From NCBI GenBank assembly GCA_947501685.1, contig CANMWQ010000007.1, positions 62,001 to 126,000 on the forward strand: 64,000 nt of DNA, given 5' to 3'. Position numbers and translations under genes: made by a program. Below, piece by piece: positions 1-64,000 of this stretch. The first letter of the stretch is position 1; each line of letters starts with the position of its first letter. The notes under the pieces were generated by a model, which ran no database searches, had not been told where the DNA came from, and was given only the letters and a program-made list of their open reading frames with translations. Source of the DNA: an uncultured Litoreibacter sp. Its GTDB lineage: Bacteria; Pseudomonadota; Alphaproteobacteria; Rhodobacterales; Rhodobacteraceae.

Positions 1-40
1 TTACCGGGTTAAACGGGTTGGTTGTCAGTTCCTGGTTCAT
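1..40 (-). CDS. rpoC: RNA polymerase beta' subunit, 5' end only
   Basis: Only the first 13 codons lie inside the window. The minus strand reads MNQELTTNPFNPV from an ATG at position 40, which matches the usual start of alphaproteobacterial RpoC. An AGG-containing stretch sits just upstream. The start lies 55 bases after the rpoB stop, the normal rpoBC arrangement. The call rests on the short N-terminus and on synteny. Confidence 0.85.
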   Translation of the reverse strand, partial: MNQELTTNPFNPV

Positions 41-95
41 ATTTTTACCTATCGGTTATGTGCAGAAGGAAGGGTGGGAAGAGAGGCTGACGCCC

Positions 96-3000
96 CTATT
101 CCTCATCCTCCGCATCCAGGAGTTCCATGTTGAGGCCGAGGCCGCGGACTTCTTTCACAAGCACGTTGAACGATTCCGGGATACCGGCCTCGAAATTGTC
201 CTCGCCTTTGACGATCGACTCGTAGACTTTCGTCCGACCCGCAACATCGTCTGACTTCACAGTCAGCATCTCTTGCAAGGTGTAAGCCGCGCCGTAGGCC
301 TCCAGTGCCCAAACCTCCATCTCCCCGAAACGCTGGCCGCCGAACTGGGCTTTACCGCCCAGAGGTTGCTGCGTGACAAGGCTGTAAGGCCCGGTGGAGC
401 GTGCGTGGATTTTGTCGTCCACAAGGTGGTGCAGTTTCAGCAGATACTTCACGCCGACCGTGACAGGACGCGCAAACTGCTCCCCCGTGCGACCGTCATA
501 GAGCACCGACTGACCCGACGTGTCGAACCCGGCTTTGGTCAAAGCCTCGTTCACATCGCTTTCCTTCGCACCGTCAAAGACCGGCGTCGCAATCGGCACG
601 CCCTTGCGGACGGCTTCAGCGCTTTCGATCATGTCGACGTCGATCATGTTGCCGAAGGCCTCGTTGAAGGTCTCGTCGCCATAAGCGTGCTGCAACGCGT
701 CACGAACGGGCTGGCTGTCGCCGGTGCGTTTGAAATCATCAAGCGCGTCGTCGATCTTCAGACCCAGACCACGTGCGGCCCAACCCATATGGGTTTCAAG
801 GATTTGCCCGACATTCATACGCGACGGCACGCCCAGCGGGTTCAGACAGAAATCGACCGGAGTACCATCCTCAAGGAACGGCATGTCCTCCATCGGCACA
901 ACTTTGGAGATCACCCCTTTGTTGCCGTGACGGCCGGCCATTTTGTCACCCGGTTGCAGCTTGCGCTTCACAGCCACGAAGACCTTGACCATTTTCATCA
1001 CGCCCGGTGGCAGGTCGTCGCCGCGGCGGACTTTCTCGACCTTGTCCTCGAAACGGGCTTCCAGAGCACGCTTTTGCGCCTCGTACTGGCTGTTGAGAGC
1101 CTCGACCGCTGCGGCCTCGGTTTCCTCGGCCAGTGCCAGCTGCCACCATTGACCGCGCGACAGCATTTCCAGCATTTCAGGCGTGATTTCCGAGTTCGGC
1201 TTGACGCCTTTCGGACCTTTCACGGCCTTCTTGCCAAGAATCATGCCTTGCAGACGCGCGTAGATGTTGCGGTCCAGAATGCCCATTTCGTCGTCACGGT
1301 CACGCGCCAGACGCTCGACCTCTTCACGCTCGATTTGCACGGTCCGCTCGTCTTTTTCAACGCCGTGGCGGTTGAAGACGCGCACTTCCACGACAGTCCC
1401 GAAGTCACCCGGCTTCACGCGCAAAGACGTATCCCGCACGTCGGAGGCCTTCTCACCAAAGATGGCGCGTAGAAGCTTTTCTTCCGGCGTCATCGGGCTT
1501 TCGCCCTTAGGTGTGATCTTGCCGACCAGAATGTCGCCCGGCTCCACATCCGCGCCGATATAGACGATGCCCGCCTCGTCGAGGTTGCGCAAAGCTTCTT
1601 CACCGACATTGGGGATGTCACGCGTGATTTCCTCTGGCCCAAGCTTGGTGTCACGGGCGGCGACCTCGAATTCCTCGATATGGATCGAGGTAAACACGTC
1701 GTCACGCGCGATGCGCTCGGAGATCAGGATGGAGTCCTCATAGTTGTAGCCGTTCCAAGGCATAAACGCGACGAGCACGTTTTTCCCAAGCGCCAGCTCA
1801 CCCATATCGGTGGATGGACCATCGGCAATCACCTCGCCTTTGGACACAACGCCACCCACTTTGACCAACGGACGCTGGTTGATGCAGGTGTTTTGGTTCG
1901 ACCGCTGGAACTTGCGCAGGGAATAGATATCCACGCCCGGATCGCCGGGTTCCAGATCATCCGTCACCCGCACAACGATACGCTGCGCATCGACCTGGTC
2001 GATGATGCCGCCGCGTTTCGCTTGGATCGCTGCGCCCGAGTCCGTGGCAACCACGCCCTCGATGCCGGTGCCCACAAACGGAGCATCGGCTTGCAGCAAT
2101 GGAACCGCCTGACGTTGCATGTTCGAGCCCATCAAAGCCCGGTTCGCATCGTCATTTTCAAGGAACGGGATCAGCGACGCCGCAACGGAGACCAACTGCT
2201 TGGGGCTCACGTCGATCAGGTCAACATTCGCGTTTGATTGCAGCATGTATTCGCCCGACTGGCGTGTGGACACCAGATCGTTGACGAAGCGCATGTTTTC
2301 ATCAAGGTTCGCGTTCGCCTGCGCCACAGTGTGCCGCATTTCCTCTGTCGCCGACATGTATTGCACTTCGTCGGTGACAACGCCGTCCACCACCTTGCGG
2401 TAGGGTGTTTCGATGAAGCCGTATTTGTTCACGCGGGCGAAGGTCGCCAGCGAGTTGATCAGACCAATGTTTGGCCCTTCCGGCGTTTCAATCGGACACA
2501 TGCGACCGTAATGCGTTGGGTGCACGTCGCGCACCTCAAAGCCCGCACGTTCCCGCGTCAGACCACCCGGTCCAAGTGCCGACAGGCGGCGTTTGTGCGT
2601 CACCTCAGACAGCGGGTTGGTTTGGTCCATAAATTGCGACAGCTGCGAGGAGCCGAAGAATTCACGGACGGCAGCCGCCGCAGGTTTCGCGTTGATCAGG
2701 TCTTGCGGCATGACGGTGTCGATCTCGACCGACGACATACGCTCCTTGATCGCACGCTCCATGCGCAGCAGGCCGACGCGGTACTGGTTTTCCATCAGCT
2801 CGCCCACAGAGCGCACACGACGGTTGCCAAGGTGGTCAATATCGTCGATATCGCCACGCCCGTCGCGCAGGTCAACCAGCGCTTTGATGCAGGAGACGAT
2901 GTCCTCCTTGCGCAGCGTGCGCACGGTGTCTTCCGCGTCCAGATCAAGACGCATGTTCATCTTCACCCGGCCCACGGCGGACAGGTCATACCGCTCCGCA

Positions 3001-4235
3001 TCAAAGAACAGCGTGTCAAACAGCGCGGAGGCCGCTTCAACGGTGGGCGGCTCGCCCGGACGCATCACGCGGTAGATATCCATCAGCGCAGTGTCGCGGC
3101 CAAAGTTCTTGTCCACGGCCACGGTGTTGCGGATGTAGGGGCCCACATTGATGTTGTCGATGTCGAGGACGGGAATTTCCTTAACATTGTTATCCATCAG
3201 GGTCTTCAGCGTGCCGCCGATGACCTCTTCGCCCTTCTTGTCCAGCTCCCAGGTCAGCTCGTCGCCGGCTTCAACCCAGATCTCGCCGGTTTCCTCGTTG
3301 ATCATGTCGCGGGCCGCAAAGCGCCCAATGATGCCCTCGAACGGCAAGAGCACGTCGCCCACTTTGCCACCATCGATCATCGCCTTCACGGCGCGCGGGG
3401 TGACCTTCTTGCCAGCTTCCGCAATCACTTCGCCGGTCTTGGCGTCAATGATATCGGCCAGCGGCTTGGTGCCTTTGATCCGTTCCGGGAAGAACTTGGT
3501 GGACCAGCCGCCTTTTTTGACCGCCTTGAAGGTGACGGTGTCGTAATAGGCCTCCATGATCTGCTCTTGGTCCAGACCCAGCGCATAAAGCAGGGTCGAG
3601 ACAGGCAGCTTGCGGCGACGGTCGATGCGCGCAAAAACCACGTCCTTGGCGTCGAACTCAAAGTCCAGCCAGGAACCGCGATACGGGATAATGCGGCAGG
3701 CGAACAAGAGCTTGCCGGAGGAATGCGTCTTGCCCTTGTCGTGGTCGAAGAACACGCCGGGAGAGCGGTGCATCTGGGAGACGATCACCCGCTCCGTGCC
3801 GTTCACAACAAAGGTGCCGTTCGGCGTCATCAGAGGCATGTCGCCCATAAAGACGTCTTGCTCTTTGATGTCCTTGACCGACTTGGCGCCGGTGTCCTCG
3901 TCGATATCAAACACGATCAGGCGCAGCGTCACCTTCAAAGGCGCGCTGTAGGTCATGTCGCGTTGCTGACATTCCTCGACGTCGTATTTGGGTTCTTCCA
4001 GCTCGTATTTCACGAATTCCAGAATGGCGGTCTCGTTGAAATCCTTGATCGGGAAGACCGACTGGAACACGCCTTTGATGCCTTCGCCGTCCATCGGCTC
4101 CAGCTGGTCGCCGGATTTCAGGAACAGGTCGTAGGAGGATTTCTGGACCTCAATAAGGTTTGGCATCGCGAGAACTTCGCGGATTTTACCAAAATATTTA
4201 CGGATGCGTTTTTGACCAACGTATGTTTGAGCCAT
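96..4235 (-). CDS. rpoB: DNA-directed RNA polymerase subunit beta
   Basis: Beta subunit of RNA polymerase, forming with beta' the catalytic core. The 1379-residue product is full length for alphaproteobacteria and begins [17 protein letters not shown]. The rifampicin-pocket region is intact, with [12 protein letters not shown] followed by [13 protein letters not shown], so the usual Asp, His and Ser positions look wild type. Downstream landmarks include the [16 protein letters not shown] segment and the C-terminal [20 protein letters not shown] motif that contacts beta'. It follows rplL after a 233-base gap containing a long hairpin and is followed by rpoC, so it is probably expressed from the rplJL-rpoBC unit. 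Several very long antisense ORFs across it are shadows. Confidence 0.99.
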
Positions 4236-4368
4236 GCTCGTCTCAGCCTTTCAGTTTCCTCGGACACGACACCCCGGGGCCGGGCGGCGGGTCACTTGGA
4301 CAAGGGCGGTCACTCAATACCTGCATGCCATCCCACAGACATGCTCCCGAGCGGTCTACCGTTCCTTA

Positions 4369-4397
4369 GAGAAGGCCTTGGCCAACAAGGCCCTCTC
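4369..4397 (-). promoter_or_regulatory. rplL-rpoB intergenic hairpin
   Basis: A 12-bp inverted repeat with a 5-base loop lies 133 bases before the rpoB start. In the minus-strand transcript all 12 positions pair if one G-U wobble is allowed; the opposite strand would have an A-C mismatch there. That asymmetry suggests the structure acts in the mRNA. In other bacteria the rplL-rpoB spacer holds an attenuator and an RNase III processing site that lower rpoBC expression relative to the ribosomal proteins. The function here is inferred by position. Confidence 0.65.
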
Positions 4398-4468
4398 TGA
4401 GACGCGGAAAGCCGGACCCGAAAATTCGGGACCAGCTTGTCTTTTTACGAGCGCCAACGGCGCCCGGA

Positions 4469-4846
4469 TTACTTCAGTTCGACTTCTGCGCCAGCTGCTT
4501 CCAGCTTGCCCTTGATCTCTTCTGCTTCGGCCTTGTCGACGCCTTCTTTGACAGCTTTGCCGCCAGCTTCGACCAGGTCTTTTGCTTCTTTCAGGCCCAG
4601 GCCTGTGATGCCGCGAACCTCTTTGATGACGTTGATTTTGGATGCGCCAGCGGCCACCAGGATCACGTCAAATTCGGTTTTCTCTTCCGCAGCTGCGCCA
4701 CCGGCGTCGCCGCCACCAGCCATCATCACTGCGCCGCCAGCGGCGGGCTCGATGCCATACTCGTCTTTGAGGATGGTTTTCAGTTCTTGTGCTTCCAGAA
4801 GCGTCAGACCGACGATGCTTTCCGCGAGTTTTTTCAGATCAGCCAT
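4469..4846 (-). CDS. rplL: 50S ribosomal protein L7/L12
   Basis: Stalk protein of the large subunit, present as dimers on L10 and needed to recruit and activate translational GTPases. The 125-residue product has the N-terminal dimerisation segment ([19 protein letters not shown]), an Ala/Gly-rich hinge at about residues 35-55, and the conserved C-terminal factor-binding domain containing [20 protein letters not shown]. It lies 75 bases downstream of rplJ, as in most bacteria, and shares its leader-controlled transcript. Length and sequence are typical. Confidence 0.99.
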
Positions 4847-4921
4847 TATACTGTTTCCGTTCTGTTAAGGTGTGTTCCAACGACGAGGTTTCAACCCCAC
4901 GCAGGTATCTGGTCCCGAGGA

Positions 4922-5437
4922 CTAGGCGGCTGCCTTGTCCTCGACGGTGCTGATGATGCTTGCGATGTTCGAAGCAGGTGCGCCAATCGCGCCGGCGATG
5001 TTCGAGGCAGGGGCGCCGATACAACCCACGATGGAAGCAATAAGCTCCTCGCGGCTTGGCATCGCAGCCACGGCTTTCACACCAGCGACATCCAACGCGT
5101 TTTCGCCCATGGCCCCACCAAGGATGACGAGCTTTTCGTTCTCCTTGGAATAGTCTTGCACCACTTTCGCGGCGGCAACGGGGTCCTCGGAATAGGCGAG
5201 AACGGTCATCCCCTTCAGGTAATCGGCAATGCTTGCGCAGGGCTGACCCTCAAGGGCGATTTTGGCGAGCCTGTTCTTGGCAACACGCACAGACCCGCCA
5301 GCTTCGCGCATACGCGCCCGCAGGTCCTGCATCTCGGCAACCGTGATACCTTCGTAGTGGCTGACCACAACGACGCCAGAGCTTTCGAAGATCTGGCCGA
5401 GTTCCTCGACCAATTTCTCTTTCTGGGCTCTATCCAC
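4922..5437 (-). CDS. rplJ: 50S ribosomal protein L10
   Basis: Base of the L7/L12 stalk, binding 23S rRNA and carrying L7/L12 dimers on its C-terminal helix. The 171-residue product begins [14 protein letters not shown], typical of alphaproteobacterial L10. The start codon is GTG at 5437, with GGAG seven bases upstream, so the start is well supported. The C-terminal part holds two near-copies of the segment IGAPASNIA, an apparent short internal duplication. A long nested hairpin lies just upstream and is probably the autogenous L10 regulatory leader. Confidence 0.98.
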
Positions 5438-5468
5438 AGTTTTACTCCAATTATGGGGGTTTCCCCCC

Positions 5469-5544
5469 GGCTCAGTCTTACCGGATCACTCCGGCGGTTG
5501 AGTCCTTGGGCAACGGGACTCCAAACCACCCGGAGGACTGAGCC
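5469..5544 (-). promoter_or_regulatory. L10 leader: nested hairpin upstream of rplJ
   Basis: In the minus-strand transcript GGCTCAGTC pairs perfectly with GACTGAGCC to close a 76-base structure. Inside it CTCCGG pairs with CCGGAG, GGTGGTT with AACCGCC (one G-U) and GAGTCC with GGACTC, giving one long nested stem. All unpaired bases at the outer junction are on one side (TGATCCGGTAA), which suggests a bent, protein-binding junction. A GGGGGGAAACCCCC hairpin follows just before the Shine-Dalgarno. Position and architecture match the autoregulatory L10 leader; the assignment is inferred. Confidence 0.75.
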
Positions 5545-5725
5545 TCGGTCAATCTGGTCTACCCGTCTCAGGCAGGAATTATGCAACCGGATGGCAGCAC
5601 CCACCGTCTTGGACGAAATATGCCGCACGTAGAATCGCGCGGCACATATCGGGTTCCATAAACGGATCCGGTGGGCGTGAAAACCCCAAACTTCGGATCA
5701 TCGCCCCGCAGGCAGGGCCATGCCG

Positions 5726-7219
5726 TCAGACCATGTAGCCATCGCCCGCGCCGTCATCAAGCTGACCACAGCTTGAACACGCGCTGTCGCCACAAAACGG
5801 GCAGCCTTGCGAGCTTTCGTCAAAGGCCACAACAGGGAAGCCCGCGATCTCCTCAATCGGGTTGGCCAAGGCCAGCACGGAGGTCTCTGGTCCCGCGCCT
5901 TCAGGCAGCGCAATCTCAGGCACCGTTACTTCAGGCACCGCTACCTCGGGCAGCATGATCTCTGAGGCAAAGAAGTCCGACAGGGTGGTCTCTTCAAATT
6001 GCTCAGGCGTGCAGCTGCTGCATCCGGCGCCGCCACAAGAGGGACACCCGGCCGCGCTGCTGGAGAAGATCTCCAGCGCAGGTTCCGTCGGCACGACCAA
6101 TGGCTCAGCCGTGTCACCCTCGAAATCAGGCGCACACGCGCTGCACCCGGCACCGCCGCAGGACGGGCAGCCGAAAGTGCTAAACATGGTCACCGCGTCA
6201 TCCGAGGCCTCGTCACCCTCGTCAGGTTCGGTCTCGTCAACCCGGCCAAGCGCCACGGCTGCGCCAAACGCAGCCCCGCCGCCACCGCCGCCGCCCAAAA
6301 AGCTCAGCCCGGCCAGCGCACCGCCAGCCAGCCCGCCAAGGCTGCCCAGAATGGCAATCAGCGCACCAATGCCAGCAATCGCAAGGATACCCCCCGCGCC
6401 ACTGCCGCCATCATCATCGGCAATCGGTTCAGCCTCTGGAGCAGGCCCAGGCTCCGGCTCCGCCTCAGGGGCCGCCGGAGGTGGAGGGGGCGGCGGCGGA
6501 GGAGGTGGAGGCGGCGGGGGTGGTGGTGGTGCCGGCTCAGGTTCGGGTTCAGGTTCAGGAGCTGGTTCGGGCTCTGGCTCCGGTTCAGGCTCAGGTTCTG
6601 GCTCAGGCTCGGGTTCCGGCTCCGGCGCAGGCTCGGGCTCGGGTTCCGGCTCCGGTTCAGGCTCGGGTGCAGGTGCAGGTGCTGGCGCAGTTCCGGCGGC
6701 CGGTCCGTACAGCGCCTGCGCGCCGTCAATATCCCCGTCGCCAAGCTCGTCGGTCGAGATAGTCGGGTTCAGAATTTCGGTCGGGTCGTTGACATGGCCC
6801 AGACCAATCGCATGCCCAATCTCATGCAGCGCCACCGCATAAAAATCCGTGCCGCCATCGCCGTCAGGCGACCATGTGCGCGGGTCGTCAAAGGTGATCC
6901 TCGCGGAGGTCAGCTCCTGAAACTCGCCGCCCGTGTTGCGGAACGAATATTGCGCAAGGCCAACCGTGTTGCCGTCCAGCGGGGCTGCGGCAAAGGTGAT
7001 GTCCGCCGCGTTGGAGATATCTGCCATCTCGAAGTCGATACCCGAGACATCTTCCCAGGCCTGAAACGCGCTGGCCAGCGTGTCGATAAAGTCCTGCTCG
7101 GTATAAAGGCTGCGGTTGAAATCCAGGTCTTGGACAAAATCGCCGGGATCCCAATACACTGGGCCGCTGGCCGTTCCGCCTTCAGAAGGCCCCCATTTTT
7201 GTCCATTCAACGCAAACAT
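5726..7219 (-). CDS. Matrixin-like zinc metalloprotease with Glu-Pro/poly-Pro linker and three cysteine modules
   Basis: Residues 1-172 form a matrixin/M10-like catalytic domain with the zinc motif [11 protein letters not shown] at 132-142. A Glu-Pro repeat follows (about 178-235), then a run of about 18 prolines, then a Gly/Ala-rich hydrophobic stretch near 285-325 that could be membrane-embedded. The C-terminal third carries three related modules, [24 protein letters not shown] and [12 protein letters not shown]. There is no N-terminal signal peptide, so export would need a non-classical or type I route. The gene lies between rplA and rplJ, downstream of a terminator, so it should have its own promoter. 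Protease activity is inferred from the motif; the cysteine modules have no assigned role. Confidence 0.8.
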
Positions 7220-7410
7220 ACGATCCCCTTATACAAGCAAATGAGGGGATCTGGGCAGCATCCGACCTCTGTTTTCATTCCGGTTAACTTGAAAGAAATG
7301 AGTAAGGCGAAAATGTGGCAAATCCGAACGGGGCCATTCAAATTTGAAAATCTCGGCAAAAAGTCGCAAGAATTCCGCATGTTATCGGCAGATTTCTGGC
7401 CACAAAACGC

Positions 7411-7441
7411 AAAAAAGGCGGGCCATTGAGACCCGCCTTCT
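7411..7441 (-). terminator. Rho-independent terminator after rplKA
   Basis: On the minus strand AAGGCGGG pairs with CCCGCCTT across a 9-base loop, followed by six T residues. It lies 24 bases after the rplA stop, so rplKA transcription probably ends before the metalloprotease gene. Confidence 0.85.
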
Positions 7442-7464
7442 AAACTTTGACTGCGAAAGGGGGC

Positions 7465-8160
7465 TTAGTTGCCCATGCCGCTGTCTACATTGATCGTGAC
7501 GCTTGGGCCCATAGTCGAGGACACAACGATCTTCTTCATATAGGTGCCCTTGGCGCCCGCTGGCTTGTTCTTGGAGACCGCGCCGATAAAGGCCCGGACG
7601 TTCTCGGCCAGCTTGTCTTCGGAGAAGGACGCTTTGCCCACACCCGCATGAACAACACCAGCTTTCTCAACCTTGAACTGAACCTCGCCGCCTTTGGCAG
7701 CTTTGACGGCGGCTTCCACATCCATAGTCACCGTGCCCACTTTCGGGTTCGGCATCAGGTTGCGGGGGCCAAGCACCTTACCCAGACGGCCAACAATGGG
7801 CATCATGTCGGGGGTTGCAATGCAGCGATCAAAGTCGATCTTGCCGCCTTGCACGATTTCCATCAGGTCCTCTGCGCCAACAATGTCAGCGCCAGCCGCC
7901 TTGGCTTCATCAGCCTTGGCGTCACGGGCGAATACCGCAACGCGGACGTCTTTGCCGGTGCCGTTTGGCAGAGCCACAACGCCGCGCACCATTTGGTCCG
8001 CGTGGCGTGGGTCAACACCGAGGTTCATGGCGATCTCGACGGTCTCGTCAAACTTGGCCTTGGCGTTGTTCTTCACCAGGGCCACAGCTTCTTCGACGGT
8101 GACGTCGCGCTTGCCTGCGAATTGCTCGCGAGCCGCGAGTGTGCGTTTACCTTTAGCCAT
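7465..8160 (-). CDS. rplA: 50S ribosomal protein L1
   Basis: L1 stalk protein of the large subunit; it binds 23S rRNA, helps release deacylated tRNA and in many bacteria represses its own mRNA. The 231-residue product is full length, begins [17 protein letters not shown], and carries the conserved segments [12 protein letters not shown] and [14 protein letters not shown]. Its ATG overlaps the rplK stop by one base (TAATG), showing tight translational coupling. A strong terminator follows. Confidence 0.99.
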
Positions 8161-8585
8161 TACTTCACCTCGATGCCCATGGAGCGGGCCGAGCCCGCGA
8201 TGATCAGCATTGCGCCTTCAATATCGTTTGCGTTCAGGTCTTTCATCTTCGCTTCTGCGATCTCGCGCAGCTGCTTGGAGGTGACCGAACCCACGATCTC
8301 GCGCGACGGGGTGTTGGCGCCGGATTTCACCTTGGCGGCCTTTTTCAGGTAGTAGGACGCAGGCGGCGTCTTGATGTCCATCGAGAAGGACTTGTCCTGA
8401 TAATAGGTGATCACGGTCGGGCATGGGGCGCCGGGCTCCATGTCTGCGGTCTTGGCGTTGAACGCCTTACAGAATTCCATGATGTTGATCCCGCGCTGAC
8501 CCAGCGCAGGGCCCACGGGGGGCGATGGGTTGGCTTGACCTGCAGGAACCTGCAGCTTCATCGTGCCAGCGATTTTCTTGGCCAT
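8160..8585 (-). CDS. rplK: 50S ribosomal protein L11
   Basis: L11 binds the GTPase-associated region of 23S rRNA and is needed for RelA-type stringent signalling. I start it at [17 protein letters not shown] (8585), giving 141 residues, the normal length; a TTG-initiated extension of six codons would swallow the AAGGAGAG Shine-Dalgarno and is unlikely. The proline-rich N-terminus ([19 protein letters not shown]) is typical. It overlaps rplA by one base and lies about 104 bases after nusG. Confidence 0.98.
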
Positions 8586-8689
8586 GTGGCCTCTCCTTTT
8601 CAACTCCCGTGCAGGACGCGTCCCGCCGGGTCTTCGTTATAGTGGTGCGGTCCGACACGCGCGCGCGCCTCGCCTCCCACAGACTGCAC

Positions 8690-9226
8690 TCAGGTCGCTT
8701 TGGTGACCTGCGTGAATTCCAGCTCGACCGGGGTGGCCCGGCCAAAGATTGAGACCGTCACCTTCAGGCGCTGGTTCTCGTCATCGACTTCTTCAACCAT
8801 GCCCGAGAAGCCTTCAAACGGCCCGTCGGTCACACTCACATTCTCGCCCACATCGAACACGATGGTGGAGCGTGGGCCTTCGCCCTCGTTCTCCTGAACG
8901 CGGCCCAGAATGGCCTGCACTTCGGCGTCACGCATCGGCATCGGCTTGCCTTGCGGGCCCAGAAAGCCGGTGACGCGGTTGATCGAGTTGATCAGGTGAT
9001 ACCCCGCATCCGACATTTCCATATGCACCAGCACGTAGCCCGGCATGAAGCGGCGCTCGGCGGTGACTTTCTTGTTGCGGCGAATTTCGATGACCTCTTC
9101 GGTCGGCACCAGCACCTCGCCGAAATCTTCCTGCAACCCGTTTTCTTCGACAGATTGGCGAATTTGCTCCGCAATCCGCTTTTCAAAATTGGAGAGCACG
9201 CTGACCGAATACCACCGTTTTGCCAT
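8690..9226 (-). CDS. nusG: Transcription termination/antitermination protein NusG
   Basis: NusG binds RNA polymerase and links it to Rho or the ribosome. The 178-residue product has the NGN domain (MAKRWYSVSVLSNFEKRIAEQI, with the PGYVLVHMEM segment) and a C-terminal KOW domain containing VTDGPFEGFSGMVEEVD. It lies between secE and rplK as usual. The 221-base gap to secE is longer than in many genomes and shows no recognisable gene. Confidence 0.98.
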   Translation of the reverse strand: MAKRWYSVSVLSNFEKRIAEQIRQSVEENGLQEDFGEVLVPTEEVIEIRRNKKVTAERRFMPGYVLVHMEMSDAGYHLINSINRVTGFLGPQGKPMPMRDAEVQAILGRVQENEGEGPRSTIVFDVGENVSVTDGPFEGFSGMVEEVDDENQRLKVTVSIFGRATPVELEFTQVTKAT

Positions 9227-9447
9227 TGTGCTGCGATCCCATTTGTTGCGCCGGGCCAGTCACACCCGGAAATTCAGATTGTCGCTCAACGGGTTAACTG
9301 CCGCCCGCCGATAAAAAAACAGCGCGCATCTCGAATCGACACGCGCCATAAACTGTTGTGAGCGGTGAATTACGCCGACACGGGCCAGAATTCAAGGCCC
9401 AGAGCCGCGAAAATGGGGCCGAAAACCACCCCGCGCCGCAGCCCGGT

Positions 9448-9642
9448 CTAAAACAGGCCGAACACCCCGTTCAGCCCGGACCGGATGGCCAGATCGACAA
9501 GGCTGAAGAAGATGGCCGTCAGCGTGGCCATGATGAACACCATCACCGTGGTCAACACCACCTCGCGGCGGGTGGGCCAGACAACCTTGGCGACTTCGGC
9601 GCGGGTCTGCTGGATGAATTGTGCCGGGTTGGTGAACGCCAT
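9448..9642 (-). CDS. secE: Preprotein translocase subunit SecE
   Basis: Small essential subunit of the SecYEG translocon. I start at MAFTNPAQFIQQTRAEVAKV (9642), giving 64 residues; a longer reading adds 26 residues with no SecE character, and AGAGG precedes the chosen ATG. The product has the amphipathic VVWPTRREVV segment followed by one transmembrane helix (TTVMVFIMATLTAIFFSLVD). It is upstream of nusG, the classical arrangement. Confidence 0.96.
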   Translation of the reverse strand: MAFTNPAQFIQQTRAEVAKVVWPTRREVVLTTVMVFIMATLTAIFFSLVDLAIRSGLNGVFGLF

Positions 9643-9813
9643 GGGTTTGGCCTCTTCGGTTGCGTGCTTGGGATGCAGATACGGCGCGCAGGCCGGTTTT
9701 GCAAGAGGTCGCGATGACACGAATATGACATGCGCCTCACCAAAAGGTGGGTTTTCAAACCGACCTTGCCGCGCTTAGGCTCGGATCAACGCCGCCCAAC
9801 CGGAGCCCCACCT

Positions 9814-10401
9814 ATGCGCCTGCCCCTGCCCGCCTACGCCGCCCTTCTGGCCCTCCCTCTCTTGGCAGGCGCGCTCGCGCTGCCCACAATGGCCCAGCAG
9901 GCTGAACCAGAGGCACCCGCCCAAACGGAGCCGACACTGCAGGCCGAGCCGCCCATGACCCTGACCCGTCTGGGCGAGATCATCACCACGCTCGACCCCG
10001 ACAACCGCAACAACGGCGCGCAGTTTCAGATGACCATCGAGGATGTGCCGATCCTGATCGTCACCGACGCCCGCGCCGACCGGATGCGGGCCATGGTGCC
10101 GATCCGCTCGATCTCGGATATGACCGGCGAGGAGGTCATGCGCGTCATGCAGGCCAATTTCGACACCGCGCTGGATGCCCGCTACGCCATTGCGCAGGGC
10201 CGTCTCTGGGGGGTCTATATCCACCCGCTCTCGCCCTTGGAAAAGGACCAGTTCATCTCCGGGCTGGGCCAGGCGGTGAACCTCGCCAAGACCTACGGCT
10301 CGCTCTATACGGGCGGCGCGATGAGCTTTGGCGGCGGCGACAGCGTGCCGCTGCAACGCCAGCTGATCGACCGTCTTCTGGAGCGCGGCGAGGAGATCTA
10401 G
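9814..10401 (+). CDS. Exported protein, possibly YbjN-like
   Basis: The ATG at 9814 gives a clear Sec signal peptide (MRLPLPAYAALLALPLLAG, cut near ALPTMAQQ); GGAG lies about 10 bases upstream. The mature 170-residue protein starts with a Glu/Pro/Thr-rich stretch, then a compact domain (LTRLGEIITTLDPDN to LLERGEEI) that resembles YbjN/secretion-chaperone-like alpha-beta folds. It runs opposite to the secE-rpoB genes and ends 10 bases before the convergent hydrolase gene. No precise function can be given. Confidence 0.75.
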   Translation: MRLPLPAYAALLALPLLAGALALPTMAQQAEPEAPAQTEPTLQAEPPMTLTRLGEIITTLDPDNRNNGAQFQMTIEDVPILIVTDARADRMRAMVPIRSISDMTGEEVMRVMQANFDTALDARYAIAQGRLWGVYIHPLSPLEKDQFISGLGQAVNLAKTYGSLYTGGAMSFGGGDSVPLQRQLIDRLLERGEEI

Positions 10402-10411
10402 CCCGAAACTC

Positions 10412-11194
10412 TCAGCCGTCGCGCAGCCGCGCAAACTCGTCGAGCACAAGCTGCATATAGCACTCCCCGTGCCGTGTCTTGCAGTCCAATACCAGATCAA
10501 CCTGCGCCAGATGCCCGGCCACGCGGGTGTTGTGCAACGTCACGGGCGCGCCCACTTGTTCGGCCCGCATCGCCGCAATCCGGCCGTTTCGCAGGTGAAT
10601 CATCCGGTCGCGCACCCCGTGGATCATCAGGCAGGGCGGCCCGTCCTCCTCCAGCCGCCACGGCTGCACAAAGGCCGCCGAAATCGCCACAACCGCGTCA
10701 GGCCGGCTGACCCGGTGCCGCCACAGCGCGGGCGGATAAGCCAGTGCCAGCGCCGCGATGCCACCTGCCGAGACGCCCAAGATGCCCACCTTGGGCGTGG
10801 CTATACCGATCGACTGCCCTTCCATCCAAAGGAAAGACACCGCCTTGGACAGGTCTTCCATCGCCGCGAAAAACGCAGGTCCGTACAGCTTCGGCGACAG
10901 CGTCAGCCCAATCCGCGCGCTGCGCGCCGCGTCATCCGCAATATAGCCCTGATCGCGCGCATTGAACGCCGCCGCAGGCGTGCCCAACCGGTAGCTGACG
11001 GAGGCCAGCGCGAAGCCTGCATCGGTGAAATACTTGGCAAAATGAACCGCTTCGACATGGTCGCGCCCACCGGCCAGAAACCCGCCGCCATGGGCATAGA
11101 TCACGCAGGCCTCGGCCCGCAGATTGTCGGGCAGATACAGGTCCAACGCCAGATGGTTATCCGCGTCATAAATGATGTCGGGCAGGCATTTCAT
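10412..11194 (-). CDS. Alpha/beta hydrolase, esterase/lipase type
   Basis: The 260-residue protein has the hormone-sensitive-lipase-type oxyanion motif HGGG (YAHGGGFLAGG) near residue 35 and the nucleophile elbow GVSAGG near 143. Late Asp and His candidates lie in GVRDRM and VAGHLAQ. No signal peptide is visible, so it is probably cytoplasmic; the substrate is unknown. It lies 70 bases downstream of tRNA-Trp on the same strand, interrupting the usual tRNA-Trp to secE adjacency. Confidence 0.85.
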   Translation of the reverse strand: MKCLPDIIYDADNHLALDLYLPDNLRAEACVIYAHGGGFLAGGRDHVEAVHFAKYFTDAGFALASVSYRLGTPAAAFNARDQGYIADDAARSARIGLTLSPKLYGPAFFAAMEDLSKAVSFLWMEGQSIGIATPKVGILGVSAGGIAALALAYPPALWRHRVSRPDAVVAISAAFVQPWRLEEDGPPCLMIHGVRDRMIHLRNGRIAAMRAEQVGAPVTLHNTRVAGHLAQVDLVLDCKTRHGECYMQLVLDEFARLRDG

Positions 11195-11264
11195 AAAACG
11201 TCACTCGGAAATTTGCGCGTCACGTGAACCCCAAGCGAAAGGCGTCAGCGCGGCGAAACGTAAG

Positions 11265-11340
11265 TGGCAGGGGATGAGAGACTCGAACTCACGACCTTCG
11301 GTTTTGGAGACCGGCGCTCTACCAACTGAGCTAATCCCCT
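11265..11340 (-). tRNA. trnW: tRNA-Trp (CCA anticodon)
   Basis: The minus strand folds into a 76-base cloverleaf with encoded 3' CCA. The acceptor stem is AGGGGAT/ATCCCCT, the D stem GCTC/GAGC, and the anticodon loop CTCCAAA gives CCA for tryptophan. The T arm is GTGAG-TTCGAGT-CTCTC with one T-T mismatch, and the anticodon stem has a C-A pair at its base; both look tolerable. Its place between tuf and secE is conserved in alphaproteobacteria. Confidence 0.96.
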
Positions 11341-11522
11341 GCACTTGGGCGTTGTGTTACGCAAGCCGCCTTGGCTTTGCAAGTATCTACTCGCATCAAC
11401 GGCAAAACTTGGCCACGACTTGGCTATGACACGCCCGCAGCGGCGCTCCCTTTTGTTCACAATCTTTTGCTTGGCCCAATCCCGAGGTCTTCGCCTAGGA
11501 TCACACGTAACGGAGGACCACC

Positions 11523-12110
11523 ATGTCACATAACACGCCCCAATCTGCCCGCACCGCCCAGCCCGCAAACCCGGCCGTCTCACGCCGCGCCTTCATCGGC
11601 ACCACCGCGCTTTCCGCAATGGCGCTCGGCGCCGCCACCAAGGCCTACCCGGCAGAGCCACCCGCCACGCTTGCCATGACGGAAGGCGGCAACTTCACCT
11701 ATGAGGTCACCCGCTCAGAAGCCGAATGGAGCGAGATGCTGTCGGACGCTGAGTACCATATCCTGCGCCAGGGCGCGACCGAGCTGCCCAAAAGCAGCCC
11801 CCTCTGGGACGAGGCCCGCGCCGGCATGTATCACTGCAAAGGCTGCGACCTTGAAGCCTTCGACGCCGCGTGGAAAGTGCCTTTGAACAAAGGCTGGGTG
11901 TTCTTCACCCATTCGGAAACCAACGCCGTTCTGACCGCCATCGACGGCCCCGTGCCGCAATACGGCAACTCCATGACCAGCGGCGACGTGTTCTTCGAGG
12001 TCCATTGCCGCCGCTGCGGCAGCCATCTGGGTCACCTGCTGACCGTGGAGCGCCAGCAGGTCCACTGCATCAACGGCGCGGCGCTGAACTTCATCCCCTC
12101 CACCGCCTGA
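11523..12110 (+). CDS. msrB: Exported peptide-methionine (R)-S-oxide reductase, MsrB family
   Basis: The 195-residue protein starts with a twin-arginine signal (SRRAFIG at 20-26, then a hydrophobic stretch), so it should reach the periplasm folded. The rest matches MsrB: zinc-ligand pairs CKGC and CRRCGSHLGH, and the reductive cysteine in HCINGAALNF near the C-terminus. The usual GWPSF motif is altered to a diverged GWVFF, so activity is likely but not certain. GGAGGA precedes the ATG. It is followed after 17 bases by an exported YHS-domain protein, and the two probably form an operon for envelope redox or metal functions. Confidence 0.85.
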   Translation: MSHNTPQSARTAQPANPAVSRRAFIGTTALSAMALGAATKAYPAEPPATLAMTEGGNFTYEVTRSEAEWSEMLSDAEYHILRQGATELPKSSPLWDEARAGMYHCKGCDLEAFDAAWKVPLNKGWVFFTHSETNAVLTAIDGPVPQYGNSMTSGDVFFEVHCRRCGSHLGHLLTVERQQVHCINGAALNFIPSTA

Positions 12111-12127
12111 GCCCAGTGAGCCACCCC

Positions 12128-12583
12128 ATGATGCCCCTGACCCGCCGCACGCTATGCGTCTCTCTTGCAGCGGCGGCCGCCCTGCCCTCCGCAGCGCTGG
12201 CCGCCAAGAAAAGCCGCTACAGCCTGAACCAGACGGGCCACGCGCTCAAAGGATATGACACCACCGCCTATTTCACCGCTGGCAAAGCAGCGGAAGGCAA
12301 ACGCGCCACCTCCGTCACGTGGAAAGGCGCGAAATGGAACTTCGCCACGCCTGAGGACGCGGCCCTGTTTCAGGCCAACCCCGACCGCTACGCCCCCCAA
12401 TTCGGAGGCTACTGCACCCGCGCCATGTCCCTGCGCAAACGCGTCCCCGCCGACCCCGAAATCTGGCGCATCCACGGTGACAAACTCTACGTCTTCTTCG
12501 CCCGCCGCGGCGGCAAAGCCTTCGATCAGGGCCCCGACGAGATGATCGCTCTGGCACAGGCTTACTGGGACACGCTGGGATAA
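12128..12583 (+). CDS. Exported YHS-domain protein
   Basis: From ATG 12128 (or the adjacent ATG at 12131) the product begins MMPLTRRTLCVSLAAAAALPSAALA, a Sec or weak Tat signal peptide, followed by a YHS domain: GYDTTAYFTAGKAAEG, WKGAKWNFATPEDAALF and YAPQFGGYCTRAMS. YHS domains are short, metal-associated modules. About 151 residues in all. It lies 17 bases after msrB on the same strand. The reading frame is open much further upstream, but that part overlaps msrB and is a shadow. Confidence 0.82.
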   Translation: MMPLTRRTLCVSLAAAAALPSAALAAKKSRYSLNQTGHALKGYDTTAYFTAGKAAEGKRATSVTWKGAKWNFATPEDAALFQANPDRYAPQFGGYCTRAMSLRKRVPADPEIWRIHGDKLYVFFARRGGKAFDQGPDEMIALAQAYWDTLG

Positions 12584-12644
12584 ACAGCCTAGGTCACAGC
12601 TGGGCGTCGCCTGACCGCGGGGTGGCGATCAAGTCACCACCAGT

Positions 12645-12788
12645 GGCCGGGCCGGCGGTCGTCCGTGGGTGGCCGCAGATTCCTATGATCGGTGTACTTT
12701 ATGGTGGCCAAACACATCTTCCGATGCCCGCGAGGCGCATGGCCAGCAAAAGCGGCCGCCCTACGGGACGGACGACCGCTGGCCCGGC
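12645..12788. repeat. Long imperfect inverted repeat (about 32-bp arms)
   Basis: The arm at 12645-12666 ends GGCGGTCGTCCGT and is matched inverted at 12768-12788 by ACGGACGACCGC plus flanking bases, about 20 of 22 positions. The pairing continues inward: GGGTGGCCGC near 12667 faces GCGGCCGCCC near 12753. The central 70 bases contain further short complementary stretches (ATCGG/CCGAT, TGGCCA). It lies in the non-coding gap between the YHS gene and the end of the GIY-YIG gene. A GCGGC-TTT-GCCGC hairpin follows. It may be a structured RNA, a large bidirectional terminator or a mobile-element relic. Confidence 0.7.
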
Positions 12789-12819
12789 GCGGCTTTGCCG
12801 CTTGATTCCGGGCTGGGCG

Positions 12820-13554
12820 CTACGCTTTCGGCACTTGCAGTCGATAAGAAATCGGGTTTGCTGTTCCCTTGGCTTTGTAGATCCGGCGATTCAGATATCG
12901 AGAGCGAACGCTGTCCGGAGCAACACGGCCAGAGAAAGTCCAGCGCCCAGAAACCTCGTCTTTGTGCCAGCCTTCCGGTTCAATCTCAAACGCCTCCACG
13001 ATGAAGCCTTTATACTCTGCCAAGGCGTAGTTTAGGCTTGAAATTCGATCATCTTGGATGACCCAACTACCACGCGTCACTTCATAAAAATCTGCGTTGC
13101 CTTTGGCTTCGCGATATCGCTTGTTAATGTTGATAATGACGAAACCATCTTCAAGCTGCTCCAGCGGCGGGGCCATGTATTTTCGCGTTATCTCCTCAAC
13201 CGTCATCATTCCAAATGCGCTGGTGTGATGACCCGCAGCAATATTGGTCAAGCCGAGATCATAGGTCTTTAAGAAATCAATCAGGACTGACTCTGCGAGC
13301 AGGCTTTCTTTTTCAGTCATAGCGTGCCTGACAAGTTGCTTACGCACCTGCAACCCTTCAGCCCGAATGTCACGAATCTGCTGAAGCTTAGAGCTCTCAA
13401 TTTCGGTCTCATCAGCCTCAAGCTCATGCGAAAAAACGCGAGAGCCTTTTCCTTTCCCAATGTAAAATGGTCTCTCTGTACGTGGATCGACTAACACGTA
13501 AACGTAATAGCCTACATCCTCTATAACTTTGCTTCCAAATTCTGAAATAGCCAC
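12820..13554 (-). CDS. GIY-YIG domain protein, LEM-3-like
   Basis: The N-terminal 90 residues carry a GIY-YIG nuclease-type domain of the LEM-3-like branch: YYVYVLVDPRTERPFYIGKG, then an arginine-containing helix and the conserved glutamate region KESLLAESVLIDFL. The C-terminal half (about 120-244) is a separate domain of unknown role. I start at GTG 13554, because TAGGAG lies seven bases upstream. Base composition is more A+T-rich than the neighbouring ribosomal genes, which suggests acquisition. It lies directly after the tuf terminator and is bordered on both sides by inverted repeats. The target is unknown. Confidence 0.8.
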   Translation of the reverse strand: MAISEFGSKVIEDVGYYVYVLVDPRTERPFYIGKGKGSRVFSHELEADETEIESSKLQQIRDIRAEGLQVRKQLVRHAMTEKESLLAESVLIDFLKTYDLGLTNIAAGHHTSAFGMMTVEEITRKYMAPPLEQLEDGFVIININKRYREAKGNADFYEVTRGSWVIQDDRISSLNYALAEYKGFIVEAFEIEPEGWHKDEVSGRWTFSGRVAPDSVRSRYLNRRIYKAKGTANPISYRLQVPKA

Positions 13555-13576
13555 CAAATTTCTCCTAGAATAAGGG

Positions 13577-13605
13577 AAAGCCGCCCCCTTTTCGGGAGCG
13601 GCTTT
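13577..13605 (-). terminator. Hairpin between tuf and the GIY-YIG gene
   Basis: AAAGCCGCCCCC pairs with GGGAGCGGCTTT around a TTTTC loop; the single non-Watson-Crick position is a G-U wobble in the minus-strand RNA. A modest T-rich stretch follows on the minus strand. It probably terminates tuf, although it lies only about 15 bases before the GIY-YIG Shine-Dalgarno. Confidence 0.6.
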
Positions 13606-13618
13606 CTTGTTTCCGTAG

Positions 13619-13637
13619 GGTGGGGTTTCACCCCACC
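13619..13637. repeat. Perfect 7-bp inverted repeat
   Basis: GGTGGGG and CCCCACC flank the loop TTTCA. It is the middle one of three consecutive hairpins in the tuf to GIY-YIG gap. Confidence 0.7.
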
Positions 13638-13665
13638 GCTATAGCTCAACCGGAGTGCTGCTCTC

Positions 13666-13692
13666 GGTGATTTTGGCTGAGCCAAAATCACC
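13666..13692. repeat. Perfect 12-bp inverted repeat after tuf
   Basis: GGTGATTTTGGC and GCCAAAATCACC are separated by only TGA, 29 bases past the tuf stop. This would make a very stable hairpin on either strand. It has no T-run and so is not a standard terminator. Confidence 0.75.
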
Positions 13693-13720
13693 TGCCGCGC
13701 ACTGGTGTTGATATCCTAAA

Positions 13721-14896
<1,176 letters not shown>

Positions 14897-14985
14897 CTCG
14901 AAAGGCGCCCTTCAATTGGTGGGGCATGCGCGCCCCCATTTCTCTTCGGGCGCTACCTATTCGCAGGTGTGAGAAAAATCAACCC

Positions 14986-15609
14986 TCAGTTGGCAGCAGG
15001 CGCGCCCTCGGCCTGCACCTGTCTGGCGATCTCATCCGCGTCATCCTGTTTGGCGGCCTCCAGGGCCTCCTCGCTGACGCCCACGCCGAACAGATCGCCA
15101 TTGGCGACAAGCCAGCGCTCCACAGCTTTGGAGAACTGCGCGGCCAGATTGGCCATCTGCTCGTCCCGGTCGCGAAACAGGCCGGAGCCAATCACGGTTT
15201 CCCCGTCCAGCCCCTCAAAAATCAGCAACTGCTTGGAGCGGTCTTCCAGCCGGTCCAGCGGGTCGTTTTGCCAGACATGCACCGTCATGCTCATCACCGA
15301 GCGTGGCGCCAGCGCCAGCCGCCCGGCCTTGGTCGCCAGTATATAGCCATCCAACGAATAGCTGATCGTGTAGGGCGTCTCGCCCTCGTAACGCGCGAAC
15401 CGCTTCTCAATCGCGCCTTCCAAAGCGGCCTCCCATTCCTCGGCCGTGGCATCGCGCGAGACCCCCATCTTGCGCGCATTCGTGGTCACAGCCACGTTGC
15501 CCAGCAGCCGGAAATCGCCCAGATTGACCTGCTCTTCCAACTCAGGATCCGGCACGGCGCAGGCGGTCAGCGCCAGACAGGCAGCGATGGTGATGAGTAT
15601 GCGGATCAT
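14986..15609 (-). CDS. Putative lipoprotein
   Basis: Starting at ATG 15609 the product is MIRILITIAACLALTAC followed by AVPDPE, a clean lipobox (LTAC), giving a 207-residue lipoprotein with cysteine 17 as the lipidation site. The mature part (RLLGNVAVTTNARKMGVSRD, GYILATKAGRLALAPRS, QMANLAAQFSKAVERW) looks like a compact alpha-beta domain common in roseobacters; I do not recognise a function. The frame is open upstream to 15894 but has no coding character there and runs into the divergent P450 gene. Confidence 0.82.
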   Translation of the reverse strand: MIRILITIAACLALTACAVPDPELEEQVNLGDFRLLGNVAVTTNARKMGVSRDATAEEWEAALEGAIEKRFARYEGETPYTISYSLDGYILATKAGRLALAPRSVMSMTVHVWQNDPLDRLEDRSKQLLIFEGLDGETVIGSGLFRDRDEQMANLAAQFSKAVERWLVANGDLFGVGVSEEALEAAKQDDADEIARQVQAEGAPAAN

Positions 15610-15712
15610 GGCGGCCCCCCGGGAAAGCTGGCTCAGCCTTACCCGCACGCCCCCCTGCGTGCAATCGGCGCACCCGCTTGCCGTGGCGCTTGGGCCACAT
15701 ATACTTAACCCT

Positions 15713-17071
15713 ATGGCCGACACATCGCACCCCACCCCGCCCAAAGTCCCCCTCGTGACCGAGGCTTGGGGCGTGCTGAAATCGCTCTCCGCCGCGCGGC
15801 GCAATATCCTTGAGCTGATCCCCGAAATCGCGCTGCACCAGCCGATTGTGTCAGGCAAAATGGGCAAGCCTTGGCACATGCTGATGGACCCCACCGCGCT
15901 GCGGCGTGTCCTGCTGGAGGAGGTCGAGAGCTACCCCAAATCCGACGTCACCAAAAACATCCTGCGCCCCGCCATTGGCGAAAGCCTGTTCGTGGCCGAG
16001 GGCGCGCATTGGCGCTGGCAACGCCGCGCCGCAGCCCCGGTCTTCACTCATCGCAACATCGCCAATCTTGCCCCGATCATGTCCGCCGCGGCGGACCGCT
16101 CCTGCGCGCGGATCGCGGCCCATGCCGGGCGCGGCGCGGATATGTATCAAGAGATGATGACCGCCGCCTTCGAGGTGATCTCCGACGTCACATTCTCCGG
16201 CGACGAGCAGTTTGACCGCGCCGCCGTGCACCGCGCGGTGGATGGCTATATTGACCAATCCGCGAAAGTCTCGCTGTTTGATCTCTTTGCGCTGCCCAAC
16301 TGGATCCCGCGCCCCGCGCGGATGCTGTCCAGCGGCGCGATGAAGCAAATGAAGGAGATGTCCGACAGCGTCATCGACGCCCGCCGCGACAAAGGCCCCG
16401 GTGACGTGCCGGACCTGCTCGACCTGCTTTTGGCGGGCGAGGACCCCAAAACCAAACGCACCATGAACACCGCCGAGCTGCGCGACAACCTGCTCACCTT
16501 CATCGTCGCGGGCCATGAAACCACTGCCCTGACCCTGTCATGGGCGCTCTACCTTTGCGCCTTCGACGAGGGCGTTCAGGACAAGCTGCGCGAAGAGGCG
16601 CAAGGCGTCTTGCAAGGCCGCACCGCAGGCGCGGATGACCTGGCCGACCTGCCCTATACCCGCGCCGTAATCGACGAGACGCTGCGCCTCTACCCCCCCG
16701 CCGCGTTTCTGTCGCGCACCGCGCAAAAGCCCGACACGCTCTGCGACCGCAAAATCGCCAAGGGAGACACCGTCACCCTGCCGATCTACGCGCTGCACCG
16801 CTCGCATCTGCTCTGGGACGACCCGCACCAATTCAACCCCGACCGTTTTCTGGGCGAGGCCCCGGTCGACCGCTACGCCTACCTGCCTTTCGGCGACGGG
16901 CCCCGCATCTGCATCGGCGCAAGCTTCGCCATCCAAGAGGCGGTGATCATGCTGGCCACGATCCTGTCGCGGTTCCGCTTCACCCGCGTGCCGGGCAAGG
17001 ACCCCAAGCCAGTGCTGATCCTGACATTGCGACCCGAAGGCGGGGTCTGGCTGAATGTGGAGGAGGCGTGA
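15713..17071 (+). CDS. Cytochrome P450
   Basis: Heme-thiolate mono-oxygenase of 452 residues, soluble bacterial type. The oxygen-activation motif AGHETT begins at residue 266, the ExxR motif is in DETLRLYPPA near 321, and the heme loop FGDGPRICIG begins at 393 with the cysteine ligand at 400. The start MADTSHPTPPKVPLV is chosen because the upstream open frame overlaps the divergent lipoprotein gene. No ferredoxin or ferredoxin reductase gene is adjacent, so electron donors must be encoded elsewhere. The substrate cannot be told from sequence. Confidence 0.93.
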   Translation: MADTSHPTPPKVPLVTEAWGVLKSLSAARRNILELIPEIALHQPIVSGKMGKPWHMLMDPTALRRVLLEEVESYPKSDVTKNILRPAIGESLFVAEGAHWRWQRRAAAPVFTHRNIANLAPIMSAAADRSCARIAAHAGRGADMYQEMMTAAFEVISDVTFSGDEQFDRAAVHRAVDGYIDQSAKVSLFDLFALPNWIPRPARMLSSGAMKQMKEMSDSVIDARRDKGPGDVPDLLDLLLAGEDPKTKRTMNTAELRDNLLTFIVAGHETTALTLSWALYLCAFDEGVQDKLREEAQGVLQGRTAGADDLADLPYTRAVIDETLRLYPPAAFLSRTAQKPDTLCDRKIAKGDTVTLPIYALHRSHLLWDDPHQFNPDRFLGEAPVDRYAYLPFGDGPRICIGASFAIQEAVIMLATILSRFRFTRVPGKDPKPVLILTLRPEGGVWLNVEEA

Positions 17072-17106
17072 TTTATGTTTCGCCGCGCCTTTGGCGCGCC
17101 GACAGG

Positions 17107-17145
17107 TTGGGGGCCAGCCCCCAAACCCCCGGCATATTTTTGCCA
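17107..17145. repeat. Dispersed GGGGGTTTGGGGGC palindrome, copy A
   Basis: Read on the minus strand it is AAAAATATGCCGGGGGTTTG followed by GGGGCTGGCCCCCAA. It lies between the convergent P450 and parC genes. Related copies occur near 25975 and 51050. Confidence 0.7.
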
Positions 17146-17203
17146 AGATGAAACAGGGTAGTGCTGGGCTGCAAATCAGCGGTGAGCGCCCGGAAGGTTT
17201 TGG

Positions 17204-19546
17204 CTAGGAGAACTTGTAAGTCTTCGGAAACCCGTAAGGCGGGCGTTTGCCCACGCCGGCGCGTTTGCCGAGCCATTCGGACATGTCGGGCTCCGTGCGG
17301 GTTTTGCCGCCGCCCATCTCCCAGCTGAGGCCCTCGTCCCAGACAAAAGTGGTCAGGTCTGCCAAGCCGCCATCCAGCTCGAGGGAGCCCTGTTTGCCCC
17401 GCGCCATATTGTATTTTTGCAGCCGCACGCCTTTGCCGCGCCCCATCTCGGGCAGCTCAGCGGTGGGAAAGACCAGAAACTTGCCGTTCTGGCTGACAAT
17501 CGCCAAGTGATCGCCTGTCACCGGCTTGCAGATCACCGCGCGCGTGTCGTCCTTGACGTTGAGCACCTGCTTGCCGCTGCGCGTCTGCGCCACCACGTCC
17601 TGTTCCGGCACCATAAACCCGTCGCCGGCACTTGAGGCCACCAGCAGCTTGCGCGCCGGGTCATGCAGGAACAGGTCCACAATCTGCGCCTCGTTGGGCA
17701 GGTCCACCATCAGCCTGAGCGGCTCCCCCATGCCGCGCCCGCCGGGCAGGTTGGAGGCCCCCAGCGTGTAAAACCGCCCGTTCGAGCCAAAGACCAGCAG
17801 CTTATCCGTGGTCTCCGCATGGAAGATGAAACGCGGCCCGTCGCCGTCTTTGAATTTCAGCTCGCGGCCCAGGTCGATATGGCCCGTCATCGCCCGGATC
17901 CAGCCCATTTGCGAGCAGACCACCGTGATCGGTTCGCGCTCGATCATCGCCTCAAGCGGCACCTCTTCGAACTCGACGGCTTCGGCAAATTGCGTCCGCC
18001 GCGCGCCGATTTTGGTGCTTTTGCCGAATGTCTTGCGGGTCTCGCGCAGCTCGTCGGCAATGCGCTTCCATTGCAAATCATCACTGTCGAGCAGGTCCTC
18101 GATCTCCGCGCGTTCCAGCATCAGCGCGTCGCGCTCGGCCTTCAGCTCAAGCTCTTCCAGACGCCGCAAGGAGCGCAGGCGCATGTTCAAAATCGCCTCC
18201 GCCTGCACCTCCGTCAGCGACGGCTCCTCGCTGGTTTTGACCGGGCCGACATAGTCTTTCTCAGAGGTGGCGCGCACATGGGTCTTGCCCCAATCCTCGA
18301 ACATCAGCGCGGTTTTCGGGTCGTCATCATAACGGATAATGTCGATCACGCGGTCGAGGTTGAGGAAGGCAATGATGAAGCCTTCCAGCACCTCCAAACG
18401 GTGGTCGATCTTCTCCAGACGGTGGCGCGAGCGCCGCACCAGCACGTCGCGGCGATGATCGAGAAACGCGCGCAGCACCTCTTTCAGGGAGCACACTTTC
18501 GGCGTCATCCCGTCGATCAGCACGTTCAGGTTCATCGAGAACCGGGTCTCCAGATCGGAATTGCGGAACATCATGCCCATCAGCACATCCGGGTCGACAT
18601 TCTTGGAGCGCGGCTCAAGGATCAGCCTGATATCGTCGGTGCTCTCGTCGCGCACATCGGCCAGAATGGGGATCTTCTTGGTCTGGATCAGCTCCGCGAT
18701 CTTTTCGATCAGTTTGGACTTTTGGACCTGATAGGGGATCTCCGTGACCACGATCTGCCACTGGCCGCGCCCCAGATCCTCCACCTCATATTTCGACCGC
18801 AGCCGGAACGCGCCCCGCCCGGTCGCATAGGTTTGCAAGATAGTCTCGCGCGGCTCGACAATGATGCCGCCCGTCGGAAAATCGGGCCCCGGAATATGCT
18901 CCAGCAAGGTCTCGTCCCGCGCATTCGGCGCTTTGATCAGGTGCAAACAGCCGTTGATCAGCTCTTCGAGATTATGCGGCGGGATATTCGTGGCCATGCC
19001 CACCGCGATCCCCGAGGACCCGTTGGCCAGCAGGTTCGGATAGCTGGCAGGCAGCACCACCGGCTCTTGCAGCGTGCCGTCGTAATTGTCGCGGTAATCA
19101 ACGGCATTCTCATTCAGCCCGTCCAGCAGCGCTTCGGCAAAAGCGGTCATGCGGGCCTCGGTGTAGCGCGAGGCGGCCGGGTTATCCCCGTCGATATTGC
19201 CGAAATTGCCCTGCCCATCGACCAGCGGGTAGCGGACGTTGAAGTCCTGCGCCAGTCGCGCCATCGCGTCGTAAATCGCGGCGTCGCCATGCGGGTGGTA
19301 ATTGCCCATCACGTCGCCGGAAATCTTCGCTGATTTGCGGAAACCGCCAGTCGAGGACAGCCGCAGCTCCCGCATCGCATAGAGGATTCGCCGGTGCACA
19401 GGCTTCAACCCGTCCCGCGCATCGGGCAGCGCGCGGTGCATAATCGTGCTTAACGCATATTGCAGATACCGATCACCAATTGCGCGGCGAAGCGGTTCCA
19501 CCATGCTGGCAGCGCTCATGTTGGGGTCGATGATCTCGTCGGACAT
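17204..19546 (-). CDS. parC: DNA topoisomerase IV subunit A
   Basis: The breakage-rejoining subunit of topoisomerase IV, which decatenates daughter chromosomes. The 780-residue protein begins MSDEIIDPNMSAASMVEPLRR and contains the winged-helix/tower region with the catalytic tyrosine in NPAASRYTEARMT. The C-terminal part has beta-pinwheel-like blades (GRFYTLGASNLPGGRGMG). Length and the short, diverged C-terminal domain fit ParC rather than GyrA, which is longer and has a canonical GyrA box. It stands alone; parE is not nearby. Confidence 0.93.
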   Translation of the reverse strand: MSDEIIDPNMSAASMVEPLRRAIGDRYLQYALSTIMHRALPDARDGLKPVHRRILYAMRELRLSSTGGFRKSAKISGDVMGNYHPHGDAAIYDAMARLAQDFNVRYPLVDGQGNFGNIDGDNPAASRYTEARMTAFAEALLDGLNENAVDYRDNYDGTLQEPVVLPASYPNLLANGSSGIAVGMATNIPPHNLEELINGCLHLIKAPNARDETLLEHIPGPDFPTGGIIVEPRETILQTYATGRGAFRLRSKYEVEDLGRGQWQIVVTEIPYQVQKSKLIEKIAELIQTKKIPILADVRDESTDDIRLILEPRSKNVDPDVLMGMMFRNSDLETRFSMNLNVLIDGMTPKVCSLKEVLRAFLDHRRDVLVRRSRHRLEKIDHRLEVLEGFIIAFLNLDRVIDIIRYDDDPKTALMFEDWGKTHVRATSEKDYVGPVKTSEEPSLTEVQAEAILNMRLRSLRRLEELELKAERDALMLERAEIEDLLDSDDLQWKRIADELRETRKTFGKSTKIGARRTQFAEAVEFEEVPLEAMIEREPITVVCSQMGWIRAMTGHIDLGRELKFKDGDGPRFIFHAETTDKLLVFGSNGRFYTLGASNLPGGRGMGEPLRLMVDLPNEAQIVDLFLHDPARKLLVASSAGDGFMVPEQDVVAQTRSGKQVLNVKDDTRAVICKPVTGDHLAIVSQNGKFLVFPTAELPEMGRGKGVRLQKYNMARGKQGSLELDGGLADLTTFVWDEGLSWEMGGGKTRTEPDMSEWLGKRAGVGKRPPYGFPKTYKFS

Positions 19547-19682
19547 AGATGCTGTGTAGCGCCCGACGTGGCAGGGGTAAAGCGTCCAGATTGAGTCAAT
19601 TGATCGAATATATTCCCCTTGGTTTGGAACCCAGTTTTGGGCAAAACCGTTGAGGTCGGACGCAGCGGAAAAGGAAAATCAA

Positions 19683-20306
19683 ATGTTCAAATGGGTTTTA
19701 GGTCTGTGTGCCAGCATCTATCTGACGCTGCTCGTGTTCGGCGGCGCACCGGAAGAGGTCGCGGAAGCGGTCTCTGAGACGCCAACGGTCGAGACGGCAG
19801 CGGTTGAGACGTCCGTCGCTGAAGCGGCTTCCGAAACACCCGTGGTCGAAGCGCCAGTCGCAGACATCGTCGCCGCGGTTGAAGAAACCAGCGCGCCCCT
19901 GATCGAGTCAGCGATCGAACCCGTCTCCGAACCCGTCCTCGTGGCCGATAGCGCCGCCCCCGCCCCAACCGTCGCCGCGCCCGCGGTGACCGTCGAGACA
20001 CTGACGCCCATCGCGTCCTCGTCCCAGACCATCGCCCTGACCCAGCCCGAACCGGAGCCCGTTCTGGTCGCCGCCACCCCGCAAGCTGAACCCGCGCCAC
20101 TCAATCAGATCTGGACCGTCACCGGCTCCACCGTGAACCTGCGCGACCTGCCCGGCACAAATGGTGCTGTCATCGGCCAAACCCGCCGTGGCAACAGCGC
20201 GGAGGTGATCGAGCTTCTGGAAAATGGCTGGGCCCGCGTGTTCATCCTTGAAAGCGGTCTGGAGGCCTATATGTCCGCCGCGTTCCTGTCCGACCAGCAA
20301 AGCTAA
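19683..20306 (+). CDS. Membrane-anchored SH3-domain protein
   Basis: From ATG 19683 (AAGGAAA upstream) the product begins MFKWVLGLCASIYLTLLVFG, a signal or anchor helix. An Ala/Glu/Val/Thr-rich low-complexity spacer follows to about residue 135, then a bacterial SH3 domain at about 145-205 (VTGSTVNLRDLPGTNGAVIG, ENGWARVF, YMSAAFL). Such proteins usually act in the periplasm near peptidoglycan. The spacer is rich in repeated VETAAVE/VAEAASE-like units. No specific function can be assigned. Confidence 0.82.
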   Translation: MFKWVLGLCASIYLTLLVFGGAPEEVAEAVSETPTVETAAVETSVAEAASETPVVEAPVADIVAAVEETSAPLIESAIEPVSEPVLVADSAAPAPTVAAPAVTVETLTPIASSSQTIALTQPEPEPVLVAATPQAEPAPLNQIWTVTGSTVNLRDLPGTNGAVIGQTRRGNSAEVIELLENGWARVFILESGLEAYMSAAFLSDQQS

Positions 20307-20350
20307 ACTTCGCTTTTGCATCCCGGCGGCGCATCAGATACCCCCGCGCC

Positions 20351-21181
20351 ATGACACAAAAAACCATCCTGATCACCGGCTGCTCGTCGGGCATCGGCTA
20401 TGACGCCGCCCTCACCCTGAAAAACCGTGGCTGGCGGGTCTTCGCGACCTGCCGCGCGCAAATCGATTGCGACCGCTTGCAGGCCGAGGGGTTTGAGAGC
20501 TTCCCGCTCGACTACACCGACCAGGCCAGCATGGAGGCCGCCCTCGCCACCTGCCTTGAGCGCACCGGCGGCACGCTGGATGCGCTCTTTAACAACGGGG
20601 CCTACGGCATCCCCGGCGCGGTCGAGGACCTGCCAACCGACGCCCTGCGCGCCATTTTCGAGACCAACCTCTTTGGCTATCACGAGCTCACGCGGCTGGT
20701 GATCCCGGTCATGCGCGCCCAAGGCCATGGCCGTATCCTGAATTGCTCTTCGGTGCTGGGCTTTGCGACGTTGCGTTGGCGCGGGGCCTATAACGCCACG
20801 AAATTCGCGATGGAGGGCCTGACCGATACGCTCCGCATCGAAATGCGCGACACGCCGCTCTATTTCATCCTGATCGAGCCCGGCCCGATCACCTCAAAAA
20901 TCCGGCAGAACTCCATCCCGCATTTCGAGAAATGGATCAACTGGCAGGCCTCCCCGCGCAAAGATCACTACGAGGCCACGCTGCTCAAACGCCTTTATAA
21001 GGATAACGGCCCCGACACGTTTGAGCTGCCCGCCTCCGCCGTCAGCGCGAAAATCGTCCACGCGCTGGAAAACCCGAAACCTCGCCCGCGCTATTTCATC
21101 ACCACACCGACCTATGCCATGGCGATCCTGAAACGCCTGCTGCCGACCCGCGCGATGGACGCCATTCTGGCGAAAATCTAA
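20351..21181 (+). CDS. Short-chain dehydrogenase/reductase
   Basis: Classical SDR of 276 residues. The nucleotide-binding motif TGCSSGIG is at 9-16, NNGA is present (ALFNNGAYG), and the catalytic Ser and YNATK motif follow (SSVLGFATLRWRGAYNATKF). The absence of an acidic residue at the end of the second strand and the ATCR sequence suggest NADP preference, an inference. It lies 44 bases after the SH3 gene and is followed by a small membrane protein gene. Confidence 0.9.
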   Translation: MTQKTILITGCSSGIGYDAALTLKNRGWRVFATCRAQIDCDRLQAEGFESFPLDYTDQASMEAALATCLERTGGTLDALFNNGAYGIPGAVEDLPTDALRAIFETNLFGYHELTRLVIPVMRAQGHGRILNCSSVLGFATLRWRGAYNATKFAMEGLTDTLRIEMRDTPLYFILIEPGPITSKIRQNSIPHFEKWINWQASPRKDHYEATLLKRLYKDNGPDTFELPASAVSAKIVHALENPKPRPRYFITTPTYAMAILKRLLPTRAMDAILAKI

Positions 21182-21250
21182 ATCTACCATTCGCTTTTCG
21201 CCGCCACCCCGCTACATGCTGCGGGTAGGCAAATTTAGGGACCTCTACAC

Positions 21251-21460
21251 ATGGCTGATGACCCGCTTTTTCTTCTTGTCGCCGGGGCCTGTCTGGCGGT
21301 GCTGATCATCTTGCTGATCGGCATTGGCGGCTTTGCCAAAGGCGGTGACTTCAACCGCAAACACGCCAATCGGATCATGCGCTACCGCATCTATGCGCAG
21401 GCCATCGCCGTGCTGCTGATCCTCGCTTTCGTTTTCATCCGTCGCTTAGGAGGCTCCTGA
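21251..21460 (+). CDS. Twin-transmembrane small protein (HIG1-like)
   Basis: A 69-residue protein with two hydrophobic helices (LFLLVAGACLAVLIILLIGI and YAQAIAVLLILAFVFI) joined by a basic loop (KGGDFNRKHANRIMRYR). This matches the small twin-transmembrane proteins conserved in Rhodobacteraceae and related to HIG1-domain proteins, some of which associate with respiratory complexes. It ends three bases before the adenosyltransferase start, so the two are co-transcribed. Confidence 0.85.
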   Translation: MADDPLFLLVAGACLAVLIILLIGIGGFAKGGDFNRKHANRIMRYRIYAQAIAVLLILAFVFIRRLGGS

Positions 21461-21463
21461 CCC

Positions 21464-22036
21464 GTGGTCGTTCTCAACAAAATCTACACACGCACCGGCG
21501 ACGCCGGTGAAACGGCGCTTGGCAACGGCAGCCGGGTCGCGAAACATTCCATGCGGGTCACCGCTTACGGCACGGTTGATGAGACCAACGCCACCGCCGG
21601 GCTGGCCCGGCTGCACGCCACAGGCGAGATGGACGCGCAGCTGGCCCGAATCCAGAACGACCTCTTTGATCTGGGCGCCGATCTGTGCCGCCCCGAAATG
21701 GAAAAAGACGCCGAGGCCGAATATCCGCCGCTGCGCATGACATCCGATCAGGTCGACCGGCTGGAGGCCGAGATTGACGCCATGAATGACGCGCTGGAGC
21801 CCCTGCGCTCTTTCATTCTGCCCGGCGGCTCACCGCTCGCCGCCCATCTGCATCTGTGCCGCACCGTGTCGCGCCGCGCGGAGCGGCTCTGCGTGGAGCT
21901 GGCCTCAACCGAGTCGGTAAACGAGGCAGCGGTCAAATACCTCAACCGCCTCAGCGACTGGTTCTTCGTGGCCTCGCGCATTGCCAATAATGACGGCAAA
22001 GACGACGTGCTCTGGATTCCCGGCGCGAACCGCTAG
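21464..22036 (+). CDS. pduO: Cob(I)yrinic acid a,c-diamide adenosyltransferase, PduO type
   Basis: Transfers the 5'-deoxyadenosyl group of ATP to corrinoid cob(I)alamin, completing adenosylcobalamin for mutases. The 190-residue protein has the PduO ATP-binding N-terminus KIYTRTGDAGET and the conserved GTVDETNA and FILPGGS segments, ending with NRLSDWFFV. The start codon is GTG with TTAGGAGG upstream. It fits metabolically with the ethylmalonyl-CoA-pathway dehydrogenase encoded at 37.2 kb, since that pathway needs B12-dependent mutases. Confidence 0.94.
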   Translation: MVVLNKIYTRTGDAGETALGNGSRVAKHSMRVTAYGTVDETNATAGLARLHATGEMDAQLARIQNDLFDLGADLCRPEMEKDAEAEYPPLRMTSDQVDRLEAEIDAMNDALEPLRSFILPGGSPLAAHLHLCRTVSRRAERLCVELASTESVNEAAVKYLNRLSDWFFVASRIANNDGKDDVLWIPGANR

Positions 22037-22222
22037 GCAAAGCGGGGTTTCGGTTCGAAACACGCCTCACCATCATGTGAAAAAAATTGCGAAATTTTCA
22101 AAACGCGACGTCAGGAAAGAGCATCGCTTTGATTTTTACCTGTTCTCCCCGTTGCGATTTCTTTATTTGACAACGGGATAGTTGCGGCCTCACTCTGGGG
22201 CAAAATATTGGAGAAAACGCTG

Positions 22223-22984
22223 ATGAAGGTCCTCGTACCCGTCAAACGTGTGATCGACTATAACGTCAAAGTTCGTGTCAAAGCGGATGGCAGCGGGGTT
22301 GATCTTGCAAACGTCAAAATGTCGATGAACCCGTTCGACGAAATTGCCGTCGAAGAGGCGATCCGCCTGAAAGAAGCGGGCACCGCGGAGGAGGTCATCG
22401 CGGTCTCCGTCGGGGTGAAGCAAAATCAGGAAACCCTGCGCACGGCTTTGGCCATGGGCGCGGATCGTGCGATCCTGATCATTGCCTCCGATGACGTTCA
22501 CAATGACATCGAGCCGCTGGCCGTCGCCAAGCTGCTCAAAGGTGTGATCGACGAAGAACAGCCCAGTCTGGTGGTGTGCGGCAAGCAGGCCATCGACAAT
22601 GACATGAACGCCACTGGCCAGATGCTGGCCGCGCTGATGGGCTGGAGCCAGGCAACTTTCGCCTCCGAGCTGAAGATCGAGGGCGACAAAGCCGTCGTCA
22701 CCCGCGAGGTCGATGGCGGTCTGCAAACGATCAAGGTCAACATGCCAACCGTCGTCACCGTGGACCTGCGCCTCAACGAGCCGCGCTACGCCTCCCTGCC
22801 CAACATCATGAAGGCCAAGAAAAAGCCTTTGGACGAGAAAACACCTGCCGATTACGGCGTCGACACTGCCGCCCGGCTGAGCATCGTCTCCACCGCCGAG
22901 CCGGAGGCCCGCAAAGCAGGCGTTAAAGTCGGCTCTGTGGACGAGCTGGTCGAGAAACTCAAAGACGAAGCGGGGGTCCTGTAA
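22223..22984 (+). CDS. etfB: Electron transfer flavoprotein subunit beta
   Basis: AMP-binding subunit of the ETF heterodimer, which passes electrons from acyl-CoA dehydrogenases to ETF-ubiquinone oxidoreductase. I start at [17 protein letters not shown] (22223; GGAGAAA lies 8 bases upstream), giving 253 residues. The beta-ETF signature lies in the region [20 protein letters not shown]. The gene overlaps etfA by one base (TAATG). A TTGACA hexamer at 22167-22172 upstream may be a -35 element, but no good -10 is visible. Confidence 0.96.
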
Positions 22985-23910
22985 TGGCTGTACTTCTTTT
23001 GGCGGAGGTCAATGACGGCGAGCTGTCCGTTGACGCAACCGCATCCGCCGTCACCGCGGCGGGCCCGTTGGGCGACATCCACGTGCTATGCGTCGGGGCC
23101 TCATGCTCCGGGGCTGCCGACGCCGCCGCCAAGATCAAAGGTGTCGCAAAGGTGCTTTGCGCCGAGGACGCGATCTACGGCAAACGTCTGGCCGAACCCG
23201 CTGCCGATCTCGTCGTCTCCCTTTCGGGCGATTACGAGCATATCGTGGCCCCGGCCACGACGGATGCGAAAAACATCATGCCCCGCGTCGCGGCCCTGCT
23301 CGATGTGATGGTGATGACCGATGTCTCCGGCGTCGTGGACGGCGCGACCTTCGAGCGTCCGATCTATGCCGGCAACGCGATCCAGACGGTGAAATCCGGC
23401 GACGCCAAGAAGGTCGTGTCGTTCCGCACCTCCTCCTTTGACGCAGCCGATATGAGCGGCTCCGCCTCTGTTGAGAAAATCGGCGCGGCGGGCAATCCGT
23501 CCCTGTCCGAATGGGTGGCCGACAAGGTCGCAGCCTCTGACCGTCCGGAGCTGACCTCCGCAGGGATCGTTGTCTCCGGCGGGCGTGGCGTGGGCTCCGA
23601 AGAAGACTTCGCCATGATCGAGAAACTGGCCGACAAGCTGGGCGCTGCCGTCGGCGCGTCCCGTGCTGCCGTCGACTCAGGGTATGCGCCCAATGATTGG
23701 CAGGTTGGTCAAACCGGTAAAGTCGTGGCCCCCGATCTCTATGTGGCTGTCGGCATCTCCGGCGCGATCCAGCACCTTGCGGGCATGAAGGATTCCAAAG
23801 TGATCGTTGCGATCAACAAGGATGAAGAGGCCCCAATCTTCCAGGTCGCCGATTACGGCCTCGTCGCCGACCTCTTTACGGCGGTGCCGGAGCTGATCGA
23901 AAAGCTGTAA
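22984..23910 (+). CDS. etfA: Electron transfer flavoprotein subunit alpha
   Basis: FAD-binding subunit of ETF, 308 residues. The C-terminal FAD domain is clear: [36 protein letters not shown], and [20 protein letters not shown] with [18 protein letters not shown] at the end. It is translationally coupled to etfB. The product should accept electrons from the acyl-CoA dehydrogenase encoded at 37.2 kb among others. A four-unit 23-bp tandem repeat and a terminator follow. Confidence 0.97.
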
Positions 23911-23929
23911 CCACGCTTCAGAGCCTTCC

Positions 23930-24021
23930 CAGAAGGCTCTACAAACTCTGAGCAGAAGGCTTCGGAAACACCTGACGAAGGGCTCCGCAAGCTCTGAACA
24001 GAAGGCTCCGCAAACTCTTAT
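23930..24021. repeat. Tandem repeat, four 23-bp units
   Basis: Four contiguous diverged 23-base units start at 23930, 23953, 23976 and 23999. The shared pattern is CAGAAGGCTCCGCAAACTCT followed by three variable bases. The array sits 20 bases after the etfA stop and runs straight into the terminator. Half a unit (CAGAGCCTTCC) precedes it. Confidence 0.85.
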
Positions 24022-24022
24022 C

Positions 24023-24052
24023 AAAAGGCCCTGCCTAGGCGGGGCCTTTTTT
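24023..24052 (+). terminator. Rho-independent terminator after etfBA
   Basis: AAAAGGCCCTGCC pairs with GGCGGGGCCTTTT around a two-base apex, with one G-U pair, and is followed by T residues. It closes the etfBA transcript and also faces the convergent gene at 24056. Confidence 0.9.
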
Positions 24053-24055
24053 GCA

Positions 24056-24886
24056 TCACCCTTGCGTCCCCTCCAGCACCGGCAACAGGTTCGCCGCCAC
24101 CAGATCATGCACCGCCGGCCCATACATCTCCTGTGCCATTGCGGTTTCCAGCTGCGGGAACAGCATCCCCTCCGTCCCCATCGCGCGCAGCTCTATGGGA
24201 ACCACAACCTCCACATAGCCATGCAGCTTGCCGCGCAGCGCCTCTATCATCTCAGCGTCCACAAAAAGCGGGTCTTGCCCCAGATCACGCCCTTCAACCT
24301 CGACCGACGGGGTCCGGTCAGACACCCAGAGCAGCACCACCTTCCCCGAAATCCGGCTCAAAAGCAGCTCCATCCGGGCCAGCCATGCGGCTTTCAGCTC
24401 CTGCTCCAACACCGCAAACTTGCTAGGGGAGACCGTCTTTAGCGTCATCAGCAAATGCCGGGTAAAGGAAAACTCGGTAAAATCCACCTCCCGAAAGATG
24501 GTGCGCATCAAGGTTGAGGCCTTCAGGAACCTGTCATTGCGCCGCGGATGCACGGAATAAAACCGGTTCGACATGTTATGCGCGCCCATCACCTGCACCA
24601 CCGTGACATCCGCCTTGCCGCAAATCGGCAGCACGCTGCCATCGACCACAAACGCGTCCACCCCGCTATTCACAGTCCCAAAATTCACGCATGTCCGGCC
24701 CGTCTGCTCTTCAATCAGGGCGACAAACGGTTTGGGAATATATTTGCCATAGGTCTCGGTGCCGCCGACAAAGGCGATGAATGGCGCGTCCAGATTGCGC
24801 TTCGGCCCGCGAAACAGCAGCTTCGAATACCCGTATCGGCATTGCTGGTAATCAATTGGGCTTTCGCCCGGTCTCTCAAAGGCCAT
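24056..24886 (-). CDS. Conserved roseobacter protein, DUF6473-like
   Basis: A 276-residue soluble protein beginning MAFERPGESPIDYQQCRYGY, with the segment SKLLFRGPKRNLDAPFIAFV and VGGTETYGKYIPKPF. It matches a family of unknown function common in Rhodobacteraceae (my recollection is DUF6473). The GGTETYG and GxVNSGVDAF motifs recall SGNH-like or sulfotransferase-adjacent proteins, but no catalytic assignment is safe. It is a single gene, convergent with etfA and divergent from the hydroxybutyryl-CoA dehydrogenase gene. Confidence 0.75.
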   Translation of the reverse strand: MAFERPGESPIDYQQCRYGYSKLLFRGPKRNLDAPFIAFVGGTETYGKYIPKPFVALIEEQTGRTCVNFGTVNSGVDAFVVDGSVLPICGKADVTVVQVMGAHNMSNRFYSVHPRRNDRFLKASTLMRTIFREVDFTEFSFTRHLLMTLKTVSPSKFAVLEQELKAAWLARMELLLSRISGKVVLLWVSDRTPSVEVEGRDLGQDPLFVDAEMIEALRGKLHGYVEVVVPIELRAMGTEGMLFPQLETAMAQEMYGPAVHDLVAANLLPVLEGTQG

Positions 24887-25059
24887 TTGCCCACCTCTTA
24901 CGACTCACACACATACTCTTGCCCCCGAGCCGTTTCCAAATGGCTAAACCCCCAGTTTTCTGAAAATTTTTAGTTTCCCGCAGCCTCTTGTATCGCGCCC
25001 GCCCCGCGCCCTATTCTGCGCCCAGACACCCGTTGAAAATGGACGCAAAGGCCGCTCTC

Positions 25060-25935
25060 ATGGAGATCAAAACCGTAGGTATTGTTGGCGCGGGGCAGAT
25101 GGGCAACGGCATTGCGCATGTCTTTGCGCTGGCAGGGTATGACGTCAAAATGTCCGACATCTCGCAAGACGCGTTGGACGACGCCTTGACTAAAATTGAC
25201 GGCAATTTGGCCCGTCAGGTCTCGCGCGACAAGATCTCCGAAGACGACAAACAGGCCACACTTGCGCGCATCTCGACCACGCTGTCGCTGCCCGATATCG
25301 GCCCCAGCGACCTGATCATCGAGGCCGCAACCGAGCGCGAAACCATCAAGAACGCCATTTTCGAGGACCTGCTGCCGCATCTGCTGCCGCACACGATCCT
25401 GACCTCGAACACCTCGTCCATTTCGATCACACGGCTCGCCTCACGCACCGACCGCCCCGAGAAATTCATGGGCTTCCACTTCATGAACCCGGTGCCCATC
25501 ATGCAGCTGGTGGAGCTGATCCGCGGCATCGCCACGGACGAGCCGACCTATTCCACCCTGCACGGCGTCGTGGAAAAGCTGGGCAAAACCTCCGCCACCG
25601 CCGAGGATTTCCCCGCCTTCATCGTCAACCGCATCCTGATGCCGATGATCAACGAGGCGGTCTACACGCTCTATGAAGGCGTGGGCTCCGTCTCCTCCAT
25701 CGACAGCGCGATGAAGCTGGGCACCAACCACCCGATGGGCCCGCTGGAGCTCGCTGACTTCATCGGGCTCGACACCTGCCTCGCGATCATGAACGTGCTG
25801 CATGACGGGCTGGCCGACACCAAATACCGCCCCTGCCCGCTTCTCACCAAATACGTGGAGGCCGGCTGGCTGGGCCGCAAATCCCAACGCGGCTTCTACG
25901 ACTACCGCGTCGATCCGCCCAAGCCCACGCGCTAG
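25060..25935 (+). CDS. hbd: 3-hydroxybutyryl-CoA dehydrogenase
   Basis: Oxidises 3-hydroxybutyryl-CoA to acetoacetyl-CoA with NAD(P). The product from ATG 25060 is 291 residues: Rossmann motif GIVGAGQMGNGIAHV near 7-21, the catalytic region SNTSSISITRLA, the conserved MGFHFMNPVPIMQLVE with catalytic His, and the C-terminal dimerisation helix bundle with NRILMPMINEAV. An in-frame ATG at 25039 would add seven residues. It stands alone here. The role could be butyrate/PHB metabolism or the acetyl-CoA assimilation route. Confidence 0.94.
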   Translation: MEIKTVGIVGAGQMGNGIAHVFALAGYDVKMSDISQDALDDALTKIDGNLARQVSRDKISEDDKQATLARISTTLSLPDIGPSDLIIEAATERETIKNAIFEDLLPHLLPHTILTSNTSSISITRLASRTDRPEKFMGFHFMNPVPIMQLVELIRGIATDEPTYSTLHGVVEKLGKTSATAEDFPAFIVNRILMPMINEAVYTLYEGVGSVSSIDSAMKLGTNHPMGPLELADFIGLDTCLAIMNVLHDGLADTKYRPCPLLTKYVEAGWLGRKSQRGFYDYRVDPPKPTR

Positions 25936-25971
25936 CCACTCCCACGCACCGCCACCCCCTCATCACTGCTT

Positions 25972-26007
25972 CAAAAATACTCCGGGGGTTTGGGGGCAGA
26001 GCCCCCA
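25972..26007. repeat. Dispersed GGGGGTTTGGGGGC palindrome, copy B
   Basis: CAAAAATACTCCGGGGGTTT, then GGGGGCAGAGCCCCCA, between two convergent genes. It shares its core with copies at 17107 and 51053 and can form a GGGGGC/GCCCCC hairpin. Confidence 0.7.
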
Positions 26008-26039
26008 TCATCGCCGCGCCGACAGGCGTGGCCACAAAC

Positions 26040-26933
26040 TTACGTCTTCACCTGAGACTTCAGCGCCAAAGTCTGCTCCCGCAGCCAGGCCACAAAACCG
26101 CGCGGGTTGGCGGACCAGCGCTTGATATCTTCGGGGTCAATCGGCTCCCCCACAATCGGCGCCTGCGGTTTGTAAAGCGCATGGCGCACCTCATGGATCA
26201 AGAGGCCCTGCCGCAGGGTGGGCGAGATCTGGTTGGCGATCTGGTAGGCGCGCGAGTTGCGGCCCGGAAAGAAAATCGGCACCACGGTCGCGCCTGAGCG
26301 CTGGATCATCTTGGCCGTAAACGGGTTCCACTCTTTCTCCACCACCGGGCCGAACCATGTCTCGGAGGTCGCCACAACCCCGGACGGGAACAGCACGATG
26401 ACGCCGCCGTCTTTCAGATGCTCCATCGACTTGCGCCGCATCTCGAGGTTTTGTTGCAGCGCGTCTTCTTCATGCGGAAACGGCACCGGGATCATGAACT
26501 GGTCAATCGCGTTCACGCCCGTCAGAAGCGAGCGTGTCAGGATTTTGTAATCCGTGCGGATGCGGCCCATGGTTTCGGCCAGCACCATGCCGTCGACCAG
26601 CCCATGCGGGTGGTTGGCCACCACAATCACCGGGCCGGTGGCGGGGATGCGGTTCAGCTGCTCCTGAGGGGTCATCAGCTTGATGCCCATCATGTCCAGC
26701 GCGTCGCCCCAGAACCCTTGGCCAAACTGCACGCCGCCGCGTTCAAACTTGCGGATCAGGTAGAGCAGATGCAGCTTGCCGGTGAACAGCTCCATGATCT
26801 GGATGGTCAGCCGTTTGAACGGGTTGGTGAAGGTGTTGGCGTAAGACAGGTTGCGCCGGTCATAGGCGACATAGACCGGCTCAGGGCTGTCGCCCTGTTC
26901 GGAGCCGTTCTCTGCGCTGTTGGACCCATCCAT
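26040..26933 (-). CDS. Lysophospholipid acyltransferase family protein
   Basis: The 297-residue protein has the PlsC-type acyltransferase block with ANHPHGLVDG around residue 105, followed by FPSGVVATSETW-type and VPIFFPGRNSR segments that form the acyl-acceptor pocket. The histidine-to-aspartate spacing in HPHGLVD is one residue longer than the classical HX4D, as in some membrane-lipid or ornithine-lipid acyltransferase relatives. It is probably membrane-associated. It is the last gene of the run that begins at chvI, separated from the HPr gene by only 18 bases. Confidence 0.85.
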   Translation of the reverse strand: MDGSNSAENGSEQGDSPEPVYVAYDRRNLSYANTFTNPFKRLTIQIMELFTGKLHLLYLIRKFERGGVQFGQGFWGDALDMMGIKLMTPQEQLNRIPATGPVIVVANHPHGLVDGMVLAETMGRIRTDYKILTRSLLTGVNAIDQFMIPVPFPHEEDALQQNLEMRRKSMEHLKDGGVIVLFPSGVVATSETWFGPVVEKEWNPFTAKMIQRSGATVVPIFFPGRNSRAYQIANQISPTLRQGLLIHEVRHALYKPQAPIVGEPIDPEDIKRWSANPRGFVAWLREQTLALKSQVKT

Positions 26934-26951
26934 ATTGTCTGGCCCGCCCCT

Positions 26952-27221
26952 TTAGGCTTCTTCGCCGAACTTGTCGGCCACAAGGGCTTCAAGCGCGTCG
27001 GCAAGGGCGTCGGCTTGCGGCCCGGAGGTGCGCACCGAAATCGAGCTTCCACAGGCCGCGCCGAACATCAGCAACCCCATAATGCTGTCGCCAGAGACAT
27101 CCATACCGTCTTTGCTTACCGTGGCCGAGGCGTCATACTCTTCAACGACTTCAACAAATCTGGCCGACGCTCGGGCATGCAGCCCTTTCACATTAATAAT
27201 ATTCAGGACCCGCTCAGCCAT
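26952..27221 (-). CDS. ptsH: HPr-family phosphocarrier (nitrogen PTS type)
   Basis: An 89-residue HPr: MAERVLNIINVKGLHARASA puts the phospho-accepting histidine at position 15, and GDSIMGLLMFGAACGS puts the regulatory serine at 46, the site used by HPr kinase. I start at 27221; a longer frame lacks support. It overlaps the EIIA gene by eight bases. As in other alphaproteobacteria it probably belongs to a regulatory PTS without sugar transport. HprK, encoded upstream in the same cluster, is the expected Ser46 kinase. Confidence 0.95.
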   Translation of the reverse strand: MAERVLNIINVKGLHARASARFVEVVEEYDASATVSKDGMDVSGDSIMGLLMFGAACGSSISVRTSGPQADALADALEALVADKFGEEA

Positions 27222-27612
27222 CTGCGGCGCGCCCACTAAAGCTATTGATGTACTTTCGGCCCGCAACGAGGGCAAAGTCAACGGCTTGCGGCACTTCAAG
27301 ATGTCGGGACTTCGCAAGTTTGATCAACATAGGCAGGTTGGCCCCGTATAAAATATGACGGTTTTTGGCGTTGCAGGCCATCAGCGACAGGTTCGACGGG
27401 GAGCCGCCAAACATATCCGTCACCACCACCACGCCCTGGCCAAGGTCGACCTCATTGGCCGCCTCGCAAATTTCCGACTGCTTGCCGGCGCGGTCATGGT
27501 TCTCTTCAATGGTGATCGCGCGGATGCCGTCCTGGCGGCCAACCACATGCTCAATGGCGGCAAGATATTCTCTCGCCAGCCCGCCATGCGCAACAATTAC
27601 AATACCTATCAC
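27214..27612 (-). CDS. PTS EIIA component, mannose family
   Basis: A 132-residue EIIA of the mannose/fructose class: MIGIVIVAHGGLAREYL places the phosphorylatable histidine at position 9, followed by GVVVVTDMFGGSPSN and ANLPMLIKLAKSR. No EIIB, EIIC or EIID genes are nearby, so it should be a regulatory phospho-acceptor downstream of HPr. It overlaps the HPr gene by eight bases. Known alphaproteobacterial homologues (often called ManX) link PTS phosphorylation to metabolic control; a direct regulatory target here is inference. Confidence 0.94.
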   Translation of the reverse strand: MIGIVIVAHGGLAREYLAAIEHVVGRQDGIRAITIEENHDRAGKQSEICEAANEVDLGQGVVVVTDMFGGSPSNLSLMACNAKNRHILYGANLPMLIKLAKSRHLEVPQAVDFALVAGRKYINSFSGRAADG

Positions 27613-27730
27613 TTGGCTTGGTCCCCGTCCTGGCCCCGTCCTAGCACCGCCCTAGCACTGTGTTACCCCGTCCTGCGCCCGCGCAATCGGTCCCAATAAG
27701 GCCCACTCTTCACCCGTTTGCATATTTTGA

Positions 27731-28630
27731 TCACGAAGCACCGCGTAACCCCACGCCCTGACGCTCCATTTCTCGGTGCCTTATAGACACCTCCCAGCCC
27801 TTATTTGCAAGGGTCTGCCCCAATTGTTCCGTAACGGAAACTGAGCGGTGCCGCCCGCCCGTACAGCCCAGCGCAATCGCCAGATGGGTCTTCCCCTCTT
27901 CGCGGAACGCAGGCAGCAGAAAGGCGCAATTGTCCACCAGCCGTTCCATGAAGGCGTCAAATCTCGGGTCTGCGCGCACGTAGGCCGCGACCTCCGCGTC
28001 CTGGCCCGTCTTGGCGCGCAGCCCCTCTTGCCAATGCGGGTTGTTGAGAAACCGGCAGTCCCAGACAATATCCGCCCCCCGCGGCAGGCCACGCTTGTAG
28101 GAAAACGACTCCACCGTGATCGCCATCTTTCCCGCCTCGCCCCGTGCAAACCAAGTCGACAGCTCGGCCCGCAGCGCATGCGGAGACAGGTCCGACGTAT
28201 CAATCAACACATCCGCGCGTGACTTGAGCGGCGCCAACAGCGCAATCTCCTGCTCGATCCCCTGTTGCGGCGTCTGCTCGGGCGTCAGCGGATGTCGCCG
28301 CCGGGTCTCCGAATAACGCCGGATCAACACATCCACGCTGGCATCCACGAACAGCAGGCTGGCCTCTATCGCGGGGTTGCTTTGCAATTGGTCCATCAAC
28401 CCCGACACGCGTTCAGGCGAGAAATCACGGTTGCGAATATCCAAACCCAGCGCCAGCGGGCGGTCATGGCGCGGCCCGTCCAGCAACCGAGGCACCAGCG
28501 AAATCGGCAGGTTGTCGATCACCTCGAACCCCAGATCCTCCAGCACATTCACCGCCGTCGAGCGCCCCGCCCCGGAGGGGCCGGTGATCAGGACAACCTG
28601 TTGGTCAGCGCTCGCGTGAGCTGTGTTCAT
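27731..28630 (-). CDS. rapZ: RapZ-type nucleotide-binding protein
   Basis: A 299-residue P-loop protein with Walker A GPSGAGRST at 17-25 and the conserved C-terminal domain ending in GCTGGRHRSVSVTE, typical of RapZ (YvcJ). In E. coli RapZ is an RNase E adaptor controlling GlmS through small RNAs; in alphaproteobacteria its partner is less clear. The ATG overlaps the hprK stop (ATGA), so the two are coupled. The location between hprK and the PTS genes is the conserved arrangement. Confidence 0.95.
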   Translation of the reverse strand: MNTAHASADQQVVLITGPSGAGRSTAVNVLEDLGFEVIDNLPISLVPRLLDGPRHDRPLALGLDIRNRDFSPERVSGLMDQLQSNPAIEASLLFVDASVDVLIRRYSETRRRHPLTPEQTPQQGIEQEIALLAPLKSRADVLIDTSDLSPHALRAELSTWFARGEAGKMAITVESFSYKRGLPRGADIVWDCRFLNNPHWQEGLRAKTGQDAEVAAYVRADPRFDAFMERLVDNCAFLLPAFREEGKTHLAIALGCTGGRHRSVSVTEQLGQTLANKGWEVSIRHREMERQGVGLRGAS

Positions 28631-29064
28631 TGGTGCAATCCACTTGCGATTCCACCCCTAAGATAGAGCAAAAGCGCGCTGGGAAAATGGGGGCTTGGCG
28701 CATTTGCGATCAGCTTCACGTCAACACCGGCAATCCTGCGGTGCCGCGCGGCGGGCAGACGGGCGGTCTCCGTCAGGTCCAGATCGACAATCGCGCGCAG
28801 CGGGACGCTCTCCACCATCGGGGCCGCCAGCAGCCCCAGCCCGCGCGCCTCGATCGCTTCGGGCAGCCCCGCAGGCCTGCTCAGCGTCACCCCGTCCGCA
28901 TCTTTGGACACAAGTACCTGATCATCGGCAATCAACCCCGCGCCCAGCGCGATCAGCTGCACCGCCAGCGACGACTTGCCCGCGCCCGAAGCGCCGGTGA
29001 TCAACAGCCCCGCGCCCTCCACTGCAACCGCCGTGCCGTGGATCAATTGCGGGTCAGCACGCAT
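28627..29064 (-). CDS. hprK: HPr kinase/phosphorylase, short alphaproteobacterial form
   Basis: Phosphorylates or dephosphorylates HPr at Ser46. From ATG 29064 the product is 145 residues with P-loop GASGAGKSS at 24-32, after MRADPQLIHGTAVAVEGAG. It lacks the N-terminal domain of Firmicute HprK and ends soon after the catalytic core, which is normal for alphaproteobacteria. The start leaves seven bases after the chvG stop; a longer frame would overlap chvG. It is coupled to rapZ by ATGA. Confidence 0.93.
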   Translation of the reverse strand: MRADPQLIHGTAVAVEGAGLLITGASGAGKSSLAVQLIALGAGLIADDQVLVSKDADGVTLSRPAGLPEAIEARGLGLLAAPMVESVPLRAIVDLDLTETARLPAARHRRIAGVDVKLIANAPSPHFPSALLLYLRGGIASGLHQ

Positions 29065-29071
29065 CGGGAAT

Positions 29072-30778
29072 TTACGTCGGCAAGCCCACCACGAAGCGCG
29101 CGCCAAGCGGCTCTGAGGTGATATCGACATCCGTTGGACGAATATTTTCAGCCCAGATCACGCCGCCATGCGCCTCCACGATCTGTTTGGAGATCGCAAG
29201 GCCAAGGCCCGAATGGTTGCCAAACTGCTGCTCTGGCCGCTCCGAATAGAAGCGGTTGAACACTTTGTTCAACGCCTGCTCAGGGATGCCGGGGCCGGTG
29301 TCTTCCACCACGACCAGCACCCGGTTGTCGCGCCGCCGCGCCCAGATGCGCACCGCGTCGCCGTCTTCGCAGAAGGACGTCGCGTTGGTGATCAGGTTCA
29401 CAAAGACCTGCGCCAGACGGGCCTCAAGCCCGTGAATGATAATAGGCTCTTTCGGCACGTCGCGAATGAACTCCACACCTTTTTCTGCGGCCTGCTGGCC
29501 CAGATATTCGGTCAGGTTGTTCAGCATCTTCATCAAATCGAACGGCTCTTCGTCCTCCTTGACCAGCTCGCTGTCCAGCCGGGAGGCGTTAGAAATGTCG
29601 CTGACCAGCCGGTCCAGCCGCCGCACGTCGTGCTCGATCACTTCCAGCAACCGCGTGCGCTGATCGCCGGTCTTGGCGACATGCAACGTGCCCACGGCGG
29701 AGCGCAGCGAGGCCAGCGGGTTCTTGATCTCATGCGCCACGTCGGCGGCAAATTGTTCGTTGGCGTCGATCCGTTCATAGAGCGCCGACACCATGCCCCG
29801 CATAGCACCAGACAGGCGGCCAATCTCGTCAGGCCGCGCGGTCAGGTCAGGGATACGCACCCGCGACGGCGACACTTTGCGGGCGTTCTTGTCGCGGCCC
29901 AGCTCGGCGGCGGCGGCCAGATCCGACAGCGGGTTGGCAATGGTGGAGGCCAGCACAAGGCTCAGCCCGATAGAGACCAGAATGGCGATGACAAACATCT
30001 GCAACACCTGTTCACGCTCCACGCGAACAAGCTGGTCAATCTGGCCTGCGGCGGTGGTCAGGGCGATCACGCCCGCCGTCCCGCCCGGCAATTCAATCGG
30101 CGTCGCCACGGAGAAAATCGACCCCCCCGAGCCATCCAGCCCGCTGCGCACTTGGGTTTCCCCCTCAAGTGCTGTGGCCAGCAATTTGCGCGCCTCTTCC
30201 TCGCCGGTGGTGTTTGAGACCGCGACATCCTCCGCGCCAATCAGCCCTGACATGCCTTCCCAGATCATGGCCAGAAAGTTGGTGATGATGGTGGAGCTGT
30301 CATCGGGCCGGAAGGATTCCGTGCCCGCCAGCGCTTCGCGTTCCTGCCCTGCGGTGCTGGCGATCATCGCCTCGTCGGCGGCAAAGACATAGACGTCCAC
30401 GCCCGGCGCCAGATCCAGCCCGGCCAGCACATTTTCAGCCGTCAGCCCGCCAGCGCCCGTCAGGGCGGCGGCGTTTTCCGTGGCCAGTCGCGCCTCGAAC
30501 ACGTCGGCGATCAGCTCCGCCTCAGACACGAGGCCAGCCTCCCGTTGGGCGACAAGGCTGTCGCGGAACGGGTTCAGGAACAACACGCCCGCGACCAGAA
30601 TGATCAGGGCCAATAGGTTGAAAGTGATGATCTTGCGCGCCAGAGGCGACCGGTTCAACGAAATGAAATTTCGTTTCTCCCGCGACGACTGCAGTTCGGC
30701 CTCGACGGAGCTATGCTCGTCCGTCCAGTCCTCACCCATCTCTAGTTCTGCATTGCTCACTGGTCTTGCGTCCGCCAC
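29072..30778 (-). CDS. chvG: Sensor histidine kinase ChvG/ExoS type
   Basis: A membrane sensor of 568 residues. After a cytoplasmic N-terminus there is a transmembrane helix (IITFNLLALIILVAGVLFL), a long periplasmic sensor region (about 75-255), a second helix near 258-285, a HAMP linker, and a HisKA domain with the phospho-accepting His 349 in VAHEIKNPLASLRSA. The ATPase domain shows NLITNATSF and DTGPGIP. The start codon appears to be GTG with GAGGA upstream. It is encoded 33 bases after chvI. ChvG/ChvI homologues respond to acid or envelope stress. Confidence 0.94.
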   Translation of the reverse strand: MADARPVSNAELEMGEDWTDEHSSVEAELQSSREKRNFISLNRSPLARKIITFNLLALIILVAGVLFLNPFRDSLVAQREAGLVSEAELIADVFEARLATENAAALTGAGGLTAENVLAGLDLAPGVDVYVFAADEAMIASTAGQEREALAGTESFRPDDSSTIITNFLAMIWEGMSGLIGAEDVAVSNTTGEEEARKLLATALEGETQVRSGLDGSGGSIFSVATPIELPGGTAGVIALTTAAGQIDQLVRVEREQVLQMFVIAILVSIGLSLVLASTIANPLSDLAAAAELGRDKNARKVSPSRVRIPDLTARPDEIGRLSGAMRGMVSALYERIDANEQFAADVAHEIKNPLASLRSAVGTLHVAKTGDQRTRLLEVIEHDVRRLDRLVSDISNASRLDSELVKEDEEPFDLMKMLNNLTEYLGQQAAEKGVEFIRDVPKEPIIIHGLEARLAQVFVNLITNATSFCEDGDAVRIWARRRDNRVLVVVEDTGPGIPEQALNKVFNRFYSERPEQQFGNHSGLGLAISKQIVEAHGGVIWAENIRPTDVDITSEPLGARFVVGLPT

Positions 30779-30811
30779 GGCGATCCTCGACGCTAAAAGG
30801 TGATCGTTAAC

Positions 30812-31513
30812 TTACTCTTCGTTATACCTGTAGCCGATGCCGTACAGGGTCTCAATCGCGGAGAACTCATCATCGGCGGTCCGCATCTTCTTGCGCAGCC
30901 GTTTGATGTGGCTGTCGATGGTGCGGTCATCCACGTAAACCTGATCGTCATAGGCCACGTCCATCAGCTGGTCGCGCGATTTCACGAAACCGGGGCGCTG
31001 GGCCAAAGCCTGCAACAGCAAAAATTCGGTCACGGTCAGGGAGACATCATTACCCTTCCACGCCACAGTGTGGCGCAGCGGGTCCATCACCAGATCGCCG
31101 CGCACCATGGTTTGAGCCACTTCACCCTCGCCCGCATCGTCTTTGGCAATCGCTTCCTTGCGGCGCAGGATGGCGCGGATACGCTCCACCAGCAGGCGCT
31201 GCGAAAACGGTTTGCGCACATAATCATCCGCGCCCATGCGCAGGCCCAGAACCTCGTCGATCTCGTCATCTTTGGAGGTCAGAAAAATCACCGGCACTTC
31301 GGATTTCTGGCGCAGTCGCTGCAACAGATCCATGCCGTCCATCCGGGGCATCTTAATGTCCAGAACGGCCATATCAGGCATATTGCGCGCGAATGCATCA
31401 AGAGCGCTTTGGCCGTCATTATATGTCTCAACCTCGAAGCCTTCGGCCTCAAGCGTCATCTGCACCGACGTCAGAATATTCCGATCGTCGTCCACCAACG
31501 CAATCTTCGACAT
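30812..31513 (-). CDS. chvI: Response regulator ChvI type
   Basis: An OmpR/PhoB-class regulator of 233 residues. The receiver domain ([18 protein letters not shown]) has the phospho-accepting Asp 52 in [11 protein letters not shown] and Lys in FLTSKDD. The C-terminal winged helix (about 135-230) includes [19 protein letters not shown] and [15 protein letters not shown]. It heads the operon chvI-chvG-hprK-rapZ-EIIA-HPr and is divergent from pckA. In Agrobacterium and Sinorhizobium pckA lies next to chvI as well, so joint control is plausible. Confidence 0.95.
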
Positions 31514-31849
31514 GTTGAAACCCTTTATATTGCTCGATTATTATTAGTTTTGCGCATCATCCGCCGAGACCCGCCGGGAATCAACATTTTTGTGACGAAT
31601 CACCTTCGCCTCGGCTCTATTTGGCCGCTGGAGCCCTAATGTTTGACTAATTTGCCGCACATTCGGCCAGATCCCCACCTCCCACCGGCGTATGATAACG
31701 CTAACGACCCCATTTCTCCCGGTTCCAAGGTCATTGCCCCATTGGTATACCTCATTTGTGCCGCATTGCGGCGCGACGTAATGAGTATTGGCCACAGTTG
31801 ACATAGTAAGTTTACGAGGCGTGGACCCCTCGGTTTCAGGAGACATCAA
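31514..31849. promoter_or_regulatory. Divergent chvI/pckA regulatory region
   Basis: These 336 bases contain no supported gene and must hold promoters for both directions. A TTGACA hexamer at 31798-31803 reads towards pckA but has no convincing -10 partner. CAGGAG at 31838-31843 is the pckA Shine-Dalgarno. An antisense frame across the region is a shadow extending from pckA. Confidence 0.6.
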
Positions 31850-33448
31850 ATGACCCATGGACGTGTTAACCCAGCTCAAACGCTGGAGTCTCAAGGTATT
31901 CCGGAGCTTGGCGCGGTGCATTACAACTACCGCGAGCCCGCCCTGATCGAGGCCGCTTTGAAGCGCGACGAAGGCACGCTTGGCAAAGGCGGCGCGTTTC
32001 TGGTGACCACCGGCGCCCACACGGGCCGCTCTCCGAAAGACAAGTTCGTGGTCCGCACGCCCAGCGTCGAAGACAGCATCTGGTGGGACAACAACGCCCC
32101 CATGGAGGCCGCCAGCTTTGACGTGCTTGAGGCCGACATGAAGGCCCATATGAAAGGCGGGGAGTATTTCGTCCAAGACCTCTTTGGCGGCGCCGACCCG
32201 GCCCATCGCCTTGACGTCCGCGTGGTCACGGAGCTGGCATGGCACGGTCTCTTCATCCGCCACCTGCTGCGCCGCCCCGAAATCAAGGAGCTCGACACGT
32301 TCTCCCCTGAATACACCATCATCAACTGCCCCAGCTTCAAGGCCGACCCCGCCAAGCATGGCTGCCGCTCCGAGACCGTCATCGCGATGCATTTCGACAA
32401 GAAGCTGATCCTGATCGCAGGCACGGCCTACGCGGGCGAAAACAAGAAATCCGTCTTCTCGCTCTTGAACTACCTGCTGCCCGAAAAAGGCATCATGCCG
32501 ATGCACTGCTCCGCCAACCACGCGCCGGGCAACCCGGCTGACACCGCCGTCTTCTTCGGCCTGTCGGGCACCGGCAAAACCACGCTATCGGCAGAGCCAT
32601 CCCGCACGCTGATCGGCGATGATGAACACGGCTGGTCCGATCGCGGCTCTTTCAACTTTGAAGGCGGCTGCTACGCCAAGACCATCAACCTGTCCCCCAC
32701 GGCAGAGCCCGAAATCTTCGCCACAACAGAGAAATTCGGCACCGTGATCGAAAACATGGTCTTCGACGAAGAAACCAAAGACCTAGACTTCAACGATGAC
32801 AGCCTGACCGCCAACATGCGCTGCGCCTACCCGCTGCACTATATCTCCAACGCGTCGGATACCGCACTTGGTGGCCACCCCAAAAACGTCATCATGCTGA
32901 CCTGCGACGCCTTCGGCGTGCTGCCCCCCATCGCGCGGCTGACGCCCGCACAAGCCATGTACCACTTCCTGTCCGGCTTCACCTCAAAGGTCGCCGGCAC
33001 TGAGCGCGGCGTCACGGAGCCGGAGCCCACCTTCTCCACCTGCTTCGGCGCGCCCTTCATGCCCCGCCGCCCTGAGGTCTACGGCAAGCTGCTGCAAGAG
33101 AAAATCGCCAAGCACGGCTCCACCTGCTGGCTGGTCAACACCGGCTGGACCGGCGGCGCCTACGGCACCGGCTCCCGTATGCCCATCCGCGCCACCCGCG
33201 CACTGCTGAACGCAGCTCTCGACGGCTCGCTCGACAAGGGCAAATTCCGCAAAGACCCCAATTTCGGCTTCGAAGTCCCGGTCTCCGCCGAAGGCGTCGC
33301 CGATGTCATTCTCGATCCGCGCCGCACATGGGACAACCCGGAGGCCTACGACCGTCAGGCCGCCAAGCTGGTCACCATGTTCTCGGAAAATTTCGAGCAA
33401 TACGTCCCCCATATCGACGCCGACGTCAAAGCCGCCGCCATCGGCTAA
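31850..33448 (+). CDS. pckA: Phosphoenolpyruvate carboxykinase (ATP)
   Basis: Converts oxaloacetate and ATP to phosphoenolpyruvate and CO2, the first committed step of gluconeogenesis. The 532-residue product is full length. The kinase-1a P-loop is [13 protein letters not shown] near 236-248, the metal/oxaloacetate sites are in [20 protein letters not shown], and the N-terminus carries [12 protein letters not shown]. It is divergent from the chvI operon. A perfect 12-base C run follows the stop at 33450-33461, and a terminator lies beyond. Confidence 0.98.
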
Positions 33449-33483
33449 GCCCCCCCCCCCCGCGTCACCGCGTCACCACACTC

Positions 33484-33521
33484 AAAAAGCCCGCCCCTGT
33501 CCGTCAGGCGGCGGGCTTTTT
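33484..33521 (+). terminator. Rho-independent terminator after pckA
   Basis: AAAAAGCCCGCC pairs with GGCGGGCTTTTT, followed by T residues, 35 bases after the pckA stop. Confidence 0.9.
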
Positions 33522-33559
33522 CTTGGGGCAAGCCGCCTCTCCGCACTTGCCCTCGCAAA

Positions 33560-33600
33560 CGAAAAAGGGCGGCACCCTGCGGCACCGCCCGTTCTTTTTC
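33560..33600 (-). terminator. Terminator for the OmpA/HhH gene pair
   Basis: Read on the minus strand AAAAAGAACGGGCGG begins a stem whose other arm is CCGCCCTTTTT. The inner bases also pair partly. It lies 13 bases after the stop of the gene at 33613. Confidence 0.8.
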
Positions 33601-33612
33601 ATGTCCCGCCGC

Positions 33613-34185
33613 TTAGGCCAGCTTGCGGGCCTGCGGGATCCACTCGTCGCGGGTGGCGCGGCCTTTGAAGCCTTCGAGGTTGTCATCCACCCAAGCGACC
33701 TCTGCCGGGGTCCAGTTGGCGATCTGGTCAAAGTGGTAATAGCCCAGACCGTGCAGCATCCGCTCCATCTTGGGGCCAACGCCGCTGATCTGTTGCAGGT
33801 CATCCGCCTTGCCGCCGCGCGGGGCAGACAGCCCCTCGGGCTTGCTGGCCGTGCCGGTAAACGAAGACGCCACAGGGGCCGCAGCAGGAGCTGGCGGAAC
33901 CGCTTGGCGCTTGGCACCAGCCGCGTCCAGCTTGGCTTGCAGCTCCAGCTTCTCGGCCCGCATCGCTTCCAGCGCTTCGCGCTCAGAGGCGCTACGCGTC
34001 CGGCAGGCATCCAGGTTGGTCTTCAGGTCGTCCCGCTCTTTGCCCAGCGCGTCATATTTGGCCGACAGCGCGTCATACTCGGCGCTGCTGCGCTGGCCGT
34101 AGCGCCACAGCAGCCAGCCCAGAATAAGGCCCAGCAGAAAGGTGCAAAGCATATACAGAAACATCTGTGTCAAAAGGTAAGACAT
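33613..34185 (-). CDS. Membrane-anchored coiled-coil protein with C-terminal helix-hairpin-helix
   Basis: A 190-residue protein with an N-terminal transmembrane helix (MFLYMLCTFLLGLILGWLLW), a coiled coil at about 33-90, a Pro/Ala linker, and a C-terminal domain containing DDLQQISGVGPKMERMLHGL, a helix-hairpin-helix-like module. The last part (GYYHFDQIANWTPAEVAWVD) matches a module seen in NADH-dehydrogenase-associated and ribosomal-L21-fusion proteins of alphaproteobacteria. It lies 45 bases after the OmpA-like gene on the same strand. Function is unknown; envelope organisation is plausible from context. Confidence 0.8.
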   Translation of the reverse strand: MSYLLTQMFLYMLCTFLLGLILGWLLWRYGQRSSAEYDALSAKYDALGKERDDLKTNLDACRTRSASEREALEAMRAEKLELQAKLDAAGAKRQAVPPAPAAAPVASSFTGTASKPEGLSAPRGGKADDLQQISGVGPKMERMLHGLGYYHFDQIANWTPAEVAWVDDNLEGFKGRATRDEWIPQARKLA

Positions 34186-34230
34186 GGTATTTTCCTAAGT
34201 CTGAAGTGAGTTGGGTAGAGGCGGACGCGC

Positions 34231-36174
34231 TTATCGCGTCTGCCAGTCAAATGAGATGCGGCGGTTCTGCGCGCGTCCCTCGGCGGTGCCATTATCCGCA
34301 ATGGGCTGGCCCTCGCCGTAGCCCACGGCCTGCAACCCGTCAGTGGGCACACCGCGCTCCGCCATGAAGGCCACCACGGCCTGCGCACGGGCCTCGGACA
34401 AGGCTTGGTTATTGGCGTCAGAGCCTTGGTTGTCGGTATGCCCGCCAACCTCAACCGTGACACCGTCGCCCACACAGGCCAGCGCAATCCCGGTCAGCCG
34501 CTCAAGGACTTCAACAGAGCCGTCCTCAATTGTGGCTGTTGCCGTCTGGAAGTTGATCTGGGTGCCTTCCATGACAGAGCTCGCCTGCGCCGCACACTGC
34601 GCCGTGTTGGAGGCAATGTTGGAGCTTGCTTGCGTCTGATTGCGCAGCGCTGCAATCGTGGTGTCGCGGTCCTGGATCGTGGTGTCGCGGGTCTGAACAT
34701 CCGCCTGAAGCGTGCTCACCTGCGCCTCGACAGCCGCAAACCGGCCAGCCACCGCATCAACCTCTGCTTGCGCATCGGCAACGTCACCGTTCAGAGCCTC
34801 AATCGTGGTGTCACGCTCGGCCACTTGGGCCTGCGTTTCCGCAACCCTGCCGTTCAAGGCCTCAATCGTGGTGTCACGTTCAGCCACTTGGCTTGTCAGT
34901 GTCTCCACCTGACCTTGCGTTTCCGCAACCGTGCCGTTGAGAGCCTCGATTGTGGCGTCACGTTCAGCCACTTGGCCTGTCAGTGTCTCCACTTGGCCCT
35001 GCGTTTCCGCAACCGTGCCGTTGAGACCTTCAATCGTGGCGTCACGCGCGGCGACAACCTCTGTCAGGTCGGCGATCTGCGCATCGCGGGAGGCAAGCCC
35101 GTCATTGAGCTCCCCTACTGAAAGGTTCAGCGCAGCCACCTGCTCATCCGTGCTGCCCAACGCGCTTTGGCGGTTGGCCAGCTCCGTTTCCAGATCGGCA
35201 ATCCGGCTGGTCATGCCATCCGCATCGCCTCGCAGAGCCGCAAGAGCGCCCTCCGCGTCGCTGACCTGTCCGGTCAGATCGGCAATCGTCGCGTCGCGGG
35301 TCTCAACATCCGCTTGCGCGGCGCCCAACTGCTCACGCAGAGCAGCAACATCCGTCTCGCCCTCGCTCATGCTGGCGCGCAAATCCTCAAGCTCCACACC
35401 CAGCGCGTCGCGCTCTTGCGTCAGCCCGGCATTGGCCTGCGTCAGCTCAGCATTGGCGGATGTCAGCTCAGAAATATCTGCCTGAAGCCCGGAGATCTCG
35501 TCGCCTTGAGCCGCAACATTGCCGCTCAGTCGTGCCACCTCGTTTGACAGGTTATCCGTCACCTGCGGCGAGGACACAAACGCCTGCCAGCCATCCCGGC
35601 CAGCAACCGTGTCGCGTACAGCGCCCGCGTCACCATCAGCCACACCGGACAGCGCAAACGCACCAGCGGCAGCGGTCACGGTGCCCGTGCTCAGACCCGC
35701 CAATTGGCCAAGCCCAAAGGACGCCTCGCCCTGCCAATCGGCAGCCGGGCCGGAGATCACCAGTTGATCTTCAACCGTGCCATCCGTTGCTTCACCAGCA
35801 GAGGCCAGCAATGCGGCGCGCGTGTCCTCGTCAGGGACGGTGCCCTGCAGAGTGATGCCGCTCTCGGTTTTGGAGGCAAGGATATAGCCGCCATCCTGCA
35901 AATAGGTCAGCCCGTCAATCGGACCCAGCGCGCCATAGGTGGCGTCGGCGGTCTCCAGATGCGCGGCCTCGGCCTCTGCGTCATAGACGACGCCTGACAG
36001 CGTCACATGACGCCCGTCCACATCAATGCCAATATCCTTGGCCCCTGTTTCGTTCAAATCGGCCGTAACGCGATCTGTGATGTCGCGTTCAATTTCTTCA
36101 GACTTAAACCAAAGTGCTGAGTAAAATGTCAGCGCCGTGACCCCTAGGACCACTGCGATTAAAATACCTCTCAT
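34231..36174 (-). CDS. OmpA-family protein with BON-like N-terminus and tandem coiled-coil repeats
   Basis: The 647-residue product starts at ATG 36174, eight bases after AGGAGG. It has one N-terminal transmembrane helix (MRGILIAVVLGVTALTFYSA), BON-like segments (about 40-165, GVVYDAEAEAAHLETAD and QGTVPDEDTRAALLASAG), and a coiled coil of about 320 residues. Within that lie 28- or 21-residue repeats on the pattern VAERDATIEALNGTVAETQ. The C-terminal OmpA domain (about 530-645) has VEVGGHTDNQGSDANN and QNRRISFDW for peptidoglycan binding. It could bridge inner membrane and cell wall. Confidence 0.9.
   Translation of the reverse strand: MRGILIAVVLGVTALTFYSALWFKSEEIERDITDRVTADLNETGAKDIGIDVDGRHVTLSGVVYDAEAEAAHLETADATYGALGPIDGLTYLQDGGYILASKTESGITLQGTVPDEDTRAALLASAGEATDGTVEDQLVISGPAADWQGEASFGLGQLAGLSTGTVTAAAGAFALSGVADGDAGAVRDTVAGRDGWQAFVSSPQVTDNLSNEVARLSGNVAAQGDEISGLQADISELTSANAELTQANAGLTQERDALGVELEDLRASMSEGETDVAALREQLGAAQADVETRDATIADLTGQVSDAEGALAALRGDADGMTSRIADLETELANRQSALGSTDEQVAALNLSVGELNDGLASRDAQIADLTEVVAARDATIEGLNGTVAETQGQVETLTGQVAERDATIEALNGTVAETQGQVETLTSQVAERDTTIEALNGRVAETQAQVAERDTTIEALNGDVADAQAEVDAVAGRFAAVEAQVSTLQADVQTRDTTIQDRDTTIAALRNQTQASSNIASNTAQCAAQASSVMEGTQINFQTATATIEDGSVEVLERLTGIALACVGDGVTVEVGGHTDNQGSDANNQALSEARAQAVVAFMAERGVPTDGLQAVGYGEGQPIADNGTAEGRAQNRRISFDWQTR
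34780..35070. repeat. 84/63-bp tandem coding repeats in the OmpA-like gene
   Basis: At least four in-frame copies of a unit encoding roughly VAERDATIEALNGTVAETQG and its extension QVETLTGQ lie head to tail. Two are 84 bp long and others are shortened to about 63 bp. Neighbouring copies are nearly identical at the DNA level, pointing to recent expansion or gene conversion. Confidence 0.85.
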
Positions 36175-36283
36175 GGGCATACCCTCCTGTGTTGAGCGCA
36201 AGATTGCCGATCTTCATAAAGATTAACAGGGAGAAAATTCACGCAAAAGTGACATGGGCAGAAACCCACGCACACCAAACCCC

Positions 36284-37051
36284 TTAGCCCGTTACTCCGC
36301 GCCGCACCAAATTCAGCCCCGCCAGCAGCAGCACCCAAAGCGTCACTTTGCGAAACATCGCTTGGTTAATCCGGTCCTGCACCTGAAAGCCCAGCCATAT
36401 CCCCAGCACCGCCGGGAGGATCAACCCAACGGATAAAGGCAGGGTCTCCGCCCTTATGACGCCCGATTGCAGATGCGCCCCAAACAGCGCAAACGCCCCC
36501 AGCCCGTAAACCGTGCCCTGAATCCGCAAATGCTCCTGTTTGGGCACGTCAATCGCGCTTAGATACGCCACTGTCGGAGGCGCCCAGATGCCCGACATGC
36601 CCCCAATAAATCCGGCAAAACCGCCCACCATCGCCTCTATTTTGGCACGCCGCACCATGCGCGCGGGCGTCCACCCGGCCAATTGCGCCAGCGTAAAGAC
36701 GGTAATCGGCAGGCCAATGCCCAGAAACAGCCAGCTCACTGGCATCACCCGGACCAGCTGCGCGCTGAGCAAGAGCATCACCATCCCCGCGCCTAGGAAA
36801 ACTCGGAATTTCTTGATCGACCCCAGCGCCGCCGCGATGCCCTGCCGCAAGGCCTGCATCCCGTTGGTCACCAGCGTCGGCAGGATCAGCCCCGCCAGCG
36901 CCAGCTCCGGCGACATGAACGAGGCCAGCCCCGAGATCATCACCGTCGGCATGGCAAACCCCACCACGCCCTTAATCATCCCCGCAATCAGCGCAATCCC
37001 CACCGAGGCAACAAGCGCGCCCGCACCGTATAGGCTTATCAAATGCTCCAT
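36284..37051 (-). CDS. TauE/SafE-family membrane permease
   Basis: A 255-residue hydrophobic protein with about eight transmembrane segments. It shows two related halves, each with the family's proline/glycine motif (IAGMIKGVVGFAMPTV near 22 and AGFIGGMSGIWAPPTV near 150). The family moves small sulfonates, sulfite or other anions out of the cell. It is monocistronic, convergent with nothing, and divergent from the acyl-CoA dehydrogenase gene. The substrate cannot be predicted. Confidence 0.88.
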   Translation of the reverse strand: MEHLISLYGAGALVASVGIALIAGMIKGVVGFAMPTVMISGLASFMSPELALAGLILPTLVTNGMQALRQGIAAALGSIKKFRVFLGAGMVMLLLSAQLVRVMPVSWLFLGIGLPITVFTLAQLAGWTPARMVRRAKIEAMVGGFAGFIGGMSGIWAPPTVAYLSAIDVPKQEHLRIQGTVYGLGAFALFGAHLQSGVIRAETLPLSVGLILPAVLGIWLGFQVQDRINQAMFRKVTLWVLLLAGLNLVRRGVTG

Positions 37052-37146
37052 TGGGCAGATCTACTGCGCAACCGGCGCCATGGCACGGCCAAAATGCTCT
37101 GCGACATTTTAGTTCGCAATCATTACATTTCGCGAATTATAATTGC

Positions 37147-37180
37147 GCTGCACCTGCATAATGACTAGAACGGGTGCAGC
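37147..37180. promoter_or_regulatory. Inverted repeat upstream of methylsuccinyl-CoA dehydrogenase
   Basis: GCTGCACC and GGTGCAGC form a perfect 8-bp inverted repeat with an 18-base spacer, ending 10 bases before the Shine-Dalgarno. It may be an operator or a 5' UTR hairpin. TTGCGC and TTCGCGAA-like motifs lie upstream near 37128. Confidence 0.5.
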
Positions 37181-37198
37181 AAATTCAGAGGATTCGAC

Positions 37199-38890
37199 AT
37201 GGCGCATGACGGGCAGGACATCTCAATGACGCAAGAGCCGCAAATCATCATCGAGGGCCTGTTGGCCAAGACCGCGGAGGCCGTCCCCGTGCTCAACGAT
37301 CTGGCCGACACCGCCAAGGCCCGCGTCGCGGCGCTTGTCACCGAAAATGGCCGCGTCTCCGGCGCATTGCTTGAGCAAAACCAGACCGCCGCCCATGGGC
37401 TGGCATGGCTCACAACCTACGCCCAGGCCCTCACCCAGATGCAAAACTGGGCCGAAAAGCTCGACGCTCAGGGCCAGTTTGGCGAGACCGAGCAGCTGAT
37501 CCTGCAAATCACCTTCGGCGAATATCTCTGGCAGGTCTATGGCGGCATCCCAATGTCCCAGACCGAAATGCTGCGCCCGCAAGATATCGGCCTCAGCCAG
37601 GACGACCAACGCGCCCTGATGACCCCCGCAATCATGACGCTCACCCAGCAAGGCAACACCCAACCCGCCCGCACGCGGCTGGTCGAGCTGATGCAGGAGC
37701 AATCCGCCAACATCACCACCGGCCGCTCCGGCCTCGACGACGAGATGGAGATGATCCGCGAGCAATTCCGCCGGTTCTCCGTCGATAAGGTCGAGCCACA
37801 CGCCCATGACTGGCACCTGAAAGACGAGCTCATCCCGATGGAGATCATCAACGAGATGGCCGAACTCGGCGTCTTCGGCCTCACCATCCCCGAAGGATAT
37901 GGCGGCCTCGGCATGTCCAAAACCGCCATGTGCGTCGTCTCCGAGGAGCTTTCCCGCGGCTATATCGGCGTGGGCTCGCTCGGCACCCGCTCCGAGATCG
38001 CAGCCGAGCTGATCCTCTGCGGCGGCACGGAAGAGCAAAAGCAGAAATGGCTGCCCCAGCTCGCCTCCGCCGAAACGCTGCCCACGGCGGTTTTCACCGA
38101 ACCCAACACCGGCTCAGACCTCGGCAGCCTGCGCACCCGCGCCGTCAAAACCAACGATGACTACACCATCATCGGCAACAAGACATGGATCACCCACGCC
38201 GCCCGCACGCAGGTCATGACCCTGCTCGCCCGCACCGACCCGGACACGACCGATTACAAGGGCCTCTCCATGTTCCTCGCCGAGAAAACCCCCGGCACCG
38301 ACGCGGCCCCCTTCCCCACCCAAGGCATGTCCGGCGGCGAGATCGAGGTGCTGGGCTATCGCGGCATGAAGGAATACGAGCTGGCCTTTGATAATTTCCA
38401 CGTCAAAGGCGAAAACCTCCTCGGCGGGGTCGAGGGTCAGGGCTTCAAGCAGCTCATGCAAACCTTCGAGAGCGCCCGCATCCAGACCGCCGCGCGTGCC
38501 ATTGGCGTCGCCCAATCCGCGCTCGACGTCTCCATGCAATACGCGGTGGACCGCAAGCAGTTTGGCAAGAGCCTCATCCACTTCCCCCGCGTCTCCGGCA
38601 AGCTTGCCATGATGGCATGCGAGATCATGGTCGCCCGCCAACTCACCTATTTCTCCGCCTTCGAGAAAGACAACGACCGCCGCTGCGACCTTGAGGCCGG
38701 CATGGCCAAACTCCTAGCCGCCCGCATCGCCTGGTCCAGCGCCGATAACAGCCTGCAAATCCACGGAGGCAACGGTTTCGCATTGGAATACAAGATCAGC
38801 CGTATCCTGTGTGACGCCCGCATCCTGAACATTTTTGAGGGTGCTGCGGAAATTCAGGCGCAGGTCATTGCGAGACGGTTGTTGGGGTAA
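37199..38890 (+). CDS. mcd: (2S)-methylsuccinyl-CoA dehydrogenase (ethylmalonyl-CoA pathway)
   Basis: A 563-residue acyl-CoA dehydrogenase with an extra N-terminal domain of about 160 residues, the size and layout of Mcd, which oxidises (2S)-methylsuccinyl-CoA to mesaconyl-CoA in acetyl-CoA assimilation. The dehydrogenase part shows FTEPNTGSDLGSLRTRAV, DRKQFGKSLIHFPRVSGKLA, the glycine-rich IHGGNGFALEY and the terminal ILNIFEGAAEIQAQVIARRL. AGAGGA precedes the ATG. Electrons should go to the ETF encoded at 22-24 kb. The assignment over other long acyl-CoA dehydrogenases rests on length and overall pattern. Confidence 0.85.
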   Translation: MAHDGQDISMTQEPQIIIEGLLAKTAEAVPVLNDLADTAKARVAALVTENGRVSGALLEQNQTAAHGLAWLTTYAQALTQMQNWAEKLDAQGQFGETEQLILQITFGEYLWQVYGGIPMSQTEMLRPQDIGLSQDDQRALMTPAIMTLTQQGNTQPARTRLVELMQEQSANITTGRSGLDDEMEMIREQFRRFSVDKVEPHAHDWHLKDELIPMEIINEMAELGVFGLTIPEGYGGLGMSKTAMCVVSEELSRGYIGVGSLGTRSEIAAELILCGGTEEQKQKWLPQLASAETLPTAVFTEPNTGSDLGSLRTRAVKTNDDYTIIGNKTWITHAARTQVMTLLARTDPDTTDYKGLSMFLAEKTPGTDAAPFPTQGMSGGEIEVLGYRGMKEYELAFDNFHVKGENLLGGVEGQGFKQLMQTFESARIQTAARAIGVAQSALDVSMQYAVDRKQFGKSLIHFPRVSGKLAMMACEIMVARQLTYFSAFEKDNDRRCDLEAGMAKLLAARIAWSSADNSLQIHGGNGFALEYKISRILCDARILNIFEGAAEIQAQVIARRLLG

Positions 38891-39087
38891 AAGCGCAATC
38901 ACTGGACATTCGCTACAGGGATAAACAAAGAGAAAAAGTAAACAAACAGGACGCTTACAAACTAAGGTTGTGCGCTTCTATATGGTGATACAGAGTTGAG
39001 TAACCAAACAAAATTGTCCGTGCACTTATTGGAAACTGCAAGAGCCGACTACGACATTAAAGTGGCTGAGACACGGAAACTGGTACG
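38891..39087. other. A+T-rich spacer at the left edge of the RT island
   Basis: No supported gene. A 31-codon TTG-initiated frame at 38996-39091 (SNQTKLSVHLLETARADYDI and onwards) has no ribosome-binding site and overlaps the end of the reverse transcriptase gene. The sequence is clearly less G+C-rich than the preceding mcd gene, marking the start of a compositional island. Confidence 0.55.
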
Positions 39088-40596
39088 CTAATCTGCATCT
39101 TTGGTTCGATCACGTTGAGTTACTGCGCGCACCATTGCGGTAGAGATACGTTCCTTCATGATTTTAGTGAAGTTTCGCGCTTGTTTAAGTATCGGGGCAC
39201 CTTCTGGCCCAAATGTCTCAGACGCACGTTTCAAATAACTATAAAACGTCCATGTCTTGGGATCTTCACGATCAAAAGCCCTCTTCTTTGGCATTGAGCC
39301 CAGTGGATCGCCTTCCGGAGAATAATCCTCACTCCGCACCCTAGAAAATCGTTCGTTGAACCCTGAAAAGTCAAAATCGGCAAGCAACTCTGAGGCATTT
39401 TTGGTAGGGTTCGCCATAGCAAAGCCCCGAGCAACCCCTTTTGCTGACAGCGCTACCTTTCGATACAGTCTCGAAATTGTGCTGTCTCGGACATAAACTG
39501 ATTTACCATCGAAACGGAAACCAAGATACTCAAACCCGTTTTTACCTTGTGGTCCATCTTCATGTTTGAAGGATAGAATATCACCTTTTCGTTCAAAACT
39601 AACGATACACGTTTTAGCTTCTTTGATTCTAATCTTCTCCCCATATTTTTGTATCTCGTCGACGGCAAAGCCTGCGGCTTCCTTACCTACTGCCCTATCA
39701 CCTGGAACAATAAGCAAAATATCATCTGAGTAGCGCATGTAACGCCCGCCCTTTGATTTAGCATAGGCATTCAGAGCGGCGTCAAACTCCAGCAAGTAAA
39801 AATTGGCTATCAAGTCTGAGATTGGCGCACCCTGTGGTACCCCGTGGTCAAGCAAGTTACCGTCTGGGTCACAATTAGGCCGGATCAGACCCTTTACACT
39901 GGCGATCTTCTCTCGAAATTCTGCGGGCGAACAAAGCTGGGTTGGCATTTCACGAAATGGCACGGTGTATCGTTCACGTGGATACCCGTTCACTTCTTTT
40001 TCCTCAATGAAACCGAGACGTCGGTAGACCTCCTTTTGCTCGACTACATGGTATTTTGTTACGTTCTTGAAGACAGCAAAGTGATCAGCGGGCAGACGCT
40101 CAACGCTTAGAAGATCACACCAAATCTCCTTGATCTTTGCGTGATCCAAATTCTCAAAATAGCCCCTAATATCCAAAGCTATTGCGACACAGTCGCCTAA
40201 TTCCTTGATTTCATCAAAGGCGTCTTTGGCAAAGTCGATGTTGCATTTCCCTCCGCCCGAAGGCTTAAGAACTCTTCTATATGCAATTGGGCAGTCCGAG
40301 ATTCCTAAATCACTCAAGCGTTTTTCATACTTTTCAGAGACGATCTTTCTGTAGTGCATCAGTATGTATGCATCACGTCTTGCAGCGTAGCGAATAGGTC
40401 GCGACTTAGGCTCAGGCCTACCAGTGACTGTTGCGCGAAACGGTTGCCAATTTTCGTGATAAAGGAAAAATGGATAGAACTTGTTTGAAGCAACTCTTTG
40501 TGGATCGGAAACTATCGCTTCCGCCTCAGCTAGAGATAGACGCCTGTCGAAATGAGGGTAGTGCTTAAGGTCTTTGGCAGAAAAATCTGGTTCCAT
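39088..40596 (-). CDS. Reverse transcriptase, defence-associated (DRT/UG-like) type
   Basis: A complete 502-residue RNA-directed DNA polymerase. Motif A is ALDIRGYFENLDH (Asp 142), motif B GVPQGAPISDLIANFYL (about 252-268), motif C YMRYSDDILLIVP (YSDD at 289-292), and the thumb-side motif FEYLGFRF is present, so the catalytic triad is intact. It lacks the VTG signature of retron enzymes and any maturase/HNH domain of group II intron enzymes. The N-terminal block (YPHFDRRLSLAEA, SNKFYPFFLYH, IRYAARRDAYILMHY) matches a chromosomal RT family that I associate with antiviral unknown-group RTs. A C-terminal helical region follows. The gene is A+T-richer than its neighbours. The start at 40596 has no clear Shine-Dalgarno; an ATG at 40626 is also possible. 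The subclass is undetermined. Confidence 0.88.
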   Translation of the reverse strand: MEPDFSAKDLKHYPHFDRRLSLAEAEAIVSDPQRVASNKFYPFFLYHENWQPFRATVTGRPEPKSRPIRYAARRDAYILMHYRKIVSEKYEKRLSDLGISDCPIAYRRVLKPSGGGKCNIDFAKDAFDEIKELGDCVAIALDIRGYFENLDHAKIKEIWCDLLSVERLPADHFAVFKNVTKYHVVEQKEVYRRLGFIEEKEVNGYPRERYTVPFREMPTQLCSPAEFREKIASVKGLIRPNCDPDGNLLDHGVPQGAPISDLIANFYLLEFDAALNAYAKSKGGRYMRYSDDILLIVPGDRAVGKEAAGFAVDEIQKYGEKIRIKEAKTCIVSFERKGDILSFKHEDGPQGKNGFEYLGFRFDGKSVYVRDSTISRLYRKVALSAKGVARGFAMANPTKNASELLADFDFSGFNERFSRVRSEDYSPEGDPLGSMPKKRAFDREDPKTWTFYSYLKRASETFGPEGAPILKQARNFTKIMKERISTAMVRAVTQRDRTKDAD

Positions 40597-40613
40597 AATT
40601 ATAATACGCGAGA

Positions 40614-40661
40614 GGGACCGAAACATTTGGCAGGACACTTGCCCTTTTACGTTTCGGCCCC
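40614..40661 (-). ncRNA. Candidate RT-associated structured RNA (11-bp stem)
   Basis: In the minus-strand transcript GGGGCCGAAAC pairs over 11 positions (one G-U) with GTTTCGGTCCC. The 26-base apical part contains an inner GGCA/TGCC stem. The structure ends 18 bases before the RT start codon. Further upstream are ATCGG/CCGAT and CTTGTAT/ATATAAG stem-loops (about 40701-40738). Defence RTs of several classes use a non-coding RNA encoded immediately upstream as template or scaffold. The ncRNA reading is inference from position and folding. Confidence 0.5.
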
Positions 40662-40727
40662 GACTGTTCTGCGTGGTGCCCTTCTTTCGACGTGGTCGCT
40701 TATATTACTATACAAGTCGCAATCGGT

Positions 40728-40755
40728 ATTATCCGATATGCAGCCACATTACCAA
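40728..40755 (-). promoter_or_regulatory. Putative promoter for the RT leader
   Basis: On the minus strand TTGGTA (40750-40755) and GATAAT (40728-40733) are separated by 16 bases. Initiation would fall near 40720 and give a leader of about 125 bases before the RT start. This is a motif match only. Confidence 0.4.
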
Positions 40756-40778
40756 GTTACGCTAAAGGAGCCCAAATT

Positions 40779-40907
40779 ATGGAACACGCAATACGCACAA
40801 GCCTGGCAACAGGCCTTGACAGTTTAAACGATCGACTGCGACGCCCGAACGACGCCGATACCCCTTATTTTGGAATGCCAGAGGAATATTACAAGTGCTC
40901 GCAATAA
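40779..40907 (+). CDS. Small ORF divergent from the RT gene
   Basis: A 42-codon frame starting ATG at 40779 with a strong Shine-Dalgarno (AAAGGAG, eight bases upstream). The product starts MEHAIRTSLATGLDSLNDRL and continues RRPNDADTPYFGMPEEYYKC; it is polar with no membrane segment. I recognise no family. It lies head to head with the RT and its first codons are about 25 bases from the RT promoter candidate. The good ribosome-binding site is the only support, so it is tentative. Confidence 0.35.
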   Translation: MEHAIRTSLATGLDSLNDRLRRPNDADTPYFGMPEEYYKCSQ

Positions 40908-41082
40908 AATTCTACCAAGGCGATAGCAGTGACCTTGAAGAGCGATAAACTAGGTTTAGAAAGTACGAGCTATATGCTGTTAGCTAGGCGGCGCCTGTAA
41001 CAGCACACAATTAGACTAAACGGAAATCAAGAACCTTACCCCCTCACTTGCCCTCCCGTCACCTCACTGCCATCCTCCCCCC

Positions 41083-41466
41083 ATGCTCCGCCTCGCCTTC
41101 CTCCTCCCTCTCCTGCTCGGCTATTGCGCCGACGAGACCCTTACCGGATACGGCGCGCAGGGGCAGGATTTCGCGCTGGTCTCCATCAACGAGCAGCCCT
41201 TCCCCGCCCGCGCCACGATCCGTTTTCCCGAGGAAGGCCAGATCGCGGGCCAAGGCCCCTGCAACAGCTTCTCCGCCACCCAAGATCTGCCCTACCCGTG
41301 GTTCAAAGCGGGGCCGATTGCGGCCACCAAACGCGCCTGCCCCGAGCTGGACGCCGAGGCGCTCTTCTTCCAAACCCTGTCTGAAATGACCCTGTCCGAG
41401 GTCTCAGGCCCCAACCTGATCCTCAGCACATCTGAGGGTCAAACGATGGTGTTTCTGGCCGAATAG
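41083..41466 (+). CDS. META-domain-like exported protein
   Basis: A 127-residue protein with an N-terminal signal sequence (MLRLAFLLPLLLGYC). A META/HslJ-like domain follows: FALVSINEQPFPARATIRF, then GPCNSFSATQDLPYPWFKAG, TKRACPELDAEALFFQTL. Cysteine 15 is preceded by L-G-Y, which is not a good lipobox because the -1 position is tyrosine, so lipidation is uncertain. G+C returns to the local norm here, marking the right edge of the RT island. The function of META proteins is poorly defined. Confidence 0.78.
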   Translation: MLRLAFLLPLLLGYCADETLTGYGAQGQDFALVSINEQPFPARATIRFPEEGQIAGQGPCNSFSATQDLPYPWFKAGPIAATKRACPELDAEALFFQTLSEMTLSEVSGPNLILSTSEGQTMVFLAE

Positions 41467-41467
41467 G

Positions 41468-41522
41468 TTTGGGACATTTTGGGGAACGGGCCCAAATATT
41501 TTGCCCCATTTTGTCCCAAAAC
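41468..41522. repeat. 55-bp dispersed inverted repeat, copy 1
   Basis: TTTGGGACATTTTGGGGAAC begins the left arm and TTGCCCCATTTTGTCCCAAA ends the right arm. TTTTGGGACA/TGTCCCAAAA pair and GGGG/CCCC pair inside. It lies exactly in the gap between two convergent genes and is nearly identical (53 of 55 bases) to a copy at 50258-50312. It probably acts as a bidirectional terminator. Confidence 0.85.
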
Positions 41523-41531
41523 AGCCCGCCG

Positions 41532-42149
41532 CTAGAACAAATGCCGCTCTTTTGCCAGCAGGGCCGCTTGCGTTCTGTTGGACACACCCAGCTTGGCCAG
41601 CAGGTTCTTCACATGCAGCTTCACCGTGACCTCCTGAATGTCCAGATTGCGCGCAATCTCCTTATTTGACAGGCCAATGCACAGCTGCTCCAACGTCTGC
41701 AACTCGCGCGCCGACAGCTTGGAGAACGCCCCCTCCGCCCGCGCCTCCTGCGGCGCGGCCCCAAAATCAAACGGCAAAAACCGCTCGCCGGACAGCACAA
41801 ATTTGATAGCATTCACCAAAGACGCCGCCGTCAAAGACTTCGGAATGAACCCGCTGGCCCCCCGCGCCATGGCAGTGTTGGCGACATCGCGGTTCGCCAC
41901 GCCCGACATTAACGCGACTTTGCACGCCGGATGTGCCTTGCGCGCGCGGTCCAGCCCCTCAAGCCCGTTCATCCCCGGCATGTTGTAGTCAAGGATCAGC
42001 AGGTCAATCGCATCCAAACCATCCATCCGCTCCAGCGCCTCATCCAGATTGGCCGCCGTCAGCACGTTGAAGCCGTCCACGGTCTCCAGATAGGCGGCGA
42101 TCGTGTCGCGCACGAGGTCATGATCATCGGCAAGAAGAATATTTGGCAT
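41532..42149 (-). CDS. LuxR/NarL-type response regulator
   Basis: A 205-residue regulator from ATG 42149 (an upstream extension lacks support). The receiver domain MPNILLADDHDLVRDTIAAY has the phospho-acceptor Asp 54 in LLILDYNMPGMNG. The C-terminal LuxR HTH (about 140-205) reads FSKLSARELQTLEQLCIGLS, then NKEIARNLDIQEVTVKLHV. It is divergent from the exported molybdopterin-fold protein and hybrid kinase genes, so it may be the output of that kinase; this is inferred from neighbourhood. Confidence 0.92.
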   Translation of the reverse strand: MPNILLADDHDLVRDTIAAYLETVDGFNVLTAANLDEALERMDGLDAIDLLILDYNMPGMNGLEGLDRARKAHPACKVALMSGVANRDVANTAMARGASGFIPKSLTAASLVNAIKFVLSGERFLPFDFGAAPQEARAEGAFSKLSARELQTLEQLCIGLSNKEIARNLDIQEVTVKLHVKNLLAKLGVSNRTQAALLAKERHLF

Positions 42150-42306
42150 GACGTCACTCTGTTGAAATCTGGGCCCCATTACACCGGGAAAAATGATCAA
42201 AAAATGGCAAACCTATCCTTAAGTATAGGGGACTATGCCAATGCCCCCAACAGGAACCTGCCCATCCCTGTAAAAGCGACCTCACTACTGCAACAGGAGC
42301 CCGACC

Positions 42307-42801
42307 ATGACCCACACCCACCACTCACGGATACTGGCCGGGTTCCTTGCAGTGTTTGCCTCCGCCGCCACGCCCGTCCTCGCGCAGGACGCTCTGGCGT
42401 TGCAGATCACCGCGGCGGCCTCAGCCTCTGAACCGGTCGAGCTCAGCTTAGAGGCCCTCGACGCGCTGGACCAATCCACCTTCACAACCACCACCATCTG
42501 GACCGATGGCGAGACCCGCTTCTCCGGCGTCCCCCTTAAAGCGCTGCTGGCGCATCTCGGCGCGCAGGGCAGCACTGTCGAAATGGTCGCTCTGAACGAT
42601 TACGCCGTCACCATGCCCATCGCGGAGCTGGAAGACGATGCGCCGATCATTGCCACCCGGATGAATGGCGAGACAATGTCGGTGCGCGACAAGGGGCCCT
42701 ATTGGGTGGTCTTCCCCTATGACAGCGACCCGAAATATAAGACCGAGGTGAATTATTCCCGCAGCATCTGGCAGCTAAACCGTGTGAGGGTCATAGATTG
42801 A
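42307..42801 (+). CDS. Exported protein with oxidoreductase molybdopterin-binding fold
   Basis: A 164-residue protein with a signal peptide (ILAGFLAVFASAATPVLAQ). The mature part has the SUOX-type molybdopterin-domain pattern: EPVELSLEALDALDQSTF, FSGVPLKALLAHLG, VALNDYAVTMPIAELED, MNGETMSVRDKGPYWVVFPY. It contains no cysteine after the signal peptide, so the usual molybdenum ligand is missing and enzymatic activity is unlikely. It ends 43 bases before the hybrid kinase start and is likely co-transcribed; it could be a periplasmic ligand-binding partner of the kinase. Confidence 0.85.
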   Translation: MTHTHHSRILAGFLAVFASAATPVLAQDALALQITAAASASEPVELSLEALDALDQSTFTTTTIWTDGETRFSGVPLKALLAHLGAQGSTVEMVALNDYAVTMPIAELEDDAPIIATRMNGETMSVRDKGPYWVVFPYDSDPKYKTEVNYSRSIWQLNRVRVID

Positions 42802-42844
42802 GAACCGCTTGCCCCCTATGGTGACCCCAAACTGGAGGTCCCGC

Positions 42845-45352
42845 ATGAGAACTGGGCTAAACGGATATCGGGTGGCCATATTGGCAGGCTTCGGCCTGCT
42901 CCTTTTGGTGTTGGGGCTCATGGTGTCCAACCTGTTGTCGCAGCTGCGCGACCTGTCAGCGGCGGCGGGCGACAACACCCAGTGGAGCATCGCGCAGCTC
43001 GACACGGAGTTTGCAAATCTGGACGCCACACTTGCCGACAAGCTGGCCGGTGGCACCGTCTCACAAGAAGAGCTGCAACTGCGCATCGACATCGCGCTCA
43101 GCCGGTTGAACATCGTCAATTCCGGCCGCGCCGCCGTGCTCTTTGGCCAGAACGCGGAGGCCGCTGACCTGATCGCCCCCCTCAATACCTTTGCGACAGA
43201 GACGATAGCGCTCTCCGACAAGCCCGGCCCGCTCGGCCTCGATGATCTGCGCGCCCTGCGCGACATGGTCAAAACCGTGCGCCCTGATGTGCGCAACATC
43301 GCCCTTCTGGGCGTCAGCCTCGGCGCGGAACAATCGCAGCAACGCCGCGCGGGCTTTGCCCAACAGCTCACCCGCACCGGCGGCATCGCGATTGCGCTGC
43401 TGGTGCTGATGGGCGGGCTGATGGTGCTGCTCGACAGGCTGTTGCGGCGCGCAGCAAATCGCGACGCCGCACTGCTGACCTCCTCGAAACTGCTTACCTC
43501 TACCGTGGCCGCGTCGCTTGATGCCATCGTGACCGCCGATGACAGCGGCAAGATCATCGGGTTCAACGCCTCCGCCGAGGACGTGTTCGGCTGGACCCGG
43601 CAAGAGATCATCGGCCAGACCATGGAAGATACGTTCATCCCGCACCGCATGCGCGACGCGCATCACAACGGCATGACCCGCTACCTTGAAACCGGCAAGC
43701 CGCGCGTGGTCGATGGCGGCCGGGTGGAGCTGGCCGCCCTGCGCAAAAGCGGCGAGGAATTCCCGGTGGAGTTGAACATCACCTCTATCGAGGACGACGA
43801 GGGCACAAAATTCATCGCCTATATTCGCGACATCAGCGAGCGCAAGATTGACGAGCAAAAGCTGATCGACGCCCGCGACCGTGCCGAGCGGACCGACCGC
43901 GCCAAGTCGCAATTCCTCACCGTGATGAGCCATGAGATGCGCACGCCCCTGAACGGCATTCTGGGCGTGCTGGACCTGCTGAAGACAACCAAGCTGACCC
44001 CCCAACAGGAGCGCTACGCCCAGATCGCAACCGCCTCGAGCGAGATCCTTCTGGAGCACACCAACGAGGCCCTCGACATCACCCGGATCGAGACCGGGAC
44101 ATTGCAACTGACGCCGCAGGCCTTTGACCTGCCCGAACTGGTGACCTCGCTGGTGGACGTGCTCGAGCCCTTGGCGCGCGAGAAGCAGCTTGGGCTGACG
44201 CTGCAAATCGAGGATGCGATGCGCATGGGCTTTGTCGGCGACAGCAACCGGGTCCGGCAAATCCTCACCAACCTGATCGGCAACGCCATCAAATTCACCG
44301 AGAGCGGCCGCATTGACCTCGCCGTCAGCGGCATTCACGGGCCAAAGCTGTCCTCCGTCAAATTTGCCGTCACCGACACAGGCGCGGGCATCGCGCCGGA
44401 GCATCTCGAACAGGTTTTTGAGGATTTCGTGGCCCTGTCCCACGGCGAAGGGCGGCAAACCCGTGGCGACGGTCTGGGCCTGTCGATCTCGCGCAAAATC
44501 GCGCGGCAAATGGGCGGCGACATCAACCTGAACAGCGCGCTGGGCAACGGCTCCACCTTCACCCTGACAGTGCCGCTGGAACGCCGCGACGCCATCCCCG
44601 ACAAAGACGCGCGCCCTGCCGACACCCCGCCCCCGACGGCCAGGCCCTGCAAAATTCTGGTCGTCGAGGACAACAATATCAACCGCAAGGTGCTGGGCGA
44701 TATGTTGGACGGCATGGGCCACGATGTGCAGGAGGCCGTTGACGGGGCCGACTGTCTGCAAAAGGCGGGCGGCACCAAATTCGACATCATCTTCATGGAT
44801 ATCAGCATGCCCGTCATGGACGGGATCGAGGCCACAACCCGCCTGCGCGCAGAGGGCGGGCCAAACGCGCACACCCAGATCGTGGGCCTCACCGCCCATG
44901 GCCGCGAGGAATACCGCGAGGAGGCCCAACGCGCCGGCATGAACCGCTTCCACACCAAGCCGATCCGGCTGGACGCATTACACAGCATCGTGGCAGACAT
45001 CTCGGCCATCGCCCACGCACCGCTGGGCGCCGCCGCCCCAACCGACGCTTTGCGCGACCTGTGCGAAGCCTTGGGGCCGGACAAGGTCAACGAGATTGGC
45101 GAACGCTTCTTCACCGAGCTGGACGCCTATACCACCCAAGCCCATCAAGGCGCGTTTGACGACGACCCGGCGGCACTGGCGGAGGCGTCTCACAAGGTCA
45201 AAGGGGCCGCAGCCCTGCTGGGCCTGCACGCGCTGGAGGCACCTTTGGCCGAACTGGAACAGGCCGCGCGCGCGGGCGATCTCTCCGATCTCACCCCACG
45301 CATCAAAGCGCTCGACGCCCTCGCGGCAAGCGAGCGTGCCACCTTCCCCTAA
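42845..45352 (+). CDS. Hybrid sensor histidine kinase with PAS, receiver and HPt domains
   Basis: An 835-residue membrane kinase starting at ATG 42845, six bases after GGAGG. Transmembrane helices lie near 9-30 and 180-202 around a periplasmic helical sensor. A PAS domain follows (about 212-332), then HisKA with His 363 in VMSHEMRTPLNG, an ATPase domain, a receiver with Asp 652 in IIFMDISMPVMDG, and a C-terminal HPt with His 783 in EASHKVKGAAALLG. It is a complete phosphorelay that needs a separate output regulator; the LuxR-type regulator at 41532 is the best candidate. Confidence 0.93.
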   Translation: MRTGLNGYRVAILAGFGLLLLVLGLMVSNLLSQLRDLSAAAGDNTQWSIAQLDTEFANLDATLADKLAGGTVSQEELQLRIDIALSRLNIVNSGRAAVLFGQNAEAADLIAPLNTFATETIALSDKPGPLGLDDLRALRDMVKTVRPDVRNIALLGVSLGAEQSQQRRAGFAQQLTRTGGIAIALLVLMGGLMVLLDRLLRRAANRDAALLTSSKLLTSTVAASLDAIVTADDSGKIIGFNASAEDVFGWTRQEIIGQTMEDTFIPHRMRDAHHNGMTRYLETGKPRVVDGGRVELAALRKSGEEFPVELNITSIEDDEGTKFIAYIRDISERKIDEQKLIDARDRAERTDRAKSQFLTVMSHEMRTPLNGILGVLDLLKTTKLTPQQERYAQIATASSEILLEHTNEALDITRIETGTLQLTPQAFDLPELVTSLVDVLEPLAREKQLGLTLQIEDAMRMGFVGDSNRVRQILTNLIGNAIKFTESGRIDLAVSGIHGPKLSSVKFAVTDTGAGIAPEHLEQVFEDFVALSHGEGRQTRGDGLGLSISRKIARQMGGDINLNSALGNGSTFTLTVPLERRDAIPDKDARPADTPPPTARPCKILVVEDNNINRKVLGDMLDGMGHDVQEAVDGADCLQKAGGTKFDIIFMDISMPVMDGIEATTRLRAEGGPNAHTQIVGLTAHGREEYREEAQRAGMNRFHTKPIRLDALHSIVADISAIAHAPLGAAAPTDALRDLCEALGPDKVNEIGERFFTELDAYTTQAHQGAFDDDPAALAEASHKVKGAAALLGLHALEAPLAELEQAARAGDLSDLTPRIKALDALAASERATFP

Positions 45353-45539
45353 CGGGTCACAGCCTCCACCACATAGCCGCTCTTTCGAAGGGCCGCCTAT
45401 CCCAATGGATAGCGCAGCCATCCCAATTCTCTGCCACCTATCCTCCCGCCCCCCGAACATCTGCGCCGGGAGCGCTTACACCTTGGGTCATCAACAACAC
45501 GGGCCGCCTGGAGGGGCCCACCACAAAGGACCTAAGACA

Positions 45540-46760
45540 ATGACAAACGCACAAAATATCATCGTAGTCGGTGGCGACGGATTTTGCGGCTGGCCAACAG
45601 CCCTGCATCTCTCAAAGCTGGGCCATAACGTCACCATCGTCGACAACCTGTCGCGCCGCGAGATCGACGCGGAGCTGGGCGCAGACAGCCTGACCCCCAT
45701 CGCATCCATGAAAGACCGCCTGAGCGCTTGGAAAGAGCATACCGGCCTCACCATCACGTTTGAGAAAATCGACGTCGCCCGTGAATTTGGCCGGGTCACC
45801 GCGCTGCTGGAGGCCGTCAAGCCCGACACCATCATCCATTTCGGAGAGCAACGCGCCGCCCCCTACTCGATGAAAGGCGTGGCCGAGAAACGCTATACGG
45901 TCGACAACAACATTTCCGGCACTCACAACCTGCTGGCCGCCTCCATCGAGCTGGGCCTCGACCCGCATTTCATCCATCTCGGCACGATGGGCGTCTATGG
46001 CTACGATGACGACGGCATGGAAATCCCCGAGGGCTACCTGCCGGTCTATGTGCCCGGCGACAATGGCAAGATTTTCCAGCGCGACATTCTCTATCCGACC
46101 AATCCGGGCAGCGTCTACCACATGACCAAATCCATGGATCAGCTGCTCTTCCAATTCTACGCCAAGAATGACCGCCTGCGCGTCACCGACCTGCACCAAG
46201 GCATTGTCTGGGGCACCCAGACCGACGAGACCAAGCTCGACGAGCGCCTGATCAACCGCTTTGACTATGACGGGGATTACGGCACGGTGCTGAACAGGTT
46301 CCTGATGCAGGCCGTGGTCGGCCACCCTCTGACGGTGCATGGCACCGGTGGCCAGACCCGCGCCTTCATCCATATTCAGGACACGGTGAAATGCCTGGCC
46401 TTGGCCGTGGAAAACCCGCCCGCCCGCGACGGCAAGGTGGCGATCCTGAACCAGATGACGGAGACCCACTCCGTGCGGTCCTTGGCCAAGCTGGTGGCCA
46501 AAACCTCCGGCGCGCAAATCGCCAATGTGGACAACCCCCGCAACGAGGCGGCGGAAAACGATCTGCGTGTGTCCAACAAAACCTTCATCTCTCTGGGCCT
46601 GAAACCGGTCACGCTGGCCGAAGGCTTAATGGACGAAACCCAGGAGATCGCGGCAAAATACGCCAATCGCTGCATCCGCAAGATGATCCCCTGCGTCTCC
46701 ACATGGACCGACAAGCAACGCCCCGGCACCGTCCAGCAGGACCGCAAACGGGCCGCCTGA
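45540..46760 (+). CDS. sqdB: UDP-sulfoquinovose synthase-like epimerase
   Basis: A 406-residue short-chain epimerase closely resembling SQD1/SqdB, which makes UDP-sulfoquinovose from UDP-glucose and sulfite. Signatures include GGDGFCGWPTALHLSK, the Arg/sulfite region HFGEQRAAPYSM, LGTMGVYGY, catalytic YHMTK with Tyr 193 and Lys 197, and NRFDYDGDYGTVLNRF. The rest of the sulfolipid genes (sqdA, sqdC, sqdD) are absent. Instead, BcsB-like and GT2 genes follow, suggesting a different acceptor. A large open frame extends upstream but overlaps the kinase gene. Start at ATG 45540. Confidence 0.92.
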   Translation: MTNAQNIIVVGGDGFCGWPTALHLSKLGHNVTIVDNLSRREIDAELGADSLTPIASMKDRLSAWKEHTGLTITFEKIDVAREFGRVTALLEAVKPDTIIHFGEQRAAPYSMKGVAEKRYTVDNNISGTHNLLAASIELGLDPHFIHLGTMGVYGYDDDGMEIPEGYLPVYVPGDNGKIFQRDILYPTNPGSVYHMTKSMDQLLFQFYAKNDRLRVTDLHQGIVWGTQTDETKLDERLINRFDYDGDYGTVLNRFLMQAVVGHPLTVHGTGGQTRAFIHIQDTVKCLALAVENPPARDGKVAILNQMTETHSVRSLAKLVAKTSGAQIANVDNPRNEAAENDLRVSNKTFISLGLKPVTLAEGLMDETQEIAAKYANRCIRKMIPCVSTWTDKQRPGTVQQDRKRAA

Positions 46761-46859
46761 CCCCTCCAAGGCAGATGCGCCGGACCCGCTTGGAGGTGGG
46801 CCCGGCGCAAACGCGCCTGCAAACGGCTCCAAACCGCTTTCAATAACTCGGTGAACAAC

Positions 46860-48413
46860 ATGCGCATGATTGGCATTGGGCTGATGGGGTTTCTCCTCGC
46901 AGGGGTCGCCCTCCTGCTCTCGACTCAGAACATCTGGGAACAAGGAAAACGCTATGCAAGCGAATTGACCCACGGCCCGCAGCTGGTCTTTGAGGACCGG
47001 ACCGCGATGACAGCGGCGGACCCGCACAGGGCGGTCATCTATCGCTCAAATCCGAACCATCCCGTTATTCTCTCCGGTTTGCCCGCCTATCAGGGTGTCG
47101 CGTTCAATATGCCAATGGATGCGCGCCCGACGTCCGGATACCTCCAAATCGATGCAACATTGCAAGTCCTTGAGGGCGTCGAAGGGGTGCTACGCATCTC
47201 CATCGACAATGCCCGCCGGGGTGAGATGTTGCTGCGTCCGGGCGAGGTTGGGCGCTCCTTGCAAATTCCGCTGTCACCGACGGAGTTTGCAAGGGACCAG
47301 CTGGTCGTCTCTTTCTCGCTGCAAGGTCAGGGCCCCGGCTCGCAATGCAGTTTTGACGAGGGCTTTGAGGCCGTCGTCGAGATCGAGACGACCAGCGCCA
47401 TTTTCCTGACCCTTGACCGCCCGCTGACAACCCCGCGCGACAGGGTCAACGCATGGGGGCATATGGTCCGCGTCGCATGGCCCCATTGGCTGAAGCTTGA
47501 GGAACGCACCCGCCGTCTGGTCATCGCCACGCAAGCCCGGCAGCGCGGCATTGAGACCGCAATGGTCGATGCCCATTCGGGCGACGCGTTGACAACCGAC
47601 GCTTTGCGCGCGGTCCTCTCTGACCTGCCGGACGCAAATCACGCAGGCCTGTCCGCATGGCCAAAGCCATTGGCCCAAACCGGCGCAAATGCCGGCCTGC
47701 GTCGCTTTCACCGCCAAACCATCTGGCGGCAGCGCTACGACATAAGCGAAGACCCCGAACTGCGCGTCGCCCGCGCCCTCGACCTGCGGCTCGCCCTTGG
47801 CCGCCACCCCATGGCCGCGCCGTGGTCGCTGACCGTGACCCTGAACAACCGGCTGGTCCACCAACAGGCGGTGGAAGCGTCCCAAACCGAACTGGCGCTC
47901 AGCGTGGCCCTGCCCACAGAGATGCAAGCCGCCGTCAACGTGATCGAGGTGACCCTCCGCGCCACCGATCAGCACAATGGCCCCTGCGCTGACCGCCCCG
48001 AACGCATCGCCGAAATGCTGCCCGGCACGCAGCTGCTGCCCGGCTCCGAGCGTTACGCCGACCCCCTGACCGCTCTGCGCACGACCTTGGCCCGTTCAGA
48101 CACGCTTCGCATCGGGCTCCAATCCGATCTGACGGCAGCCGATGCACAAACGGCAAGCACCATGCTCGCCGAATTGCTGCCCGCCAAAGCGACGCTGAAA
48201 CCCGACGGCAACGCCGCGCAGATCATCGTCATCGCGCCGCAAGCAGACGCAATCCCCCTGCCCTCCTCAGGCCCCATCTGGCTGGTCACAACCGACACCA
48301 CGTCCCGCGACCTGATCGCACAGCCTATGGACGCAACCGCCACTTTGAGCACCAACCAAGTGGCTCTTCTGGTCCTTCCCAACCCCCAAAGCCTCAGCGA
48401 GCTCACACCATGA
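46860..48413 (+). CDS. BcsB-like periplasmic polysaccharide-synthesis subunit
   Basis: A 517-residue protein with an N-terminal membrane helix (MIGIGLMGFLLAGVALLLST) and a large periplasmic region of beta-rich, carbohydrate-binding-like segments. LSGLPAYQGVAFNMPMDARP, LQIPLSPTEFARDQLVVSF and the late GPCADRPERIAEMLPGTQLL recall BcsB of cellulose synthase. It lacks the C-terminal membrane anchor of BcsB. A GTG start at 46851 and an ATG at 46866 are alternatives; I use ATG 46860, seven bases after a GGTGA. The stop overlaps the GT2 start (ATGA). Confidence 0.72.
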   Translation: MRMIGIGLMGFLLAGVALLLSTQNIWEQGKRYASELTHGPQLVFEDRTAMTAADPHRAVIYRSNPNHPVILSGLPAYQGVAFNMPMDARPTSGYLQIDATLQVLEGVEGVLRISIDNARRGEMLLRPGEVGRSLQIPLSPTEFARDQLVVSFSLQGQGPGSQCSFDEGFEAVVEIETTSAIFLTLDRPLTTPRDRVNAWGHMVRVAWPHWLKLEERTRRLVIATQARQRGIETAMVDAHSGDALTTDALRAVLSDLPDANHAGLSAWPKPLAQTGANAGLRRFHRQTIWRQRYDISEDPELRVARALDLRLALGRHPMAAPWSLTVTLNNRLVHQQAVEASQTELALSVALPTEMQAAVNVIEVTLRATDQHNGPCADRPERIAEMLPGTQLLPGSERYADPLTALRTTLARSDTLRIGLQSDLTAADAQTASTMLAELLPAKATLKPDGNAAQIIVIAPQADAIPLPSSGPIWLVTTDTTSRDLIAQPMDATATLSTNQVALLVLPNPQSLSELTP

Positions 48414-50245
48414 GCGAGGCCGACGACAAGCGCGAACAGATCAACTACATCTCCGTCGACAGCGCCCCAAAGCGCTTCGCGGGCGCGGTGTCGGAATGGC
48501 AGGCCCCTCGCATGCTGATCCTGTTTACCGCGCTAGCCGCCGCACAGCTTTGGGCGATCAACACGGAGGTCGCAGGCCTAATCTTCCCAAACCACGACTA
48601 CGTCTTTTCGCCCCATCAAGGGCGGCATGCGATCTCCATCCGCATCTTCCTGATCTCCTTTTTCATCGCCTTCGCCGCCTTCAGCAACGCAGGCGCGGGC
48701 GCACGCGCGCTCTTTGCCTGCGACATGACCCTGACCTTCCTTTTCGGCTGCGCCGCCTTTGACCTTGCCAATGCGGTTGCGCAAAGCGTCATCGGAACGT
48801 CCTTCTCCCTGCATTTCAGCGCCATCCTGTCGGGCCTCTTTGGCTTTGCGATCTATTCGTTCAAGCTGCTCGAACGCGGGCTCATGCCCGCCCGCATCCG
48901 GATCGAGCATATCCCCGTCAGCCAGCTCAGAGCCTTTCTGCGCCTCGCCATCACGCTGGCCATTGCCGCAGCCGTAGCGATCTGGGTCGGCGGGATGGAC
49001 CTGCATGTCGTCACCCTCATGCGCCAATGGACGCTGCTGGGCGGCATCGGCCCCGGCGTCTTTCTGTTCCTGCCGGTGCTCTTTGGGCAGCTTTACCTGC
49101 TGGCCATCTATGATGTGCTCACCGCCAAGACGCCGAAATTCACCCCGCCGGTCTCCGTTATCGTGCCCGCGCATAACGAAAGCTACATCATCAAGGACAC
49201 GATCAACGCCATGGACAGGGCCGCACAGCATTACGGCGGCGAGGTGCATATCCTGATCATGAACAACAACTCCACCGACGACACCGAAGAACTCGCCCGC
49301 GAAACGCTCGCCGCCTGCAAAGCCGCCAAGGGCCGGGTGATCAACGTCCCCAAGCCCGGCAAATCCAACGCCCTGAACGCAGGTCTTGAGGCCTGCGAGA
49401 CCGAATTTCTGGTGCGCGTCGATGCCGACACTCTGGTGGGCGAGGACAACTTCACCCGCGCCATGCCCTATTTCACCGACCCACAGGTCGGCGTCGTCGG
49501 CGGCGTCCCCGTCCCCCCCGGAGGCGCTTTGTTCGACCGCGCCCGCCTGCTCGAAGTGCTCGTCAAACACGGCTTTTATTCCGTGGCCATGGGCGCGGTG
49601 AACGGCGTGGTCGGCATCCCTGGCATGTTCGTCGTCTACCGCACCCATCACCCGCGCTATCTCGGCGGCTTTGTCGAAGGCATGAACGGCGAGGACACCG
49701 ACATCTCGCTGCGCATCGGCGAGCTGGGCTTTCATTCCGTCGTGGACCCGAAAATCCGCTACATCTCCGAGGTGCCGTCGTCGTACAGCCACATGCGCGA
49801 ACAACGCATGCGCTGGTTTCGCTCCATCTACCACATCTCGTCGCGCTGCCGGGACCTGATCTACGGCCCCAACAAGACCCTGCGCGGCAAGGTGATCTTG
49901 CCCTACATGCTGATCAACTCCGCCCGCCGCGCCATGCTGGTGCCGCTCATCATCTATGGAGGCCTCGAATGGGGCCTGCGCTTCAACCCTGAAAGCCCGA
50001 TCCTGTGGCAATCCATCATTGCGGTCACCACCGGGGCCCCGGCCATCATGGCTGTCGCATCCTCGCTCTTAAACGGCGTGCCCAAAGGCATCATCGCGCT
50101 GCCCGAATACCTGATCTTCCGCGTGCTGCGCGCCTATTTCACGCTCGAGTCGATGCTCAGCATTCTGGTCGATGTCGAAGGCGAAGACCTCGAACACGTC
50201 ATCCGCCACGACATCATCCCCGACAAGCCAAACCGGGTGGCTTAA
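48410..50245 (+). CDS. Membrane glycosyltransferase family 2 (processive, BcsA/HAS-like)
   Basis: A 611-residue integral membrane enzyme. Five or six N-terminal transmembrane helices (to about 240) precede a GT-A domain: PVSVIVPAHNES, DAD at 338-340 in VRVDADTLVG, GEDTDISLRIGELG for the catalytic base region, and QRMRW at 465-469, the signature of processive synthases. More helices follow near the C-terminus. No PilZ domain is visible, so c-di-GMP control is not expected. It overlaps the BcsB-like gene by four bases. The donor sugar is not determined; the adjacent sqdB suggests UDP-sulfoquinovose. Confidence 0.9.
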   Translation: MSEADDKREQINYISVDSAPKRFAGAVSEWQAPRMLILFTALAAAQLWAINTEVAGLIFPNHDYVFSPHQGRHAISIRIFLISFFIAFAAFSNAGAGARALFACDMTLTFLFGCAAFDLANAVAQSVIGTSFSLHFSAILSGLFGFAIYSFKLLERGLMPARIRIEHIPVSQLRAFLRLAITLAIAAAVAIWVGGMDLHVVTLMRQWTLLGGIGPGVFLFLPVLFGQLYLLAIYDVLTAKTPKFTPPVSVIVPAHNESYIIKDTINAMDRAAQHYGGEVHILIMNNNSTDDTEELARETLAACKAAKGRVINVPKPGKSNALNAGLEACETEFLVRVDADTLVGEDNFTRAMPYFTDPQVGVVGGVPVPPGGALFDRARLLEVLVKHGFYSVAMGAVNGVVGIPGMFVVYRTHHPRYLGGFVEGMNGEDTDISLRIGELGFHSVVDPKIRYISEVPSSYSHMREQRMRWFRSIYHISSRCRDLIYGPNKTLRGKVILPYMLINSARRAMLVPLIIYGGLEWGLRFNPESPILWQSIIAVTTGAPAIMAVASSLLNGVPKGIIALPEYLIFRVLRAYFTLESMLSILVDVEGEDLEHVIRHDIIPDKPNRVA

Positions 50246-50257
50246 AGCCCCAAAAAT

Positions 50258-50312
50258 TTTGGGACATTTTGGGGAACGGGCTCAAAAATTTTGCCCCATT
50301 TTGTCCCAAAAC
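50258..50312. repeat. 55-bp dispersed inverted repeat, copy 2
   Basis: Identical to the copy at 41468-41522 at 53 of 55 positions and again between convergent genes (GT2 and recO). Both copies keep the arms TTTTGGGACA/TGTCCCAAAA and GGGG/CCCC. Confidence 0.85.
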
Positions 50313-50315
50313 CCC

Positions 50316-51032
50316 TCAGAGCACGTCCAGCAACCGCTGCCGCGCCGCGGGCAGTGGCGCATTGCCCAAGGCCGGCGCCATCCAATTTTCCAGAAAATAC
50401 CCAGTGGTTTTCAATCCAGCCGTCACCTCGTCCAACGCAGTGCGGCCAATCAATCCACGCAGCGCCGCAGGCAAGGGCAACAAGCGCTCCGCCCACTCCC
50501 CCGCACCTTGCTCCGACACCGCCCGGCCTGACCTCGGCGAGACATATTTCAGGTCCTGCGTCACGCCCGTGACCGCGCATGTGTCCAGGTCCAGCCCAAA
50601 GCCCAGCGTGTCCAACAGCGCCATTTCCCAGAACATATAAGCCAGCGGCCAGGCCGGATCCGTGCCAAGTCGGTCAAATAAATCAAGGGTTTGCGCATAG
50701 AGATCCGGATGCGGGTCGCGCTCTGCCAAGGCAAAACACAACAGGCCGCAGATCGCATTCAACCCCGCCAAGGCCTGCCGGTCCCCCATCACCTGCGCCG
50801 CGCGAGAGCGCACCGGCTCCACCCCAAACGCCCCCAAATGATCCGCCAACCGCGCCCGCCAGGACAGATCCAGCTGCGCGCCGGGCTGCAACACTGGTGC
50901 CATCTTGCGCGAGGCTCCCCCCCGCACAACCCCCGCATGCAACCCATGCGCGGCCGTAAACACCTCCACAATCGCCGCATGCTCCCCATGCCGCCGAACA
51001 GAAAGCAAAACCCCCTCCTCCCTCCACTCCAT
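50316..51032 (-). CDS. recO: DNA repair protein RecO
   Basis: RecO loads RecA on SSB-coated DNA in the RecFOR pathway. From ATG 51032 the product is 238 residues, starting [20 protein letters not shown] with an OB fold and then the helical domain with [19 protein letters not shown] and [19 protein letters not shown] longer upstream frame runs into the dispersed repeat and is not supported. It is the last gene of the rnc-era-DUF1491-recO run. Confidence 0.95.
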
Positions 51033-51052
51033 CACACAGCTTCTTTTTGCCG

Positions 51053-51120
51053 GAAATATGCCAGGGGTTTGGGGGCTGACCCCCAAGTAAAACAAGGGGG
51101 TTTGGGGGCAGAGCCCCCAA
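51053..51120. repeat. Dispersed GGGGGTTTGGGGGC palindrome, double copy C
   Basis: Two copies in tandem: AAATATGCCAGGGGTTTGGG with GGCTGACCCCCAA, and AACAAGGGGGTTTGGGGGCA with GAGCCCCCAA. It sits between DUF1491 and recO in a co-directional gap, unlike the other two copies. Confidence 0.7.
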
Positions 51121-51162
51121 GCACGCGCGGCAGCGCAAAAACATCTCGCGTGCCGCAGGCAC

Positions 51163-51501
51163 TCATTCAGAAAACCCCGGCTCGTCCAGCAAATGCCGCC
51201 CCGCGCGATCCTCCACCTCAATCACCCAGAGGTCTCGATCAAAGCTGCGCTGCTTGGCAATGGAGGCGTCCACCTCCGGCTCCTCCCCCTCGGCCAGAAC
51301 CACCCAGGCGCGTTCGCCGCTCATCAGATCAAACGAGCGTTGGTAACAGCACGCCTGCCCGTCCAGCGTGTTCACCTTGACCAGCACCGCACCTGCGGAA
51401 GCGTCGCCCTTGGCGGTCACGAAACAAGGGATGTCGGCAAGCGCCAGACGGCGCAGATAGGCGCCGACCCAGAACTCGGATGTCAGCCGTTCGCCGCTCA
51501 A
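51163..51501 (-). CDS. DUF1491 family protein
   Basis: A 112-residue protein, [20 protein letters not shown], with the family-typical [19 protein letters not shown] and [17 protein letters not shown] segments. DUF1491 is a small alphaproteobacterial family of unknown function usually found next to era and recO, as here. Its ATG overlaps the era stop (ATGA). Confidence 0.9.
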
Positions 51502-52424
51502 TTGCCGTCCTTAAAATCCAGACCCATCTCGGAATAGCGCTCGCTGTCTTCGAGCCAACCGGGCCGTACTTTGACCTGCAAAAACAGATGCACCTTGCGC
51601 CCCAGAAACTCCACCAGCTCCTCGCGGGCGGCTTTGCCGACCGCCTTGATGGTCTCGCCTTTATTGCCCAGCACGATCCCTTTATGGCCGTCGCGCACCA
51701 CGTAAATCATCTGGTCGATCTTGGCGGAGCCGTCCTTGCGCTCTTCCCAGTTCTCCGTCTCCACGGTCATCTGATAGGGCAATTCCTGATGCAGCCGCAG
51801 CGTCAGTTTCTCGCGGGTGATTTCAGCGGCAATCATCCGCATTGGCAGATCCGCAATCTGATCCTCTGGGTAGAACCACGGCCCATGCGGCACTTGCTCG
51901 GCCAGCCAATGGCGCAGCGTATCGGTGCCGTGGCCTTTCTCGGCCGAGATCATGAAGGTCTCCACAAAAGGAAAGGCCGCGTTCAGCTCGTGGGTCAGGC
52001 CCAGCAGCGCGTCCGCCTTGACCCGGTCAATCTTGTTGATCGCCAGCGCCACTTTGGCCTCGCCCACACGTTCGCCCAGCCCGTCGAGAATGGCCTGCAC
52101 GCCTTCTGTGATCCCACGATGCGCCTCGACCATCAGCACCACGACATCGGCGTCAGACGCCCCGGTCCAGGCCGCGGCCACCATCGCGCGGTCCAGACGG
52201 CGGCGCGGCTTGAAGAGGCCCGGCGTGTCCACGAAGACCAGCTGCGCCGCACCCTCCATGGCCACGCCGCGAATGCGCGCCCGCGTGGTCTGCACCTTAT
52301 GCGTCACAATCGAGACCTTCGCCCCCACCATCCGGTTCAGCAGCGTCGATTTGCCCGCATTGGGCTCGCCGATCAGGGCAATAAAGCCCGCGCGTTTCTC
52401 GCCCTCAGGGATCACATCAGTCAT
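51498..52424 (-). CDS. era: GTPase Era
   Basis: A ribosome-assembly GTPase of 308 residues that binds 16S rRNA. G1 is GEPNAGKST near 20-28, G3 DTPG near 67, G4 NKID near 130; the C-terminal KH domain contains [19 protein letters not shown]. It overlaps rnc by eight bases. The rnc-era order is conserved in most proteobacteria. Confidence 0.98.
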
Positions 52425-53109
52425 TCTCTAATCTTTCCAGTAGCGCCTTAGCAGCGGCCTGCTCTGCTTGGCGTTTCGAGCCCGCCTGAGCCTGCGCGGT
52501 CTGCCCGCTTTCGGTCCGCGCTTCAATGGTAAACTGGGGCGCATGGTCCGGCCCGTCGCGTTTCATGATAACGTAGTCCGGCGGCGTCTGGCCACGGGCT
52601 TGCACCAGCTCTTGCAACGCGGTCTTGGGGTCGCGGGCATCCGCCTCGACGGAGGCTATGCGCGGGGCCCAGAAGCGCAGGATCATCGCGCGCGCGGCCT
52701 CCAGCCCACCGTCCAGATACACAGCGGCAATCACCGCCTCCATCGCGTCGCCCAGCAGTGCCTCCTTGCGCCGCCCACCCGAGACCATCTCCGATTTGCC
52801 CAGTTTCAGCACCGCTCCCAGATCAATCGCGCGCGCCACAGCGGCGCAGGTTTCTTTGCGCACCAAAGCGTTGTAGCGCGGGGCCAACACGCCTTCGGCC
52901 GCCGCCACATCATCTTCCAAAATGGCCTGCGCAATCACCAGCCCCAGCACCCGGTCGCCGAGAAATTCCAGCCGCTGGTTGTCGGGCCGGGTCACAGAGG
53001 AGATCGAGCCATGGGTCAGCGCCCGCATCAACAGCTCAGGCTCCGCAAACCGGTGTCCCAGCCGGTCCATGAACGCCTTCAGATCTGCCGACAGCTTCAC
53101 CGCACCCAT
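52417..53109 (-). CDS. rnc: Ribonuclease III
   Basis: A double-strand-specific RNase of 230 residues. The catalytic domain has the signature [15 protein letters not shown] (near 43-57) with the conserved [17 protein letters not shown]-like second glutamate region, and the C-terminal dsRNA-binding domain ends [18 protein letters not shown]. It overlaps the upstream lepB by 13 bases. It is a likely processor of the rplL-rpoB hairpin. Confidence 0.98.
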
Positions 53110-53837
53110 TGCAGCACCCTTCCTTTTTGCCCCGTCAGGGAGAACAGGATCAGATCCGCCCGCCCCACCATGTTTTCCAGCGGCACGAACCCCACGCCGC
53201 CCGCCTCCCGCGCAAAGCGCGAATCCAGCGAGTTGTCGCGGTTGTCGCCCAGCACAAACACATGCCCCTCCGGCACGGTGACCTGCGCCATATCATCGGC
53301 CCGCAAACCGTCCGCGATGTTGATTGTCAGATAGGGCTGCCCGCCCGGCAAGACCTCCTGCGCCTGATCCTTGACGCAGGTCTCGCCAATCGCCACCGGG
53401 GCGTTTTTGCACGCCAGATAGCCATGCTCCAGCACGTAAGGCTCTTCAAACGTGCCCAGCGGGGTCTGCGCCACGGGCATCCCGTTGATGGAAACCGCGC
53501 CCGCCGTGATCTCCACGCTGTCGCCGGGCAGGCCCACGATCCGCTTGATGTAGTGAAAACCTTTCACGGGGTGAATGAACGTCGCCACGTCGCCGCGCTC
53601 AGGCAATGCGTCCGCCCGGCCCATCACCCCGTCGCAGGGGCGCAAGGTGCAAATCAAAGCGGGAAAGCCGTAAGCCGCGCGGTTGACCAACAGGTAGTCG
53701 CCCACCAGCAAAGTCGGCTTCATCGAGCCTGACGGGATCCAATAGGCCCGAAACAGGATCAGCGTGACCACCAAAAGCACCGCCACCGGACCAAGCGCCA
53801 CCAACAGGGCGACCTCGCGGCGGCGCATCGCCCGCAT
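53097..53837 (-). CDS. lepB: Signal peptidase I, second copy
   Basis: A 246-residue S26 peptidase. After the transmembrane helix ([20 protein letters not shown]) comes the serine motif [19 protein letters not shown], the lysine region in [20 protein letters not shown], and [12 protein letters not shown]. It lies three bases after the other signal peptidase gene. The two proteins differ clearly, so this is an old tandem duplication rather than a recent copy. It may have a specialised substrate set. Confidence 0.93.
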
Positions 53838-53839
53838 CG

Positions 53840-54652
53840 CTACTCGATGGCCTCAAAGAAGCGGTCGCCGCGCCATGTCCAGAAAAACAGCATCCGCGAC
53901 CCGGCCGAGGAGAAGATCACCCGGTCCGCCCGGCCCAAAAGGTTCTCGAACGGCACCATGCCGACGCCGCCCGCGGTCTGGCTGAACCGGCTGTCCAGCG
54001 AGTTGTCGCGGTTGTCGCCCAGAAAGAAGAAATGCCCCTCAGGCACCCGGAAGACAGGCGTGTTGTCCCCGTTCAACTGGCCTTGCGAGGGCACCGGCAG
54101 GTCCACAATGTTGAGGACCGAATGCGCCCCGTACCCGTCCAGCGCCTCGGAATAGCGCGATTTGGTGCAATCCGCGCCCAGCCCCGTGGCCCCGTTTTCG
54201 CAACGCGGGTAGCCGCCCACAGAGCCCTGCGGCGCGTTGGCCTCCACAAACTGCCCGTCCGGCGTTTGCACCTGCTCTTTGCCGTTCAGATAGAGCACGC
54301 CGCGCTGCATCTGCACCGTGTCGCCGGGCAGCCCGATCAGCCGTTTAATATAATCCTGCCCGGAGGTCGGGTGCCGGAACACCACCACATCGCCGCGCTC
54401 AGGGTCGGAGGCAAACAGCCGGTCCTCAGGGAAGGGGCAGATGCCAAACGGGCAGGAAAATTTCGAATAGCCATAGGCCATCTTGTTGACGAACATGAAG
54501 TCGCCCACCAGCAGCGTGTCCTTCATCGAGCCCGTCGGGATGTAGAACGGCTGGAAAAAGAAGCTGCGGAAAATCCCTGCGATCAGCAGCGCATAGACCA
54601 CGGTTTTGACGGTCTCACCAAAGCTGTCGGGCTTGTCTTCACTGCGCGCCAT
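53840..54652 (-). CDS. lepB: Signal peptidase I, first copy
   Basis: A 270-residue S26 signal peptidase. A transmembrane anchor (VVYALLIAGIFRSFFFQPF) precedes the catalytic IPTGSMKDTLLVGDFMFVN; the lysine region is VVVFRHPTSGQDYIKRLIGL, and [12 protein letters not shown] closes the catalytic core. The sequence is closer to standard alphaproteobacterial LepB than its downstream neighbour. It is encoded between acpS and the second lepB-rnc-era run. Confidence 0.96.
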   Translation of the reverse strand: MARSEDKPDSFGETVKTVVYALLIAGIFRSFFFQPFYIPTGSMKDTLLVGDFMFVNKMAYGYSKFSCPFGICPFPEDRLFASDPERGDVVVFRHPTSGQDYIKRLIGLPGDTVQMQRGVLYLNGKEQVQTPDGQFVEANAPQGSVGGYPRCENGATGLGADCTKSRYSEALDGYGAHSVLNIVDLPVPSQGQLNGDNTPVFRVPEGHFFFLGDNRDNSLDSRFSQTAGGVGMVPFENLLGRADRVIFSSAGSRMLFFWTWRGDRFFEAIE

Positions 54653-54723
54653 GTCAGGCCTCTATCTCGTTATGCTCGAAGCTAGATGCGGATTGCCAGA
54701 GCCCGTGTCAAGCAAGCAGGCGC

Positions 54724-55140
54724 TCACGTCTTGGTCGGGTCCGCCACGGGCCGTGCCTCGATCACCACGAAGGCCTGCGCCCAGGGGTGATCATCGGTCA
54801 GCGTCACATGGATCATCGCCTCATGCCCCACAGGCGTCATGGAGGCCAGCCGCTCTGCCGCCCAGCCCGTAACCTCCATCACCGGTTGGCCGGTCTTGAG
54901 GTTGCTGACGGCCATGTCCTTCCACGAAATCCCCATCCGCAGCCCGGTCCCCAGCGCCTTGGAGCACGCCTCCTTCGCGGCCCAGCGCTTGGCATAGGTC
55001 CCCGCCACATCCTTGCGGCGTTCCGCCTTGCGCTGCTCGACATCCGTGAACACCCGATTGCGAAACCGGTCACCAAACCGCTCCAGCGTGGCTTCAATAC
55101 GCTCGATATTGGCCAGATCGGTGCCGACGCCCAAAATCAT
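54724..55140 (-). CDS. acpS: Holo-[acyl-carrier-protein] synthase
   Basis: Transfers 4'-phosphopantetheine to ACP. The 138-residue protein has [20 protein letters not shown] with the metal-binding Asp 8 and the helix [18 protein letters not shown] holding the second conserved acid. Length is normal. It lies 10 bases after the LysE gene and upstream of lepB, and pdxJ-acpS-lepB-rnc-era is a conserved alphaproteobacterial order. Confidence 0.97.
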
Positions 55141-55150
55141 GCCGACCCGC

Positions 55151-55774
55151 TCATGTCAGCCTAGTCGTCAGAATTTTCAGCCCCGCCGCGCCGAACAGCA
55201 GCGCAAACGTGACCTCAAACACCCGCCGCATCTTCTGGTAGCCGCGCACAAACGACCCCATGGAGAACAGCAGCGCATAGCCGAGAAACACGATGCTCGA
55301 CACTGAGATCAGCGCCAGAAACGTCCTTGCCACCACATCCGGCGTCGAGCTCGGAGGCACGATCACCGCAAACAACGCCCCCCAGCTGATAATCGCTTTG
55401 GGGTTGGTCAAATGCAGCAAAAGCCCTTTCACATAGATCGCGCCCAGATCGCCGCGCTTGGCCTTGGCCTGCGCCACGGCTTTGTCGCTGAGCGCAGATT
55501 TCATCGCCTTATAGGCCAAAAACAGCAAATACGCCCCGCCCACATAGCGCAGGATTTCGACCACCCACGCATTGGCCAGCATCAACGCACTCAGCCCCAG
55601 CGCCGCCGCGATCCCCCAAAAGGCAGAGCCGCACACGATCCCTGCCGCCACCGCCAGCCCCGCCGCACGGCCCCGCTCCATCGCGGTGCCTGCAATCGCC
55701 AAAGTCGCAGGCCCCGGCGACGCGCCGCCCACGGCCCAGGCGACAAGGATCAGGGCAAATTCAACGCTCATCAT
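55151..55774 (-). CDS. LysE-family translocator
   Basis: A 207-residue membrane exporter of the LysE/RhtB type with five or six helices. The N-terminal motif [20 protein letters not shown] is characteristic. The likely substrate is an amino acid or related compound, not determinable. It overlaps the upstream Dabb gene (ATGA) and is inserted between pdxJ and acpS. Confidence 0.92.
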
Positions 55775-56088
55775 GATGCCACCGCCTCAAGGTCATAGAC
55801 CACAATCCCCTCCGCCCCGCCGTCGCACAGCGCGACCAGACGCGCCCCCAGCGCTTTGTGCTCAGGGTGCTCCGCATAAAGCGCCAACGCGTCACGGTCG
55901 CGAAACTGTGCCACGAAGCCGTAAGGGTAATCCGGCGATTTCTCCTCGTAATCGCGGTTCGGCCCATGCTGAAACCCCGCGCAGCCGGCCAAGTCGCGGC
56001 ACAGCTGGTTCAGCCCCGCCATCACCTCCGACAGCTCGGTCGCATCGGTCCCCTGCGGCAACCGCAAATAGACGCTGTGCAAGATCAC
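55771..56088 (-). CDS. Dabb (stress-responsive alpha-beta barrel) protein
   Basis: A 105-residue dimeric alpha-beta barrel family protein: [60 protein letters not shown], and a histidine-bearing [12 protein letters not shown]. The start is GTG and overlaps the pdxJ stop. Function is unknown; the fold is used by small-molecule-binding or isomerase-like enzymes. Confidence 0.88.
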
Positions 56089-56834
56089 GCGCGGGCCTCA
56101 TCCATGAGGCGGCGCATTTCGGCAATCGCCGGACCCAGCCCCAGAAAAATCGCCTCGCCAATCAGGAAGTGGCCAATGTTGAGCTCCATCACCTCCGGGA
56201 AAGCCGCCACGGGTTGCACCGTGTCATAGGTCAGCCCGTGGCCCGCATGCACCTCCAGCCCGAGCCCATGCGCAAAACTGGACATCTCGCGCAGCCGCTC
56301 CAGCTCCCGGTCGCGCGCGGCGAAATCACCCTCCGCATGAGCGTCGCAATAGGCCCCGGTATGCAGCTCGATCACCTGCGCGCCAATCCGCGCTGCGGCC
56401 TCGATCTGCCTTTGGTCGGCGGCAATAAAGATCGACACCCGGCAACCCGCGTCGCGCAAAGGTGCGATGTAATGCGCCAGCTGGTTCTCCTCGCGGGCCA
56501 CTTCCAGCCCGCCTTCCGTGGTGCGTTCTTCGCGCTTTTCGGGCACGATGCACACGGCGTGCGGTTTGTGACGAAGCGCGATTTGCTGCATCTCGGGCGT
56601 AGCCGCCATCTCGAAATTCAGCGGCACAGAAAGCGCCTCCATCAGCCGCTCAATGTCGTCGTCGCCAATATGACGCCGGTCCTCGCGCAGATGCGCGGTG
56701 ATGCCGTCAGCCCCCGCCTCCTCAGCCAGCTTGGCGGCGCGCACCGGGTCCGGCACCGCCCCCCCGCGCGCATTGCGCACAGTGGCCACGTGGTCAATGT
56801 TCACGCCAAGCCGAAGCAGGTTGGATTGCGCCAT
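56085..56834 (-). CDS. pdxJ: Pyridoxine 5'-phosphate synthase
   Basis: Condenses 1-deoxyxylulose 5-phosphate with 3-amino-2-oxopropyl phosphate to form pyridoxine 5'-phosphate. The 249-residue TIM barrel begins [19 protein letters not shown], with [31 protein letters not shown], and [13 protein letters not shown] near the C-terminus. Length and all landmarks are typical. It overlaps the Dabb gene by four bases (GTGA). Confidence 0.98.
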
Positions 56835-56903
56835 AACGGAGCCCTCGATGACAAAGTTGTAACGCCACCATAAAGGCAGGGAGCGTGGGCAGAGGCAACC
56901 CGC

Positions 56904-57737
56904 TTAGAGCTGCCCCGCCGCCTGCATCATCCGCCACGCAACACCGATATTGCGGCTGCGAAAAGAATGACCGCCATCATAGAGACAGAAATTTAGAATG
57001 TTGCCCTGCCGGTTGCGGCTCTCGCGGCAATCCAGCTCTGGTCGGTTGGTGGCCCGCATCTCCCCAAATCCGCCAAACCGTCGATACATCGCAAGCGCCT
57101 CGCCCACGTCGCCCTGCTTCGCGCCGCCAACTTCGCGCCCTGCCAAAGGCACGGTGCGGTCCTTGTCGCCATGGAAATGCACCACATTGGCAATCGGGTC
57201 CGTACATGTCGGAGGGATCGGGGCCCAGAATGTCCCCGACATCGGAATGAACCCCGCGAAATTGCCGCTGTTCATACAGGCCAGCGTCCAGGTCATCATG
57301 CCGCCCGTAGAGGCCCCCGAGACCACCACCCGGTCTGGATCAATCGCAAACCGCGCCACTGCATGCGCCTTGACCGCGTCAAAATAATCCAACGCATCCG
57401 TGCCGGGATCGGCCCGTCCGCCGGGCGCGTTCTGCATGGCCCAGCTGATACCCTTGGATTTGACCGCGATCAGCGCGACGCTTAGTTCCGCGGCAACTGC
57501 CCGCAGCCGCTCATTGCGAATGGTGCCGAGCGCAGTCCCCTGCAACCCATGTGCAAAGATCAGCGCAGGCACCCGGTCGCGCCCATCATGACCGGGCGGC
57601 ATGGCAATGTAGTAATGCCGCTCGCCAATGCGGCATTGCGTGTCCGGGCCGCAGGCCAGCGCAGGAGCGCTCAGCAGGAACAGCCCAAGGCAGGCAAACA
57701 GAATCCGGGCAGGTTGAAACAATAGGCGCGTCATCAT
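56904..57737 (-). CDS. Exported esterase, PHB-depolymerase-like
   Basis: A 277-residue secreted alpha/beta hydrolase. The signal peptide is ARILFACLGLFLLSAPALAC, followed by CGPDTQCRIGERHYYIAMPP. The nucleophile elbow is VSGASTGGMMTW near 142-150, Asp is in HFHGDKDRTVPL, and the His in YDGGHSF; the arrangement matches the LpqC/PHB-depolymerase-type esterase family. Several cysteines suggest disulfides. It is separated from pdxJ by 70 bases on the same strand. Confidence 0.88.
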   Translation of the reverse strand: MMTRLLFQPARILFACLGLFLLSAPALACGPDTQCRIGERHYYIAMPPGHDGRDRVPALIFAHGLQGTALGTIRNERLRAVAAELSVALIAVKSKGISWAMQNAPGGRADPGTDALDYFDAVKAHAVARFAIDPDRVVVSGASTGGMMTWTLACMNSGNFAGFIPMSGTFWAPIPPTCTDPIANVVHFHGDKDRTVPLAGREVGGAKQGDVGEALAMYRRFGGFGEMRATNRPELDCRESRNRQGNILNFCLYDGGHSFRSRNIGVAWRMMQAAGQL

Positions 57738-57829
57738 GAAAACCCCATGCTGGCCAAGCTACCGCTCAACCCTGCACCGCACCGCAGGCGCAATCAACTC
57801 ACAGCACCGTGCGGCAAATGCACAAGGCG

Positions 57830-58501
57830 CTACTCCGCCGGGTCTTCGCCCCCATTGCGCGGCGCCTTGGCCGCAGCTTTCGCTGCCTTCTTGGCCCGCA
57901 TCTCTTCCAGCTTGGCTTTCAGCCGACCTTTGCGGCGGTTCTGATAGGCGGTGATGATCGGCAAAGACAGGTAGTAGCAGATCGTGCCTGCGATGATCCC
58001 CGGAATGATGCCGCCCACGAAATAGGGGAAAAACACCTCGTCATAAAAGCCCGACAACCGGTGCCAGTCGGCGCGGTCATCGGTGAAGATCGCAAAGAAA
58101 TTATCCTTCAGGTCGCGCCCCGCCCCGGCAAAGCGGCTGCCGATATTCATATTCTCTTCGAACTCGGTCCCCAGCAGGAAATGCCCGGTTTGCAACGAGA
58201 TCACCCCGATCGGCAGATAGGTCAGCGGGTTGCCAAAGAAGGTGGCCATCAGCGCCGCCAAGATGTTGCCGCGCATCAGCTTGGCGAGCCCGGCGGCGAT
58301 GAAGAAATGGAAGCCATAGAACGGACAAAACGTGGTGAACACGCCTGCAAAAATCCCGCGCGAGATGCGTCTGGGGCTGTCGGGCAGGCGGCGGACGCGG
58401 TGCTTGACGTAATGCGCAGCACGCCCCCACCCGCCTTGCGGCCAAATGAGGTGCAGGGCCCATAAGGCCCATGTCTTCGGTGTGCGGCGCTTAAAGACCA
58501 C
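57830..58501 (-). CDS. DUF2062 membrane protein
   Basis: A 223-residue membrane protein, MVFKRRTPKTWALWALHLIW, with the family-typical GIFAGVFTTFCPFYGFHFFI and LMATFFGNPLTYLPIGV segments and a basic C-terminus. DUF2062 proteins are widespread, usually beside rsh or pdxJ in alphaproteobacteria, with no assigned function. Confidence 0.92.
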   Translation of the reverse strand: MVFKRRTPKTWALWALHLIWPQGGWGRAAHYVKHRVRRLPDSPRRISRGIFAGVFTTFCPFYGFHFFIAAGLAKLMRGNILAALMATFFGNPLTYLPIGVISLQTGHFLLGTEFEENMNIGSRFAGAGRDLKDNFFAIFTDDRADWHRLSGFYDEVFFPYFVGGIIPGIIAGTICYYLSLPIITAYQNRRKGRLKAKLEEMRAKKAAKAAAKAPRNGGEDPAE

Positions 58502-58575
58502 GTATCCCTCTACAAATCCTACTCATGGCTACCCTAAGCCAAGAGCGTTGATGCCCCCTAAATGCGGCAGAAATT

Positions 58576-60705
58576 TTACGGTGCGCGGTTCAAATCGCGA
58601 TGCCGCTCCAAAGACGCCACGTCGCTATCCGCGTCAATCGCCGTCATCACCCCGTGCAGATGCTCCAGATCCCGCACACTGACATCTATCAGAATGCGAA
58701 AATAGTCCGGTTTGCGGTCAATGAAATGCATATCCGAGATATTCGCTTTCTGCTCCCCGATCAGCATGCAAATCCGCCCCAGCACCCCGATCCCATTGGA
58801 GATCGTGGCGTTCAGCGTCACAGAGCTGCCCGACGGGTGCAGCCCGTCATGCCAATGCAAATCCACCCAACGGTCCGGCTGGTCGTCCAGGGCCACCAGC
58901 GCCTCGCAGGCGATGGCATGTAGAAACACGCCCTTGTCGCTGTCGCGAATGCCCACAATGCGCTCGCCCGGCACAGGCTGGCAGCAGCGCGCACGGGTGA
59001 CGGTCATGCCCTTGGACAGGCCCGCCACGGCGCGGTTCGGGTCGATGCGCGGCACCTGCGACTTGTCGGCCAGATCGGGATAAATGGCCTGCACTACCTC
59101 GCGGGCGGAAATCTCGGTCGAGCCCACATATTCCAGCAATTGCGCGGCGTCCTCGAGGCTCAGCTCCTTGGCGGCTGTGGCCAGCGCCTTGTCGGTGGCC
59201 TTTTTGCCGACATGTTCAAACGCGGCGCGGGTCAGCTCGCGGCCCAGCTTGATGAAGCGGTCGCGGTGCTCCTCTTTCAGGGATTTGCGGATCGCGGCGC
59301 GGGCCCGGCCGGTGACGGCAATATCCATCCATGTCGGTTGCGGGCGCTGCCCCTCGGCGGTGATGATCTCCACCGACTGGCCGTTGCGCAGCCGGGTCCA
59401 GAGCGGCACCCGCAGCCCGTCCACCTTGGCACCCACGCAGCTATGCCCGATGCGGGTGTGGATGGCATAGGCATAATCCAAAGGCGTCGCCCCGCGCGGC
59501 AGCTTGATCACCTCGCCCTTCGGCGAGAAACAGAACACCTGATCGGAATACATCTCGAGCTTCACATGCTCCAGAAACTCGTCATGGTCTTCATCCTCGG
59601 CGGTGCCAAACCGGTCGGTCAGCTGCTGCACCCATTTGGAGGGGTCTACGGCAAACGGGTTCCGCACCCGCTCCCCGTCGCGGTAGGCCCAATGCGCGGC
59701 CACCCCGGTTTCGGCCACCTCATGCATCTGCTTGGTGCGGATCTGCACCTCCACCCGCTTGCCATCGCGCCCAGACACGGTCGTGTGGATGGAGCGGTAG
59801 CCGTTGCTTTTGGGCTGGCTCACGTAATCCTTGAACCGTCCCGGAACGGCAGACCAGCGGCGGTGGATCACGCCCAAGACCCGGTAGCATTCATCTTCCG
59901 AGGCGCAGATCACCCGGAAGCCGTAAATATCTGACAGCCGTGAGAACCCCTGCTTCTTCTCTTCCATCTTGCGCCAGATGGAATACGGCTTCTTGGCCCG
60001 ACCCGACACCCGCGCCTCAATCCCGCCGGTAAACAGCGCGGTGCGAATGTCCTCGGTGATCTTGGGAACCACATTGCCGGTTTCCTTTTGCAACGTGATG
60101 AACCGCCGGATGATGGAGGCTCGCGCATCCGGGTTCAGCACCCGAAATGACAGGTCCTCCAGCTCTTCGCGCATCCAATGCATCCCCATGCGGCCCGCAA
60201 GCGGCGCGTAGATATCCATGGTTTCGCGGGCCTTCTTCACCTGCTTTTCCGGCGACATGTGCCGGATGGTGCGCATATTGTGCAGCCGGTCCGCGAGCTT
60301 GACGAGGATCACCCGCAGGTCCTTCGACATGGCCATAAAGAGCTTGCGGAAATTCTCCGATTGCTTGGTCTCGGTCGAGGACAGCTGCAAATTGGTCAGC
60401 TTGGTGACCCCGTCGACCAGCTCTGCGATCTCGGTGCCGAACCGCTCCGCGACGTCGGTATAGGACGCCCGCGTGTCCTCCACCGTGTCATGCAGCAAGG
60501 CGGTCACGATGGTGGCGTCGTCCAGCTGCTGCTCGGTCAGCAGGGCGGCCACCTCGATGGGATGTGAAAAATACGGGTCGCCCGAGTGGCGTTTCTGCCC
60601 CTCATGCATCTGGCCGCCATAAACATAGGCGGCCTTGATGAGCGCTTCATTGGTGTTGGGGTTGTAGACGCGGATCAGGTCGATCAGGTCGCTCGCGTCC
60701 AGCAT
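58576..60705 (-). CDS. rsh: RelA/SpoT-type (p)ppGpp synthetase/hydrolase
   Basis: The bifunctional stringent-response enzyme, 709 residues. The HD hydrolase domain shows GDPYFSHPIEVAALL and LLHDTVEDT (near 42-75); the synthetase domain contains YGFRVI, the VQIRTKQMHEVAETGVAAHW segment; TGS (SPKGEVIKLPRGATPLDYAY) and C-terminal ACT domains follow. Both catalytic halves look intact, as expected for an alphaproteobacterium with a single Rsh. It lies 33 bases downstream of rpoZ, a conserved pairing. Confidence 0.97.
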   Translation of the reverse strand: MLDASDLIDLIRVYNPNTNEALIKAAYVYGGQMHEGQKRHSGDPYFSHPIEVAALLTEQQLDDATIVTALLHDTVEDTRASYTDVAERFGTEIAELVDGVTKLTNLQLSSTETKQSENFRKLFMAMSKDLRVILVKLADRLHNMRTIRHMSPEKQVKKARETMDIYAPLAGRMGMHWMREELEDLSFRVLNPDARASIIRRFITLQKETGNVVPKITEDIRTALFTGGIEARVSGRAKKPYSIWRKMEEKKQGFSRLSDIYGFRVICASEDECYRVLGVIHRRWSAVPGRFKDYVSQPKSNGYRSIHTTVSGRDGKRVEVQIRTKQMHEVAETGVAAHWAYRDGERVRNPFAVDPSKWVQQLTDRFGTAEDEDHDEFLEHVKLEMYSDQVFCFSPKGEVIKLPRGATPLDYAYAIHTRIGHSCVGAKVDGLRVPLWTRLRNGQSVEIITAEGQRPQPTWMDIAVTGRARAAIRKSLKEEHRDRFIKLGRELTRAAFEHVGKKATDKALATAAKELSLEDAAQLLEYVGSTEISAREVVQAIYPDLADKSQVPRIDPNRAVAGLSKGMTVTRARCCQPVPGERIVGIRDSDKGVFLHAIACEALVALDDQPDRWVDLHWHDGLHPSGSSVTLNATISNGIGVLGRICMLIGEQKANISDMHFIDRKPDYFRILIDVSVRDLEHLHGVMTAIDADSDVASLERHRDLNRAP

Positions 60706-60738
60706 GGCCTACCATTCAATCCCACACAGAAGCTGCGC

Positions 60739-61092
60739 TTACTTGGCCTCTTGGGCCTCCATCAGCGCGCGCAGCAGTTTCTCCTCGGACATGTCGTCCT
60801 CTGCCGGTTTGTCCTGCTCCACACCCATCAGCAGCGCCATGGCGTCCTCTTCAGGCTCGTCCACTTCGATCTGGGTCTGGTTGCTTTCGATCATCCGCTC
60901 GCGCAGCTCGTCGGCGCTTTGGGTTTCTTCGGCAATCTCACGCAGGGAGACAACGGGGTTCTTGTCATTGTCGCGGTTGACTGTCAGCGCTGAGCCTGCC
61001 GCGATTTCGCGGGCGCGGTGCGCGGCCAGCATCACAAGATCAAAACGATTTGGGACTTTATCAACGCAGTCTTCGACGGTCACGCGGGCCAT
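60739..61092 (-). CDS. rpoZ: DNA-directed RNA polymerase subunit omega
   Basis: The 117-residue omega subunit, [20 protein letters not shown] followed by [14 protein letters not shown]. The acidic C-terminal extension is usual in Rhodobacteraceae. It is immediately upstream of rsh. Omega forms part of the ppGpp-binding site on RNA polymerase in proteobacteria, so co-expression with Rsh makes sense. Confidence 0.97.
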
Positions 61093-61146
61093 GGGGGCAC
61101 TCCAGACAACAAGAGGGAAGTTCGAGTGGCTCAGATAAGCGCCTTT

Positions 61147-61806
61147 TTACCACTTTACAAGCGCAAAAAGCCCTAAAATGAGGCAGCGTCGGGGGGGTGC
61201 GGGGGCATCTGATAGAGGCACCAACGCGGCCCGGTCGGCAGGCGCCAGCGCCTCAAAAAGCGCCGCCGCCGTTTGCCCCAAAACCGGATGCACCCAGTCG
61301 GGGGCCACGTCGCAAAGCGGGCCCAGCACAAAGGCACGGTCCTGCAGGCGCGGATGCGGCAAGATCAGCCCATCGGGTGCACGGGTCTGCTGCTCGGCCA
61401 ATGGCAGCAGGCGCCACGCCTCAAAACCGGCCGCATCGGGATAGATCTCTGCGCCATGCGCAATCAGGTCCAGATCAATCGTGCGCGCCGCCCAGCGTGT
61501 GAGACGATCCCGCCCCATCTCCGCCTCGACACCGTGCAGATGCGCCAAAAGCGCCGTCGCCGACAGCCCGGAGCGCAGCTCCGCCACCGCATTCACAAAG
61601 TCCGGACCGCTGCCCGCGGGAAAGGCCGGGGTGCGGTAAAACCGGCTGACACGCGCCACGCGCACCGAATCGCTCTCAACCCGCGCCAACGCCGCGCGCA
61701 AAGTGGTTTCGGGCGGGCCAAATGGTGACGTTACGTTACCGCCGAGCGCAATATAGGATGAAATCGCATTTGCGGCTTCGTTCTTGGCCGTAACGGGTTG
61801 CGACAT
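61147..61806 (-). CDS. folK: 2-amino-4-hydroxy-6-hydroxymethyldihydropteridine diphosphokinase
   Basis: Transfers pyrophosphate from ATP to 6-hydroxymethyl-dihydropterin in folate synthesis. The 219-residue protein contains SSYIALGGNVTSPFG, FYRTPAFPAGSGPDFVNAVA, the signature RWAARTIDLDLIAHG, and LILPHPRLQDRAFVLGPL. The N-terminus extends about 17 residues before the first conserved strand and the C-terminus is somewhat long; a later start is possible. It overlaps nothing and is divergent from the NYN gene. Confidence 0.95.
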   Translation of the reverse strand: MSQPVTAKNEAANAISSYIALGGNVTSPFGPPETTLRAALARVESDSVRVARVSRFYRTPAFPAGSGPDFVNAVAELRSGLSATALLAHLHGVEAEMGRDRLTRWAARTIDLDLIAHGAEIYPDAAGFEAWRLLPLAEQQTRAPDGLILPHPRLQDRAFVLGPLCDVAPDWVHPVLGQTAAALFEALAPADRAALVPLSDAPAPPRRCLILGLFALVKW

Positions 61807-61900
61807 GCGTGAAATCCCTTATTTTCGGCCCGCGGCCCTGCCAAAACCAAACACACTCACGGTTCTACTTCAGGTTGGGCGCACATCGGAAGGACAATTG

Positions 61901-62470
61901 ATGTTTTACAAAGACGAACGGCTTGCGCTGTTCATTGACGGCAGCAATTTATATGCCGCCGCCAAGTCTTTGGGGTTTGATATTGACTACAAACTCCTGA
62001 GACACGAGTTCATGCGCCGCGGGAAACTGCTGCGTGCGTTCTACTACACGGCTCTGCTGGAGAATGACGATTATTCGCCCATTCGCCCGCTTGTCGACTG
62101 GCTGAACTACAACGGCTTCACCATGGTCACGAAAGCGGCCAAGGAATACACCGACCGCGAGGGGAGACGGAAGGTGAAGGGCAACATGGACATCGAGCTT
62201 TGCGTCGATGCTTTGGAGCTCGCGCCGCATGTGGATCACATCGTGCTGTTTTCCGGGGATGGGGATTTCCGGCCGCTGCTCGAAGCGATCCAACGCAAAG
62301 GCGTTCGGGTATCTGTGGTCTCGACCATCCGGTCGAACCCGCCGATGATCTCGGACGATCTGCGCCGCCAGGCTGACAACTTCATCGAGCTCGACGAATT
62401 GCGTGACGTAATTGGTCGACCTCCGCGTGAAGACCACAACGAACCAGGGCTTCCCCCCGCCGACAACTAG
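61901..62470 (+). CDS. NYN-domain (LabA/DUF88-like) protein
   Basis: From ATG 61901 (AAGGAC upstream) the product is 189 residues with a PIN-like NYN fold: LALFIDGSNLYAAAKSLGF, KGNMDIELCVDALELA, and HIVLFSGDGDFRPLLEAIQR. The conserved acidic residues for a metal-dependent RNase-type site are all present. Homologues are implicated in RNA turnover or processing; the substrate is unknown. It is divergent from folK and followed by a palindromic terminator. Confidence 0.9.
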   Translation: MFYKDERLALFIDGSNLYAAAKSLGFDIDYKLLRHEFMRRGKLLRAFYYTALLENDDYSPIRPLVDWLNYNGFTMVTKAAKEYTDREGRRKVKGNMDIELCVDALELAPHVDHIVLFSGDGDFRPLLEAIQRKGVRVSVVSTIRSNPPMISDDLRRQADNFIELDELRDVIGRPPREDHNEPGLPPADN

Positions 62471-62504
62471 GCCACAGAGCCAAGTTGACGTGAAAGAATT
62501 GAGC

Positions 62505-62525
62505 AGGGCCTTAAGGGCCCTCTCT
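62505..62525 (+). terminator. Putative terminator after the NYN gene
   Basis: AGGGCC and GGCCCT pair around TTAAG, followed by CTCTT. It is a short hairpin with a weak T-tract, 34 bases after the stop. Confidence 0.55.
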
Positions 62526-62947
62526 TAACGTGCCTCAGGGTCCCACGTAACGAACGCCGCGCATAAGCGCAACGCCTGCGCGCCTGCGCTGCCCGGTTAT
62601 CCCGCGCGGAGCCATGACGGTGGCGGCCAAAAACCGGCATCACAAAGCTCGCGACCATCGCACTACTTTTGGCCATAACCCGTCCAAAGCTGCACAAACG
62701 ATTCGCCCTGACAGCCCCTCAAACCTCTAAAATCCCTAAACCACCCCAATAAACCGCCCCAAAGGTTTTCGCGGCCCCACAATATTCAGAAATATCTAAA
62801 CCTTTGATTTAGAACATTTTATCCATAAACATTGGTTTAAGCGTATCTACTCCCGGTTTATAAACCCGGGCCTAAACCTCCGGGCAATTCCGAGGCGCAC
62901 ATTTTTGTCCAATTGTGAACGAAATATTCAAGTTACTTAGAGAGTGG
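62526..62947. promoter_or_regulatory. Long regulatory region with repeated TAAACC/GGTTTA motifs
   Basis: No supported gene here; an antisense frame at 62467-62697 has no coding features. The second half becomes A+T-rich. The hexamer TAAACC occurs at 62737, 62750, 62797, 62861 and 62873, and its complement GGTTTA at 62834 and 62855. The pair at 62855-62866 forms the centre of CCCGGTTTATAAACCCGGG. This looks like a cluster of regulator sites upstream of the operon at 62948. Confidence 0.6.
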
Positions 62948-63094
62948 ATGAAACCGATGGAGAAAGTAGCAATCATTGTAGGCGCAGCGATCATGATCGT
63001 TGTGATCCCGCTTCAAGCTGCAGAACGCGCTATGGAAGACCGTATCAGTGAAACTCAAACCGCCGTATCCGCGCCAGTGCAGGTGACGCAATGA
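62948..63094 (+). CDS. Small hydrophobic exported or membrane peptide
   Basis: A 48-codon frame starting ATG at 62948 with AGAGAG just upstream: MKPMEKVAIIVGAAIMIVVI continuing PLQAAERAMEDRISETQ. It has a lysine-bearing N-terminus, a hydrophobic helix and a short polar tail, so it is a single-pass membrane peptide or a cleaved signal-peptide-bearing product. An alternative ATG lies nine bases later. Its stop overlaps the next ATG (ATGA), which strongly supports real translation and coupling to the Gly-rich protein gene. Confidence 0.7.
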   Translation: MKPMEKVAIIVGAAIMIVVIPLQAAERAMEDRISETQTAVSAPVQVTQ

Positions 63095-63546
63095 GCTTCC
63101 GCGTCTTGTCAACCGCCGCGGCAACCGGGCTGGCCATGATGGCGGGCGCAAGTTTCGCGTCCCCAGTGGACACGGTTGTGTCTCAGCTCCACACAATGGG
63201 TTACGCAAACATCTCCGTGACACGCACGATGCTTGGCCGCGCACGGATCGTCGCCAAGAAAGACAATCACGCCCGCGAAATCGTCATCCACCCCCGCAGC
63301 GGCGAAATCCTACGCGACGCGGTCGATACCGGCCGAGGTTGGACGAATGCTGTCACGCTGGGCAACGGAACGGCAAAATCCGGCGAAACCGGGAACGGGT
63401 CCTCCAACGAAACTGCCAACGGCGGCGGTAACGGAAACGGCGGCGGTGGCGGCAACAGCGGCGGCAACGGCGGTGGCGGTGGCGGCGGTGGCGGCGGCGG
63501 TGGCGGCAATGGTGGTGGGAACGGGAATGGCAACAGCGGCCGCTAA
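63091..63546 (+). CDS. Exported protein with PepSY-like core and Gly/Asn-rich tail
   Basis: A 151-residue protein with a signal peptide (MSFRVLSTAAATGLAMMAGA, cut near SFAS). The core VDTVVSQLHTMGYANISVTR followed by RARIVAKKDNHAREIVIHPR and SGEILRD resembles a small PepSY-type domain. From about residue 100 the protein is almost entirely Gly and Asn with some Ser, the composition of flexible surface or adhesive tails. It is coupled to the upstream peptide gene and overlaps the start of the downstream regulator. Function is unknown. Confidence 0.82.
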   Translation: MSFRVLSTAAATGLAMMAGASFASPVDTVVSQLHTMGYANISVTRTMLGRARIVAKKDNHAREIVIHPRSGEILRDAVDTGRGWTNAVTLGNGTAKSGETGNGSSNETANGGGNGNGGGGGNSGGNGGGGGGGGGGGGGNGGGNGNGNSGR

Positions 63547-64000
63547 ACCAAATGTAAGTGATACGGCGACGTTCACTTATACCTTAAGGCTGTCACATCT
63601 TGTGGTGGCCATTTTGGTTGTGCAGGTCGTCTGCGGCGCCTTCTTCATCTTTGACATTTTAAGCTCGATCTTCGGGCTGCGGGCCTCGCCGATCAACTGG
63701 CAACTCCGCGAGCTGATCGAAATAAGCGCAGTGGCAGGTTTGCTCTTGGGCAGCGTGCTGGGGTTCATGGCCCTGCGTCGCACCGAAAACCGAATGCAAA
63801 AGGCCGAAGGTCAGGTGCGTCTCGCCTCCGGAGCCTTCATGGAGGTCGTGGAGGAGCATTATGACCGCTGGGGCCTCACCCCGGCAGAGCGTGACGTGGC
63901 GACCTTTGCGATCAAGGGCATGTCCTTGCAAGAAATCGCCGGCCTGCGGAAGACCTCTGCGGGCACGATCAAGGCCCAAACCAACGCAATTTACCGGAAA
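63527..64000 (+). CDS. Membrane-bound LuxR-type transcriptional regulator (3' end outside window)
   Basis: The frame runs open from ATG 63527 to the window end (158 codons). Two transmembrane helices (LSHLVVAILVVQVVCGAFFI and ISAVAGLLLGSVLGFMAL) are followed by a short linker and a LuxR-type HTH: LTPAERDVATFAIKGMSLQE, then IAGLRKTSAGTIKAQTNAIY, the last helices being cut. No receiver domain is present. It overlaps the Gly-rich gene by 20 bases. A membrane-tethered regulator in the same operon suggests autoregulation through the hexamer cluster upstream. Confidence 0.85.
   Translation, partial: MATAAAKPNVSDTATFTYTLRLSHLVVAILVVQVVCGAFFIFDILSSIFGLRASPINWQLRELIEISAVAGLLLGSVLGFMALRRTENRMQKAEGQVRLASGAFMEVVEEHYDRWGLTPAERDVATFAIKGMSLQEIAGLRKTSAGTIKAQTNAIYRK

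Follow-up and report, generated by a model that had tools for sequence, protein, structure and literature searches.

The reverse transcriptase (RT) locus described here is very probably a DRT2-type anti-phage system from a divergent, mainly alphaproteobacterial clade, with a hidden gene, neo, that would be made by concatenation of an RNA template. It lies in a 64,000-nt stretch of DNA from an uncultured Litoreibacter sp., hereafter the window, and the reading draws on the class and fold of the RT, the structure of the RNA encoded upstream of it, the template boundaries, a promoter predicted at the junction between template copies, and the frame and start signals found in relatives, all of which are features of sequence. 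The cDNA concatemers, the phage trigger, the production of Neo and the growth arrest we infer from work on KpDRT2, as described in the available parts of PMC12039810 and PMC11100668.

The RT gene and its RNA together occupy a short segment of the chromosome:

38891..41082: A+T-rich segment of 2.2 kb that holds only the RT and the ncRNA; absent from two genomes of the same genus
39088..40596, minus strand: DRT2-type RT gene, 502 aa, with an ATG at 40596, a stop codon at 39088-39090 and a YSDD active site

An uninterrupted minus-strand frame runs over 39088-40638 (listed with a GTG start), its likely start being the ATG at 40596, which gives 502 aa. It carries the motifs DIRGYF, GVPQGAPISDLIANFYL and YSDD, bearing out an earlier note on this DNA that described a complete RT free of maturase, HNH and integrase domains; none of these three domains was found in the RT with Pfam at E <= 1, where RVT_1 alone matches. 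It is the sole RVT_1 match in the 3.32-Mb genome.

By profile, fold and tree, this RT is a divergent DRT2 (UG2). PADLOC gives the Drt2 model 439.6 bits, ahead of UG17, the next class, at 66.5 bits. The best NCBIfam model is likewise Drt2 (NF041746), at 343.4 bits and thus under its curated cut-off of 390, a threshold for naming, not for mechanism, by which the RT would not be called Drt2. All nine clade RTs that were scored (the window's included) fall below this cut-off, the other eight at 341–366 bits, unlike two Kp-like controls at 454 and 480 bits. The earlier suspicion of a divergent member is supported, but its accompanying statement that the class is not settled from sequence was too cautious, as the class can be named. 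A profile built from six clade RTs and run against the PDB found KpDRT2 (9c0i) with an E-value of 9e-83, the next RT following at 9e-8, and an AF2 model of the RT (pLDDT 87.4, pTM 0.84, from a 32-row alignment) matched the same structure in Foldseek (E 2.3e-34, TM 0.68/0.80), with the second match at 7.7e-11.

It is extremely improbable that the RT belongs instead to another class (retron, group II intron-derived, DGR or another UG class). Its catalytic core does match many RT models weakly in NCBIfam and PADLOC; in NCBIfam a group II intron model reaches 58.7 bits (cut-off 300) and the best retron model 43.7 bits (cut-off 235). But Drt2 is ahead by hundreds of bits, the nearest solved structure is KpDRT2, and in a tree of 53 rows the RT groups with L035 and L042 (100/100) inside 24 clade rows (98/94) and next to other DRT2 rows, although the fork joining all 44 DRT2 rows received only 84/84 and stands beside one very long outgroup branch. 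The phylogeny that the earlier note had proposed as a check thus agrees with its proposal of a non-retron, candidate defence RT: the protein branches with DRT2/UG2 and apart from other RTs, those of group II introns and retrons included. The string VTG, as a basis for a retron reading, was considered and rejected: it occurs once, near residue 57 and ahead of the palm core, which we take not to be the place of the retron motif.

Relatives were recovered by profile scans; single-sequence scans of genome contigs and viral contigs found none. An RT match was present in 44 of 394 family genomes searched, six of which (including the window) are near full length with at least 54% identity. A profile scan of GTDB species yielded 61 loci, 35 of them counted as clade (L034-L066, L070, L089) and mostly from Alphaproteobacteria. 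Plasmids contributed 28 records with the clade members L032 and L033, viral contigs seven matches with one of the clade (L095), and phages three records, none of the clade by identity. The RT alignment (A2) and the tree leave out RT genes with stops or frameshifts, partial genes and some near-copies. Upstream sequence covers 38 clade loci, the window included; the template searches described below exclude L060, which is without upstream sequence, and the partial matches L009, L084, L094 and L100.

The segment has a GC content of 46.3%, as opposed to 61.9% in its flanks, much as the earlier note had it in calling the surroundings an A+T-rich island. It is flanked by an acyl-CoA dehydrogenase gene and a META-domain gene, and since two genomes of the same genus have these two genes as neighbours, we regard RT and RNA as an insertion: the aligned parts of the two genes are 55 bp apart in L110 versus 2223 bp in the window, and 126 bp apart in L114 versus 2322 bp in the window. 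L111 and L113, where the META gene is not beside the dehydrogenase, are uninformative on insertion. Another genome of the genus (L112, 4652-10456) carries, as read from translations, a sugar ABC transporter and kinase operon in the site of the RT, which marks a variable spot. Because no convincing direct or inverted repeats were found at the insertion ends (one 26-nt RT-flank pair, at 77%, was judged chance), we propose no transposon or integration mechanism. A tRNA gene was found no more than 700 nt from the RT match at eight of the 36 clade loci scanned (L036, L037, L038, L039, L041, L050, L052, L065), a hint that insertion next to such genes has happened repeatedly. The template of L095, a clade member on a contig of the viral collection, hardly differs from that of Sulfitobacter sabulilitoris L036; a prophage may carry the system, or the contig may be misbinned host DNA.

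Directly upstream of the RT gene lies an ncRNA with the following parts:

~40597..40880, minus strand: ncRNA with 5' handle, template and 3' scaffold, from alignments A3 and A4 and covariation; predicted 5' end
40839..40857, minus strand: stem-loop of the 5' handle; 84.1% of cells paired, 6 of 7 pairs changed on both sides
40676..40681, minus strand: first arm of a pseudoknot, GGGCAC; in A3, 99.0% of cells paired and 4 of 6 pairs changed on both sides
40633..40638, minus strand: second arm of the pseudoknot, GTGTCC, within the inner hairpin's loop
40608..40664, minus strand: long 3' hairpin, 'tower'-like, which contains the 11-bp stem of the earlier note; inner hairpin at 40629-40644
40890..40895, minus strand: CTTGTA, a possible, weak -35 of the ncRNA promoter, from by-eye comparison with L034, L035 and L042; missed by a consensus scan

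This element is conserved and covarying in two sets of relatives, as the earlier note had suggested checking. In A3 (18 rows), 94.8% of cells are paired, versus 40–56% when partners are slid, and 18 of 29 pairs changed on both sides, a count that leaves out three RNAalifold helices (13/36 pairs) located within the template or at its edge, which show almost no variation or are specific to a subgroup. The corresponding values in A4 (15 rows) are 83.4% versus 39–56%, with 16 of 21 pairs changed on both sides, and for its pseudoknot 81.1%, with five of five; the pseudoknot and the entire A4 structure derive from visual inspection of these very sequences, which biases the slid control in their favour. 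No shuffle reached any of five structure measures (0/500 in A3, 0/500 in A4). Both alignments exclude the near-copies L039, L041, L070, L095 and L033.

The 11-bp stem is present (arms 40664-40651 and 40624-40608) within the longer hairpin, and its helix is kept in relatives, with 98.6% of cells paired and 4 of 12 pairs changed on both sides. The earlier note was thus right that a structured RNA, which proves to be conserved, lies upstream; the region it named was too small, as the RNA runs to about 40880, and the template went unrecognised. Its promoter-like pair was not confirmed, and neither was any promoter of the ncRNA: a consensus scan of 38880-41100 gave three promoter-like sites, where shuffled sequence gave 2.5 on average. 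When the 3' scaffold was turned into a covariance model (R1, 16 rows), it matched a single site in the genome, immediately upstream of the RT, and across 295 family genomes gave four matches, every one directly upstream of a clade RT. In the second subgroup it found L063 clearly (4.7e-6), L047 at 0.011 and others weakly; on other DRT2 branches none was reported at E <= 1, and Rfam gave no match at E <= 1 across 38500-41500.

The earlier note did not recognise the predicted rolling-circle template, whose opposite strand would hold a hidden reading frame:

40692..40829, minus strand: template unit, 138 nt; its cDNA (plus strand) is one repeat of the Neo frame, 46 codons
40828..40830, minus strand: 5' jump motif CGT, then T
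40690..40692, minus strand: 3' jump motif CGT, then CGA
40816..40821, plus strand: TTGACA, -35 of a predicted promoter formed only across the repeat junction
40701..40706, plus strand: TATATT, -10 of the junction promoter, with a 17-bp spacer after the junction; in the wrong order in the genome

In the sense of the RNA, TGTCAA (the reverse complement of TTGACA) stands near the 5' end of the ncRNA and the reverse complement of the -10 near its 3' end. The boxes are arranged in the same way in KpDRT2, where, according to the available part of PMC12039810, the promoter arises only on joining copies. By analogy, the RT would bind the RNA encoded just upstream, gripping the 5' handle and the 3' pseudoknotted scaffold, and copy the 138-nt template; at the template 5' end the nascent cDNA, ending in ...ACG, would slip back onto the matching CGT at the template 3' end for another round of copying. 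The repeat junction predicted in the resulting 138-bp head-to-tail cDNA reads ...GTTTAAAC / GTGGTCGC... (the stroke marks the junction), and each such junction would set TTGACA and TATATT 17 bp apart, a promoter absent from the chromosome. The concatemer would then be made double-stranded and transcribed, and translation from AGGAG...ATG would give Neo, a stop-less, repetitive, hydrophobic product with 46 aa per repeat that may arrest the infected cell.

The template boundaries were compared among relatives by a simple rule, in which the unit starts at the GT 8 nt before TGTCAA and ends before the GT 9 nt after the -10. Applied strictly (GT at both ends), it parsed 34 of 38 clade loci, and in 33 of these 34 the unit length is divisible by 3 and the frame from the junction stop-free; the remaining four, which end in ATC or GTT on the 3' side or have a weak -10, are accommodated by a relaxed rule with the same geometry. 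In total, 37 of 38 clade loci have a unit that is a multiple of 3 with an open frame. The sole exception, L064 (5704-6000), has an intact RT and a recognisable scaffold, yet its unit of 142 nt is riddled with stops; either its neo is dead or its junction follows a different rule. When units were clustered at 75% identity, 24 of 24 were open in the junction frame (L064 excluded beforehand; 24 of 25 with it), versus 2/24 and 0/24 for the other two frames, and the RNA-sense concatemer was open in some frame in 11 of 24. Their lengths are 123, 129, 132, 135, 138, 141 and 147 nt, all multiples of 3. Multiplied over the units, the shuffle probabilities of having any open frame give 10^-10.8 with units treated as independent, which relatives are not.

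The position of the jump was examined on a grid over both ends, with anchors taken from the parsed units: homology of at least 2 nt occurs in 22 of 24 units at 8 and 9 nt, equal to the 17-bp spacer, and in 13 of 24 in the next cell. When the best -10 was picked without requiring GT, 19 of 24 units had a GT at a distance of 9 nt past it, and no other distance was seen in more than five. The matching runs at the jump measure 1 nt in two units, 2 nt in 12, 3 nt in six (including the window's CGT), 4 nt in three and 5 nt in one. The template ends do not carry ACA-1/ACA-2, the mark of the K. pneumoniae branch, the window having CGT/CGT and the clade mostly GT. In 14 of 24 units the homology is only 1–2 nt, short of the three bases of ACA, which counts against the proposed mechanism.

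Start signals for the predicted gene lie on the cDNA strand:

40767..40770, plus strand: GGAG, Shine-Dalgarno of the predicted neo
40779..40781, plus strand: ATG, predicted neo start codon, in the open frame

GGAG followed by ATG occurs in the open frame at 28 of 37 loci and in the other two frames at 0 of 37; a looser search found a Shine-Dalgarno-like site and a start in 35 of 38. Hydropathy of the predicted Neo is above that of shuffles in 23 of 24 units (mean z 2.4), and one repeat, with its first codon GTG taken as M, is modelled as two helices (pLDDT 77.7, pTM 0.48). Purifying selection on Neo codons was not found, changes at positions 1, 2 and 3 numbering 31, 42 and 39 over six independent pairs, and of the three frames the Neo frame shows the fewest synonymous codon changes (15/82, versus 21/87 and 25/85). 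With no third-position excess and the fewest synonymous changes, we take selection to hold frame and composition, not sequence. In the KpDRT2 work, too, most of the conserved Neo residues are put down to promoter and ACA elements.

This pattern bears on the alternative that the effector is the tandem-repeat cDNA or the transcript made from it, as with DRT9 and DRT10, and that the open frame is a by-product. In favour of it, the amino-acid sequence of Neo lacks codon-level conservation, and the invariant residues of a 28-row Neo alignment (Y4, S44 and N46) coincide, by our own mapping, with the sites encoding the -10, the -35 and the jump motif. Moreover, DRT10 (UG17) is described in the accessible text of PMC12632851 as making tandem repeats without an ORF, its cDNA realigning between two copies of a short RNA motif in an A-B-A' template, much as proposed here. 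The window locus differs from DRT10 in that its RT scores only 66 bits against the UG17 model, it has no partner gene, and its template is long and carries a promoter, a start and an open frame. A unit that stays a multiple of 3 over 123–147 nt, a frame open in 24 of 24 divergent units, and Shine-Dalgarno and ATG in the open frame only are all things that a DNA-only effector would not need, and we consider this alternative very unlikely.

A second alternative sees a conserved element in decay, with RT and RNA intact by sequence in the window but the system silent or dying. An in-frame stop or frameshift interrupts seven of 36 clade RT genes (L034, L036, L044, L049, L053, L058, L089), and the ncRNA promoter is weak. 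In the window, on the other hand, the RT is full-length and carries all invariant clade residues of A2 (true by A2's construction), and RNA, junction motif and neo frame are intact, and decay appears very improbable there. As to the RT genes of the clade at large, the neo frame is open upstream of all seven broken ones, the RT of L066 and of L070 ends early near a contig end, and one genome carries two remnants, both C-terminal, of such an RT, at L008 and at a second place in G013.

A DRT2-type system with a concatenated neo, our preferred reading, shares much with KpDRT2 (PDB 9c0i) as portrayed in the available parts of PMC12039810 and PMC11100668: a single RT with an upstream ncRNA of ~280 nt; a 5' handle, a central template and a 3' hairpin with pseudoknot; a short repeated motif bounding the template; TTGACA and TATAAT-like boxes in the wrong order, set 17 bp apart by the junction; and a unit divisible by 3 whose antisense frame is stop-free, with a hydrophobic Neo predicted to be helical. 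The two RTs are only 29% identical in the Foldseek alignment, and that of the window is longer (502 versus 425 aa), with the extra length in the fingers insertion and the thumb. The unit measures 138 nt in the window (123–147 in the clade) versus 120 in KpDRT2 (111–129 in 42 published relatives), the jump motif is CGT in the window and GT in the clade versus ACA, and the neo start codon lies 72 nt past the -10 versus 13. The mechanism would thus be that of KpDRT2, while the clade itself, its jump motif, the greater length of the RT and the remote start codon set the locus apart. Short-type DRT2 loci from the same bacterial family (L012-L015) also have a junction promoter at 17 bp and an open unit (129 nt), but their RTs are only ~32–33% identical to that of the window, their motif is CGTT and they form a separate branch. 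No description of a CGT/GT jump motif was found in the available portions of PMC12596737, PMC12632851, PMC13213688 and PMC8934634 or by literature searches; the final journal version of PMC11100668 or its supplements may contain one.

As a control, 35 other DRT2 loci were searched for units with 3-nt homology, a 17-bp spacer and strong boxes. An in-frame open candidate was found in 24, versus 0.05 expected from shuffles, with ACA in eight loci, ATTG in eight (Bacillota), CGTT in four and others in four; the remaining 11 loci gave no in-frame candidate, which counts against the preferred reading, as do L064 and the missing codon-level selection on Neo. ACA/ACA was recovered as published for K. 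pneumoniae, and one of these eight loci, L096, matches 9c0i at 1.5e-119. Two of the 11, the Pseudomonas loci L077 and L078, gave only an off-frame candidate of 125 nt (CAAGT/CAATA), and their neo, if any, obeys another rule.

The 2024 preprint PMC11100668, in its available text, finds Neo 'more challenging' to annotate in the divergent clades of DRT2 and proposes that other mechanisms may act there. We think it rather probable that synthesis of a neo gene is general to DRT2, that the jump motif varies by branch (ACA, GT, ATTG, CGTT) with 1–2 matching bases sufficing in the present clade, and that the Neo 'missing' from divergent clades reflects use of the wrong motif. If this is so, the precision of a jump made with as little as 1–2 matching bases would owe more to the geometry of RNA and protein than to base pairing, and the clade would be a natural experiment in precise RT jumping with almost no homology, in which the Neo sequence evolves freely while frame and hydrophobicity stay. 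A rule taken from a single window finds a predicted hidden gene in frame at 37/38 clade loci and, with other motifs, at 24/35 loci of other branches, so that the question left open for divergent clades in the accessible part of PMC11100668 becomes one of simple tests, on junctions, promoters and stop or synonymous mutants, at named loci. The tested jump-motif groups need one change each on the tree. The ATTG jump motif is shared by DRT2 loci of Lachnospiraceae and related bacteria (L079-L083, L090, L093), whose open units measure 141–159 nt.
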